From Bacillota bacterium (GTDB lineage: Bacteria > Bacillota_I > Bacilli_A > RF39 > UBA660), in contig SVAK01000008.1 in the NCBI GenBank assembly GCA_015059445.1, positions 1 through 46,986 on the forward strand: a stretch of DNA of 46,986 nt. Reading direction: 5' to 3'. Of this stretch, positions 1-46,986 are shown in pieces. Positions within the stretch are counted from its first letter, which is position 1; each line of letters starts with the position of its first letter. Below the pieces are notes generated by a model. The model made no database searches. It saw only the letters and a program-made list of their open reading frames with translations, and was not told where the DNA came from. A program made the position numbers and the translations under genes.

Positions 1-361
1 CACTTATTGTTGTTGTACATTCATACTTTAATGTGGCTTCTCCTCCACTTAGTTCTGCTACAGCTATCTCTCTTTGGACTTCTTCTTCATCATAATTCTT
101 TGCACTATCATTTGTTGCCCAATATGATCCTAATTTATCTTGAGCCATATCACTTACTGTTAGATTTAAATGTAAGTCTCCTGTTGGATTACTTAGTGCT
201 ATACTTCCTATTGCTTCTGTTGTTGCTGTTACATTAGTTGGTTTTTTATCATTACTTACTGGCGCGCTAAAATAAGCAAATGTTGCACTTAATACTAGTA
301 TTAGTAATGTTACCACACCCACTATTGTTAATGTCATTCTTTTTTTGTTATCAACTTCCAT
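1..361 (-). CDS. Secreted protein with SipW/TasA-type signal peptide (3' end outside window)
   Basis: The reverse strand opens with MEVDNKKRMTLTIVGVVTLL and stays open to the window edge, so about 120 N-terminal residues are visible. Positively charged residues are followed by a long hydrophobic stretch ending in ATFAYFSA (about residues 25-32). This resembles the alternate signal peptides of TasA/CalY-like proteins, which are processed by the SipW-type signal peptidase. The rest is Thr/Ser/Asn-rich, as in extracellular fibre or surface proteins. The start is set by a GGAG Shine-Dalgarno 7 nt upstream. A promoter (TTGACT, 18 nt, TATAAT) lies just upstream. It is not a class III prepilin because no G-F-T-x-x-E motif is present. 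The exact family is unknown. Confidence 0.75.
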   Translation of the reverse strand, partial: MEVDNKKRMTLTIVGVVTLLILVLSATFAYFSAPVSNDKKPTNVTATTEAIGSIALSNPTGDLHLNLTVSDMAQDKLGSYWATNDSAKNYDEEEVQREIAVAELSGGEATLKYECTTTIS

Positions 362-391
362 ATTTTTTCTCCGTTCCTATTTTATAAGTAA

Positions 392-421
392 ATTATATAT
401 TTTCCCCACCTCCGGAGTCAA
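392..421 (-). promoter_or_regulatory. Sigma-A-type promoter of the SipW-signal protein gene
   Basis: On the reverse strand TTGACT (416-421) is separated by 18 nt from TATAAT (392-397). The start codon at 361 lies about 30 nt downstream. A repeated intergenic motif sits just upstream of the -35 box at 439-467. Confidence 0.65.
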
Positions 422-438
422 GTTTTTGTGAAAATTTT

Positions 439-467
439 ATTGGTAATTTACAGTCTTTTCATCAATC
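439..467 (-). repeat. Dispersed intergenic motif, copy 1
   Basis: The reverse strand reads ATTG-ATGAAAA, a variable centre, then TAAATTAC-CAAT. Two further copies lie at 9363-9391 and 22051-22078. All are intergenic and end in short complementary arms. This copy follows the T-run of the terminator at 471-496 and precedes the promoter at 392-421. Function is unknown. Confidence 0.5.
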
Positions 468-470
468 AAA

Positions 471-496
471 AAAGAATTTACTTTTCATAAATTCTT
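471..496 (-). terminator. Intrinsic terminator of the 498-1487 ATPase gene
   Basis: On the reverse strand AAGAATTTA and TAAATTCTT form a 9-bp stem with a 7-nt loop, followed by a T-run. It begins directly at the stop codon. Confidence 0.6.
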
Positions 497-497
497 T

Positions 498-1487
498 TTA
501 TTTTAGAAGTAATCTTCTTTCTTGTTTGGTATACCCAGATAAAATTGGATTTTTTATTATTTCTCTATCTAAATAATCCAATACAAATGCATCATATTCA
601 CTTGGAGATAATTCACCCATTCTAGAATACAAGCCTCTTGCAGCCCTTAGTATTTCAAATAAATTACCATTAGTTTTAGATACCATTAAAGCTATAGTTT
701 CATTAGATAACATTGAATCAATACTTACTCTATATTTTGTATTACCTGACAAAATAGATGATTGAATAAATACACTATTAAGTATTTCTTTTATTATTTC
801 AATATCTTGAGTATAATTTACATCAACAATATCATTAGTCTTTTCTAAATCAGTAATTCGCTCTGGATTATTTATTACTCTGCTATCAGAAACTGTAACT
901 ACTAATCTCATATATTGTGATAACGTTCTATACATATATTCTTGATAATGTTGACTAGGTCCACCAACTACGTCAAAATTATCTAGCACTATAGTAATAG
1001 TTTCATAACTTAAAGTTTTAGTCGCTATTTCTAAAAATTCCTCTAATAACATTTCTGGATTCTCAATAATATCTTTACCTATTTCATTAAATTTAACTGT
1101 ATAATTATCATAAAAATGCATTAAATTAATTATTTTTATGATATAGTTTATTTTCTCTTCTAATCCTGCAAAATCACCTTGAAATTTATCCGGATATTTA
1201 GTTTGAATAAAAAATAACATTTTTTGAATTAACAAACAAATTTGATTTAGTTCAAAGATTTTAAAATCTGCTATAGAAAATATACTTCTACAATCAACTG
1301 TACCATCAATTATTAAATTTGTTGGATTACTATTTCTAGTAGTGTATTCTCTTAAAACAATCGTTTTTCCAACACCTTCATTTCCTATTAACATCACATT
1401 TGATTTATTAGTGTTTTCTAACTTTTTAATAATCTGATTAACAGGTTCTAAATATATACTTTTTTTGTTTTTGGGGCTTGTTGCCAT
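498..1487 (-). CDS. P-loop ATPase (AAA+/STAND-like), function unknown
   Basis: This cytoplasmic protein of about 329 residues has a clear Walker A motif, GNEGVGKT (about residues 35-42), and a Walker B-like IVLDNFD near 166-172. The all-helical C-terminal part resembles the lid region of AAA+/STAND ATPases such as the ORC/Cdc6-like and ExeA-like groups. No DNA-binding domain is evident. An ATG two codons further upstream (1493) is possible, but GAGAG is better spaced from the ATG at 1487. It is followed by its own terminator and neighbours spoIIM. I cannot assign a process; a regulatory or DNA-metabolism ATPase is most likely. Confidence 0.8.
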   Translation of the reverse strand: MATSPKNKKSIYLEPVNQIIKKLENTNKSNVMLIGNEGVGKTIVLREYTTRNSNPTNLIIDGTVDCRSIFSIADFKIFELNQICLLIQKMLFFIQTKYPDKFQGDFAGLEEKINYIIKIINLMHFYDNYTVKFNEIGKDIIENPEMLLEEFLEIATKTLSYETITIVLDNFDVVGGPSQHYQEYMYRTLSQYMRLVVTVSDSRVINNPERITDLEKTNDIVDVNYTQDIEIIKEILNSVFIQSSILSGNTKYRVSIDSMLSNETIALMVSKTNGNLFEILRAARGLYSRMGELSPSEYDAFVLDYLDREIIKNPILSGYTKQERRLLLK

Positions 1488-1546
1488 TATCATTCTCTCT
1501 TTTCCGTAGATAATATTATAGACCAGAATTTTTAAATAGTAAACAA

Positions 1547-2122
1547 TTATTTCAATAAAATTTCTAAATTTGAAAAAACAAAAGATGAAACAAAATATAA
1601 TATTATATTAATAACTAAAACAAAAACTATTATATATAAACTATTTTTAAAATTTATTATTATTTTATCTTTGATTGCCTCATCACTTTTATAAATAAAT
1701 ATGCCGATAATAAATCTTCCAATGTTAATAGTTTTTTGAATAAAAATTATCTTTAATATAAAAGTTAATATTTTATTAACTAATATATATAATAATATAA
1801 AAATAAATCCTTTAATTCCAAAAGAGACAAAGAAAATATTTATTAAAAAACCAATGGATAGACATTCATAAAAAATATAAAAAATACTTAAGGGAATTCC
1901 TACTGTAAAAAAAGATAGAACTAATAGTAAAGACATTATTATCAAGTCTTTTAAAATAAAGTTATAACGAAAATTATTAACCTCCATTAAAGTATTAATT
2001 ATATTTATTTTAGTATCACTATCTAATAAATAATAATATAAAAAACCTGATAATAAACCAATACTTGCTACAATCAAAACAAATCTTAAATACTTCTTAT
2101 TTTTCTGTATTAAGTTCCGCAT
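1547..2122 (-). CDS. spoIIM: Stage II sporulation protein M
   Basis: This integral membrane protein of about 191 residues has roughly five hydrophobic segments. A central stretch with TVGIPLSIFYIFYECLSIGF matches the pattern of the SpoIIM family. In Bacillus, SpoIIM forms the DMP complex with SpoIID and SpoIIP and localizes the peptidoglycan remodelling that drives forespore engulfment. SpoIID and SpoIIP are not in the window. The ATG at 2122 is preferred because GTGGTGA lies 6 nt upstream; an in-frame GTG at 2134 is the alternative. The 5' neighbour is a divergent micro-gene. Other sporulation genes in the window support the role. Confidence 0.85.
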   Translation of the reverse strand: MRNLIQKNKKYLRFVLIVASIGLLSGFLYYYLLDSDTKINIINTLMEVNNFRYNFILKDLIIMSLLLVLSFFTVGIPLSIFYIFYECLSIGFLINIFFVSFGIKGFIFILLYILVNKILTFILKIIFIQKTINIGRFIIGIFIYKSDEAIKDKIIINFKNSLYIIVFVLVINIILYFVSSFVFSNLEILLK

Positions 2123-2212
2123 ATTTTTCACCACTTAAGATTATGCAAAAAGTCTTTTAAAAATGCTTTAAATATGGTATATTTTTTATAGATATTAAAG
2201 GTGGGATTTTTT

Positions 2213-2308
2213 ATGAATAAAAAAACTAGAAAAATTCTAGTTTGGGTTATGCTTTTCTTAATGATTGCGTCATTCATTGCAGGTATTGCAGCTTATGCTA
2301 TATCATAA
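2213..2308 (+). CDS. DUF4044-like small membrane protein (31 aa)
   Basis: A micro-ORF encodes MNKKTRKILVWVMLFLMIAS followed by FIAGIAAYAIS. It has a basic N-terminus and one transmembrane helix, with the length and layout of the DUF4044 family of Firmicutes. GGTGG lies 8 nt before the ATG. Its stop codon overlaps the 3' end of the convergent pilD gene by 11 bp. The function of the family is unknown to me. Confidence rests on the ribosome-binding site and the family resemblance rather than on length. Confidence 0.7.
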   Translation: MNKKTRKILVWVMLFLMIASFIAGIAAYAIS

Positions 2309-3065
2309 AGAAAACTAATAAGTTCGTAAACTTTTCGATGAAAATAAATATTATAATCATTGAAGATATTAAAAATGGACCAAATGGAAGTTCATTTTTT
2401 TTATTGATATATAAAGATGCTATTGCATAAGGAAGAGCTAAAAAAGCCGCAAATATTAAAGAAATAAGACTAATTCTTAGACCAATACCGGGATACCCTA
2501 AAGTAAGACCTATTAGGAAACATAGCTTAATATCGCCTCCCCCTAAAGATTCTCTCTTATATATTTTATCTCCAATTAATTTAATAAAAAACATTATCAA
2601 AAATAAAGCTATACCATAAAAACAAGAATACAATGTATTTCTAAAACCTAATTCAAAGTATCTTAAGATGATTATTAACACGCTTCCTATGATTAAAGGA
2701 GAATCTAGAATAATCATATATTTAAAATCGCTAACAAATATTATTAGAGCAACAGATACAGAAACGAGATATATTCCTAATTTAATAGTAATGCCAAAAT
2801 ATAAATAACCAATTAAAAATATTAATCCAGTGATTAGTTCCATTAATAAATGATCAAAACTAATTTTTTTTCCACAATTTCTACATTTTCCTCTTTGAAT
2901 TATAAAAGATATTAGAGGTATTAATTCATACCATTTTAAATTGTTTTTACAATGGTCACATCTGCTTCTTCCACTAATAACATTTTCTTTTAAAGGAAGT
3001 CTTGTTCCTATTACTAAATAGAAGGAGCCTAGAATAGCCCCTATTATAAATATTAAAATCCCCAT
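2298..3065 (-). CDS. pilD: Prepilin peptidase / N-methyltransferase (PilD/ComC family)
   Basis: This polytopic membrane enzyme of 255 residues cleaves the leader of class III prepilins and methylates the new N-terminus. Two CxxC pairs (C36/C39 and C61/C64) form the zinc-binding loop found in many family members. The aspartyl-protease residues are Asp113 (VSDFKYMI) and Asp178 in GGGD, matching the conserved GxGD motif. The length is usual. AAGGAAA precedes the ATG. The gene lies 11 nt downstream of gspF, so the two are probably co-transcribed. The partner ATPase gene gspE is about 8.5 kb away on the other strand. Confidence 0.93.
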   Translation of the reverse strand: MGILIFIIGAILGSFYLVIGTRLPLKENVISGRSRCDHCKNNLKWYELIPLISFIIQRGKCRNCGKKISFDHLLMELITGLIFLIGYLYFGITIKLGIYLVSVSVALIIFVSDFKYMIILDSPLIIGSVLIIILRYFELGFRNTLYSCFYGIALFLIMFFIKLIGDKIYKRESLGGGDIKLCFLIGLTLGYPGIGLRISLISLIFAAFLALPYAIASLYINKKNELPFGPFLISSMIIIFIFIEKFTNLLVFFMI

Positions 3066-3076
3066 ACTTACTTTCC

Positions 3077-4648
3077 TTACATAATTTGCCCATACATTCC
3101 AAACATTGGAACTAAGACAGCAATAATTATTCCACCAACTACAAGCGCTAAGAAACTTATTAATATTGGTTCAATAAAAGCTTTTAAATTATTAACAACG
3201 TTTCGATGCAATCCTTGATAATATTCACTGACTTTTTGCATCATATTATCAAGCTCTCCTGTAGATTCACCAGTAACAATCATAAAATATGCTACATCTG
3301 GAACCGCCCAATGATCTTTGAAGGCTTCACTTATTTTTTCACCTTTAACTATATTGTTAATTGTTCTAAATAATATAGATTTATATATTTCATTATTTGT
3401 AATTTTACTTAAAATATCGATACTTTCAGTAATAAATACATTATTTCTTAAAAGTGATGCAAAAGTTTTAGTAAAAATAGCTAATTCATTATAAATCATG
3501 ATATCTTTTATCACAGGAATATGCATTAACATGGTTTGCATACTTCTTCTAAATGCTTTGATATTTTTATACGATACCACTAATACTATTACTGCTAAAA
3601 TAATTAATAAAATAATAATAACTATATTACTTTGTAAAAAAGCACTCAATTTAATAATAAAAGCAGTTAAACCATTTAATTCAATATTATTTTGTTCATA
3701 TATATCTACAAACTTAGGAATTATAACTACTAAAATAAATGCCACTACTACTATTGCAAAAATACTAATAATTAATGGATAAGTCATTGCGCTCTTCATT
3801 TGCTTTTTGGTTTCATCTATTTCTGTATAATAGCTACCCATATCTTCTAATGTTTCTACTAAAGTACCACTTGCCTCTGCAGCCTTTATCATATTAATTA
3901 AAAGCGCAGGAAACATACTACCTTGCTTTTCTAAAGCGGCAGAAAATGATGAACCTAAAGTAAGCTCGTAAGAAATAGCTTGAAACGCTCTTGCTTTACT
4001 TTTGCTGGATGACATTTGCTTTGTCAAAATTTTCACTGATTCATTTAAAGTTATGCCGGCTTTCAAATAAGTTGATAATTGAGTTAACCAAAAAATTAAT
4101 TCCTTAGTTTTCATCTTTGGGCTACCAATTGATGATTCTTTATACAAAAAATTTATCATTGGACTAGTTTTAATGCTATATACAGAATAACCTTCATTTA
4201 CTAAAAAAGCATTAATATCTAATTTAGATAATCCATTCATTGTACCTTTAATAATTTTTCCGTTTTTATCTCGCACTTTAAAATAATATACATTTACTTC
4301 TTTACTACGAGTTGCTCCAGTTGTTTGTAAGTCTTTAACTAATTCTTGATATTCTTGTTCTAGTTTGGCTAACGTTTTCGCACTATAATTGTAAACCTTT
4401 TCTTTTTTCTTTTTTACTGGTTCTTTTAATTCTTGATTTCCTAAAGCTTCTTTTGTTCTTTTATAAGCTTTATCTAAACGCCAACTAGTACTATTATATA
4501 AATAAACAAATAAATCATATGTACAAGCTTTTACACCTATAAAAGCGTATGAAAATATTGAAAAAATTACTAAAAATATATTTTTGAAAAAGCTTAAAAA
4601 TTGAATATACCACACTTTTTTTTCGTTAGGTGTTAAACTTTGTTCCAT
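3077..4648 (-). CDS. gspF: Type II secretion / type IV pilus inner-membrane platform protein GspF/PilC
   Basis: This 523-residue protein is the polytopic platform that couples the cytoplasmic ATPase to pilus assembly. It carries two T2SSF repeats, each ending in hydrophobic helices, with the typical KAAEASGTL and TGESTGELD stretches. The roughly 400-residue core is preceded by an unusual N-terminal extension of about 110 residues. That extension holds a hydrophobic segment (about 15-40) and a Lys/Glu-rich linker, and then the family's usual N-terminal YYFKVRDKNGK segment follows. A good Shine-Dalgarno (AAGGAAGG) precedes the ATG. It forms a probable operon with pilD. The function of the extension is not clear. 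Confidence 0.93.
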   Translation of the reverse strand: MEQSLTPNEKKVWYIQFLSFFKNIFLVIFSIFSYAFIGVKACTYDLFVYLYNSTSWRLDKAYKRTKEALGNQELKEPVKKKKEKVYNYSAKTLAKLEQEYQELVKDLQTTGATRSKEVNVYYFKVRDKNGKIIKGTMNGLSKLDINAFLVNEGYSVYSIKTSPMINFLYKESSIGSPKMKTKELIFWLTQLSTYLKAGITLNESVKILTKQMSSSKSKARAFQAISYELTLGSSFSAALEKQGSMFPALLINMIKAAEASGTLVETLEDMGSYYTEIDETKKQMKSAMTYPLIISIFAIVVVAFILVVIIPKFVDIYEQNNIELNGLTAFIIKLSAFLQSNIVIIILLIILAVIVLVVSYKNIKAFRRSMQTMLMHIPVIKDIMIYNELAIFTKTFASLLRNNVFITESIDILSKITNNEIYKSILFRTINNIVKGEKISEAFKDHWAVPDVAYFMIVTGESTGELDNMMQKVSEYYQGLHRNVVNNLKAFIEPILISFLALVVGGIIIAVLVPMFGMYGQIM

Positions 4649-4738
4649 AACTACCTTCCTTACTATTCTTTTAAATTATAGCATAAATAAATGTATGATT
4701 CTAGTACTTAATACATAAATTATAATAGGTGATTTATT

Positions 4739-5026
4739 ATGTTCGGACCAAGAATGGGAGCTTCATCATTTTCTTTTGGAAAAATATTAGGAGGAATATC
4801 TAAAACTTTAGGAGTAGTCAATCAAGTAATCCCAATTTATAAAGAAGCGAAGCCAATGATTCAAAATGCCAAGACTGCTTTTGGAATACTAAAAGAATTT
4901 GGAAGTTCTACTACTAGTAGGATAATGTCTAATACTGAAAAAAACATAAAACCCATTAAAGAAAAAATTAACACTATAAATAATGTTAATTTTTCCAGTT
5001 CTAAAGGACCTACTTTCTTTCAATAA
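4739..5026 (+). CDS. YqfQ/VrrA-like protein
   Basis: This 95-residue protein begins with MFGPRMGASSFSFG. It contains a Gly-rich segment followed by an amphipathic region, VNQVIPIYKEAKPMIQNAKT, that resembles the C-terminal part of Bacillus YqfQ (yqfQ-like family). In B. subtilis yqfQ also lies near sigA and trmK, which strengthens the call. Here it is convergent with trmK and their 3' ends overlap by 17 bp. It has GGTGATTT before the ATG. The molecular role of the family is not established as far as I know. Moderate confidence because the sequence is short. Confidence 0.65.
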   Translation: MFGPRMGASSFSFGKILGGISKTLGVVNQVIPIYKEAKPMIQNAKTAFGILKEFGSSTTSRIMSNTEKNIKPIKEKINTINNVNFSSSKGPTFFQ

Positions 5027-5630
5027 GTTTTTTTAAAATTAAACAATCAAAATATAATTTTATTCTTTTTGTAAAAGGTACCTTCTTCATCAATTCTTTA
5101 TTTTTATTAAGTAAATATTTATAATATGCATCATTGTTACTAATACCAAATTTTAAATCTATCTTATTTAATTGTTGTTTCCCTTTTATGCATAAAAGAA
5201 TTATATAATAATGGTTATTCTCGAGTATTGCTTGCTCATCAACTATTTTATATCCCATTTTATTTAAACTTTTTCTCAGACGATAATATTCATTATTACT
5301 AGCCAAAACTAACTTATTTGGCGTATTTTTATGGCTAATAATTTTTAGTATCGTACTTGTTCCCATACCTGCAATCACTGCTGTATCAAAATATACAGGA
5401 ATATTATTAAAACCATCACTTATGAATGTTTCAATATTCATATTATATTTTTTTATGTTTTTCCTAGCATAACTCAAAGCCTGCTCTGATATATCACTAG
5501 CATATACCTTTTTACATATATTATTTTGTTTCAAGAAAATACTTAAATAACCGTGGTCACAACCTATATCTACAACTGTATCTTTTTCGGTAATATTTCT
5601 AGCTAAAGCTTGAATTCTTTCACTATTCAT
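5010..5630 (-). CDS. trmK: tRNA (adenine22-N1)-methyltransferase TrmK
   Basis: This class I SAM-dependent methyltransferase of 206 residues makes m1A22 in tRNAs. Motif I is DIGCDHGYL (residues 21-29). SDISEQALSYARKN follows, and then AGMGTSTILKII, typical of the TrmK/YqfN family. The start codon shares one base with the rpoD stop (TAATG), so translation is probably coupled. The dnaG-rpoD-trmK order is conserved in Bacilli. No terminator is visible between rpoD and trmK. Confidence 0.92.
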   Translation of the reverse strand: MNSERIQALARNITEKDTVVDIGCDHGYLSIFLKQNNICKKVYASDISEQALSYARKNIKKYNMNIETFISDGFNNIPVYFDTAVIAGMGTSTILKIISHKNTPNKLVLASNNEYYRLRKSLNKMGYKIVDEQAILENNHYYIILLCIKGKQQLNKIDLKFGISNNDAYYKYLLNKNKELMKKVPFTKRIKLYFDCLILKKLIERK

Positions 5631-6730
5631 TAATTATCTAAAAAATCTCTTAATTTTTTAGCTCTTGAAGGATGACGTAATTTTCTTAAAGCTTTAGCTT
5701 CTATTTGTCTAATTCTTTCTCTTGTCACATTAAATCTTTTTCCAACATCTTCTAATGTATGACAAGTTCCATCAGTTAGTCCGAATCTAAGTTCCAATAC
5801 TTCTTGTTCTCTAGGTTGTAATGTTTGTAATACATCTTTTATTTCTTCTTTTAATATTTCATTTTCTGTATATTCTTCTGGAGATAAACTACTTTCATCT
5901 TTTAAGAAATCTCCCAAGTGTGAATCATCTTCTTCTCCAATTGGAGTTTCTAGTGATACTGGTTCTTGACTAATTTTAATTACTTCTCTAACCTTTTCAA
6001 CAGAAATCCCCATTTTCTTAGCAATCTCTTCATCACTTGGTTCTCTATTCAATTCTAGTGTCATTTGTCTTTGAACTCTAACCATTTTATTAATAGTTTC
6101 AACCATATGCACTGGTACACGAATTGTTCTAGCTTGATCTGCTAGAGCTCTGGTTATTGCTTGTCTTATCCACCATGTTGCATAAGTTGAAAATTTATAA
6201 CCTTTATCATAATCGAATTTTTCAACGGCTTTCATTAACCCTATATTTCCTTCTTGAATTAAATCTAAGAATAAAAGCCCGCGGCCAACATATCTTTTAG
6301 CAATTGATACAACTAAACGCAAGTTACTTTCTGCTAAAATTCTTTTAGCCTCTTCATCCCCGTCAGCAATTCGCATACTAATATTCATTTCAGCTTCGCT
6401 AGATAATAAGCTTATACGACCAATTTCTTTCAAATACATTCTTACTGGATCATTAATATTAACATCTTTAGTAATTTCAGCATCATCTAAAAGTATAGGT
6501 TCTTCTTCTTGAATTTTTCCGCCATCATCACTACCAGCTTCAGCCTCTTCTTCAGTTACTACAGAAATGCCAGCATCAACAAAAGCATTATACAATTCAT
6601 CCAAAGTATCACTATCTATTTCTAACCCTTTTAAGGCTTTAGCTAATTCTTCAAATGTAATATAACCTTGTTCTTCTCCTTTTTTTAATAAGCTTTCTTT
6701 TCTTTCTTCAAAAGTTTTAATTTCTACCAT
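5630..6730 (-). CDS. rpoD: Primary RNA polymerase sigma factor (sigma-A)
   Basis: This 366-residue housekeeping sigma factor directs core RNA polymerase to TTGACA/TATAAT-type promoters, which are visible across this window. Region 1.1 is followed by an acidic spacer and region 1.2 ([11 protein letters not shown]). Region 2 is canonical ([16 protein letters not shown], then the [13 protein letters not shown] segment). Region 4 has the helix-turn-helix [18 protein letters not shown]. The length matches B. subtilis SigA. Its start overlaps dnaG by 14 bp, forming the classic dnaG-rpoD operon. Confidence 0.97.
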
Positions 6731-8462
6731 TTTTTACACTTCCTTTTTTTAAATCTAATATTTTTTTTGATATTTCAACTTGCTTATTAATATCAGTTTC
6801 TTTTTTTAACGATTCCTTTAATTTTTTTATTTCTTCTCTGTTTAAAATATCTTTTATCGCATTAAGATATTCTATAAACGTCTTTTCTTCCAATTCTTCA
6901 AAATTAACACTACCACTTATAGTATTAACTAAATCTCGAATATTATCGTCTAATTCTCCATAGCTGATGAAATCTGCAAGATTTATTTTACCATATTTTT
7001 CTATATAATACTCAATTTCTCTAATCAAATTTCTTTCTTCTGGATTTTTCAAAAACCCTAATTTTGTATTAAATATCTTCAAATACTTACTATCACTCAT
7101 CATATAATAAAGTACTTTTGTAACACATTTATCATATCTATCTTTACCAATACTATTTATTGGTATAACCGGTTTTATTTCTTTTATTTTATCAAAGGTT
7201 AATTCTTGTTTTAAAATTTCATAGTCTAAATTATGCTCTTCACTTAACTTCTTGATGGTGATTTCTTTAGTTAGATTATCAGCGCCATCTAACATTTTTA
7301 ATACAGATTTAACATAATTAATTAATTCTTCTGTATTATTTAAATTTTTATTTTCTTTTAAATAGTGCAATTTGTAATCAAAATAATTTAAACTATGCTT
7401 AATAATATCATTAAATGCATTGACTCCATATTTAACTATATATTCATCTGGATCTTTAGCACCACTTAATCTTACAACTTTTGTATCTACATTATTTTTT
7501 ATAAGTTCATTACCAATATTGACTGTGGCTAGTTCTCCAGCATTATCATTATCAAGCATTAATATGATAGGAACTCTTAATTTTTTTAGGATTTCCACTT
7601 GTTCTTTAGTCATGGCTGTTCCCATTAATGCTAGAACATTTCTTACTCCACTAGAGTACATTCTGATAGCATCCATATTACCTTCAACTAAGATGGCACA
7701 TCTAGCCTCTCTTATATAATTTTTAGCATTATGATAATTAAATAAAATGTTTCCTTTTTTATAAATAGAAGTTTCTTTTGTATTAATGTATTTAGCACTA
7801 TCTTCATTATTAAATATTCTTCCCGTATAACCAACTACGCTACCTTCTAAATTACAAATAGGAATCATTATTCTATTTACAAATTTATCATATCCACCAA
7901 TACCATCTTTAGTAATTAATCCTAAATCATCTAATTTATTAATATCATATCCCTTTTTGGTAAGAACATTATATAAATATGTATTATTATTTAAAGCATA
8001 TCCCATTTTAAAATCTCTAATTATTTCATCAGTAATATTTCTTTTTTCCAAATATTCTTTAGCTGTAATGCCTTCTTTACTATTCAAGTTATTTTGAAGT
8101 ATCTTGGTAGTAAAATCCATTATTTCATATTCTAATTTATATTTACTATCGCTCTTTGTACTAGGCACATAATCAAGAGGAATTCCCACTTTATCAGCAA
8201 CTTTTTTTACAGCTTCTATATAACTAATATTTTCATAGTCTTTAACAAAAGTGAAAACATTACCACCTTTATTACATACAAAGCATTTAAATAGTTGCCG
8301 TTCTTTAGAAACAGACATACTTGGTGAATGATCGTCATGAAAAGGACACACCCCAAAATAATTTTTGCCTTGCATTTTTAGTGGTATATAATCTGAAACA
8401 ATGCTCACTATATCAGCTGAGTTTCTTATATCATTAATTTTATCTTCACTAATTAATTGCAT
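6717..8462 (-). CDS. dnaG: DNA primase
   Basis: This 581-residue primase synthesizes RNA primers for replication. The N-terminal zinc ribbon has C39, H42, C60 and C63. The Toprim core has Glu260 (VEGNMDA) and the DxD pair Asp304/Asp306 (LMLDNDNAG). The C-terminal region would bind the DnaB-type helicase and is weakly conserved, as is normal. AGAGGG precedes the ATG. A promoter (TTGACG, 16 nt, TATAAT) at 8475-8502 probably drives dnaG-rpoD-trmK. Confidence 0.96.
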
Positions 8463-8474
8463 TTTTTTCCCTCT

Positions 8475-8502
8475 ATTATATATATTGTCAATCAGGCGTC
8501 AA
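8475..8502 (-). promoter_or_regulatory. Promoter of dnaG-rpoD-trmK
   Basis: On the reverse strand TTGACG (8497-8502) is followed after 16 nt by TATAAT (8475-8480), just upstream of the dnaG start at 8462. The leader would be very short. Confidence 0.6.
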
Positions 8503-8536
8503 TTTCCTTTTTTATTTGTAAAAAAAAACCATTTTT

Positions 8537-9280
8537 TTACTTTTTTTCAGCATTTTTTGGGAAATTACGACATAATTTTAATTCTGATTCTAAGTTTTCC
8601 ATAGCTACTTTTGTTCTGGCTACATTTAATAGTTCCTCTAAATTATCGCTATCCATGTGTAAGTCTTCTTGAAGCATTTTTAATAAAATATTTTTTATAG
8701 AAATATCATATCCTTTTAACTCTATTAATAAACTTGTAACATCTTCTGCATTTAAAAATTGTTGTAAAAAATCACATGCCATAGTAAACTCAAGTTTACT
8801 AACAGGATCTAATTCTGCAATTCTTTTTTCTCTTTTATTATCTTTTACTTCAAAAAAGGTTGTACAATTAGTTATTGTATTGTATAACTCATCTAATCTT
8901 TGATCAAAAGAGTTAGATGAAGCATTTCTAACTGATTGATATTTCTTTCGAGCATTTAATGTTATCATTAAACTAATAAATTGTATAAGTAGCGTAAAAT
9001 ATGGAGTCACATACAATAAAGCACAAGATATTAAAGTTACCAAAAGAAATATACTATAACTTTTTTGCATTTTCTTTTTTAAATCTGCAAGATATTTATT
9101 ATACGCATCCATATATTCGCTTAACTCTGTAGCTAAAATTATCATTTTATTTGATAACATCTCACTTTGATATACTGATAATTCAGATGCATCCATAATT
9201 TCACTATATATTTCATAAAATTTAGCTTCTGCTTTAGATATGACTTGTTCTCTTTCATCTAAAATATTTTTCTTTTTCAA
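8537..9280 (-). CDS. Membrane coiled-coil protein of unknown function
   Basis: This 247-residue protein starts with a charged, predicted helical segment (about 1-70). A hydrophobic hairpin follows at about 74-108 (SIFLLVTLISCALLYVTPYF, then TLLIQFISLMITL). The rest is a long charged helical C-terminal domain with no catalytic motif I recognise. The start codon is TTG, supported by a GGGGGG Shine-Dalgarno 7 nt upstream. A promoter overlaps the upstream terminator at 9322-9357. The arrangement, two helices flanked by cytoplasmic helical domains, would suit a scaffold or regulator, but this is only inference. Confidence 0.75.
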   Translation of the reverse strand: MKKKNILDEREQVISKAEAKFYEIYSEIMDASELSVYQSEMLSNKMIILATELSEYMDAYNKYLADLKKKMQKSYSIFLLVTLISCALLYVTPYFTLLIQFISLMITLNARKKYQSVRNASSNSFDQRLDELYNTITNCTTFFEVKDNKREKRIAELDPVSKLEFTMACDFLQQFLNAEDVTSLLIELKGYDISIKNILLKMLQEDLHMDSDNLEELLNVARTKVAMENLESELKLCRNFPKNAEKK

Positions 9281-9308
9281 TTATTTTCCCCCCTTTGTTT
9301 GAGCAAAT

Positions 9309-9336
9309 ATTATAACAAATTAAAAAAAATAATCAA
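9309..9336 (-). promoter_or_regulatory. Promoter of the 8537-9280 gene
   Basis: On the reverse strand TTGATT (9331-9336) and TATAAT (9309-9314) are 16 nt apart. The -35 box lies inside the terminator hairpin of the upstream rnfCD transcript, so termination and initiation signals overlap. Confidence 0.55.
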
Positions 9337-9357
9337 TAATAGCTGATTATTTTTTTA
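9322..9357 (-). terminator. Terminator downstream of rnfCD (near-palindromic, bidirectional form)
   Basis: TAATCA and TGATTA, extended by A and T runs, form a stem of about 14 bp around an 8-nt loop, with a T-tract in both directions. Confidence 0.65.
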
Positions 9358-9362
9358 ATTTT

Positions 9363-9391
9363 ATTGGTAATTTTCAATTTTTTCATCAATC
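9363..9391 (-). repeat. Dispersed intergenic motif, copy 2
   Basis: The reverse strand has ATTG-ATGAAAA, a variable centre, AAAATTAC-CAAT. It is nearly identical in layout to 439-467. It sits between the rnfD stop and the terminator at 9322-9357. Confidence 0.5.
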
Positions 9392-9450
9392 CAAAGAAAC
9401 AAGTATTTTTAAATTATTTAACCTGTTTTTTTCTAATTAAATAGATTAAA

Positions 9451-10320
9451 TTATTCTAAAATCGAAAGTTTTACTTTCTTTTTGCGCAATTTAATATTTT
9501 GAAATAGAGAAACAATAAATGTAGCAATATAGACACTTATAATATTATTAAAAGTTATTGCTAATACAAAACTAAATATACCTATTAATATGCCGTATAT
9601 AATTTGATTAACATTTTTATAAGGACTATATTCTGGCAAAGAACTGATAAAAATGCTAGCAAATATTAAGTCACTATTTAATAAAATAGAATTATCATTG
9701 GTATTTATAAAATAAATTATAGAAAGAAGTAAATATATTAAATTTATGGTTAGAGGAATATCTTTTTTATAATAAAAATTACTAATTAATATAATATACC
9801 CCAGTAAACTAAATATAATACTAGTAGAAGATATTCCTCCAATACTTCTTCCCATTAATAAATCTAAAAAAGAAAAACTAAAACTATAATTTTCTTCCAA
9901 TATACTTTTAAAAGAAAAATCATTAAATATAAAATTTATTAAAATAATAATTAAATATATAAAACACACTTTATTAAATCTAAAGTATTTTTCTAAAAAT
10001 AAAGCAAGGATATATAATATAATAAAATTAATCAAATAAATTAATAAATTAATATTATTAGGCATTATCATTCCCACTAAAATTACATAAATAAAGTTAT
10101 AATCTATTTTAATTTTTTTATATCTAATTACATCTATGATTATTTTAATAATTACTCCAATAATAACTAAATATAAAGGTTTAAAAATATCTACAAAATT
10201 TATTAACCCCTTTTCATATACTAAATATCCATTTTTAAATATCCCATATAATATAAGCGGAATTAACAAACAAATATTTTGAATAACTAAATTACTTGTC
10301 TTATAATTTTTCATTATCAT
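9451..10320 (-). CDS. rnfD: RnfD-like membrane subunit (degenerate, isolated from a full Rnf operon)
   Basis: This polytopic membrane protein of about 289 residues resembles RnfD/NqrB. The stretch around 150-175 (SFLDLLMGRSIGGISSTS, then a hydrophobic helix) aligns with the conserved LDLFLGxxPGSIGExS region of RnfD. In canonical RnfD a Thr in an SGAT-type motif carries covalent FMN. The equivalent position (about 133-143, FNDFSFKSILEEN) has no SGAT, so the flavin site seems lost. The gene overlaps the 3' end of rnfC. RnfG, RnfE, RnfA and RnfB are absent here. The start is uncertain: GTG 10323, ATG 10320 or ATG 10314. Confidence 0.72.
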   Translation of the reverse strand: MIMKNYKTSNLVIQNICLLIPLILYGIFKNGYLVYEKGLINFVDIFKPLYLVIIGVIIKIIIDVIRYKKIKIDYNFIYVILVGMIMPNNINLLIYLINFIILYILALFLEKYFRFNKVCFIYLIIILINFIFNDFSFKSILEENYSFSFSFLDLLMGRSIGGISSTSIIFSLLGYIILISNFYYKKDIPLTINLIYLLLSIIYFINTNDNSILLNSDLIFASIFISSLPEYSPYKNVNQIIYGILIGIFSFVLAITFNNIISVYIATFIVSLFQNIKLRKKKVKLSILE

Positions 10321-11443
10321 CACTCATTACTATTTCTTTTAATTTAATTTTAGCGGGACATATATATTCACACAATCCGCAGCCAATACAATTTCTATGA
10401 CTAAGTTTTTTTAAATAACATTTTTTAACATTTATATTAAATGGACAAATTTTTTGACAGGCACCACAATTTAGACACTCTGTTACTTCTAAATTTTCTT
10501 TTTTATTAATTACAATAGCGTTAATATCTCTAGTAATTATGATTTCATTTAATTTTTTGACTTTTTGGCCTTTAAGGTAGCCATTAATAAATACTTCATA
10601 ATTATCGCTAGTTATTTTTATATACTCTTTTATAACTTCTTCTAAAGAAACATTTAATCTGACATTTATGATTAAAGATTTTTCTAAAGCATTTCCACTT
10701 ATAGTAATTAAATTCTCTGCAATATCTTTTCCCTTTAAAATTAAATAAATATCATATATTTCATTAGTGGTTAATATTAATGTTTCTTCTGGATTAAAAT
10801 TTAAATATTCACATAAAAATTTTTTATAACTAATTAAATATTTATCTGGTACTAAATTAACCTTAATGTTGGGATAAGTCCCAATAATAGATTTTACATT
10901 TCTAATACTTTTAAAATTAGTGTTTTTAGTTGCTAAAGTAGCACTAAGTAATCCAAAAATACTTATTAAATAATCAATGGTATCCAGCACTTCAACATAA
11001 TGATGGGATAATCTTATAAATTCTTTTAAAGAATATTCTTCTTCATCTATTGAAGATATAACTAAATTATTAATATTTTTTAGTTTTAATATTTTATCAA
11101 TAATATTACTTAATTTATACTCTTCTAAAACATTTAACAAAGTTTCTTTATCATTTATTTTTTTGGGCTTTTTTTTATTTAAAATGTTTTCTTTGAAATC
11201 GTTTTCTATCTCTAATGCTTCCACTATTTTATTATTTATCAAAACTTTCTTACTACCTTTTATGTAACCGGAAATTGAGGCAATATATTCATCAAAATAA
11301 GTGTTTTTATATACATAATCATTTAAATTAAAAGTTTTATTACTAATAATTGGAATATAAATATTAGCAGGATTTTTAAAATCATTTAGATTGTTAACAA
11401 TATTTATCTCATTATTTTCCTTTAATTTTATTAACTTTAACAT
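10301..11443 (-). CDS. rnfC: RnfC-like iron-sulfur protein (degenerate NADH-binding region)
   Basis: About 380 residues. The C-terminus has two complete 4Fe-4S motifs: C323, C326, C329 and C333 (CLNCGACQKICP), then C352, C355, C358 and C362 (CIGCGLCEYICP). The middle has the RnfC-like barrel-sandwich (about 65-85) and SLBB-like segments. However, the glycine-rich GxGGAGFPTxxK loop that binds NADH/FMN in canonical RnfC is missing: the corresponding region reads KLSNIIDKILKLKNI. With rnfD it forms a two-gene operon without the other Rnf subunits. AGGTGG before the ATG at 11443 makes this start likelier than the one at 11461. It may be a partner of a ferredoxin-dependent membrane system; the function is unproven. 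Confidence 0.75.
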   Translation of the reverse strand: MLKLIKLKENNEINIVNNLNDFKNPANIYIPIISNKTFNLNDYVYKNTYFDEYIASISGYIKGSKKVLINNKIVEALEIENDFKENILNKKKPKKINDKETLLNVLEEYKLSNIIDKILKLKNINNLVISSIDEEEYSLKEFIRLSHHYVEVLDTIDYLISIFGLLSATLATKNTNFKSIRNVKSIIGTYPNIKVNLVPDKYLISYKKFLCEYLNFNPEETLILTTNEIYDIYLILKGKDIAENLITISGNALEKSLIINVRLNVSLEEVIKEYIKITSDNYEVFINGYLKGQKVKKLNEIIITRDINAIVINKKENLEVTECLNCGACQKICPFNINVKKCYLKKLSHRNCIGCGLCEYICPAKIKLKEIVMSDDNEKL

Positions 11444-11526
11444 AATCCACCTAAATTCCATCTATATTCTAACAAAATATTAATCTTTAGTAAACTCACT
11501 TAAAGTCAATTTTTAAATTTAATCTG

Positions 11527-11555
11527 TTGTATAATTTGGCTCTTTATTGTATAAT
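11527..11555 (+). promoter_or_regulatory. Promoter of gspE
   Basis: TTGTAT (11527-11532) and TATAAT (11550-11555) are separated by 17 nt. The gspE start codon lies 25 nt downstream. Confidence 0.6.
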
Positions 11556-11579
11556 AAAATATAGTAAAAGGGAATAACG

Positions 11580-12893
11580 GTGATACTTGTGTTTAGAGAG
11601 TTTGACTATGATAATAAACCGGTTGTAGATATTGTTAACGAAATGATTTTAGACGCTGTTAAACTTGGTGGATCCGATATTCACTTTGATCCAACCGAAG
11701 ATGAATTAATAGTAAGAATAAGAGTCGATGGTTCACTACTTGAATATGCTAAAGTACCATCAACTGTAAAAAAGAATTTAATTACTCGTATAAAAATTAT
11801 TTCAGGTATGAATATTACTGAAACAAGACTTCCTCAAGATGGTTCGATTAAGGGATTAATTGAGAATTTAGATGTAGACCTTCGTGTCTCTAGTTTGCCA
11901 ATTGTTGATGGCGAAAAAATTGTTATTCGTGTCCTTGATTATTCAATGAGTTTAAGCGGTTTAGAATCTATTGGGCTTACTAAAGATAACTTAGCTAAAG
12001 TAAATGAATTAATCAAAAAACCAAATGGTATTATAATGATTACCGGGGCTACTGGTTCTGGTAAATCTACTACCGTTTACTCAATGCTACAAGTATTAAA
12101 TACTACAGAAAGAAACATTATCACTGTTGAAGATCCCGTAGAAATGAAAATAGCCGGCATTAATCAAGTTCAAGTAATGAGTGAAATAGGACTCACTTTC
12201 GGCAATACATTAAGAAGTATTTTACGACAAGACCCAGACATTATAATGATTGGAGAAATTCGTGATGATGAAACTGCTCGTATTGCTGTTAGAGCGTCAA
12301 TCACTGGGCATTTAGTATTATCTACAATCCACACCAACAATTCCTTAAATACAATTGAAAGACTTTTAGATATGGATGTCGAAAGATATTTACTTGGTAG
12401 TGCCCTATCAGGAATTATTTCTCAAAGACTAGTAAAAAAACTATGCCCTAAATGTAGAAGCGCCAGACAAACTAATTCTTATGAAAAAAACTTATTTAAA
12501 AAAGTATTAGATATGGATGTAGCTCAAATATATACTCCAATTGGATGTAATGAATGCATAAACGGATATAAAGGAAGAGTTGCAGTTCATGAAGTTTTAG
12601 AAATAACTCAAGATATTAGAGATGCTATAGTTAGTAATGTCAGAAAAGAAGAATTGAGAAAATTAGTTTATGGCAATGATGGTAATACTTTATTAAAAGA
12701 TGGTTTAATTAAAGTCATCGAAGGTTTTACTTCAATGGATGAAATAGTAAGAGTTATTGACGTTAACGATGATTTTGGCGAAGATGATCAAGAATTGAAA
12801 GATGCTATCATTGGAAAACCAAGTAAAAATACTAATGTTAATCAACAGATGACACATAACCCATTTGCTACACAAAATATTGAAACATTATAA
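11580..12893 (+). CDS. gspE: Type II secretion / type IV pilus assembly ATPase GspE/PilB
   Basis: This 437-residue hexameric ATPase powers pilus or pseudopilus extension. Walker A is GATGSGKST (156-164). The Asp box and Walker B follow (RQDPDIIMIGEIRD), then the His box (STIHTN). CPKC and CNEC form the C-terminal zinc site. It lacks the N-terminal MshEN-type domain of longer family members and starts close to the GSDIHFDP segment, as in the short ComGA-like forms. The start is GTG, with AAAAGGG upstream. It is separated from gspF and pilD, and no prepilin follows it, so the machine is dispersed in this genome. Confidence 0.94.
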   Translation: MILVFREFDYDNKPVVDIVNEMILDAVKLGGSDIHFDPTEDELIVRIRVDGSLLEYAKVPSTVKKNLITRIKIISGMNITETRLPQDGSIKGLIENLDVDLRVSSLPIVDGEKIVIRVLDYSMSLSGLESIGLTKDNLAKVNELIKKPNGIIMITGATGSGKSTTVYSMLQVLNTTERNIITVEDPVEMKIAGINQVQVMSEIGLTFGNTLRSILRQDPDIIMIGEIRDDETARIAVRASITGHLVLSTIHTNNSLNTIERLLDMDVERYLLGSALSGIISQRLVKKLCPKCRSARQTNSYEKNLFKKVLDMDVAQIYTPIGCNECINGYKGRVAVHEVLEITQDIRDAIVSNVRKEELRKLVYGNDGNTLLKDGLIKVIEGFTSMDEIVRVIDVNDDFGEDDQELKDAIIGKPSKNTNVNQQMTHNPFATQNIETL

Positions 12894-12921
12894 AAATCGA
12901 CGATAATTTTCGTCGATTTTT
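12892..12921. terminator. Bidirectional terminator between gspE and spoIVB
   Basis: A perfect 12-bp inverted repeat (AAAAATCGACGA and TCGTCGATTTTT) has a 6-nt loop. It serves gspE on the forward strand and spoIVB on the reverse strand, and overlaps both stop codons. Confidence 0.85.
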
Positions 12922-13888
12922 ATTGTTCTCCCTCTTCTAACATTTTTGTTATAAACAAACCATATCCTGTTGAGGGATTATCAACTATAACATGAGTTAC
13001 AACACCAATTATCATTCCATTTTGCATTATTGGAGAACCACTCATTCCCTGAACTACTCCGCCAGTTTTTTTTAGTAATTCTTTGTCCGTAATTTCAAAT
13101 GTAATATTTTTTGTCTCACTAGTATCATTAATCTTACTTATCTCAATTTCAAATTCTTCAACTTCTTCATTTTCAATTACTGTATGTATGTAAGCTTTTC
13201 CAATATTAACTTCGTCTGGTTTTCCAACCTTAACTAGTTCTAAATTATTTATATCATAAGTATATTCTCCGAATATACCATGGTTTGTATTTTTATATAC
13301 ATTTCCATAAATTGTATCATAATAATATTTAGCGTTTTTACTTCCTGCATGACCAAAAGTTGACTTATCTATAGAGGTAATCATATTTCTAAATATATTA
13401 CCACTTTTTATTTCCACTATTTTACTGCTATTTCCTTCTATTACTTCATGACCTAAAGCTCCATATATTTTAGTTCCCGGATCAATATAAGTTAGTGTTC
13501 CAATACCAGTTATACTATCTTTAACATATAAACCTGTCTTGTATACTCCATCATCATTTACTAATTCTAACGTTGTTGTTGCTTCTTTATTATCTCTTTT
13601 GTATGTAATTTCAACTTTACCATCATGAGTATATTTTTCTATCTCATTGGTCAATTCTGATAATGACGTTACTTCTATATCGTTAACTTTCTTGATATAA
13701 TCTCCAACTTTAAGTTTTGGATTACCCTTATTATATTCACCATCAATTTGATAAAAACCCACTATGAGTACGCCATCACAATTGATTTCAATTCCTAATG
13801 TATTGCCACCTCTGTAAATATAATCAGAATAAGCAAATACATTTAAAGGCATTAAAATAATGCTTAAAAACAATATTAATTTCTTCAT
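12920..13888 (-). CDS. spoIVB: SpoIVB serine peptidase (sporulation signalling)
   Basis: This 322-residue S55-family peptidase is secreted by the forespore into the intermembrane space, where it triggers pro-sigma-K processing. An N-terminal signal/anchor (LILFLSIILMPLNVFA) precedes a PDZ domain (about 30-110). The peptidase domain has YGALGHEV with His147, and VVQGMSGSPIMQNG near 278-291 with the nucleophilic Ser, followed by GVVTHVIV. GGTGAT upstream favours the ATG at 13888; the frame extends to a TTG at 13918. It presumably depends on sigma-G, whose gene is also in the window. No spo0A follows it, unlike in B. subtilis. Confidence 0.93.
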   Translation of the reverse strand: MKKLILFLSIILMPLNVFAYSDYIYRGGNTLGIEINCDGVLIVGFYQIDGEYNKGNPKLKVGDYIKKVNDIEVTSLSELTNEIEKYTHDGKVEITYKRDNKEATTTLELVNDDGVYKTGLYVKDSITGIGTLTYIDPGTKIYGALGHEVIEGNSSKIVEIKSGNIFRNMITSIDKSTFGHAGSKNAKYYYDTIYGNVYKNTNHGIFGEYTYDINNLELVKVGKPDEVNIGKAYIHTVIENEEVEEFEIEISKINDTSETKNITFEITDKELLKKTGGVVQGMSGSPIMQNGMIIGVVTHVIVDNPSTGYGLFITKMLEEGEQ

Positions 13889-13937
13889 CTTTATCACCAT
13901 CAATATTATTGTACCCAAAATTATTCCAAATAAAAAA

Positions 13938-13965
13938 CCAATAATTGGGTAATTCCAATTATTGG
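13938..13965 (-). terminator. Terminator of the prsA-like/coiled-coil operon
   Basis: CCAATAATTGG and CCAATTATTGG form a perfect 11-bp stem with a 6-nt loop, followed on the reverse strand by a T-run. Confidence 0.8.
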
Positions 13966-13977
13966 TATAAATATTAT

Positions 13978-15162
13978 TTAATTAATAGAAATTGTATAAC
14001 CTAAAGCATTTAATACACAAGTAGCTTCTACACCTGGTACATATGTAGAGCAATCTGCTATGATTTCTAATAATTCATTTGTTGTATATTTATTAGTACT
14101 TGTATTAGTTAAAATTTGATCTAATTTGCCATCCATAGTACCTAATAATGTCGAAATTTTACCAACCTCAGTTTCTACTTTAGATAAATTCCCAAGAATT
14201 TTTCCTGTTTCACTTTCGATTAAAGATTTATTTTCGCCAATTTTAGAAATTATTTCATTTTTTGCAGTATCTAAATTTATATTTAATGTACTAACTGCAG
14301 AATTAATTTCGCTAGTACTTAAACTTAATGCGTCTATTTTTTCATTAGTTACTGTGAAATGAGTATCTAAAGCTCCTATTACACCAGATAAAACTTGATA
14401 GTTAGATGAAGCAACTCCGTTTAATATAGTTCCTCCCACAGCGTGCATTTCTTTCTTTAAATTTGTTTCTAATGCGTTTATTTTTCCATTAGTTATTGTA
14501 AAATGGTTACTTATATGAGTAGATAATAATTCACTAGCTGTTGTAACACCAGATAATACATTATATCCTACAGTATGCATTTCAGCTTTTGCGCCACTAA
14601 CTTCATTTTTAATTACTTCTTCTAAATAACCTGAAACAATTCCACCCACTGTTTCATTTACTAATTGTAGATTCGTTTGAACATTTAATAAATCAGTACG
14701 TAGGGCATCAACATTCGCATTAACTATACCAGTTTCAGTAGAAATCATTTTAGAAACTTCATTACTTAATTCTTCATTATTAAGTAAAATAATTTCTCTA
14801 GTATTATCTACAGATGTAACTATTTCAACTGTTTTTTCATTTAACAAATTGTTTAAATCATCAAATGTTTTATTAGTTTGAGTTTTTAAATTAGTAATTT
14901 GTTTTTTTGTATTGCTATAGTTATTGTTTGTAACTTTTTCAAGCGCAATAACGTCTTCTAATACATTATCAATTTCTTTATTTAGTTCATCTTTTGTATT
15001 AGTAATTTTGTTACTAGCATTTGATACTGAAGTTTCAATATCATCTAAAGTGCTAGCATTTTTACCGAATACTCCTAATAAAAGAATTATACCAATAATT
15101 AATACTAAAACTAATATTATTTCCATAACTATTTTTTTAGCATTTAATTCTTTTTTTGCCAT
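13978..15162 (-). CDS. Membrane-anchored coiled-coil protein with two internal repeats
   Basis: This 394-residue protein has one N-terminal membrane anchor (about 11-33, IVMEIILVLVLIIGIILLLG). A long predicted coiled coil follows, rich in Asn, Thr, Ser and Leu. Two imperfect repeats of 44-48 residues occur at about 194-280: EMHTVGYNVLSGV...HFTITNGKINAL and EMHAVGGTILNGV...HFTVTNEKIDAL. The C-terminus has two Cys residues (CSTYVPGVEATC) that could form a disulfide. It lies 12 nt downstream of the prsA-like gene, so the foldase may act on it. The pattern suggests an extracytoplasmic rod or fibre. I do not recognise a family. Confidence 0.8.
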   Translation of the reverse strand: MAKKELNAKKIVMEIILVLVLIIGIILLLGVFGKNASTLDDIETSVSNASNKITNTKDELNKEIDNVLEDVIALEKVTNNNYSNTKKQITNLKTQTNKTFDDLNNLLNEKTVEIVTSVDNTREIILLNNEELSNEVSKMISTETGIVNANVDALRTDLLNVQTNLQLVNETVGGIVSGYLEEVIKNEVSGAKAEMHTVGYNVLSGVTTASELLSTHISNHFTITNGKINALETNLKKEMHAVGGTILNGVASSNYQVLSGVIGALDTHFTVTNEKIDALSLSTSEINSAVSTLNINLDTAKNEIISKIGENKSLIESETGKILGNLSKVETEVGKISTLLGTMDGKLDQILTNTSTNKYTTNELLEIIADCSTYVPGVEATCVLNALGYTISIN

Positions 15163-15174
15163 ATTTTACTCCTC

Positions 15175-16305
15175 CTATTTTATGGTTATTTCATCTAGAT
15201 AGTCACTATTTATAATTGCTATCTTTTCTAAATTATCAGAAATATCTTCAATTAGCTTTTCTTCTCTTTTAGAATCATAATATTCTTCTAACTTAGAATT
15301 ATCTAATTTCTCTCTGATAACTACATGGTAAGCATAATCAGAGCTTACTACTTCACTAATATCACCTACATTTAATAAATTGATTGCATTTCTTAACTCT
15401 TCTACTAATGAAGATTTTAAATAATATTCTGATTCAACTTCATCAATATAACTTTCTGAATACTTTTCTATTAAGTTATCAAAATCTGTTCCCTCTTTTG
15501 CCATTTTTACCAATTCTTTAGCTAATATTTCTTTTTGATTTAAAGTCGTTTCATCTAGGTATTTATTAGTCTCTAAATCTTTTTTTAATAAAATGATTTG
15601 TTTGATTTTTACATACTCATTTTTATAACTTTCAGCTAAAGTTTCTAACTCTTCTGTAGTTAAATCATTTCTTTTTCCTTCTTCATATAAAGAATTTAAT
15701 ATAACTTCATATAGTTTTTCTACTTTGGCAATTTTTAAATAAGACTCTGTAGTTGTATGATTTTTCTTAAGCATTTTCTTATATTCTGAGTTCCCCCCTA
15801 AATTATTAATAAACTCAGTTTTTTCAGTTACTATTTCATTTAATTCTTTTTCAGTCAGGGTAATGTTATTTTCACTGGCAATTCTTAAAATAGCTGCTGA
15901 AACTTTAATTCTGGAAATAGTCTTTTCTTTTAAGTATTCCCTTAGTGTTTGTTCGCTATCATTAGATACTTGCGTATTTAATATATCTTCACTTAAATCA
16001 GTACCATCAATTCCAAAATACTCATACTTAATTAAATAAGCATACATATTAAAGTCGCTTTCAGTATATTTAATATTATCAATTGTCATTACTACCTTTT
16101 CTTTCGTTTTTAAACAAAATGATAGAATTACTGATAAAATAACAATAAATATACTTACTATTACAAATATTATTTTTTTATCAATTTTCTTTTTCCCATT
16201 TTTATTATTTCTTTTGTATATACTTTTTTTACCTACTTTAGTTGCAGTATTTTTTGAGTTGTTCTTGGTTGTTTTTTTCTTTGTTACTTCCTCTTTTTCA
16301 ACCAT
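15175..16305 (-). CDS. PrsA/SurA-like foldase with parvulin-type PPIase domain
   Basis: About 376 residues. A very Lys/Thr-rich N-terminus (1-45) precedes a membrane anchor (about 46-66), then a SurA_N-like helical domain. The parvulin domain is around residues 225-335, with KIKQIILLKK, EGTDFDNLIEKYSES and SSDYAYHVVIREKL. It probably assists folding of exported proteins outside the membrane. It is unusual in having a signal anchor rather than a PrsA lipobox Cys. The ATG at 16305 is supported by GGGGGGTG 6 nt upstream; the GTG at 16314 is the alternative. It shares an operon with the coiled-coil gene. Confidence 0.82.
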   Translation of the reverse strand: MVEKEEVTKKKTTKNNSKNTATKVGKKSIYKRNNKNGKKKIDKKIIFVIVSIFIVILSVILSFCLKTKEKVVMTIDNIKYTESDFNMYAYLIKYEYFGIDGTDLSEDILNTQVSNDSEQTLREYLKEKTISRIKVSAAILRIASENNITLTEKELNEIVTEKTEFINNLGGNSEYKKMLKKNHTTTESYLKIAKVEKLYEVILNSLYEEGKRNDLTTEELETLAESYKNEYVKIKQIILLKKDLETNKYLDETTLNQKEILAKELVKMAKEGTDFDNLIEKYSESYIDEVESEYYLKSSLVEELRNAINLLNVGDISEVVSSDYAYHVVIREKLDNSKLEEYYDSKREEKLIEDISDNLEKIAIINSDYLDEITIK

Positions 16306-16356
16306 AGTTTTCACCCCCCTGAACTTTACTTTTGCCCTATTGAAATAACAATTTCT

Positions 16357-16385
16357 ATTTTACTAACAGTAAATATTTGTGTCAA
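16357..16385 (-). promoter_or_regulatory. Promoter of the prsA-like operon
   Basis: On the reverse strand TTGACA (16380-16385) and TAAAAT (16357-16362) are separated by 17 nt. A near-perfect 22-bp palindrome (16385-16406) abuts the -35 box. Confidence 0.7.
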
Positions 16386-16406
16386 GACAAATGTCGACTT
16401 TTGTCT
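16385..16406. promoter_or_regulatory. 22-bp palindrome, candidate operator upstream of the prsA-like gene
   Basis: The arms AGACAAA and TTTGTCT flank a central GTCGAC, with a single mismatched pair. It touches the -35 box of the downstream promoter and overlaps the end of the ydcF-like gene. A dimeric regulator could bind here, but no family is recognised. Confidence 0.45.
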
Positions 16407-16992
16407 AGTTAAAAATACCAAATAACATAAAATCTTTATTTCTGGCTAAAATTTCTCTTATTTCTCTAAATAATTGTCCATTATAATTAATTAATCTGGC
16501 ATGAGCTCCGATAGCATTTAATCCTAAGTCATTTGCAATAAATAACGCCCTATATAAATGATATTTTTGAGTAACTATTATGACGCTTTTATCACTATAT
16601 TTTTCTTTATAATTCACAAGACTTTCTCCGGTTGAATATCCCATATCATCTATTAATATGGAATCTTTATCTATCCCAGATTGAATTAAATAATTATTCA
16701 TGGCAGTTATTTCACTATATGTTTTATTGTGATCTCCACTAATAAGAATTTTTTCTACTAAATTATTTTCATACAAGTAAATTGCGGTTTCTAATCTATC
16801 TTTAAGCATTTTGCTTGGTGTACCATTTTTTAAAGCGCTACATCCTAACACTAACGCTATATCATATTTTTTTGCTATTTCATTTTCCTTATATATGCTA
16901 TTCTTACTACTAAATATCACAAAAAAATTTATGTTAATAGGTATCAAAAATAACACTAAACATATTATTACTAATAATTTTAATTTTTTCAT
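16405..16992 (-). CDS. YdcF/SanA-like DUF218 membrane protein
   Basis: About 195 residues. An N-terminal membrane segment (about 4-22) is followed by the DUF218 fold: IALVLGCSALKNGTPSKMLKDR, KILISGDH, EITAMNNYLI, GYSTGES and VTQKYHLYRALFIA. SanA proteins of this family affect envelope barrier function, with no enzyme activity firmly known. The GGTGG 4 nt upstream supports the ATG at 16992 instead of 17019. It is divergent from popT, another envelope gene, across 64 nt. Confidence 0.85.
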   Translation of the reverse strand: MKKLKLLVIICLVLFLIPININFFVIFSSKNSIYKENEIAKKYDIALVLGCSALKNGTPSKMLKDRLETAIYLYENNLVEKILISGDHNKTYSEITAMNNYLIQSGIDKDSILIDDMGYSTGESLVNYKEKYSDKSVIIVTQKYHLYRALFIANDLGLNAIGAHARLINYNGQLFREIREILARNKDFMLFGIFN

Positions 16993-17056
16993 AATACCAC
17001 CATTTAAAGTATAACACACAGAAAAAAGTAATACATATTATTAAGGAGCGATTGAC

Positions 17057-17851
17057 ATGTATTTGAAAAATTTATTTTTAGGTATAATTGTAGGTATCGG
17101 TTTTATTATCCCTGGAGTCTCCGGTGGTGTACTAGCTACCATCTTAGGAATATATGATACAATCATCTATAAATTAAATCATTTTTTTAAAGATTTAAAA
17201 AATAATATTCTTTATTTAGCTCCCCTTATTATAGGTATAATAATTAGCATCTTATTTTTTAGCAAACTTATCCTTTATTTACTTAATAATAAACTAAATT
17301 TTATTTCTTATGTCTTTATCGGGTTAATTCTTGGCTGCGTCCCTTATTTATTAAGAGAAATCAAATTTAAAACTAATAAAAAAATGTCCATGTTATCTTT
17401 TTTTATGTCCTTATTATTTGGATGCTTATTATTTTTAATTGAAAATAATTCTTTAGAAACATTTAATAATCCTGGTTTCATTACCATGTTAATTGCTGGG
17501 GTATTATATGCCATAGGTAAAATTGTCCCTGGAATAAGTGGAGCTGCTTTATTAATGCTTTTAGGTATATATGAATATTTTTTAAGCGTTGTGGCAAATC
17601 CATTTGCTATAACTTTTGAAACTATTATTAATTTTATTCCTTTTATAATATCATTTTTATTCAGTTCAATAATCATTTTAAAATTAATTGATTACCTCTT
17701 ATCTAAACATTTTAGAATAACTTATAGTGCCATTATTGGCTTTATAATTTCTTCTATTTTATTTATTTACCCTGGTTATTTTTCATTTCTAAGTTTAATT
17801 ATTGCTAGTTTAGCATTCTTGATATCCTATAATTTATCAAACAAAAAATAA
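17057..17851 (+). CDS. popT: Polyprenyl-phosphate transporter PopT (DUF368)
   Basis: This 264-residue polytopic protein has the inverted-repeat signature of DUF368: IGFIIPGVSGGVLATILGIY near 16-35 and IGKIVPGISGAALLMLLGIY in the second half. The family recycles undecaprenyl phosphate across the membrane for cell-wall synthesis. AAGGAG lies upstream of the ATG. A terminator follows immediately. Presence of both PG-SG motifs suggests a functional transporter. Confidence 0.9.
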   Translation: MYLKNLFLGIIVGIGFIIPGVSGGVLATILGIYDTIIYKLNHFFKDLKNNILYLAPLIIGIIISILFFSKLILYLLNNKLNFISYVFIGLILGCVPYLLREIKFKTNKKMSMLSFFMSLLFGCLLFLIENNSLETFNNPGFITMLIAGVLYAIGKIVPGISGAALLMLLGIYEYFLSVVANPFAITFETIINFIPFIISFLFSSIIILKLIDYLLSKHFRITYSAIIGFIISSILFIYPGYFSFLSLIIASLAFLISYNLSNKK

Positions 17852-17874
17852 AGTCTTTGTTAGACTTTATTTTT
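17850..17874 (+). terminator. Terminator of popT
   Basis: AAAGTCT and AGACTTT form a 7-bp stem directly after the stop codon, followed by ATTTTT. Confidence 0.75.
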
Positions 17875-17973
17875 ATGGAACAAAGAACTTTTGTTTTACA
17901 TAAAGAGATATTAAAGGAATTTTATCCAAACATAATCAGTAAAGTGTAAATGCGAACTATTATTATTAAAAAA

Positions 17974-18017
17974 CCCCTTCACTCATAAGATATGCGAAAT
18001 TTCTTAAAGTGAACGGG
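17974..18017 (-). terminator. Long terminator hairpin downstream of the rhomboid gene
   Basis: On the reverse strand CCCGTTCACT and AGTGAAGGGG pair with one mismatch, and an inner TAAGA/TCTTA stem extends it. A T-run follows. At 44 nt it is longer and more GC-rich than other terminators in this window. Confidence 0.7.
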
Positions 18018-18025
18018 CAAATTAC

Positions 18026-19171
18026 TTAAACTAATTTAAACACCACATAAAATAAGAAGATAGCAAGGGCAAAATAAACGATTAAACCATTAATATTATC
18101 TCTTTTAGTACTCTTATATTTAATTCCTACTATCATAGTGGCTAAGTATCCTCCAATAAGTCCTCCAATATGAGCAGCATTATCAATCCCAGACATAGTA
18201 AATCCTAAAATTAAGTTTAAAATAATTATTGGTATTATTTGACCAGTTAATGCATTAGATAAATATAATCGATAATGATAACCAAAGTATAATAATGATC
18301 CCATTAAACCAAATATTGCTCCGCTTGCTCCAACAGATAAAGAAGTTTCTAAAAAAACTATACTAAATAAGCTTCCCATTAAAGCACTTAATAAATAAAT
18401 AACAAGATATTGTACTTTTCCCAAATAAGTTTCCACTTGAGATCCAATAACCCACAAAGAATACATGTTTACAAGTAAATGAGCTATACTACCGTGTAAA
18501 AATGCCGATGTAATTAAACGATAAAATTCTCCACTTAAAACTAATCCCCGATTATTTGCGCCTAAAATAATTAAAGAACTAGCAAAATTATCAGTTAAAA
18601 ATAAAGAAACAAAATACATTGCGATACATATGGCAATTAATATTTTGGTAACAATAATTCTTTTAGGTTTAAAAATATTTTCATATTTTTTATTCTCTGT
18701 TTCTGTTTTACGATTAATATCTTCGGTTACATTAATTATTTTATCTAAATTATCAGTTTTCTTAAAACTATTAGTAGTTATTTTAGGATATATATTACTT
18801 AAAAACTTATTTTTTTTAATATCATTAATACTTGTAACATTTACTGTATCTATCGTTTTATTTTCTTCTGTCAATTCAACAGATTGCCCCAAATCTAAAC
18901 AAATATTTAATGCATTCATTTTAAATGATAAAGTTTTTTTCTTTATTTGTTTAATAACGAATTGCATTTTAAATAAGTCCATATTATATTGTTCATTATT
19001 GTGAATATATTTTGAATTAATTCTAACAATTTTGTATGGCGCTTCTAAATTTTCTAACCATATTTCATTTTTGGCTCCTTGTACATTGATAGGCGTATAA
19101 TTCTCTTCAGTTACAAAATAATGTACAAGACTCATAATCATTTCATCTTTATTATTTAATATTGTGCTCAT
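18026..19171 (-). CDS. Rhomboid intramembrane serine protease (GluP/YqgP-like, no TPR)
   Basis: 381 residues. The N-terminal cytosolic domain (about 1-140) resembles that of B. subtilis GluP, including the EIWLE and VRI stretches. Six or seven transmembrane helices follow. The catalytic Ser lies in VGASGAIFGLMG and the catalytic His in AAHIGGLIGGY, and HLLVNMYSLW supplies the oxyanion-type His/Asn. The C-terminal TPR domain of GluP is absent, so the protein is shorter than the 507-residue Bacillus enzyme. Rhomboids cleave transmembrane segments; GluP has been linked to membrane-protein quality control. Substrates here are unknown. Confidence 0.92.
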   Translation of the reverse strand: MSTILNNKDEMIMSLVHYFVTEENYTPINVQGAKNEIWLENLEAPYKIVRINSKYIHNNEQYNMDLFKMQFVIKQIKKKTLSFKMNALNICLDLGQSVELTEENKTIDTVNVTSINDIKKNKFLSNIYPKITTNSFKKTDNLDKIINVTEDINRKTETENKKYENIFKPKRIIVTKILIAICIAMYFVSLFLTDNFASSLIILGANNRGLVLSGEFYRLITSAFLHGSIAHLLVNMYSLWVIGSQVETYLGKVQYLVIYLLSALMGSLFSIVFLETSLSVGASGAIFGLMGSLLYFGYHYRLYLSNALTGQIIPIIILNLILGFTMSGIDNAAHIGGLIGGYLATMIVGIKYKSTKRDNINGLIVYFALAIFLFYVVFKLV

Positions 19172-19230
19172 TTGAACTCCCTCGTAATATAATTCTAACC
19201 CTAAACATAATATTAGTAAAGGGTGGATTT

Positions 19231-19551
19231 ATGAATTTATTTTTTATTATTTATATCGCAGTAATTTTATACATTACTATACCTATTTGCAAAATTGTTT
19301 GGCATGATTTACTTGATAATGACCTAGTATTTTTACTATGTACTAATTATATTCTAATATTCCTATTATCTATTATTTTTAATTATCAAACCAATCTAAT
19401 TTATAGCATTTTATTAAGTCTTACTTTAATGATATCGTCTTTCTTATTAATTAGAAAAATTAGAAGTATATATGGTCATTATCAATTATTAAGTATTCCT
19501 TATTTTTTCTTTATTGTATTTGTTTTTAGCAACATTCTTGTACTAATCTAA
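19231..19551 (+). CDS. Small multi-pass membrane protein, unknown
   Basis: This 106-residue, strongly hydrophobic protein has four predicted transmembrane helices and a short basic loop (RKIRSIYGHYQ) before the last one. The ATG at 19231 is chosen because AAAGGGTGG precedes it; the reading frame extends to 19162 without a Shine-Dalgarno. It is convergent with rluD and overlaps it by 9 bp. I recognise no family or motif. Confidence 0.65.
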   Translation: MNLFFIIYIAVILYITIPICKIVWHDLLDNDLVFLLCTNYILIFLLSIIFNYQTNLIYSILLSLTLMISSFLLIRKIRSIYGHYQLLSIPYFFFIVFVFSNILVLI

Positions 19552-20424
19552 TTTATCAATATACTCTTGAAATTCTTTTGGTAAATCGCTTTCAAATACC
19601 AATGTTTCTTTAGTTATAGGATGAGTAAATCTTATAACTTTTGAATGCAATAATTGACCAAACTCAGTTGCTTTCTTATTTACATACACTGGATCATTAA
19701 ATATTGGATATCCAACATATGCCATATGAACTCTTATTTGATGAGTTCTTCCAGTTTCTAGAACCAAACTAACTAAAGTGTAATCTTTATATCTTTTCAA
19801 AACTTTTAAATTAGTTCGAGCATCTTTTCCATCACTTCTAACTTCCATTTTATTAAAATTATCTTTACTTCTCCCAATTGGAGCATCAATATGCGCAGTA
19901 TCACTTGGAAAATTGCCAATGAGAAGTGCATAATACTCACGGTATACTCTTTTATTTTTAAAATCATCAGATAATATTTCATGAGCTTTATTAGACTTGG
20001 CAACAAGCATTAAACCACTCGTATCTTTATCTAATCTATGAACTATTCCTACACGTTCATTTCCTCCCAGGTCACTAAGCTCATTAGTGTAATACATAAG
20101 TCCATTTACTAATGTATTATTAGTATTACCATTACCAGGATGAACTACTAATCCACTAGGCTTATTAATGACCATTATATCTTTATCTTCATAAACAATA
20201 TCTAAACTCATTTTTACTGGATTAATATCTTGCTCTATTTTATATGAATCATCAATTTCTACTAGATCATCTAATTTTGTTTTATAACTTGGTTTAACTA
20301 ATTTTTCATTTATTTGAATATAACCTTCTTTTAACATTTTAGTGATAAGTTCTCTACTATATTCTGTTTTATCACTTAAATATTTATCAATTCTTATTTC
20401 CTCTTTATCTACTATTAACTTCAT
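19543..20424 (-). CDS. rluD: Pseudouridine synthase, RluA/RluD family
   Basis: 293 residues. An N-terminal S4 RNA-binding domain (about 1-60) is followed by the RluA-type catalytic domain, with GIVHRLDKDTSGLMLVAK carrying the catalytic Asp132. RTHQIRVHMAYVGYPI and DPVY complete the family signature. It isomerises uridines in rRNA; which site cannot be read from sequence. It overlaps lspA by 20 bp, matching the lspA-rluD (ylyB) order of Bacilli. Confidence 0.93.
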   Translation of the reverse strand: MKLIVDKEEIRIDKYLSDKTEYSRELITKMLKEGYIQINEKLVKPSYKTKLDDLVEIDDSYKIEQDINPVKMSLDIVYEDKDIMVINKPSGLVVHPGNGNTNNTLVNGLMYYTNELSDLGGNERVGIVHRLDKDTSGLMLVAKSNKAHEILSDDFKNKRVYREYYALLIGNFPSDTAHIDAPIGRSKDNFNKMEVRSDGKDARTNLKVLKRYKDYTLVSLVLETGRTHQIRVHMAYVGYPIFNDPVYVNKKATEFGQLLHSKVIRFTHPITKETLVFESDLPKEFQEYIDKLD

Positions 20425-20875
20425 TGATATCTTCCTTTTTATATATTGCTATAATTAATAAAAATATTCCCAACACAATGCAAACATCGGCAAAATTAAA
20501 TACTGGAAAATTATAGCCAAAAATAGTGAAATCCAAAAAATCTATTACATATCCATAAATAATTCTATCTATTAAATTACCGACAATACCACCATAAAGT
20601 AGTCCAAATGTTAAAATATTGCGATTATTTAAAATAAATTTCGTTTGATAATAAACAAGAAAAGCAAACATTAAGATAGTAATTATTATTAATATGATCC
20701 GATATCCCGATAAAATATTCCAAGATGCTCCAGTATTATAGACTTTTGTAATTGAAAAAAAATTCACAATAATAGGTTTGGTTTCCATTAAATTAAAACT
20801 GTTATCTATTAAAATTTTTGTTACTACATCTACTAATAATGCAACTACTCCTACAAATATAATTTTTTTCTTCAT
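20405..20875 (-). CDS. lspA: Lipoprotein signal peptidase (signal peptidase II)
   Basis: This four-helix membrane aspartyl protease of about 156 residues cleaves prolipoprotein signal peptides before the lipidated Cys. Catalytic Asp residues lie in GNLIDRI and in FNFADVCIV. The start is ATG 20875 or GTG 20884, neither with a strong Shine-Dalgarno. It is co-transcribed with rluD. Confidence 0.92.
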   Translation of the reverse strand: MKKKIIFVGVVALLVDVVTKILIDNSFNLMETKPIIVNFFSITKVYNTGASWNILSGYRIILIIITILMFAFLVYYQTKFILNNRNILTFGLLYGGIVGNLIDRIIYGYVIDFLDFTIFGYNFPVFNFADVCIVLGIFLLIIAIYKKEDINEVNSR

Positions 20876-20896
20876 AAAAATCACAAATTAATTATA

Positions 20897-21118
20897 TCAT
20901 AAATCTACTAAAATTACATCCTCTCCAATTTTCTTAATCTTATCAAAACCAAAAGACATTCCACTACCTCTAGTGACTTTTCTTATGAATTTTCTCTCTT
21001 CTGCTACAAAACAGGTTATTTTACCAGTATTATCTATTTTAGCATCAATTATTCTGCCCAAATTATTTCCATCTCGCATATTAATTATATCCTTTGTTTG
21101 TAAATCACTTAGTAGCAT
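20897..21118 (-). CDS. YlmC/YmxH-family PRC-barrel sporulation protein
   Basis: 73 residues. The beta-rich sequence LSDLQTKDIINMRDGNNLGR, followed by ITCFVAEERKF and VILVDL, is typical of the YlmC/YmxH group, which carries a PRC-barrel fold and is common in spore formers. The gene lies directly downstream of sigG, as ylmC does near sigG in many Firmicutes. AGGTGA precedes the ATG. The molecular role is poorly defined. Confidence 0.82.
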   Translation of the reverse strand: MLLSDLQTKDIINMRDGNNLGRIIDAKIDNTGKITCFVAEERKFIRKVTRGSGMSFGFDKIKKIGEDVILVDL

Positions 21119-21171
21119 ACTTTCACCTAATTAAATATATGATATTTATTTAAATTCTAACTATCTAATCA

Positions 21172-21198
21172 ATAAAAAAAGAAAGCACTTAACTTTCA
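21172..21198 (-). terminator. Probable terminator of sigG
   Basis: On the reverse strand GAAAG, a 7-nt loop and CTTTC are followed by seven T residues, immediately around the sigG stop. The stem is short. Confidence 0.5.
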
Positions 21199-21200
21199 AT

Positions 21201-21977
21201 TTATTTAATTAAATTTCTGACATTTTGAATAGCATTTTTTTCTATTCTCGAAACTTGGGCTTGGGAAATTCCCATTTTGTCAGCTATTTCCATTTGTGTT
21301 TTCCCTACAATGAAACGCGAAACTAATATATCTTTTTCTCTGTCTTTTATTTTTTGTAATGCTTTTCTCAAAGAAATTAACATATCTCGATCAGTATTTA
21401 CATCTTTAACATCTGCTATTTGATCAGATAAATAAATGGTATCTCCACCATCATTGTAAATTGGTTCAAAAATACTCATCGGATCTTTTAATGAATCCAA
21501 AGCATAAGCGATTTCGTATTCATCTATTCCTAATGCTTTAGATACCGCGTCATTGCCTGGAAGAACCCCATACATACTAACGTATTCATCTTGAAATTTA
21601 ATGATTTTATATGCCAAATCTTTGACGCTTCTGCTTACTCTTACCGAGGTATTATCTCGTATAAATCTTTTGACTTCTCCAATAATTAAAGGAACAGCAT
21701 AAGTAGAAAGTCTTAACCCAAGTGTAATATCAAAGTTATCAATTGCTTTTATTAATCCGATAACACCTACTTGGAATAAATCATCCATATTATATTTAGT
21801 ATTACCAAACCTTTTTAAAATAGATAACACCAATTTTAAATTTCCATTTACCAATTCATCTTTTGCTGACTCATCACCACCTCTAAGTCTTTCAAACAAT
21901 CTGTTAGTTTCGTCATTTGATAACACTTTAATTTCATTTGTATTAATTCCCGTAATATCTACTTTATATTTTGCCAT
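21201..21977 (-). CDS. sigG: Late forespore sigma factor sigma-G
   Basis: This 258-residue sigma-70 family factor has region 2 (GNLKLVLSILKRFGNTKYNM, then LSTYAVPLIIGEVKRFIRDN) and a region 4 helix-turn-helix (KTQMEIADKMGISQAQVSRI). The N-terminal KVDITGINTNEIKVLSNDE matches sigma-G rather than sigma-F. It follows spoIIGA-sigE as in B. subtilis. An 8-bp inverted repeat places its start codon in a hairpin (21973-22005), which could limit translation. The leader also carries copy 3 of the dispersed motif. A sigma-F-type promoter was not convincingly found. Confidence 0.94.
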   Translation of the reverse strand: MAKYKVDITGINTNEIKVLSNDETNRLFERLRGGDESAKDELVNGNLKLVLSILKRFGNTKYNMDDLFQVGVIGLIKAIDNFDITLGLRLSTYAVPLIIGEVKRFIRDNTSVRVSRSVKDLAYKIIKFQDEYVSMYGVLPGNDAVSKALGIDEYEIAYALDSLKDPMSIFEPIYNDGGDTIYLSDQIADVKDVNTDRDMLISLRKALQKIKDREKDILVSRFIVGKTQMEIADKMGISQAQVSRIEKNAIQNVRNLIK

Positions 21978-22005
21978 AATCTATACCTTTCATAAAAATT
22001 ATGGC
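21973..22005 (-). promoter_or_regulatory. Hairpin sequestering the sigG start codon
   Basis: On the reverse strand GCCATAAT and ATTATGGC are perfectly complementary over 8 bp with a 17-nt loop. The ATG lies in the 3' arm, and the AAAGG Shine-Dalgarno lies in the loop. The geometry fits a translation-limiting leader structure. Confidence 0.6.
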
Positions 22006-22050
22006 TTTTTTTATATTTTTTTATTCATTCATAAAAAAACACCTTAATTT

Positions 22051-22078
22051 GTTTGTAATTTATAATGTTTCATCAAAC
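22051..22078 (-). repeat. Dispersed intergenic motif, copy 3
   Basis: The reverse strand reads GTTTG-ATGAAA, a variable centre, TAAATTA-CAAAC. The arms differ from copies 1 and 2 but remain complementary. It begins right after the T-run of the sigE terminator and lies in the sigG leader. Confidence 0.5.
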
Positions 22079-22106
22079 AAAAAAGAAAATCTTAAATTAG
22101 ATTTTC
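22079..22106 (-). terminator. Terminator of spoIIGA-sigE
   Basis: On the reverse strand GAAAATCT and AGATTTTC form an 8-bp stem followed by six T residues. The hairpin includes the sigE stop codon. Confidence 0.75.
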
Positions 22107-22780
22107 ATGATTGTTTGTAATTTTTTAACAATTTTCTTTTCGATTCTTGATATATATGATTGACTTATTCCCAGCATCTCGGCAACTTCTTTTTGAGTAT
22201 ATTCTTCTGTATTATTTAATCCATATCGTAAAGTCATAATTTCTTTTTCTCGATCATCAAGAACCTCAATTTCTCTTTTTAATGTTTCTTTATCCATTAC
22301 ATTTTCAAATTCTTTTGGTACTATATCATCTTCTGTACCTAAAATATCTTCTAAATGAAGCTCGTTTCCTTCAGCATCATAATTTAATGTTTCTTCTAAA
22401 CTAATTTCTATTTTTTTCTTTTTATTTTTTCTTAAAAACATTAATATTTCATTAGCTATACATCTAGATGCGTAAGTAGCCAATTTGATATTTTTATCTA
22501 TTTTATAAGTATTTATACCCTTAATTAGTCCAATAGACCCAATGGAAACTAAATCTTCAATATCAAATCCAGTATTTTCATACTTTTTAGCTAGAAATAC
22601 TACTAGTCGTAAATTGTGTTCAATTAAAATATTACGAGCCTCAATATTTCCTTGTTGCGCTTTAATTAAATATTCTAACTCTTTTTCTTTAGACAATGGC
22701 GGTGGCAACTTGTCTGTTGCACCGACAAAAAAACATTCATTGTACTTCTTTTTTAAAAATAAAATTAATTTTTTAAACAT
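22097..22780 (-). CDS. sigE: Mother-cell sigma factor sigma-E (pro-form)
   Basis: 227 residues. The N-terminal pro-sequence has a membrane-associating basic/hydrophobic helix (MFKKLILFLKKKYNECFFVG) before the conserved LPPPLSKEKE. It is a little shorter than in B. subtilis. Region 2 (HNLRLVVFLAKKYENTGFDI, ATYASRCIANEILMFLRKN) and region 4 (YTQKEVAEMLGISQSYISRI) are intact. SpoIIGA, encoded 3 nt upstream, would remove the pro-sequence. GGAGGG lies before the ATG. Confidence 0.96.
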   Translation of the reverse strand: MFKKLILFLKKKYNECFFVGATDKLPPPLSKEKELEYLIKAQQGNIEARNILIEHNLRLVVFLAKKYENTGFDIEDLVSIGSIGLIKGINTYKIDKNIKLATYASRCIANEILMFLRKNKKKKIEISLEETLNYDAEGNELHLEDILGTEDDIVPKEFENVMDKETLKREIEVLDDREKEIMTLRYGLNNTEEYTQKEVAEMLGISQSYISRIEKKIVKKLQTIMKI

Positions 22781-22783
22781 TAG

Positions 22784-23533
22784 TTATCCCTCCAACAAAT
22801 GATAATTAAGTAAACAATCTACGCCTTCAAATCCGTTAAAAGTATCTGATAATCCCAATATATATTCTGTGTACACTTTATTATCTATAATAAGGTTTTT
22901 AATACTAATACATTCTAATAAACTAGTATTATTGACTGTCTTAATTGGCACATAAATAGGACTTCTTATATTATATATGCCTTTTATTTTGTTTTTATTT
23001 ATTAAAATAATATATTTATTAGTTATAGGATCTTTTAATTTATTGCCACTATCAATAAAACCAGTTAATTCTAAAACATAATTGTTTTTTAAAGTAATAA
23101 ATATTTCTTTGTAATAATTAACTACTTTTTTTAATTGATTTTGCTCTTTAATATATAAATATAAAATTAACGGTGCTATGGATAAACTTATTAAATAACT
23201 TAAATTTTTAAACTCTATTTTTAAAAAGTATAAAAATCCCGCTAAAATTACACTACACATATATAAATAAAGGACATTATTTGCGAAATATTTGATATTT
23301 TTATATTTAAAAGTTACTAGCACCATCAATAGTCCTGCTAAAATTTTTAAAATAAATAAAATATATTTGTTTATTGGAATAAATATTAAGAAAGTTGATA
23401 ATCCTCCTATTAAAGAGCCAAATATTATTCTTTTAAATGGCACCTTTCTTTTTAAGGCTGTGCTTACTGTAATTAAAATTAATCCATCATATATAAAATT
23501 TAAGATAAATAATAAATCAATATATATAGTCAT
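22784..23533 (-). CDS. spoIIGA: Sigma-E-processing aspartic peptidase SpoIIGA
   Basis: About 249 residues. Five hydrophobic helices occupy the first 130 residues, and a cytosolic protease domain carries DSGN with Asp161 (ELTGFIDSGNKLKDP). SpoIIGA dimerises to form one aspartic-protease active site and cleaves pro-sigma-E on signal from the forespore. The ATG at 23533 is set by GGTGAT; the frame runs back to 23572. It is in an operon with sigE. It starts just after the ftsZ terminator. Confidence 0.93.
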   Translation of the reverse strand: MTIYIDLLFILNFIYDGLILITVSTALKRKVPFKRIIFGSLIGGLSTFLIFIPINKYILFILKILAGLLMVLVTFKYKNIKYFANNVLYLYMCSVILAGFLYFLKIEFKNLSYLISLSIAPLILYLYIKEQNQLKKVVNYYKEIFITLKNNYVLELTGFIDSGNKLKDPITNKYIILINKNKIKGIYNIRSPIYVPIKTVNNTSLLECISIKNLIIDNKVYTEYILGLSDTFNGFEGVDCLLNYHLLEG

Positions 23534-23560
23534 TATTATCACCAAAATTATTATATAAAA

Positions 23561-23588
23561 AAAATACGGCAAAACTTGTCGTATTTTT
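23561..23588. terminator. Terminator of ftsAZ
   Basis: AAAATACGGC and GTCGTATTTT form a 10-bp stem with one wobble pair, with T-runs on both sides. Confidence 0.75.
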
Positions 23589-23604
23589 GTAAAACTATCA
23601 ACTT

Positions 23605-24660
23605 TTAGAATAAATCGTTATTTCTTAGGAATGGAGGAATCTCTAAATCATCATCAGTCTGAACAGTTCTTCTTTTTGGAACTTCGCCAGGACTATATAA
23701 TTCTTCGGCTTCTCCTTCATCAAATCCTGTTGCAATAACTGTAACTATCACTTCATCAGATAGATTTTCATTTTTAATAGCACCAAAAATAATATTTACA
23801 TCGCTCTTAGCAGCTTCTCTTACTGTTTCAACAGCATCTTCTATTTCAAACAATGTTAAATTCTTTCCACCGGTTACGTTAACAATAGCATTTGTTGCTC
23901 CATCAATTGTAGCTTCCAGTAAACTATTTGCCACAGCTTGACGCGCAGCTTCAATAGCTCTATTTTCGCCAGCATTGCAACCAATACCAATAATGGCAGT
24001 TCCGCTTTTTTCCATAACTGCTTTAACATCTGCAAAGTCTAAGTTAATTACTCCTGTAACAGCAATCAAATCAGAGATTGATTGTACTCCTCTATGTAAT
24101 ACATTATCTACTTCTTTAAAGGCATCATCAAAGCTTGTGGTTTTATCAATTATATCTCTTAATTTATCATTTGGTATTACAATTAAAGTATCTACATTTT
24201 TCTTTAATTCTTCAAGCCCAAGAAGAGCATTCTCCATTCTTCTTTTTCCTTCAAATCTAAATGGTTTGGTAACAATACCTACTGTCAATGCTCCAAGTTC
24301 TTGCGCAATTTCAGCAATAATTGGAGCTGCACCAGTACCAGTTCCGCCTCCCATACCGCAAGCAACAAAAACCATATCAGCACCTCTTAGTGCTTCTTCA
24401 ATTTCAGCCTTACTTTCAAGGGCTGCAGCTCTTCCGATTTCTGGATTTGCACCAGCGCCTCTCCCGCCAGTAATTGATTTACCAATTTGAATTTTATTAG
24501 TTGCTTTTGAAATATTTAGAACTTGTAAATCAGTATTTACTACATAAAATTCAACACTTTTTACGCCTTCTTCAATCATTCGGTTAACCGCATTACATCC
24601 ACCGCCACCAACACCGACAACTTTTATTTTTGCTATTTGATCCATTTGTAATTCATTCAT
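23605..24660 (-). CDS. ftsZ: Cell division GTPase FtsZ
   Basis: 351 residues. The tubulin signature [10 protein letters not shown] lies at 104-113. [13 protein letters not shown] is near the N-terminus, and the synergy (T7) loop is [11 protein letters not shown]. The C-terminal linker is unusually short (about 20 residues) before the conserved partner-binding tail EIPPFLRN. FtsZ polymerises into the Z ring and, in spore formers, the polar septum. It lies 12 nt downstream of ftsA. Confidence 0.97.
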
Positions 24661-24672
24661 ATGCTTCTCTCC

Positions 24673-25914
24673 TTAATTATCAAAAAAGTATCCAAATAAT
24701 TTACCTAAAACAGAATTCTCTGGAATATTAACTCTTTTATCCATTCCGCCTAATTCCTCTTGTTCATCTAAACTAAATATTGAAAATTCAACGTTTCTCA
24801 ATTTTAATCTACTATTGTAATATTTTATCATTCCAACAGCAGTTCCATATTTGTTACTTCTTGCTCCAATTTCCTCTACATTACCAATTATTCCTAAATT
24901 ACCACATAATTCTTCTAAGAGTATATCAAAATCTTGAGTTTCTGTAACTCCTCCTGTAAGTATTATATAACTAATTTCCTTTTTTGTTAAGAGATTTATT
25001 TGTTTTTTTGCCAAATTAATTATCTCTGTTAAACGCCCCATTACTATTTCTGAAGCATCATATTGATTTATTTTAACGCTTTCGCCATGTTTATCAGTAA
25101 ATGTTAACGACTCATTTGGTTGGGCTAGCCTAGTATGAGCAAGAGCTAAGTGTTCTTTTAAAAATCTAGCATCTTCTCTTGATATCTTATAAACATAAGA
25201 TAAATCGTTGTTAATTGCATCTCCGCCTATATCAATAACTTCCAAATTAGTTAGTATTCCCCGATTAAAAATTGATACAGTTGTTGTTTCTTCACCAATA
25301 TTTATTACGGCTCCGATATTTTTATTTAATTCTTTTGTTTTATGTTCATAATAATCTCCTAGAGGAGAAATAACAATATCTACAAGTTCAACTCCAATAT
25401 TTTTTAAGCAAATATTAATACCTTCAATATTTTTTTTAGGTACTGTAACTACTATAGATTTCATTGTTAATTTTTCTGCTATCATATTTAACGGATTATT
25501 AATAATTTCATCATTGATTTTAAAACCGGTGGGTAATACCGTTACTAATTCACGGTTATCCATTATTTTATTATAAACGCTCTTTTGCATCGCTTTAACT
25601 ATATCAATATTTTTAATAACTTTATCTTCTCCCGATACAGCAATAGTTCCACTACTTAAAAAACATTCAGCATAAGTTGCTGGCACAGTGCAAATAACTT
25701 TTTTTATTGGTATTCCCAAAATACTCTCGGCTTTTTTGAAAACTTCCAAAAATGCCTCGGTAGCACTCTCCCCATTAATCACATATCCTTTTTTTATACC
25801 TCTTGATGGAGCGTCTACACATGCCAATATATTTATTTTGTTTTTCACAATTTCGCCCACTACTAATTTTATCAGTGATGAGCCAATATCTAAACTTGCA
25901 ATAAATTTGCGCAT
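24673..25914 (-). CDS. ftsA: Cell division protein FtsA
   Basis: 413 residues. This actin-like ATPase begins MRKFIASLDIGSSLIKLVVG. It contains the 1C (SHS2) domain after subdomain 1A and ends in an amphipathic membrane-targeting helix (SVLGKLFGYFFDN). It tethers FtsZ to the membrane. AGGAGTGA 8 nt upstream fixes the ATG at 25914; the longer frame to 26001 lacks a Shine-Dalgarno. FtsQ/DivIB is not adjacent, unlike in B. subtilis. Confidence 0.94.
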   Translation of the reverse strand: MRKFIASLDIGSSLIKLVVGEIVKNKINILACVDAPSRGIKKGYVINGESATEAFLEVFKKAESILGIPIKKVICTVPATYAECFLSSGTIAVSGEDKVIKNIDIVKAMQKSVYNKIMDNRELVTVLPTGFKINDEIINNPLNMIAEKLTMKSIVVTVPKKNIEGINICLKNIGVELVDIVISPLGDYYEHKTKELNKNIGAVINIGEETTTVSIFNRGILTNLEVIDIGGDAINNDLSYVYKISREDARFLKEHLALAHTRLAQPNESLTFTDKHGESVKINQYDASEIVMGRLTEIINLAKKQINLLTKKEISYIILTGGVTETQDFDILLEELCGNLGIIGNVEEIGARSNKYGTAVGMIKYYNSRLKLRNVEFSIFSLDEQEELGGMDKRVNIPENSVLGKLFGYFFDN

Positions 25915-25981
25915 AACGTCACTCCTATTTTCTTTATTCATTATATCTAAAAAAAACTTGCTTATCAAGGTTTTTAAGCAT

Positions 25982-26022
25982 AAAAAAAGAATTACTAGCA
26001 AATTTAAAATAATAATTCTTTT
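25982..26022 (-). terminator. Terminator of the metallophosphoesterase gene
   Basis: AAAAGAATTA and TAATTCTTTT form a 10-bp stem with an 18-nt loop, followed on the reverse strand by a T-run. Confidence 0.65.
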
Positions 26023-26031
26023 GTTTATATA

Positions 26032-26961
26032 TTAATGTTTTTCTCTTTGCAATTTCATTTCTTCTTTCGGGACATAGTTTATTTCAGTTGCCCCAGCATA
26101 AAATAGTCCTTCAAGATTTCTTAAAGCGCCAGCACAAGCTGCTAATGATGTTACAGCCGGATTTATTACTAACGTACATCTATCATTCAACATGGAAACG
26201 CCCCTTAAATTTTTAGTGTTTTGTAAATTGAAAGATTTAGCTGCTGTAATTATTCCCCTATTAGCTTGACCAAATAAATTTAATATTAATTCTACTGGCA
26301 AAAATCTAAATTGAGTCATTCCATTGTGTGTATGCCCAGCTATTCCTAAATCAACTGTATCTAAATAACCTTCTTTAGCTAAATCAGTTATTACAGCTGG
26401 ATAATGACACAAAAAAGTGTTGGTATTATTAGGATTTAAATTTTTTAAAAATTCAAATCCCCCTTCTTCTAATAGAACATCAGTATCTCCATCTGGTTTA
26501 TTATAAGCATATTTAAGCGGCGGATTAAAACCACTTATTGTGTAACCATATTTTAAATATTTTGTTTCATTTTCTAGTATATTAATATTTCTAAAACCAG
26601 ATACAACTTCTAAAAATTGTGAGTTAAAATGAAAAAAATCATCAATCCATTTTTGGCAATAAATATTGTAAATGCTAATATCATGACTTCCATAAACGAT
26701 ATAAGTAGGAGCTACATATCCTAAATAAGAAATAAAGGTAAGTAAATCGTAATACACTTGTGAATCATATAACAAAGCTTTTGTACTATCAATAATGTCT
26801 CCAACTAAATATATAACATCATAAACTTTTGACTTCAATGAAGTCATAATCATTTCTATTTTTTTCATATCTTTTAAATCAAAAATATGCAAATCAGATA
26901 ATACCAATGCTTTCAATCCTTCATTTTGCTTAGTATGAATATATTTTGAAAATATTTTCAT
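26032..26961 (-). CDS. Calcineurin-like metallophosphoesterase
   Basis: 309 residues. The metal-binding motifs are present in order: SDLH (Asp23, His25), GDIID, a GSHD in place of the common GNHD, HYPA and GHTH. The layout resembles the YkuE/YaeI group, but there is no N-terminal membrane helix. The Asn-to-Ser change in the third motif would affect a metal ligand or the active-site Asn, so activity may be altered. The substrate is unknown. It lies between ftsA and the rplT operon with its own terminator. Confidence 0.88.
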   Translation of the reverse strand: MKIFSKYIHTKQNEGLKALVLSDLHIFDLKDMKKIEMIMTSLKSKVYDVIYLVGDIIDSTKALLYDSQVYYDLLTFISYLGYVAPTYIVYGSHDISIYNIYCQKWIDDFFHFNSQFLEVVSGFRNINILENETKYLKYGYTISGFNPPLKYAYNKPDGDTDVLLEEGGFEFLKNLNPNNTNTFLCHYPAVITDLAKEGYLDTVDLGIAGHTHNGMTQFRFLPVELILNLFGQANRGIITAAKSFNLQNTKNLRGVSMLNDRCTLVINPAVTSLAACAGALRNLEGLFYAGATEINYVPKEEMKLQREKH

Positions 26962-27014
26962 TAAATATCCCTCTTTTTTGGATTTCTATAATAACACTAA
27001 AAGTGTTTTAAGTC

Positions 27015-27051
27015 AAAAAAAGAATTACTATTTTAAATTCGATAGTAATTC
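27015..27051 (-). terminator. Terminator of infC-rpmI-rplT
   Basis: On the reverse strand GAATTACTAT and ATAGTAATTC form a 10-bp stem followed by seven T residues. The first arm encodes the last codons of rplT. Confidence 0.8.
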
Positions 27052-27579
27052 ATCTTTTTTCATTGTACTATAACCTTTAATTCCCTTTTCTTTTGCTATA
27101 GCTTTTAATTCTGCTAAAGTTTTAGAAGTTAAGTCTTCATCTTTTTTAGTAGTTTCTTTAACTACTACTTTTTCTTCTTTCTTTTCCACTTTTTTAGTAG
27201 CTTTTGGAGTTTCAATAACTTCTCCATTTAAAGCTTTAGTAGATGTATTTACTAATTCTGTAAATGCTGCTGAATCATTAATTGCTATTTCTGACAACAT
27301 TTTACGATTAATAGAAATTCCAGCTTTTGTTAATCCATTAATAAATTTAGAATAACTAATATTATTTAATCTACAAGCAGCATTAATTCTTGTAATCCAT
27401 AACTTACGGAAGTTTCTTTTGTTTTGTCTTCTATCTCTGTATGCATATGCACCACTATGGAAAACTTGTTCTTGAGCTGTTTTATATAATCTATGTTTAC
27501 TCCCAAAGTAACCTTTTGCTTGTTTTAAAACTTTACGTCTTCTATTTTTTGATACGTTTCCGCCTTTAACTCTTGCCAT
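27028..27579 (-). CDS. rplT: Ribosomal protein L20 with C-terminal extension
   Basis: 183 residues. The first 115 or so are a normal L20 ([44 protein letters not shown]). Canonical L20 is about 118 residues. Here a Lys/Glu/Thr-rich linker (about 122-148) leads to a small helical domain, [18 protein letters not shown] then [10 protein letters not shown], which looks like a SAP or Rho N-terminal-type module. L20 nucleates 50S assembly and represses its own operon. The domain may add RNA binding. Confidence 0.95.
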
Positions 27580-27595
27580 ATTGTATACCCCCTAA

Positions 27596-27784
27596 CTAGA
27601 TAACAGATTTTAATCTGCTAGCTTCTCCTTTCGCTAATGTTCCTTTGTTTCTTCTTTGACGAACTTGTTTAGAAGAATCTTTACTTGTTTTATGGTTCCC
27701 ATTACTTAATTTGTAAGTTAATGTTCCATTTTTCTTAACTTTAAATACTTTACTACTTGCTTTATGTGTTTTTTGTTTTCCCAT
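27596..27784 (-). CDS. rpmI: Ribosomal protein L35
   Basis: 62 residues, highly basic: MGKQKTHKASSKVFKVKKNG is characteristic of L35. It sits between infC and rplT in the conserved order, with AGGAGG before the start. Length is normal. Confidence 0.95.
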   Translation of the reverse strand: MGKQKTHKASSKVFKVKKNGTLTYKLSNGNHKTSKDSSKQVRQRRNKGTLAKGEASRLKSVI

Positions 27785-27803
27785 AATTTTTCCTCCTACT
27801 TCT

Positions 27804-28325
27804 TTATTTCTTCGGTGCTAATAACAACGACATTTGCTTTCCTTCAAGTTTGGGTTCTACTTCAATTACTCCAACCTCACTAAGTCCTTCTGCAAATTTT
27901 AATAAAACATCTTTACCTAATTCCGTGTGAGCCATTTGACGTCCTTTAAATCTAATGAAAGCTTTTATCTTGTGACCCTTTTTTAAATACTCAGCAGCAT
28001 TTCTTTTCCTAGTATCAAAGTCATGAACATCAATTGTTACTGACAAACGATATTCTTTAACTTCTTTGTTACTTTCTCTTTGCTTCTTTTGAGCTTCTTT
28101 TAATTTTTTTTGACGTTCATAACGATATTTATTATAATCCATTATTTTCGCCACAGCTGGTGTACTATTTTCACTCATTAGAACTAAATCTAACCCCGCA
28201 TAATTTGCTAAAGTTTTAGCATCGTCTAATCTTTTTACACCCATTTTTTCGCCGTTTGGGCCAATTACCATTAATTCTGCTATTCTAATTTGATCATTAA
28301 TTAATAGCTCTTCTTGTTTTGCTAT
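27804..28325 (-). CDS. infC: Translation initiation factor IF-3, probable AUA start
   Basis: About 173 residues. It shows the IF-3 N-domain (LLINDQIRIAELMVIGPNGE), a Lys-rich linker, and the C-domain (VTIDVHDFDTRKRNAAEYLK, IKAFIRFKGRQMAH). IF-3 blocks subunit joining and discriminates start codons. No ATG precedes the conserved N-terminus. GGAGGTG sits 6 nt before an ATA at 28325, whose downstream codons align with the N-terminus of other IF-3 proteins. Rare start codons such as AUU are known for infC in other bacteria and support autoregulation. The next in-frame options (GTG within the Shine-Dalgarno, TTG 28343) are less plausible. Confidence 0.92.
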   Translation of the reverse strand: MAKQEELLINDQIRIAELMVIGPNGEKMGVKRLDDAKTLANYAGLDLVLMSENSTPAVAKIMDYNKYRYERQKKLKEAQKKQRESNKEVKEYRLSVTIDVHDFDTRKRNAAEYLKKGHKIKAFIRFKGRQMAHTELGKDVLLKFAEGLSEVGVIEVEPKLEGKQMSLLLAPKK

Positions 28326-28344
28326 ACAAAGCACCTCCAACAAT

Positions 28345-28472
28345 TAAAAAGTGAGTACTTTATACCCACTTAAAAACCATAAATTATCTTTTATTCTTGG
28401 CTTTTGACCTATTGCTATTTTGCAATCAGGTGGATATAAATCGCTTTCCTTTTTAATAACAACGATATTTTA
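28345..28472 (-). promoter_or_regulatory. infC operon leader with attenuator (L20 leader-type)
   Basis: The reverse-strand leader between the promoter and infC holds a bulged hairpin, ACCT(g)ATTGC with GCAATAGGT (28407-28431). It then has a terminator-like hairpin, AGTGGGTA and TACTCACT (28350-28370), with TTTTT just before the infC Shine-Dalgarno. This fits the L20-dependent transcription attenuation known for the infC operon of Bacillus. The match to that leader family is by layout, not by alignment. Confidence 0.6.
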
Positions 28473-28496
28473 ACATTATATTATATGATTTGTCAA
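28467..28496 (-). promoter_or_regulatory. Promoter of infC-rpmI-rplT
   Basis: On the reverse strand TTGACA (28491-28496) is 18 nt from TAAAAT (28467-28472). Confidence 0.7.
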
Positions 28497-28527
28497 TCAT
28501 TTTATGTATTATTTAACACTAATTTTT

Positions 28528-29271
28528 TTATAATTTTGGCGTTATTATTTCTTCTATCTCACTAATGCTTTCAATAGTGAATCCCATTTGATTTAATTCT
28601 TCTTTTGTTTTGCTAACAGCACAGTTATTTTTGCTAAAAGCTCTAATATAAACACTGCCAGGCATACTTTTAAAAGTATGCGCATTATCAATACTATGAT
28701 AACACTCTCCAACTTTGGTATTATAGAAACTATTGCCGTACATCATTGCTATTTCTTCGTTTAAAATAATATTCCCATACCGAAGAAGATATTTGGCATA
28801 TTCCTGCTCATCTACTTTTATAAAATATCCTGGTTTGGGTGTGATTACTGCAATATCATTAATTATTATATATTTCTCTTTTACACAATCTTCTTTCTTA
28901 AAAAATTGAACATACGTAGGATCAATTAAAAATAATCTTTTTTCTCCAGAAACATTCAATTCTAATACAAGAAAATTGTGACCTTCAATATTTTGCATGA
29001 TTGCATTTTGAGTGGCATTCAGGATTACTTTACATCCTAACCCCATAAAATAGTAATACAAAATACTTTGAGCTAAATCACATTTATATGTATAATCATT
29101 TAAATTTGGATTAATTTTATAACGAACTAAGTAACTTAAATTATCTAAAAACATTTTTGCTTCTTCAGCAGTTAAATCACAATTATTTCGTATTTTATTT
29201 TCGATACTTAATAATAATTCTATGTCTATTCCAACCGGAACAAATGGATCATAATCGATAATATATTCCAT
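28528..29271 (-). CDS. Transglutaminase-like (papain-fold) protein, unknown function
   Basis: 247 residues. A Cys-His-Asp order typical of transglutaminase-like folds can be seen: Cys64 (YKCDLAQSILYYYFMGLG), His98 (IEGHNFLVLEL) and Asp117 (RLFLIDPTY). There is no signal peptide, so it is probably cytoplasmic. It lies 10 nt downstream of thrS and may be co-transcribed with it. The triad is an inference from motif spacing; I do not recognise a named family. It could be a peptidase, amidase or acyltransferase-type enzyme. Confidence 0.7.
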   Translation of the reverse strand: MEYIIDYDPFVPVGIDIELLLSIENKIRNNCDLTAEEAKMFLDNLSYLVRYKINPNLNDYTYKCDLAQSILYYYFMGLGCKVILNATQNAIMQNIEGHNFLVLELNVSGEKRLFLIDPTYVQFFKKEDCVKEKYIIINDIAVITPKPGYFIKVDEQEYAKYLLRYGNIILNEEIAMMYGNSFYNTKVGECYHSIDNAHTFKSMPGSVYIRAFSKNNCAVSKTKEELNQMGFTIESISEIEEIITPKL

Positions 29272-29281
29272 TTTGTTGTCC

Positions 29282-31030
29282 TTATTTTCTATTTTGAATT
29301 TTTTCTTTAATCATTTTGATAAATTCATCATATGTTACTGTAGTTGTTTCTTCGCTACCATGTAAACGATAGCTTACTAAATTACCGTCAACTTCTTTTT
29401 GACCAATTATTAAAGTTATTGGAATTTTTCTAGTTACACTTTCACGCATTTTATATCCTAACTTTTCATTTCTATCATCCAACTCTATGCGATAATCCTT
29501 TAATTTTTCGTATAAACTTTCTGAGTATTCTAGGTGATATTCATTGTTTACTGGAATAATATTTATTTGAGTTGGAGCCAACCAAAAAGGAAGTAACCCT
29601 TTTGTTTCTTCTAGAATAAAAGCAGTAAATCTATCAAATGTTCCAAATATAGCTCTGTGAAGAACTACTGGTATTTGTTTATTTCCTTCTCTATCAATAT
29701 AAGAAAGCTCAAATTTCCTTGGCAATAAAAAGTCTAGTTGACATGTAGATAGTGTTACTTCAGGGCCAACTGCTGGTTTAACTTCAACATCTAATTTTGG
29801 CCCATAAAATGCAGCCTCTCCAATTGCTTCATAATATGAAATTCCAAATTCATTTAATACTTCTCTTAACTTATTTTCGGCTTCATTCCACATTTCATCA
29901 TCATCAAAATATTTTTCTTTGTCTTCAGGATCTCTTAATGATAATCTAAACTTGTAATTTTTTAATCCGAAATCTTGATACACATCAAGGATTAATGATA
30001 CAACTTTTTTAAATTCTTCACCAATTTGATCTGGTCTTACAAAAAGATGGGCATCATTTTGACACATGCAACGAACTCTTTCAAGCCCTTTTACAGCTCC
30101 ACTAGCTTCATATCTAAAATCTGTTGCGAATTCACCAATTCTAATTGGCAAGTCACGATATGAATGCAAATCATTAGCATATACCAACATATGATGTGGA
30201 CAATTCATTGGTCTTAAAACAAATTCTTCATCATCAACTTTCATTGACGGGAACATATTTTCTTTGTAATGATCCCAGTGTCCAGAAGTTTTATACAAAT
30301 CGACAGTTCCAACGCATGGTGTATAAACATGTTTGTATCCTAATTTTTGTTCTTTTTCATAAATATAATTTTCTAAATTTTTTCTAATAATTGCTCCATT
30401 AGGAAGCCATAAAGGCATTCCTTTACCAACTAAATCATGAGACATAAATATATTTAGATTTTTACCAATTTTGCGATGATCTCTCATAGCCGCTTCTTCC
30501 AACTCTTTTAAATATTCTGACAAATCCTCTTCTGTATCAAAACAAACGCCATATATTCTTTGAAGCATTTTATTTTTAGAATCACCTTTCCAATAGGCAC
30601 CGCTAAATTTGAGTAATTTGAAATATTTTAATTCTTTAACTGTTTCTACGTGAGGGCCACGACAAAGATCAGTAAAATCTCCTTGAGAATAACATGTAAT
30701 AATTGTTTCATTTTCATCCATTCTACTAATTAAATCTTGTTTATAAGGGTCTTCTTGAAACATTTCTATAGCTTCATCTTTGGAAATTTCTTTTCTAAAA
30801 ATTCTTTTACCATCTTTAGAAATTTTTTTCATTTCACGTTCAATTAATGGAATGTCTTCTTCCGTAATTACCTTATCTCCTAAATCAATATCATAATAAA
30901 AGCCTTCTTCAATAACTGGGCCAACCCAAAATTTAGCTTCTGGATATAAATGTTTTACTGCTTGAGCAAGTAGATGAGCACAACTATGATTTAATTTACT
31001 CAAACGTTCATCTTCTAATATTTTCTTCAT
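29282..31030 (-). CDS. thrS: Threonyl-tRNA synthetase lacking the TGS domain
   Basis: 582 residues. It begins directly with the N2 editing domain (HSCAHLL at 15-21, then DLCRGPH around 121-127 with Cys123 and His127). The class II catalytic core follows (MNCPHHMLVY, RIGEFATDFRYEASG, HRAIFGTFDR), then the anticodon-binding domain. Most bacterial ThrRS are about 640 residues, with an N-terminal TGS domain of about 60 residues that is missing here. AAGGA upstream supports the ATG at 31030. Expression is controlled by a T-box leader. Confidence 0.96.
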   Translation of the reverse strand: MKKILEDERLSKLNHSCAHLLAQAVKHLYPEAKFWVGPVIEEGFYYDIDLGDKVITEEDIPLIEREMKKISKDGKRIFRKEISKDEAIEMFQEDPYKQDLISRMDENETIITCYSQGDFTDLCRGPHVETVKELKYFKLLKFSGAYWKGDSKNKMLQRIYGVCFDTEEDLSEYLKELEEAAMRDHRKIGKNLNIFMSHDLVGKGMPLWLPNGAIIRKNLENYIYEKEQKLGYKHVYTPCVGTVDLYKTSGHWDHYKENMFPSMKVDDEEFVLRPMNCPHHMLVYANDLHSYRDLPIRIGEFATDFRYEASGAVKGLERVRCMCQNDAHLFVRPDQIGEEFKKVVSLILDVYQDFGLKNYKFRLSLRDPEDKEKYFDDDEMWNEAENKLREVLNEFGISYYEAIGEAAFYGPKLDVEVKPAVGPEVTLSTCQLDFLLPRKFELSYIDREGNKQIPVVLHRAIFGTFDRFTAFILEETKGLLPFWLAPTQINIIPVNNEYHLEYSESLYEKLKDYRIELDDRNEKLGYKMRESVTRKIPITLIIGQKEVDGNLVSYRLHGSEETTTVTYDEFIKMIKEKIQNRK

Positions 31031-31060
31031 ATTCTTTCCTTCTTTCTTTTCTTGTACAAT

Positions 31061-31256
31061 AAAAAAACTCCTCATTAGAGGAGTGAAATTTCACGGTACC
31101 ATCCTTTATTTAACTTAATTTAGATAACGGCTTTTCACCGGAGTGGATTAGACTCTCTAGAGAATAGTAATTATTTAATTTCCTTTATTAACTTACACCA
31201 ATCGTTAACTCTCTTTAAAATTCCATTAATAATCGTGTTTCTCATAATTAATTTAT
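31061..31256 (-). ncRNA. T-box riboswitch, Thr specifier, upstream of thrS
   Basis: The reverse strand shows stem I with AGAGAGTT and GGTGTAAG. A specifier bulge reads TACTA with the Thr codon ACT (31166-31168), between stems GAGAA/TTCTC and ATTATT/AATAAT. The T-box sequence AAAGGATGGTACCGTGA lies at 31091-31107. The terminator is ACTCCTC-TAAT-GAGGAGT plus a T-run. Uncharged tRNA-Thr would stabilise the antiterminator and raise thrS transcription. Confidence 0.93.
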
Positions 31257-31262
31257 GACTTA

Positions 31263-31291
31263 ATTTTAGCACTTTTAAATTTATTTTGCAA
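31263..31291 (-). promoter_or_regulatory. Promoter of the thrS T-box leader
   Basis: On the reverse strand TTGCAA (31286-31291) is 17 nt from TAAAAT (31263-31268). Confidence 0.65.
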
Positions 31292-31305
31292 TCGATTTAT
31301 ACAAC

Positions 31306-31521
31306 TTACTTCTTTCTCGGGACCAAATCCACTCCACCTTTACTAAATGGATTACATTTTAAAATTCTTTTTATTGTTAAAAATATTCCTTTTATGCTCC
31401 CATGTAATTCTATCGCTTCTTTAGCATAATTAGAACATGTTGGGTAATACTTACATTTTGAATGACTACTTAGAGGCATAAGTTGATAAATGTTAATTAA
31501 TTTTAATAAAATTTTTTTCAT
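31306..31521 (-). CDS. yidD: Membrane protein insertion efficiency factor YidD
   Basis: 71 residues. The family signature [20 protein letters not shown], then Y-A-x-E-A, then [17 protein letters not shown], is fully visible. YidD assists YidC-dependent insertion. A promoter (31528-31556) would start transcription almost at the ATG, and no Shine-Dalgarno is seen, so the mRNA may be leaderless. Confidence 0.93.
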
Positions 31522-31527
31522 ATTCTC

Positions 31528-31556
31528 AGTATACTTATTTATTATTTTTTTGACAA
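31528..31556 (-). promoter_or_regulatory. Promoter of yidD
   Basis: On the reverse strand TTGTCA (31551-31556) and TATACT (31528-31533) are 17 nt apart. The yidD ATG begins only 6 nt after the -10 box. Confidence 0.5.
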
Positions 31557-31577
31557 GTTTTTTACCAAAAAAAGGTA

Positions 31578-31606
31578 TTGCTATTTAAATTTAAATATAC
31601 TATACT
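31578..31606 (+). promoter_or_regulatory. Promoter of uvrX-yolD
   Basis: TTGCTA (31578-31583) and TATACT (31601-31606) are separated by 17 nt, just before a LexA-type box. Confidence 0.65.
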
Positions 31607-31615
31607 CAAATTACA

Positions 31616-31627
31616 GAACAAATGTTT
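31616..31627 (+). promoter_or_regulatory. LexA (SOS) box
   Basis: GAACAAATGTTT matches the core of the Gram-positive SOS box GAACRNRYGTTY. It lies 9 nt after the -10 box, near the expected transcription start, and before uvrX, so LexA repression is likely. Confidence 0.7.
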
Positions 31628-31638
31628 GGAGGCGGAAG

Positions 31639-32901
31639 ATGGAAAGTTTATATCCCAAAAGAAATATCTTGTGCATTGATTTAAAAAGTTTTTTTGCCTC
31701 GTGCGAATGTATAGAAAGAGGAATTGATCCTTTTAAATGCCCTTTGGTAGTGGCTAATCCGAACCAAGGTAATGGCGCAATAACACTTGCAGTTACTCCA
31801 TATTTAAAAAAACAAGGTGTAAAATCCAGAGGAAGATTATTTGAAATACCCCCGAACATTAAATATACAATTGCCAAACCAAGGATGAATTTATATATCG
31901 AAAAATCTAAACAAGTTATTGGGATATATTTGGATTTTGTGGCTGAAGAAGATTTATATATCTACTCTATTGATGAATGTTTTTTAGATATTACTAATTA
32001 CTTAAAACTATATAGGAAAAGCGATATGGACATCGCTTTAGAAATTTTAGATACTATCTATAAAAAATTAGGATTAACTGCTACTTGTGGAATTGGTCCA
32101 AATATGCTTTTAGCAAAGGTTGCGATGGATATCGAGGCAAAACACAATTCTAATAATATTGCCAAATGGACATACGAAGATATTGAAACAAAGCTTTGGG
32201 CTATTACTCCCCTTTCCAAAATGTGGGGAATTGGACCCAGAATGGAAAAAAATTTAAATAAATTAGGTATTTTTTCTATTGGTGATTTAGCGAAAACTAA
32301 CCGGTTAGGGCTAAAAGACAAATTTGGAGTAATGGGCACTGAATTGTGGAATCATGCCAATGGTATAGATTTAAGTATTATTAAGGATTATAAAAAAATG
32401 GCTAAATCAGAATCCTATAGTCATTCACAAGTTTTATTTAAAGATTATAATGAGAATAATATTAAGATTATTATTTCAGAAATGGTTGATGTTTTAACTT
32501 CAAGGCTTAGAAAAAACAACAAACAAACTAGGTGTATAGGTTTAGGCATTAGTTATTCAAAAGATATATCTGGTGGTTTTTATCATACAGTAAAAATTGA
32601 TAATCCAACCGATTCTTCTTATGAAATATTAAGATATTGTTTAATAATATTTGATAAATTTTATGAAAATTTACCTATCAGAAAAGTAACAGTAAGTTGT
32701 GGTACTTTAGAGAAAAAAGAAAGTGTTCAATTAAATTTGTTTGATAGTTCAAAGGAATTAGAAGAAGAAAAAAATATTAATATAGCAATCGATCAAATAA
32801 AAACAAAATATGGCAAAAACAGTTTATTAAAAGCAACTAATTTACTAGAAGATTCTACTGCTATTGAACGAAACAAAAAAACTGGAGGGCACTATTCATG
32901 A
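31639..32901 (+). CDS. uvrX: Y-family DNA polymerase, UvrX/YqjW-like
   Basis: This 420-residue translesion polymerase has the catalytic acidic residues Asp14 (CIDLKSFFASCE) and Asp112/Glu113 (YSIDECFLD). The thumb HhH region (MWGIGPRMEKNLNKLGI) and little-finger domain follow. A beta-clamp-binding QLNLF motif lies at 364-368. GGAGG precedes the ATG. The SOS box upstream and the overlapping yolD gene reproduce the yqjW-yqjX arrangement in Bacillus and its plasmids and phages. A mobile-element origin is possible but not shown. Confidence 0.93.
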   Translation: MESLYPKRNILCIDLKSFFASCECIERGIDPFKCPLVVANPNQGNGAITLAVTPYLKKQGVKSRGRLFEIPPNIKYTIAKPRMNLYIEKSKQVIGIYLDFVAEEDLYIYSIDECFLDITNYLKLYRKSDMDIALEILDTIYKKLGLTATCGIGPNMLLAKVAMDIEAKHNSNNIAKWTYEDIETKLWAITPLSKMWGIGPRMEKNLNKLGIFSIGDLAKTNRLGLKDKFGVMGTELWNHANGIDLSIIKDYKKMAKSESYSHSQVLFKDYNENNIKIIISEMVDVLTSRLRKNNKQTRCIGLGISYSKDISGGFYHTVKIDNPTDSSYEILRYCLIIFDKFYENLPIRKVTVSCGTLEKKESVQLNLFDSSKELEEEKNINIAIDQIKTKYGKNSLLKATNLLEDSTAIERNKKTGGHYS

Positions 32902-33209
32902 TAGATAGAGGAATAATAAAATGGCAACCTTTTAATTCTTGCTTTTCTGGAACTAGCATAATAAATGAAATAAATGATAATAAAAACAAAGAAAAATTTC
33001 CCGTTCTTTCAGAAGATCAATTATATGCAATTGAAGAAAAAATTAAAGATGCTTATACTTTAAAAATCTCTATTAATATAACATATTATTATGCCGGAAA
33101 AATAAAAACTGAAGTTGCTATAATAAAGGGCATAAATATGCACGAAAAAAAGATTTGCCTAAATAATAAATATATTTATTTCAAACAAATCTTAAAGATA
33201 TCTTATTAA
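32898..33209 (+). CDS. YolD-like protein
   Basis: 103 residues. The N-terminal MIDRGIIKWQPFNSC and the later ITYYYAGKIKTEVAIIKGI fit the YolD-like family, which accompanies UvrX-type polymerases. Its ATG overlaps the uvrX stop by 4 nt (ATGA), so translation is coupled. It may regulate or accompany the polymerase. It is convergent with the next gene, with a 4-bp overlap. Confidence 0.85.
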   Translation: MIDRGIIKWQPFNSCFSGTSIINEINDNKNKEKFPVLSEDQLYAIEEKIKDAYTLKISINITYYYAGKIKTEVAIIKGINMHEKKICLNNKYIYFKQILKISY

Positions 33210-33931
33210 AATGTTCCTTGATCAATTATAGATTCTATATCACTTTCTAAATTTTCAGCAAGAATATATAACATTTTATTGAGATAAAATTCTGTTGTGT
33301 GATAATTTTTGGTAAAATCATATGAATATTTATCATTTATTTCATACGATATATCTATAATTTCGTTTTCTACTAAAGCTCCATTCCAAGATATTAAAGG
33401 AATTGGAATTAGTCGACCATGTTCATCGACTTTCTTTGGTAATTTCATTTGTTTTTTATTAAGAATTGTAATAATTTTATAAAATAAATCCTCGTGTTTT
33501 TTCCCTAATTTTAAAGTTATATCAACTAAATCTTCTGAACATAATTTTGATGATATAGTGTTTTTGGTAATTTTAGCTAAAGCCTTTTCATCAATAATTT
33601 CTCCATTTACATAAACTGATGTATGAGATATTTCCATTCCATTTGATGTTAAAAGTTCATATAATTTTAATGCTTTTTCTTTGAATTTATCTAAATCATG
33701 CAGTTCAACTTTATCCATATTATATTGTAAATTAATTTGACTAATAGATATATTAGTCAAACGTTCATTGTCCACCGCAGAAATTACTGGAGCAATTAAA
33801 TTATCTGTATAATTAAAAACATTGAACTTTTTATATTCATTGCTTAGTTCCTTTTGTAAATCATCTAATAAGTCTTTATGTTTATCAAAAATATTAAACC
33901 AAAACGTGATACTAAAACAATTAATTTTCAT
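33206..33931 (-). CDS. Hypothetical cytoplasmic protein (241 aa)
   Basis: The 241-residue protein has no signal peptide, membrane helix or catalytic motif I recognise. Its mixed alpha/beta sequence begins MKINCFSITFWFNIFDKHKD. It starts with TTTGGT-free upstream sequence but GAAGAGATGATATT is a weak Shine-Dalgarno. The gene is single and is followed by the convergent yolD. Function unknown. Confidence 0.6.
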   Translation of the reverse strand: MKINCFSITFWFNIFDKHKDLLDDLQKELSNEYKKFNVFNYTDNLIAPVISAVDNERLTNISISQINLQYNMDKVELHDLDKFKEKALKLYELLTSNGMEISHTSVYVNGEIIDEKALAKITKNTISSKLCSEDLVDITLKLGKKHEDLFYKIITILNKKQMKLPKKVDEHGRLIPIPLISWNGALVENEIIDISYEINDKYSYDFTKNYHTTEFYLNKMLYILAENLESDIESIIDQGTF

Positions 33932-33964
33932 AATATCATCTCTTCTCCTAAAAATATTATAGCA

Positions 33965-33988
33965 TAAAAAAAATAGCTAGCGCTATTT
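33965..33988 (-). terminator. Terminator of the 33988-34569 gene
   Basis: AAATAGC and GCTATTT form a 7-bp stem around a 4-nt loop, followed on the reverse strand by an eight-T run. It overlaps the stop codon. Confidence 0.75.
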
Positions 33989-34569
33989 TATAAAATCATT
34001 TCAAATGAATTTAACATATAATTTATTCTAATTTTCATTCCTTCTTGATATTCTGGAGTATTAGGTGATTTAACTGTTAATTTGTATGTTTTTCCATTGG
34101 TAGAAATGTAATGCTCTTCAGTATAATTATCAACTTGAACATAACAATTATTATATGTCATATCTAAAGATCCCGTCGAACATGAATTAGGTAATCCAGA
34201 TTCTTCAACTACTACTAAAATTTTTTCATCATTTACAAATTTAAAAATATCTTGACTTTTATATTTAAATACAGTGAAATTATCTATATCATATCTCATT
34301 GAGTAATTTAAATCACTTACATATTTTTGTGTTGTAATTAGTTCTTCTTCCCCTTCAATTGTGATATATTCTAATTTTTTATCAGTTGATATATTAATTT
34401 TAATGTAACTTTTTTCTACAAAGAAATAATTCATTAAATATACAATAACAAAACATAAAATAATTACTCCTAATACGACTAACACTTTCATTATAATTGA
34501 ATTTGTTTTAGATGATGTATTACCTTTATTATATTTAGCACTTTTTATACTAATTTGTTTATTTGCCAT
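33988..34569 (-). CDS. Membrane-anchored extracytoplasmic protein, unknown
   Basis: 193 residues. A basic, Ser/Thr/Lys-rich N-terminus is followed by one transmembrane helix (about 28-50, VLVVLGVIILCFVIVYLMNY). A soluble, beta-rich outer domain contains two Cys residues (NSCSTG and NNCYVQ) that may be bonded. No domain is recognised. AAGGTAGTGATAGT precedes the ATG. Monocistronic by position. Confidence 0.65.
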   Translation of the reverse strand: MANKQISIKSAKYNKGNTSSKTNSIIMKVLVVLGVIILCFVIVYLMNYFFVEKSYIKINISTDKKLEYITIEGEEELITTQKYVSDLNYSMRYDIDNFTVFKYKSQDIFKFVNDEKILVVVEESGLPNSCSTGSLDMTYNNCYVQVDNYTEEHYISTNGKTYKLTVKSPNTPEYQEGMKIRINYMLNSFEMIL

Positions 34570-34770
34570 ACTATCACTACCTTTAATTAAATAATACTAC
34601 GCATTTCAAAATTCAGCAATAATATTTATTTTTAATGTGTCAATTAAATATAAATACTACCCTATTAGTATGGATGAAATAAAAAGTTATATGCTCTCAT
34701 GCTATTCAAAATGAAATAATAGATTTATTAGATAATCCATAAGAAAGGAGAAAATAGTACCTAAAAAATA

Positions 34771-34793
34771 AAAAAACCCGTGAATACGGGGTT
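34771..34793 (-). terminator. Terminator after tRNA-Ala
   Basis: CCCGT and ACGGG form a short stem around GAAT, followed on the reverse strand by a T-run, 11 nt after the CCA end. Confidence 0.6.
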
Positions 34794-34803
34794 AAATGTC
34801 AAT

Positions 34804-34880
34804 TGGTGGAGGATGTGGGATTCGAACCCGCGACCCCCTGCGTGCAGGGCAGGTGCTCTAGCCAGCTGAGCTAATCCCCC
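34804..34880 (-). tRNA. tRNA-Ala (anticodon TGC), C33 variant
   Basis: 77 nt including encoded CCA. The acceptor stem GGGGGAT/ATCCTCC keeps the G3-U70 wobble of alanine tRNA. The anticodon stem is CCTGC/GCAGG and the loop is CCTGCAC, so the anticodon is TGC. Position 33, nearly always U, is C. Confidence 0.95.
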
Positions 34881-34929
34881 AAACGACATGATTATCTTAA
34901 CATATAATTTTTAGATAATCAAGCTTTTT

Positions 34930-35130
34930 TTACTTTTTTATTACTTTTATTAAACCATTTTCTAATTCTTCTAATGATTTTCCAATATCCTTTTTGCTAA
35001 TGTAATCACTAATTCTCATTTGATAATGTGAAGTTTCTAACATTTGTTTACTTCTTTTTGAAGCAACATGAACAAGCATATATTTAGAATCAACAATATT
35101 TAATAATTTATCAATTGATGGATATAACAT
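34930..35130 (-). CDS. rpoZ: RNA polymerase omega subunit
   Basis: 66 residues. MLYPSIDKLLNIVDSKYMLV, then A-S-K-R-S-K-Q, is the omega signature. It promotes core RNA polymerase assembly. AAGGAG with GGTGAT precedes the ATG. In many Firmicutes rpoZ follows gmk; here it stands alone next to a tRNA. Confidence 0.93.
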   Translation of the reverse strand: MLYPSIDKLLNIVDSKYMLVHVASKRSKQMLETSHYQMRISDYISKKDIGKSLEELENGLIKVIKK

Positions 35131-35221
35131 GGTATCACCACTCCTTACAATAATATCTTACTAAATATTTTTAAATTAATACAATATTTAATATGAATTT
35201 TACATTTATTTGACCAATATT

Positions 35222-35593
35222 TTAACTATCAATTTCAACTGATATTTTTTTATCTTCATATTTTATTTTTATAACATTAGAATTAAGTGAGGTATTTTCA
35301 TTAAGTGGATTTGTTACAACACCATCCTCATTTGTAGCCAATAAATTATTATCAATCAGATCTTGAACTTTTATATATATTATTTTTTCATCTTCAAATA
35401 AATACAAATTATTTTCTCCATACACAGTTGCACATTTTTTAATTGTTTCAATCGTATTTTCGTATAAATTATTTAAATCATAGTTATCAGAAAAAGCATA
35501 TGATATTTTATTGACAATAATAAAATATCCGATTGAAAATACCAATAAGATGGCAATTAATATTATAATTGTTTTATTTTTTGAAATTTTCAT
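35222..35593 (-). CDS. Small membrane-anchored protein, unknown
   Basis: 123 residues. An N-terminal transmembrane anchor (about 8-28, TIIILIAILLVFSIGYFIIV) precedes an extracytoplasmic domain with IKVQDLIDNNLLATNEDGVV and a short beta-rich end. The outer part is reminiscent of small pseudopilin heads, but the anchor lacks a prepilin cleavage motif. I cannot assign a function. Confidence 0.6.
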   Translation of the reverse strand: MKISKNKTIIILIAILLVFSIGYFIIVNKISYAFSDNYDLNNLYENTIETIKKCATVYGENNLYLFEDEKIIYIKVQDLIDNNLLATNEDGVVTNPLNENTSLNSNVIKIKYEDKKISVEIDS

Positions 35594-35648
35594 ATTACAC
35601 CTACTAAATATATATTTTTATTATATCTTATTTAAGATAATTAGCCAA

Positions 35649-35674
35649 GAAAAAAATCTCTAAAAAGAGATTTT
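35649..35674 (-). terminator. Terminator of the cotD-like gene
   Basis: AAAATCTCT and AGAGATTTT form a 9-bp stem with a 4-nt loop. A T-run follows on the reverse strand. Confidence 0.75.
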
Positions 35675-35972
35675 AGAAGCAACAATTACGATCATATACG
35701 TTAGAAACCACATTTTCTTCGCAAGTTGTATAACAAGGTGTAAATGTATGTCTATAAACATGATGATTAATTATCCTTGTGTTGCAAGGCATTATATGCG
35801 GCACCTCATAACATAAATATCTATGACAAACTCTCTCTTGTGGACATTCATGAATTGGCGGACACATCATTGATTGCTGAGGTTGCATATAATCCATACT
35901 ACAATTACATGAGTTCATATTCATATTTGTATCATAACCTGATTCATTATACTCAAATTTCTTTTGTTCCAT
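35673..35972 (-). CDS. CotD-like spore coat protein
   Basis: 99 residues, rich in Cys (13), His, Tyr and Met. The core resembles CotD, with HECPQERVCHRYLCYEVPHI and HHVYRHTFTPCYTTC. CotD is an inner-coat protein cross-linked late in sporulation under mother-cell control. Expression here would be by sigma-K or sigma-E, but no such promoter was recognised. AAAGGAAA precedes the ATG. Its own terminator makes it monocistronic. Confidence 0.82.
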   Translation of the reverse strand: MEQKKFEYNESGYDTNMNMNSCNCSMDYMQPQQSMMCPPIHECPQERVCHRYLCYEVPHIMPCNTRIINHHVYRHTFTPCYTTCEENVVSNVYDRNCCF

Positions 35973-36030
35973 AACATTATTTCCTTTCTATTTTATATTA
36001 TGAATAATTTGAGTTTTGGTATGGGTTATT

Positions 36031-37452
36031 TTAATTAACAATTTTAAAATGCACTACTGGAGAATTTTCGTCAAGTGCTGCAAAATCGTACCCTAAATCC
36101 TGAGCATACTGTATTATTTCTGGTAAAGCCTCTAATGTGTTTTTCTTAATATCATGCAATAAAATAATATACTCACCATCGCCTTTTAAATTTGATTTTA
36201 TATTTTTTATTATTGCATCAGTGGAACCATCTTTTTTGTCAGTATCTCCACTATCAAAAGTCCAATCAAAATAAATATAGCCCTTCTCTGTCATTATTTT
36301 GGCTAATTCAGTCATTATTCCTTTTTTATAATTATTGCTCACAGTATTAGAACTACCACCTGGAAAACGAAAGATTTTAGGTTGTATTCCGGTTGCGTCA
36401 ATTATAACTTTTTCTATTTTTTTAAAATCGGCCAAATAAGCATCAACACTTTGATAAATAGACCATTTATGACTATATGTATGTATTCCAATAGTATGAC
36501 CTTTTTCATAAATGATTTTTAATAATTTTTGATATTTTGGAAATTGGTTAGTAACAAAGAAAGTCGCCTTAATATTATGATTTTCTAAAACCGCTAAAAT
36601 TTGTTCAGTATATTGTCCAGGTCCATCATCAAACGTCAAGTAAATGGTTGCTCCATCCACGACAGGAAATTGATATTCAGTAGCATCATCAGATGCTACT
36701 ACTACTTTTCTTTCCAAATTAACTACATTCCCAACACTATCGCTTATCTTATAATTTAATGAATATATTCCTGAGACATTTGTATTAACTTCTCCTTCTA
36801 TTATTATTTTATCGGTAATATTTCCATCGCATGAATCGAATGCTAATGCTCCAGCTTCATTATATTTTTCCCCAACATGTAAATATACAATTTTGCTACC
36901 TTTTAATGTAAGTATTGGTTTTTCATTATCTATATATTTTATTTCTTGAACTAATTCGCTTTTGTTGTTTGAACTATCTATAACATTAATATAAATTTTT
37001 TTATCTTTTATTTTGTATTTAATTTTATCAGATATATCGCCATCATAATCATCAATTGCTGTTATGTCAATTTCTACTAAATTATTTTTTTGACACATTT
37101 TTATTTCTTGATTCAATGTAATTATAGGAGCACTATTATCTACAACATTAACTATTTTTATAACTTCTTTTTTTATGTTGTTTACAGATGTTTTATAAGT
37201 AATAATATATCTACCTATTTTCGAAGTATCTACACTGCCTTGTGTTTCGACCTCAAGACTTTTTGTGCTAAACATTGTTTTAAGATAAGCATTTGCCCCG
37301 TTTTCTTCATAATTATCACCTAAATTAATAGTAACATTTTTATCACCAATAATATCTATTTTAATTATAGGAACAAAATAGTAAACAATAGAGAGCATAA
37401 CTAAAATTATTAAAATAATACCGCCTAAAATCATTTTGTTTTTGCCACTCAT
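36031..37452 (-). CDS. Membrane-anchored polysaccharide deacetylase with Ig-like repeats
   Basis: 473 residues. A signal anchor (about 8-28) precedes Ig-like DUF5011-type repeats: NVTINLGDNYEENGANAY, an SAPIITL domain with DDYDGDISDKIKY, and KIVYLHVGEKYNEAGALAFD. The NodB-type catalytic domain then starts near 270, with TFDDGPG (Asp275, Asp276), IGIHTYSH (His324, His328) and RFPGG. It probably removes N-acetyl groups from peptidoglycan or another glycan at the cell surface. In a spore former a role in cortex or cell wall is possible. PdaA-type enzymes lack such Ig repeats. Confidence 0.9.
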   Translation of the reverse strand: MSGKNKMILGGIILIILVMLSIVYYFVPIIKIDIIGDKNVTINLGDNYEENGANAYLKTMFSTKSLEVETQGSVDTSKIGRYIITYKTSVNNIKKEVIKIVNVVDNSAPIITLNQEIKMCQKNNLVEIDITAIDDYDGDISDKIKYKIKDKKIYINVIDSSNNKSELVQEIKYIDNEKPILTLKGSKIVYLHVGEKYNEAGALAFDSCDGNITDKIIIEGEVNTNVSGIYSLNYKISDSVGNVVNLERKVVVASDDATEYQFPVVDGATIYLTFDDGPGQYTEQILAVLENHNIKATFFVTNQFPKYQKLLKIIYEKGHTIGIHTYSHKWSIYQSVDAYLADFKKIEKVIIDATGIQPKIFRFPGGSSNTVSNNYKKGIMTELAKIMTEKGYIYFDWTFDSGDTDKKDGSTDAIIKNIKSNLKGDGEYIILLHDIKKNTLEALPEIIQYAQDLGYDFAALDENSPVVHFKIVN

Positions 37453-37481
37453 AAAATCACCAGCTGTAAATATTTTAACAC

Positions 37482-37501
37482 AAAAAAAAGCCTTTCGGCT
37501 T
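37482..37501 (-). terminator. Terminator of rodZ-pgsA
   Basis: AAGCC and GGCTT form a 5-bp stem with a GAAA tetraloop, followed on the reverse strand by eight T residues. Confidence 0.8.
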
Positions 37502-37520
37502 AATATTATAAATTTTTGGA

Positions 37521-38123
37521 TTATTTAGTGTCAACCTTAGGAAACAAGAATTGTTTTGTGTTATAGTAATATTGGCAACCACTTACCACAGATAATAAAG
37601 TTGCTATTAAAAGTAAAAAATTATCTATCGGTAAATTTATAAATGTAAAAGGTATATTATTAAATAATGTTAAAGTTAAACCTACCATCATACACAATGT
37701 TTTTGCTTTTCCTAGCCAACTAGCTGCTACTACTTTTCCTTTGTTCCCGCTAATCATTTTCAAAGAGTCAACTATGATATCACGTGTTATTATTACAACA
37801 GGAATTAATATAGGAATTAATCTGTCATAAGCCAAAATAATTAATAAACCATTTACTAAAATTTTATCCGCAATAGCATCTGCCACTTTTCCGAAATCCG
37901 TAACCATATTTCTACTTCTGGCAAGATAACCATCAATAAAATCAGTAAGCGATGCTATTAAAAATATTACTCCAGCAATAATATATTTTAAGCTTAACAC
38001 TTCTCCATTTACTAAATACTCAGGAAATTTCATTCCTAAATCATACCACGGAATCAATAGCATTATAATCATCAATACTGCCAAAATAATTCTAGCTATT
38101 GTAATTTTATTTGGTAAATTCAT
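37521..38123 (-). CDS. pgsA: CDP-diacylglycerol--glycerol-3-phosphate 3-phosphatidyltransferase
   Basis: About 200 residues. This multi-pass enzyme makes phosphatidylglycerophosphate, the first step to phosphatidylglycerol. The CDP-alcohol phosphotransferase motif is complete: TDFIDGYLARSRNMVTDFGK, then VADAIADK, with all the conserved Asp residues. A GTG at 38132 overlapping the rodZ stop is the alternative start. The order rodZ-pgsA matches ymfM-pgsA of Bacillus. Confidence 0.94.
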   Translation of the reverse strand: MNLPNKITIARIILAVLMIIMLLIPWYDLGMKFPEYLVNGEVLSLKYIIAGVIFLIASLTDFIDGYLARSRNMVTDFGKVADAIADKILVNGLLIILAYDRLIPILIPVVIITRDIIVDSLKMISGNKGKVVAASWLGKAKTLCMMVGLTLTLFNNIPFTFINLPIDNFLLLIATLLSVVSGCQYYYNTKQFLFPKVDTK

Positions 38124-38131
38124 TAATATCA

Positions 38132-38611
38132 CTACTTTCTATAACTCACTACATATGCATTCTTTTTATCTACTGTAATTTGATTTATCGACCAAAAAAT
38201 CGCTAAAACTACTAAAATTAATACTAAAATGTAAATAAAAATATATATCCCTCGTCTATTTTTCGGTCTGTTTAATGTATAAGGCGAAATGATTTTTTCT
38301 TCTTCAGTTTCTTTTGTGTTTAATTCAATTGTTTTTTCAATTTCTTTTATAGGAATTCTAGATGTATATTCAAAAAGATACTCATTAAATTCTTCTAACA
38401 TTTTTTCAGAATTTATCCCTAAATATTTGGCATAGTCTGAAATATATTTTTTTAAAACAAAAATATCTTTAAATGCACCAATCTTTCCTTCTTCAATATT
38501 TTTTAATGCTAATTCACTTATTTCCAAGTCTTTGCTTACTTCATCTAAATCTATTCCTGATTCTGCTCTTGTTTCTCTTAAGAGGTCAGCAATCTCTTTC
38601 AAAATTTCCAC
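38132..38611 (-). CDS. rodZ: RodZ-like helix-turn-helix membrane protein
   Basis: 159 residues. A cytoplasmic HTH domain (ADLLRETRAESGIDLDEVSK, then NIEEGKIGAFKDIFVLKKYI) is followed by an acidic linker and a transmembrane helix (about 120-143), with a very short outer tail. RodZ links MreB filaments to the membrane to control cell shape. The extracellular domain of longer RodZ proteins is missing, as in the short YmfM type. Confidence 0.88.
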   Translation of the reverse strand: MEILKEIADLLRETRAESGIDLDEVSKDLEISELALKNIEEGKIGAFKDIFVLKKYISDYAKYLGINSEKMLEEFNEYLFEYTSRIPIKEIEKTIELNTKETEEEKIISPYTLNRPKNRRGIYIFIYILVLILVVLAIFWSINQITVDKKNAYVVSYRK

Positions 38612-38629
38612 TCCTTAATAAAAAAAATA

Positions 38630-38972
38630 ACATTAATAAGCCATGTTCTGTACTCATGTTTATGAGCGACAAATATTTATCTATGCTTAAAAAGCATCTA
38701 TAAAATCGTTCATTTCCTTTTTTATAGTTCCCCTACCAAAATTTGGGTTTCTCACTCGTGGGGTTTACCGCGTTTCATTTGTCTGTCACCAGACACATAC
38801 GTTTCTGTGGCACTTTACATCTACTTATATCTTTTTTATAAGATATTTTCGAAGCCGTTAGCTTTGCTACCTTAGGTTATTTTTTCCCTAAGCACGAACA
38901 CTACAATCATCTCAGATTGTGTGAGCATGGACTTTCCTCTACATTGCAAATCAATGCAGCATTTGTCTAAAT
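38630..38972 (-). ncRNA. rnpB: RNase P RNA
   Basis: The reverse strand carries the conserved P4 5' strand GAGGAAAGTCCATGCTC, later GAAACGCGGTAAACCCC, GGTAGGGGAA and the 3' P4 strand ACAGAACATGGCTTA. These are diagnostic of bacterial RNase P RNA. The Bacillus-type neighbour gpsB lies just upstream. Ends are estimated to within about 10 nt. A T-run at 38621-38628 follows the 3' end. Confidence 0.93.
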
Positions 38973-38973
38973 A

Positions 38974-39306
38974 TTATTCTTCTTTGCCAAATACAACTTT
39001 TTCTAATTGACTAATTCGTTTTAACAAATCTACATTTGTTAATGTTCGTGTTGTACTTTCTTCTGTTTTTTTGATTTCAAGTTGCTCTTTTAAAAATCTT
39101 ATTTCTTGTTTTAACTTACTATTATCTTCAGTTAAATCTTTGATGTCTTTATCTAACTTTTTTATTATAGAATTGTATTCGGTATAATCACGAATAATCA
39201 TATCAAGAAATTTATCAACTTCTTGTGGTCTATACCCTCTTGCATCAATTTTAAATTCCTTTTCTAAAATATCTTGGGGAGTTAAATAAATTCGATCATT
39301 ATACAC
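38974..39306 (-). CDS. gpsB: Cell division regulator GpsB (DivIVA family)
   Basis: About 110 residues. The N-terminal DivIVA-like membrane-binding domain is clear (TPQDILEKEFKIDARGYRPQ, then EVDKFLDMIIRDY). A coiled coil leads to the C-terminal GpsB motif (NVDLLKRISQLEKVVFGK). GpsB shuttles penicillin-binding proteins between septum and sidewall. AGAAGGTGG points to the GTG at 39306; the frame opens at a GTG at 39315. Adjacency to rnpB is conserved in Bacilli. Confidence 0.92.
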   Translation of the reverse strand: MYNDRIYLTPQDILEKEFKIDARGYRPQEVDKFLDMIIRDYTEYNSIIKKLDKDIKDLTEDNSKLKQEIRFLKEQLEIKKTEESTTRTLTNVDLLKRISQLEKVVFGKEE

Positions 39307-39329
39307 TTGAACCACCTTCTAACAATGAA

Positions 39330-39359
39330 ATTATAAACGATTTATACTTTTCTTGTCAA
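39330..39359 (-). promoter_or_regulatory. Promoter of gpsB
   Basis: On the reverse strand TTGACA (39354-39359) is 18 nt from TATAAT (39330-39335). It overlaps the 3' end of a possible 37-codon ORF. Confidence 0.7.
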
Positions 39360-39444
39360 GTTCTTTAAGGTTAACTGTTTCAATATAAATACCTACATAT
39401 TCAACTTTTTTTAACATTTCATTTAAGACATAGTCTATTCTCAT
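39331..39444 (-). CDS. Possible 37-aa micro-ORF upstream of gpsB
   Basis: The reverse strand encodes MRIDYVLNEMLKKVEYVGIY followed by IETVNLKELDKKSINRL. AGGTGA lies 5 nt before the ATG. It has no family I recognise, and its end overlaps the gpsB promoter. It could be a real small protein or chance. Confidence 0.35.
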   Translation of the reverse strand: MRIDYVLNEMLKKVEYVGIYIETVNLKELDKKSINRL

Positions 39445-39609
39445 ATTTTTCACCTAATAATATATTACCAGTATGATAAAAATAAATAAATAGCTTCGAC
39501 AAATGTTGCCAAAAATTTTAAAATGTTTTTCATTTATTATATTATTTTTAGCTTTTTAGTTGATTTTTTTTTATGACTGTAATATAATATTAATGCGATT
39601 GGGGAGCAC

Positions 39610-39686
39610 GCGCCCATAGCTCAATTGGATAGAGCGTTAGACTACGGATCTAAAGGTTAGGGGTTCGACTCCCTTTGGGCGCACCA
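39610..39686 (+). tRNA. tRNA-Arg (anticodon ACG)
   Basis: 77 nt including CCA. The acceptor stem is GCGCCCA/TGGGCGC and the anticodon loop is CTACGGA, giving ACG. A34 would be deaminated to inosine by TadA. Confidence 0.96.
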
Positions 39687-39692
39687 TAATTC

Positions 39693-39769
39693 CGAGAAGT
39701 AGCACAGCTTGGTAGTGCACTTGGTTTGGGACCAAGGGGTCGCAGGTTCGAATCCTGTCTTCTCGACCA
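39693..39769 (+). tRNA. tRNA-Pro (anticodon TGG)
   Basis: 77 nt including CCA. The acceptor stem is CGAGAAG/CTTCTCG and the anticodon loop is TTTGGGA, giving TGG. It lies 6 nt after tRNA-Arg and is probably co-transcribed. Confidence 0.96.
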
Positions 39770-39778
39770 GTAAAAAAT

Positions 39779-39804
39779 AACAGTATTTTTAATACTGTTT
39801 TTTT
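39779..39804. terminator. Terminator after tRNA-Arg/tRNA-Pro
   Basis: AACAGTATT and AATACTGTT form a 9-bp stem followed by a T-run on the forward strand. It also faces the convergent nuclease gene. Confidence 0.75.
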
Positions 39805-40543
39805 AATATCTAAGTTTATGAAATAATTCCTCTATGCAATCATTTTTTATTTTAAATCCGACCCCATGGTCCTTAATAAGGAATTCATCACTTTTTCCAA
39901 GTGCACTTTTCATATAGAAATTCACAAAAATTTTATCATTTTCTACTAACTTCAAAAATTCAAAAAAACTTGTCAGTTTATATAAATTCATTTTTACATA
40001 TTTATAATATTTTTTGTTCTTGCGGTAATATGGATAAGCTTGAATAATAGCTAAATTAGTAAGTTTTCTTTTTAATTTTGTTTCTAACGTTTTAAAATCC
40101 CAGCTGCAAACGTTTTCTATAAAAACCCCCTTATAGTAAGATTGCATTACTATTTTCATCGAATAGTAGTCTACCTTCAGCTTGAATTCATACTCAAATC
40201 TTTTAATGGAAAAGTTTGAAAACACTTTTCTTTCAAATAACTTATAATCATTTTTATCACCAAACCGATGATAACCATATTTCTCAAAAATATATTTAAT
40301 TGCTGATTCATTGTGTTTTTTAGGAACACAATTAAATAAAGTTATAGCGCTTTTAGAATAACCTAATTTACATTTAAGTTCTATGCTTTTAAAATCAGGT
40401 TTGCATTCTTGATCCTCTTCTTTATTTAAAAGCTTCTCAAATGTATAACCAACACCTGTTGTACCCTGTCTTAAAGCTTCAACTAACCCTAAAGCTTTTA
40501 TTTTTCTAAATTCTTTTTTTAATAATATAACATCTTCTTTCAT
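39803..40543 (-). CDS. MvaI/BcnI-family restriction endonuclease-like protein
   Basis: About 247 residues. The N-terminal region has the MvaI/BcnI-like stretch GTTGVGYTFEKLLNKEED. PDFKSIELKCK then supplies the PD-(D/E)xK triad Asp50, Glu55 and Lys57. Enzymes of this family cut short CC(W or S)GG-type sites, sometimes as monomers. No DNA methyltransferase is encoded in the window, so it is either orphan, has its partner elsewhere, or is not a restriction enzyme. AGGAGG precedes the ATG at 40543. It sits between tRNA clusters, a usual insertion place for accessory genes. Confidence 0.78.
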   Translation of the reverse strand: MKEDVILLKKEFRKIKALGLVEALRQGTTGVGYTFEKLLNKEEDQECKPDFKSIELKCKLGYSKSAITLFNCVPKKHNESAIKYIFEKYGYHRFGDKNDYKLFERKVFSNFSIKRFEYEFKLKVDYYSMKIVMQSYYKGVFIENVCSWDFKTLETKLKRKLTNLAIIQAYPYYRKNKKYYKYVKMNLYKLTSFFEFLKLVENDKIFVNFYMKSALGKSDEFLIKDHGVGFKIKNDCIEELFHKLRY

Positions 40544-40855
40544 CAAAACCTCCTAAAAAACATATAACATATATAACTTGAAAACTTTGTCAGATTATAG
40601 TTTGTTAACTAAAAATTGTTAAATTAATGTCAAAATTAATTATTTTTATGTAATTTTTATTATATATGACTATAATTAGAATAGAAGGAGCTATATTTGG
40701 GGAGCCTAATATTGATAATTCGCAATTAATAAAAGAATAAAAGGTTTATATATAGTTAGCTCTTTTTGTTGATGTAGTCATCTAAAAATTAGATGACTTT
40801 TTATGAAAATAAAAAAGGTTAGTATTATAAAAAACTAACCTTTTTATATTTAAAA
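40544..40855 (+). other. Intergenic stretch with hairpins and a possible small RNA
   Basis: No convincing gene is present. The forward strand has TATAAT at 40671-40675 in a weak promoter context. A region at 40685-40780 follows, where GAGCTA and AGCC can pair with GGTT and TAGCTC, followed by TTTTT. A strong terminator-like hairpin (AGTCATCTAA, TTAGATGACT) is at about 40776-40802. A second, AAAAAGGTTAGT with ACTAACCTTTTT (40812-40847), terminates the reverse-strand tRNA cluster. Confidence 0.4.
40812..40847. terminator. Terminator of the five-tRNA cluster
   Basis: A perfect 12-bp stem (AAAAAGGTTAGT and ACTAACCTTTTT) with a 10-nt loop is flanked by T-runs in both directions. Confidence 0.8.
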
Positions 40856-40931
40856 TGGTGTCTCGTTGGAGATTCGAACTCCAGACCCTTTGATTAAAAG
40901 TCAAATGCTCTACCTACTGAGCTAACGAGAC
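40856..40931 (-). tRNA. tRNA-Lys (anticodon TTT)
   Basis: 76 nt including CCA. The acceptor stem is GTCTCGT/ACGAGAC and the anticodon loop CTTTTAA gives TTT. Confidence 0.96.
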
Positions 40932-40941
40932 AAAATTAAGA

Positions 40942-41017
40942 TGGCTGCCCCGGCTGGGTTCGAACCAACGGAATGTCAGAGTCAAAGTCTGATGCCTTAC
41001 CACTTGGCTACGGGGCA
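40942..41017 (-). tRNA. tRNA-Gln (anticodon TTG)
   Basis: 76 nt including CCA. The acceptor stem is TGCCCCG/CGGGGCA, with the weak U1-A72 pair of Gln tRNA. The anticodon loop CTTTGAC gives TTG. Confidence 0.96.
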
Positions 41018-41031
41018 ATATTTTTATAAAA

Positions 41032-41115
41032 TGGTGGAGGGACATGGATTTGAACCATGGAACCCGAAGGAACAGATTTACAGTCTGCCGCGTTTGACCA
41101 CTTCGCTATCCCTCC
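41032..41115 (-). tRNA. tRNA-Tyr (anticodon GTA)
   Basis: 84 nt including CCA, with the long variable arm of bacterial Tyr tRNA. The acceptor stem is GGAGGGA/TCCCTCC and the loop CTGTAAA gives GTA. Confidence 0.95.
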
Positions 41116-41122
41116 AAAAAAA

Positions 41123-41198
41123 TGGTGCCGACAGAGGGAATCGAACCCCCAACCTACTGATTACAAGTCAGTTGCGCTACCAATTACGCTATGTCGGC
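41123..41198 (-). tRNA. tRNA-Thr (anticodon TGT)
   Basis: 76 nt including CCA. The acceptor stem is GCCGACA/TGTCGGC and the loop CTTGTAA gives TGT. The T-box before thrS specifies the Thr codon ACU, which this tRNA could only read by wobble. Confidence 0.96.
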
Positions 41199-41205
41199 AT
41201 TAAAA

Positions 41206-41282
41206 TGGTGGGCGATATAGGACTCGAACCTATGACCCCCTGCTTGTAAGGCAGGTGCTCTAACCAACTGAGCTAATCGCCC
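41206..41282 (-). tRNA. tRNA-Val (anticodon TAC)
   Basis: 77 nt including CCA. The acceptor stem is GGGCGAT/ATCGCCC and the loop CTTACAA gives TAC. It is the first gene of the reverse-strand cluster Val-Thr-Tyr-Gln-Lys. Confidence 0.96.
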
Positions 41283-41323
41283 GATTAGCTTCTTGTCTTG
41301 AATTTCTTTTCAAGACAATTAAG

Positions 41324-41352
41324 ATTATACTATACAAATTTTAAATATGCAA
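41324..41352 (-). promoter_or_regulatory. Promoter of the tRNA cluster
   Basis: On the reverse strand TTGCAT (41347-41352) is 17 nt from TATAAT (41324-41329). A hairpin, TTGTCTTGAA with TTCAAGACAA (41293-41317), lies in the leader before tRNA-Val and may be a processing signal. Confidence 0.7.
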
Positions 41353-41370
41353 TAATTTTTTTGAATTTTA

Positions 41371-41796
41371 TTAAAAAATTAACCCTTTTTGTATAGCGTA
41401 AGGCAAAAAGCGATCTCTAATTGATGATGATAAATTAAATTCTGTCTCACCTAAAGAATACCAATGGTAATCCAAAATTTCATCATTTGGAATTAAACTA
41501 ACATGAATTTTCTTAGTCGCTAAAAACATATTCATCTCAATAATTACATCCGAATCACTTTCTGCGGCTTCTTTAAAGCACATTATAGGAAGCAAGTCTT
41601 CTTCACAAAACTCAAATCCTTGCCCTATTTCCTCGTTAACTTCTCTTAAAGCAGCTGTTATCTCTGTTTCGCCAGCCTCAATTCCTCCGCCAACTAAAGT
41701 CCAAGAATTAGTGGCACTGCTTCTAACCGATTTTACAATTAATAATTTGCCATTTTCGATAAAAGCCACTCCTACAACTCTTTTTAATCTCTCCAT
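41371..41796 (-). CDS. Nudix hydrolase
   Basis: 141 residues. The Nudix box at 37-59 (GGIEAGETEITAALREVNEEIG) has the required G, E, R, E, E, E and G positions. It hydrolyses a nucleoside diphosphate linked to some group; the substrate cannot be told. A MutT-like housecleaning role is possible. It is divergent from the helicase gene. Confidence 0.92.
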   Translation of the reverse strand: MERLKRVVGVAFIENGKLLIVKSVRSSATNSWTLVGGGIEAGETEITAALREVNEEIGQGFEFCEEDLLPIMCFKEAAESDSDVIIEMNMFLATKKIHVSLIPNDEILDYHWYSLGETEFNLSSSIRDRFLPYAIQKGLIF

Positions 41797-41916
41797 CCTA
41801 CTACCTCATATAATTATTATACTACTAATATTTAGAAAATTGTAGGAATGACTACTAATATAAGTCAATTTGTGTTAATATTTGATTGAGAGCTTTTCCT
41901 AACGAAAGGTTTTTGT

Positions 41917-43371
41917 ATGAAAAAAAATTACCGTGTTGGAAAATTTGAATTAGATGATAATCAAATGCAACTGCTTTTAAATGATAACAACTCTTTAGTA
42001 ATTGCAGGAGCTGGTTCCGGAAAAACTCTGACAATATTAGGAAAAATAAATTATCTAATAGAACACAACATTTGTTTACCAGAACAAATTTTGATAATAT
42101 CATTCACAAATGCGTCCGTTAATGATATAAAAACCAGAATAAATTATAATGTTAATGTCTATACTTTTCATAAGTTAGCCATGACTATATTAGAAAACGC
42201 TGATTATAAATATAGTTTATGTCCTTCTGCGCTTCTAAGATTTGTGATTGAAGAATATATTCACACATGCTCTGTAAAGGAACAGAAAATAATTCTTAAA
42301 TTCTTAAAAATTAATTTTAGTTATACCTTCTTTTTAAAATCAAAACAATGCCAATCCTTTTGTAACTTGATTGAAACTTTTATCAATTTATTTAAAACTA
42401 ATAATTTTTCTGTTCAAGAAATTTTAAACAAAAACTTTAGTAATTTGCAAAAGGAAGTTATGATAATTTTTTTTAAAATATACAAAAAATATAATTCAGA
42501 GAAGCTAGGTCTTCAACAATTAGATTTTGATGATTTAATTATTTATGCTACTTTAATTGTCAAAAAGACCAATTTAAAATATAAATATATTATTATAGAT
42601 GAATTTCAAGATACCTCATTGATAAGATTAAACTTAATCAAAGAAATTTATTTACAATCCAAATCAAAAATTGTGGTTGTTGGGGATGATTGGCAATCTA
42701 TATATCGATTTAGCGGATGTGATTTAAATATTTTTTTGAATTTTTCCAAAATATTTCCCAAAGTTCAAAAAATAAATCTAACTAATACTTACAGAAATAG
42801 TTCACAATTAATTTTGATTGCATCTGAATTTATTCAAAAGAATCCTTTACAAATAAAAAAGTCTTTAACATCCCAAAAACAAAATATATCCCCAATTGTC
42901 TTAGTTCCTTATAAAAATAAAAATATAATATTTAAAAAGCTTTTAAATCATTTAATAAAGATTTCCAAAAATAATATTATGATATTAGGTAGAAACAACA
43001 ATGATATTTTTGAATATCTAGATGAAGATTTTATTTTTGAAAATAACATAATCCATTATATGGATTGTAAAATAAATTATTATACAGTTCATCGCTCCAA
43101 AGGTCTTGAGGCAGAACATGTCATTATTTTAAATTGTAATGACTCTATTTTAGGATTTCCTAACAAAATTGAAAATAATGCTATTATTAATAAGCTAATT
43201 CCAAATGTAGAAATCAAATTTGCTGAAGAAAGACGATTATTTTATGTTGCTTTAACAAGATGCAAAGAAACTACCTATTTGGTGTACAACAAAAACTATC
43301 CCTCGATTTTTTTAAAAGAAATAAAAAAAATCATAAAAAAACGACTAGGTAAAATTTCCTATTTTAAATAA
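41917..43371 (+). CDS. Compact UvrD/Rep-like SF1 helicase
   Basis: 484 residues. The SF1A motifs occur in order: Q motif (ELDDNQMQLL), I (AGAGSGKT, 30-37), II (IIIDEFQDTS), III (VVGDDWQSIYRFSG), IV (NTYRNS), V (TVHRSKGLEAEHV) and VI (EERRLFYVALTR). UvrD, PcrA and Rep are about 670-750 residues; here the 2B and part of the 1B subdomains are shortened. It could be a repair helicase or part of a mobile or defence set. It ends with a hairpin terminator (43371-43396). No partner nuclease is adjacent. Confidence 0.9.
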   Translation: MKKNYRVGKFELDDNQMQLLLNDNNSLVIAGAGSGKTLTILGKINYLIEHNICLPEQILIISFTNASVNDIKTRINYNVNVYTFHKLAMTILENADYKYSLCPSALLRFVIEEYIHTCSVKEQKIILKFLKINFSYTFFLKSKQCQSFCNLIETFINLFKTNNFSVQEILNKNFSNLQKEVMIIFFKIYKKYNSEKLGLQQLDFDDLIIYATLIVKKTNLKYKYIIIDEFQDTSLIRLNLIKEIYLQSKSKIVVVGDDWQSIYRFSGCDLNIFLNFSKIFPKVQKINLTNTYRNSSQLILIASEFIQKNPLQIKKSLTSQKQNISPIVLVPYKNKNIIFKKLLNHLIKISKNNIMILGRNNNDIFEYLDEDFIFENNIIHYMDCKINYYTVHRSKGLEAEHVIILNCNDSILGFPNKIENNAIINKLIPNVEIKFAEERRLFYVALTRCKETTYLVYNKNYPSIFLKEIKKIIKKRLGKISYFK

Positions 43372-43396
43372 AAAAAGAAAATATTTTTTTTCTTTT
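43371..43396 (+). terminator. Terminator of the helicase gene
   Basis: AAAAGAAAA and TTTTCTTTT form an AT-only stem followed by T residues. It is weak thermodynamically. Confidence 0.5.
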
Positions 43397-43694
43397 AAGT
43401 TTATCTTATATTTATGAAGAAGAATGTCAAAAATACTTTGATGAGTATTTACTACCTTTACTAGAAAACTCTAAAGATATTAAGTTTGATACTACCTATA
43501 AAAAATTTATCAAACTAAAAGAAAAAGCATTACAACTTGTAAAATGCAATGCTTCAATGGGAACTTCAATAGAATTTTTAAAAATGGAAAATTTTAGAGA
43601 TACTTATGGCGATATAGATTTCTTATATAATGATGATAAAGAAATAAAAGAAAAAGTTGCCAAATCTCTATATGATGAGTTGCTAAAAAAATAA
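43395..43694 (+). pseudogene. Start-less coding remnant downstream of the helicase
   Basis: An open frame of about 99 codons encodes SYIYEEECQKYFDEYLLPLL, then KDIKFDTTYKKFIKLKEKAL and ending in SLYDELLKK. It lacks any ATG, GTG or TTG before codon 54 (ATG 43556), and there is no Shine-Dalgarno. Amino-acid composition looks like a real helical protein, and a terminator follows. It is probably the C-terminal remnant of a deleted gene; a short 45-residue product from 43556 is a less likely alternative. Confidence 0.5.
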
Positions 43695-43721
43695 GTGCTA
43701 CACACTAATGTGTTAGCACTT
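43693..43721. terminator. Terminator of the redox operon (bidirectional form)
   Basis: AAGTGCTA and TAGCACTT form an 8-bp stem, extended by CACA/TGTG, with T-runs. Confidence 0.7.
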
Positions 43722-44099
43722 TTATTTGAATTTTTCTACTTTTTCTATGTTGATAACAATAGCACCTTTTGGCTTAGTTGCTCCAAATGGTGTAACTTCT
43801 CCATTTGAGAAAAATGTTTTATTACAAAAATCATAATACTCACCATCTTTATAAAATTTGGCTTTCCCATACATTCTTAATCCTACCCATTCTTCATTAA
43901 AAACTGTTAATACTACATTAGGATTATATGAGATATTTCTTTGTGTATTATTCATTTCATTTACTGAAATAATAATCTTATTTTCTTCTAAAACTCTTAT
44001 ATCAGAGGCAACAGATAAATTAGGATTATTATCACTATTGATAGTTGCTATATGCATTGGCTTTCCATCTATCAACTCTTTGTAATCTAATAAATTCAT
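43722..44099 (-). CDS. Pyridoxamine 5'-phosphate oxidase-like flavoprotein
   Basis: 125 residues. The split-barrel pattern MHIATINSDNNPNLSVASDI, then NTQRNISYNPNVVLTVF, fits the PPOX-like FMN-binding family. GGAGG 8 nt upstream supports the ATG at 44099, inside the end of the preceding SDR gene. It probably reduces a small organic substrate with FMN or F420-like use; the substrate is unknown. Last gene of a five-gene operon. Confidence 0.85.
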   Translation of the reverse strand: MNLLDYKELIDGKPMHIATINSDNNPNLSVASDIRVLEENKIIISVNEMNNTQRNISYNPNVVLTVFNEEWVGLRMYGKAKFYKDGEYYDFCNKTFFSNGEVTPFGATKPKGAIVINIEKVEKFK

Positions 44100-44100
44100 C

Positions 44101-44826
44101 TTAATAACCTCCATCTATATTTATAATTTCGCCATTGATATAACTAGCATTATCACTTGCTAGAAAATATATTGTCTTAGCAATTTCATTAGGATTAGCA
44201 AATCTTTCTACATAAATTTTTGCAGTTTCTTCTTCTATATAATCTTTAGGCAAATCTTTATTCATATCAGTATCAGCCCAACCAATAGCAATAGCATTAA
44301 CTCTTATATTAGGTTTAAATTGATATGCTAAATCTCTTGTAAGACTTTGTAATCCTATTTTTGAAATATTATAATCTAAGCACTCAGGAGATATTGTCTT
44401 TGTTCCATTTGTTGAAGAAACATTGATAATAGCACCACCATTATTCATATATTTAGCAACTTCTCTTGCAACAATAAATGCACCAATAACATTTATCTTT
44501 AATGTCTTTTCAAATTCTGCTATTGTTATTTCTTCAAAACTTCTATCGTATACTATACCGGCATTATTAACTAAAACATCAATACTTCCAAATTCATTTA
44601 TTATAGTTGAAACCATATCTTTAACTTCAACCTCATTAGATACATCTGCTTTTATAGTTAATGCTTTGATATTATAATTTTCTTCTACATATTTCTTTAG
44701 TTCTAAAGCATTATTTTCGCTATTGTTGTAGTTTATAACTACATTATAACCTTTACTAGCAAATTCAATTATAGTAGCCTTACCAATACCTCTAGAACTA
44801 CCAGTTACTAATACAACCTTATTCAT
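44101..44826 (-). CDS. Short-chain dehydrogenase/reductase (FabG-like)
   Basis: 242 residues. The cofactor motif TGSSRGIG lies at 8-15, NNAG at 87-90 and the catalytic Ser138, Tyr152 and Lys156 (YNISK) follow. It is a classical NAD(P)-dependent SDR. The start ATG shares one base with the stop of the SnoaL-like gene (TAATG). It has no adjacent fatty-acid genes, so it is unlikely to be the housekeeping FabG. Confidence 0.92.
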   Translation of the reverse strand: MNKVVLVTGSSRGIGKATIIEFASKGYNVVINYNNSENNALELKKYVEENYNIKALTIKADVSNEVEVKDMVSTIINEFGSIDVLVNNAGIVYDRSFEEITIAEFEKTLKINVIGAFIVAREVAKYMNNGGAIINVSSTNGTKTISPECLDYNISKIGLQSLTRDLAYQFKPNIRVNAIAIGWADTDMNKDLPKDYIEEETAKIYVERFANPNEIAKTIYFLASDNASYINGEIINIDGGY

Positions 44827-45188
44827 TATCTTGTAAACCTCCATTGTTTAAAGTATGTGCATTTGCCATCTTCGTTTAAACTTATTTGAAAAATGCCATC
44901 TATCTCTTGTTTAGTATTATTTGCAATCATAGTTCTTGTCATTTGCCAATTTATAATACAAGTATCATCATTGTAAGCAACTATCTCATACTTATAATCT
45001 ATATCTTTTTGATTATCTGCTACTACATTCCAAAGATTGATAACATCTTCAAAAGTTTTACAAGGCTCATCAATAGGGTTTTCATAATATTTAACTTCTT
45101 TATCTAATGTTTTAAGAGTTCTTTGCCAATCTAATTCTTTCCAAGATTCCATAAACTCTTTAGTCCAACTATTATATTTTTCTAACAT
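44826..45188 (-). CDS. SnoaL/NTF2-like protein
   Basis: 120 residues. MLEKYNSWTKEFMESWKELD and the later beta strands YKYEIVAYNDDTCIINWQMT resemble the SnoaL-like NTF2 fold, a pocket protein often acting as a small isomerase or hydrolase. GGAAA precedes the ATG. Its position between two SDR genes suggests that they act on a common small molecule. Confidence 0.8.
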   Translation of the reverse strand: MLEKYNSWTKEFMESWKELDWQRTLKTLDKEVKYYENPIDEPCKTFEDVINLWNVVADNQKDIDYKYEIVAYNDDTCIINWQMTRTMIANNTKQEIDGIFQISLNEDGKCTYFKQWRFTR

Positions 45189-45203
45189 ACTATATTTTCC
45201 TTT

Positions 45204-45887
45204 CTAATTATTTATATTTTTAATTCCTACCTCAGGTATCATAACACTACTAGGTGTATCTATAATAAACTTAATTAGTCTAGCAACTTCTTTTGTATCT
45301 AAACCATTTGCCATATTTTTTTCTATATTCATTCTACTAAACACTTCTGTTTTCATCATACCCGGCATTACATCAGTAACTCTTATTCCATATTTGGCAA
45401 CTTCATCTTGTAATGATTTAGAGAAACCTGTTACACCCCATTTAGAGGCATTATAAACAACCCTTTCCGCTTTGTGATTTATTCCTGCTTGTGAGTTAAT
45501 ATTGATGATTAAACCATCTTTATTTTCTTTCATAGATGGTATTACTGCTTTTGAAACATTTATTGTTCCTAGTAAATTAACTTCTATTACAGATTTTATT
45601 CTGTCGCTATCATTTGTATCTAGTTCTTCTTGAATCCATATCCCTGCATTATTTATAAGAACATCTATTTTTTTATATTCTTCAATTATTTCACTTATTG
45701 CTTTTTCAACTTTTTCATAATTGCTTACATCACATACTTTGTAAGAACAATTATTTTCCTTAGCAACTAAGTTCATTTTTTCTTCATTTGTGGCAATTAT
45801 TATCACATTATTTTCTTTTGAAAATGTTTCTGTTAATGTTTTCCCTAAGCCATCACTACCACCAGTAATTACTATTGTTTTACTCAT
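45204..45887 (-). CDS. Short-chain dehydrogenase/reductase
   Basis: 227 residues. The motifs are TGGSDGLG (8-15), NNAG (79-82), Ser132, Tyr145 and Lys149 (YNASK). It is a classical SDR of the short type. It overlaps the cutA start region by 8 bp and lies 15 nt before the SnoaL-like gene. Substrate unknown. Confidence 0.92.
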   Translation of the reverse strand: MSKTIVITGGSDGLGKTLTETFSKENNVIIIATNEEKMNLVAKENNCSYKVCDVSNYEKVEKAISEIIEEYKKIDVLINNAGIWIQEELDTNDSDRIKSVIEVNLLGTINVSKAVIPSMKENKDGLIININSQAGINHKAERVVYNASKWGVTGFSKSLQDEVAKYGIRVTDVMPGMMKTEVFSRMNIEKNMANGLDTKEVARLIKFIIDTPSSVMIPEVGIKNINN

Positions 45888-46209
45888 TTATTTCCTCCTC
45901 AATCCAATTTAAATAATCTTGATTATAACTAGTTAAATCAAATACTGCAAATTCAAAACAATCGTAACTATGAATTTCTTTTATCACATTAAATATTTTT
46001 TCTTGTAAAGATTTTTTTGTTTTCATAAAAACTAGATACTCTTTACTTTCTTCTTGTTCTTTTTTCCAATTCCATTTACTATTACTTTCAACCATTTGAC
46101 AACTGGCAACTAGTTTTTCATCTAATAACTCAGAAATTACTTGTTTAGCCTCATCAAGATTATCAAAAGCAGTTTCTATCATACAATACATATAATCACT
46201 CACTTTCAA
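45880..46209 (-). CDS. cutA: CutA1 divalent-cation tolerance protein
   Basis: 109 residues. The CutA pattern is visible: VISELLDEKLVASCQMVES, then WNWKKEQEESKEYLVFMKT and IKEIHSYDCFEFAVFDL. CutA forms a very stable trimer; a signalling or metal-related role is debated. It heads the operon cutA-SDR-SnoaL-SDR-PPOX. Confidence 0.87.
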   Translation of the reverse strand: MKVSDYMYCMIETAFDNLDEAKQVISELLDEKLVASCQMVESNSKWNWKKEQEESKEYLVFMKTKKSLQEKIFNVIKEIHSYDCFEFAVFDLTSYNQDYLNWIEEEINE

Positions 46210-46321
46210 GTTTTTTCACTAATACAATTATACCATACTTTTTTACACAAAAATTAACAAAAGTTGCAGTTTATACCTAGAATTACTACTAAATATATGA
46301 GGAGGTGTTAATATTAAAGAT

Positions 46322-46390
46322 TTGATACCATTAAAAGTTGCTAGTAAAGAATTAGGCATATCTTATAAAACTCTTTATAGTTGGGTTTAA
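46322..46390 (+). pseudogene. Truncated helix-turn-helix gene fragment
   Basis: The frame encodes (L)IPLKVASKELGISYKTLYSWV and then stops. This is the N-terminal recognition-helix part of a MerR/excisionase-like DNA-binding domain, which would normally continue with WVKxGKI. GGAGGTG lies upstream at 46302-46308. The truncated end abuts the next fragment, so the gene is decayed. Confidence 0.55.
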
Positions 46391-46611
46391 CTGCACTAGC
46401 ATATTTAGATAAAACTAGTGGCATATTAACCGAAGATGGTGTAAATATAGGAAAGCAAAGATTTATGGAATTAGTTGATATATCACATAACACTTTTAGT
46501 GAGGGTGTTAACCATCTAATAGAACTTAATATTATGGCAAGAACTAAATCCGGTAAAAATAGTGTTTACTTGATGAATCCTTTTATATTTATGAATGGAA
46601 TAAGGAGATAG
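46381..46611 (+). pseudogene. Winged-helix fragment, RepL-type plasmid replication-like
   Basis: 76 codons from a TTG directly after a stop codon, without a Shine-Dalgarno. The sequence has YLDKTSGILTEDGVNI, a helix-turn-helix (RFMELVDISHNTFSEGVNHL) and VYLMNPFIFMNG, which resembles the C-terminus of Firmicute RepL-like initiators. It is probably a remnant of an integrated plasmid or similar element. A short further coding-like tail (FISLDPKQRIAVDCFTC) runs to 46721. Confidence 0.5.
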
Positions 46612-46713
46612 TTAAGTTCATATCTCTTGACCCAAAACAAAGAATTGCAGTAGATTGTTTTACTTGTATTAAAGGTATGGATTTATCTAAGCAATATGGA
46701 AAACCAAAAAGAA

Positions 46714-46745
46714 AGGAATAAGTTTGTCGCTTATTCCTCTTATTT
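46714..46745 (+). terminator. Terminator after the right-edge fragments
   Basis: AGGAATAAG and CTTATTCCT form a 9-bp stem with a 7-nt loop, followed by a T-run on the forward strand. Confidence 0.65.
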
Positions 46746-46747
46746 TT

Positions 46748-46975
46748 TTACTTATTCATTAACTCATTATATTTTTTTATTTGTTCTATGTTGTTTCTCT
46801 GAAATTCTTTTCTAAAATCTTCTAGAAGTTCTGCTTTGGGATTTTCTAAAAGTTTTCTTTCTTTTTTAGTTAACTTATTTTCTTTCATCATTTGTTCAGT
46901 TACTAAAAGTTCTATCATCATATTATTCATTTCTTCAGTTAAGTGAAATCTTAAATTTTTCCATTCATTTTCCAT
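46748..46975 (-). CDS. Small charged helical protein, unknown
   Basis: 75 residues, begins MENEWKNLRFHLTEEMNNMM and continues with many Lys and Glu residues, so it is predicted all-helical. An in-frame stop lies just upstream of the ATG, so it is complete. No Shine-Dalgarno is visible in the few bases left. It may be accessory-element cargo or a fragment of a larger system beyond the window. Confidence 0.5.
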   Translation of the reverse strand: MENEWKNLRFHLTEEMNNMMIELLVTEQMMKENKLTKKERKLLENPKAELLEDFRKEFQRNNIEQIKKYNELMNK

Positions 46976-46986
46976 TTTTTATTGCC

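Follow-up and report, generated by a model that had tools for sequence, protein, structure and literature searches.

Does an rnfC–rnfD pair that stands without the other rnf genes represent the remains of an Rnf operon, a fragment of one whose other parts went unassembled, or a system in its own right? This question is raised by the minus-strand locus listed in Table 1, which lies in a stretch of DNA of 46,986 nucleotides (the window; contig SVAK01000008.1 of assembly GCA_015059445.1) from a bacterium of the order RF39. A sequence-only reading of the window had proposed that two overlapping genes lost their flavin and NADH sites but kept their iron–sulphur motifs, and that they were repurposed, perhaps as a ferredoxin-linked membrane module, rather than left to decay.

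Table 1 Features of the rnfC–rnfD locus, in window coordinates
Feature	Positions	Strand	Remarks
rnfC-like gene, RnfC fold	10301..11461	minus	386 aa from ATG 11461; 380 aa from the conserved start ATG (M7) at 11443
rnfD-like gene, 10-TM RnfD/NqrB fold	9451..10323	minus	290 aa from GTG 10323; profile start 10314
First cluster motif of the RnfC-like protein, C329xxC332xxC335xxxC339-P340	10442..10477	minus	
Second cluster motif of the RnfC-like protein, C358xxC361xxC364xxxC368-P369	10355..10390	minus	
Shortened RnfD five-helix linker	9865..9894	minus	10 residues between E143 and D154
AT-rich 14-bp hairpin and U run, terminator-like, downstream of rnfD	about 9310..9350	minus	approximate span

Both open reading frames are present and do overlap. 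In hmmscan searches the RnfC-like protein matched TIGR01945 (rnfC) at 7.8e-17 (60.9 bits, where the cut-off is 246), while PF03116 was recovered in the RnfD-like protein at 2.5e-15; the scores of the two proteins against the NCBIfam rnfC and rnfD families fall far under the family cut-offs. To identify the folds, we compared AlphaFold models, built from alignments of congeners (pLDDT 90.7 for the RnfC-like and 87.9 for the RnfD-like protein), with solved structures. The RnfC model matched solved RnfC with Z scores of 36.5 (8rbm_C), 36.2 (9eri_C) and 35.7 (7zc6_C) over 375 aligned residues, far above its match to NuoF of complex I (Z about 18), whereas the RnfD model matched solved RnfD (9eri_D) with a Z score of 26.3 over 262 aligned residues, compared with 13.7 for Rh/Amt channels and 10.9 for urea transporters. 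The matches to RnfC and RnfD lie well above those to NuoF and Rh/Amt, and the gene identities are secure: by fold and by profile, the pair consists of homologues of RnfC and RnfD.

As had been read from the sequence, both CxxCxxCxxxCP motifs are present in the RnfC-like protein, and all eight cluster cysteines are kept in 93 of 93 RnfC proteins of the same, short type in which we read the ligand motifs. (C348, considered as a ninth conserved cysteine, was dismissed, being limited to the window's genus.) The reported absence of the glycine loop for FMN and NADH from RnfC, and of an SGAT-type FMN threonine from RnfD, also held up; profile alignment with solved RnfC and RnfD did not recover the missing motifs, and both losses proved to be deletions, not substitutions. 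In RnfC about 10 residues are gone: the stretch from E91 to D139, where GxGGxGFP would lie, has a median length of 46 residues among the 93 short-type proteins versus 56–57.5. In RnfD about 23 residues are gone: the linker that separates E143 from D154 measures exactly 10 residues in 91 of 91 short-type proteins, compared with 28–35 residues in canonical RnfD of the same family, where the longer linker includes the ATPL threonine to which FMN is covalently bound. In addition, ECEP is replaced by D/E-D/E-x-Y in short-type proteins.

The riboflavin site has fared unevenly. Its asparagine (N123 of Acetobacterium woodii, N117 in the window by motif mapping) is retained in 81 of 91 short RnfD proteins; in the window's genus the position of its aspartate (A. 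woodii D249, window L229) is occupied by Leu or Ile, whereas 25 of the 60 short RnfD proteins outside that genus have Asp. The leucine suggests that the membrane acceptor may be gone in the window's genus. Across genera RnfD is less conserved than the clusters of RnfC; a set of charged or polar residues (K30-N31-G32, E143, D154 and K186-K187) is conserved.

An ordinary Rnf complex, with its remaining subunits in unassembled parts of the genome, would account for the isolated pair, and the window's genome is a draft (1.02 Mb, 95.5% complete, 18 contigs). The sequence-only reading had taken rnfGEAB to be missing, and searches of that genome agree: its single PF03116 protein is the RnfD-like protein of the window, and it gave no match to RnfA/E (PF02508), RnfB, the RnfG-type FMN_bind domain (PF04205) or ApbE. 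Nor did we detect RnfA/E or the RnfB FeS domain (PF04060) in any of 38 congeneric genomes, or RnfA/E in any of the 96 genomes with short RnfD described below, although the same searches did recover the RnfA/E and RnfB families in control genomes. Incomplete assembly is thus, in our estimation, a negligible prospect.

Indeed, the two-gene form is not peculiar to the window's genome. RnfC is present in 32 of 36 relatives within the genus, and in an order-level sample (288 genomes, 102 genera) short RnfD occurs in 96 genomes (22 genera by count), while another RnfD, mostly the longer form fused to RnfG, occurs in 33. The long and short forms never share a genome (hypergeometric p 6e-7, uncorrected for kinship). 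RnfA/E is found in 25 of the 288 genomes, all of which carry long RnfD and none short. ApbE follows the long form (25 of 33 genomes, versus 1 of 96 with the short form); it also occurs in 23 of the 159 genomes without any RnfD match (G108, G169, G211, G275 and others), some of them in frames of 690–700 aa. Among 395 class-wide genomes, at the sensitivity used, the short pair was not detected outside the order; the other class-wide matches are long-frame RnfD, and the short form is confined to the window's family. One genome of the survey (G010) holds two diverged rnfCD copies on different contigs (L007/L053 and L060), 57% and 51% identical to the window's RnfC, and may represent mixed strains.

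These data bear directly on whether the pair is a decaying remnant of an Rnf operon. That host genomes are reduced (about 1 Mb) and have lost most Rnf subunits fits decay; against it stand the open frames maintained in 22 genera, the invariant cysteines, the exact length of the RnfD linker and the selection acting on both genes. In close pairs dN/dS is well below 1 (0.06–0.25 for rnfC and 0.06–0.28 for rnfD), indicating purifying selection, and rnfC is followed directly by rnfD on one strand, nearly always overlapping it, in 91 of 91 loci in which both were read. We therefore regard decay as very improbable. The breadth of genera, the cysteines, the low dN/dS and a single origin strongly support the earlier proposal that the short pair is a conserved, repurposed RnfC–RnfD core.

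The single origin is indicated by a concatenated tree, in which the short pairs, including those of the window's genus, are recovered as a single group (SH-aLRT 100) with a long stem (0.91). This group lies next to the canonical Rnf of the same family and is separate from class-level Rnf. The tree came from a quick search and the long stem leaves the exact attachment of the group unsure; on this tree, the short pair arose once, probably beside the family's canonical Rnf. Genomes that have RnfC and RnfD (or RnfD fused to RnfG) and either lack RnfA/E or hold only a diverged RnfA-like gene sit at several places outside the short group, with five changes on the tree, at least three of them forced by strongly supported branches. 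From this scatter, retention of RnfC and RnfD after loss of RnfA/E seems to have occurred more than once.

Several loci of the same family illustrate other combinations. The family's canonical Rnf (L105 7203-8621; L126-L139) mostly shows two peculiarities: a fusion of RnfD with an FMN-binding domain of the RnfG type, and an RnfB reduced to an FeS domain of 85–95 residues that lacks its ferredoxin domains. Four loci (L140, L142, L143 and L144, from genomes G064, G253, G270 and G202, which fall in at least two places on the tree) combine RnfC bearing the glycine loop with an RnfD–RnfG fusion and ApbE in genomes without RnfA/E; such an arrangement is possibly a unidirectional flavin relay from NADH to the outside. 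Three more (L128, L141 and L145, from G069, G106 and G136) are intermediates in which RnfC has the loop, the flavin-threonine site of RnfD is altered, and an RnfG domain and ApbE are absent; G069 retains a diverged RnfA-like gene.

We also asked whether the neighbourhood of the pair holds a conserved partner, and the survey of loci revealed no constant partner gene, only housekeeping synteny or variable surface proteins. The pair had been described as lying between a terminator and a divergent gspE; gspE is indeed upstream, whereas the terminator amounts to an AT-rich hairpin with a U run (z −2.3), and a consensus scan was negative. As an operon partner gspE was rejected, since it is common only within the window's genus, and the family-wide neighbours uvrC (upstream) and dnaG–rpoD (downstream) were likewise set aside as housekeeping synteny. 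Between rnfD and dnaG, a surface protein of the thioester (TED)/SpaA kind is encountered repeatedly, even with different downstream genes (for example L034 5631-7220, L107 5777-7621 and L112 5509-8863). In some cases it comes with an LPxTG-like end and a sortase gene, and its TQxxIW motif was seen at 20 of 88 loci; because it is present in a minority only, this protein too was rejected. The window itself has an ORF of 247 aa after rnfD (8537-9280, minus strand) with no confident Pfam family, and weak homologues of it (22–29% identity) hold the same position in some congeners.

What might the conserved pair do? In solved Rnf complexes, electrons pass from the riboflavin of RnfD to cluster 2 and then cluster 1 of RnfC, and on to FMN and NAD+, and RnfD inserts arms into RnfC (PMC9588780, PMC11889175). 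The short pair lacks the terminal step (FMN and NAD) as well as the outer-side entry (the FMN of RnfD, and RnfG); it retains clusters 1 and 2 together with the inner half of RnfD. The reading we favour, with a probability of roughly 40%, is that the pair is a vertically conserved output arm of Rnf, in which two [4Fe-4S] clusters relay electrons between a soluble one-electron carrier, most likely ferredoxin, and RnfD. RnfC would dock on RnfD as in Rnf, and removal of the loop would turn the two-electron NADH site into an exposed docking face for one-electron transfer. Electrons would then run from the carrier, most likely ferredoxin reduced by PFOR, through cluster 1 and cluster 2 and end on an acceptor bound at, or next to, the former riboflavin pocket, in the cytoplasmic half of RnfD. 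The persistence of all eight cysteines where the other cofactor sites are gone argues that selection maintains two clusters rather than a single one, which is what a relay would predict.

As for the soluble carrier, both PFOR and an [FeFe] hydrogenase are encoded by the host, which shows that it has a ferredoxin economy. Co-occurrence adds little: PFOR is present in 262 of the 288 genomes of the order and, being near-universal, carries no information on a ferredoxin link, and [FeFe] hydrogenase shows no clear enrichment (34 of 96 genomes with short RnfD versus 51 of 192 others). The lack of a constant partner gene at the surveyed loci and, in the window's genus, the leucine in place of the riboflavin aspartate likewise count against the relay. 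Thus, of the repurposed, ferredoxin-linked module first suggested, the repurposing stands and the ferredoxin link is kept as a presumption. Rnf-type ion pumping by the short pair would be excluded if RnfA/E, which it lacks, acts as the redox ion gate, as argued for A. woodii. More tentatively, the pair could constitute a new, family-wide and flavin-free two-subunit membrane oxidoreductase with ferredoxin at the old NADH site, two [4Fe-4S] clusters and, within RnfD, either an acceptor other than a flavin or a gate; if so, fermentative gut Bacilli would gain a ferredoxin sink or a redox-driven transporter without any flavin.

The fold of RnfD nevertheless invites a different interpretation, in which RnfD would again transport a small solute or cation, gated by RnfC, whose clusters would sense the ferredoxin pool. 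The alignment of the RnfD model with Rh/Amt channels and urea transporters, the lost flavin sites and the conserved charged and polar residues are consistent with such a channel, and a review relates RnfD/NqrB to ammonium and urea transporters (PMC12174285). However, likeness to channels is common to canonical RnfD, and the invariance of both clusters is unexpected for a sensor, which would need a single one. Moreover, F221 and F225, which would correspond by motif to the NqrB gate residues F338/F342, are conserved in 75 and 68, respectively, of the 91 RnfD proteins, so that the pore constriction seems to be retained. Given the ammonium/urea channel fold, a redox-gated channel is the main rival to the relay, and we consider it unlikely. 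We are also doubtful that RnfD serves only as an anchor for an iron–sulphur platform from which RnfC passes electrons to a partner encoded elsewhere, for example a reductive enzyme. The weaker conservation of RnfD and its lost flavin sites would fit an anchor, and NqrA, an RnfC homologue that has no cofactor and no known direct function, is a precedent (PMC12174285); but RnfD has near-invariant residues of its own and a dN/dS like that of RnfC, and its ten conserved helices would be needless for a bare anchor.

We found no report of a system of RnfC and RnfD only in the open-access literature searched, and a study of Tenericutes that includes RF39 mentions Rnf for other groups only (PMC7301438). 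A lineage with only RnfC and RnfD, no recognised covalent-flavin or NADH sites and all eight cysteines suggests that the output arm may function on its own. Within one family there is a series (full Rnf; RnfC and RnfD–RnfG without RnfA/E; RnfC with the loop and RnfD; the short pair) in which the roles of RnfC and RnfD apart from the pump can be followed, and annotating the genes of the short pair as an Rnf complex would wrongly credit their hosts with ion-pumping respiration.

Rnf is an ion pump with flavins at most of its membrane steps. With the Rnf complex (RnfABCDGE, the NAD+:ferredoxin oxidoreductase of A. woodii, C. tetanomorphum and A. vinelandii), the pair shares the RnfC and RnfD folds, the gene order C–D and the two [4Fe-4S] motifs; unlike Rnf, it has no RnfA, E, G or B, no FMN/NADH loop in RnfC and no FMN threonine in RnfD, and the riboflavin aspartate is lost in the window's genus. 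PduS, the corrin reductase of the pdu microcompartment, is an RnfC-type protein that acts outside Rnf; it is a soluble microcompartment flavoprotein and is not known to have an RnfD partner. In Na+-NQR, NqrA is an RnfC homologue without FMN and NqrB a homologue of RnfD; however, NqrA has lost the clusters, which are the one thing that the window's RnfC keeps, and NqrC, D, E and F have no counterparts here. Among reduced systems already described, the two-subunit NQR/RNF-like complex (Meheust 2021, PMC8238504; PMC11334425) comes nearest; it is likewise a two-component system with an RnfD/NqrB-like subunit that lacks the flavinylated threonine. In those complexes the partner is an NqrC/RnfG-like flavoprotein, accompanied by a C-terminal NAD-binding domain (PF00175) and ApbE, whereas the window's RnfD-like protein is paired with RnfC in a genome that gave no match to FMN_bind or ApbE; PF03116 is the sole family found on this RnfD-like protein, which carries no PF00175 domain.
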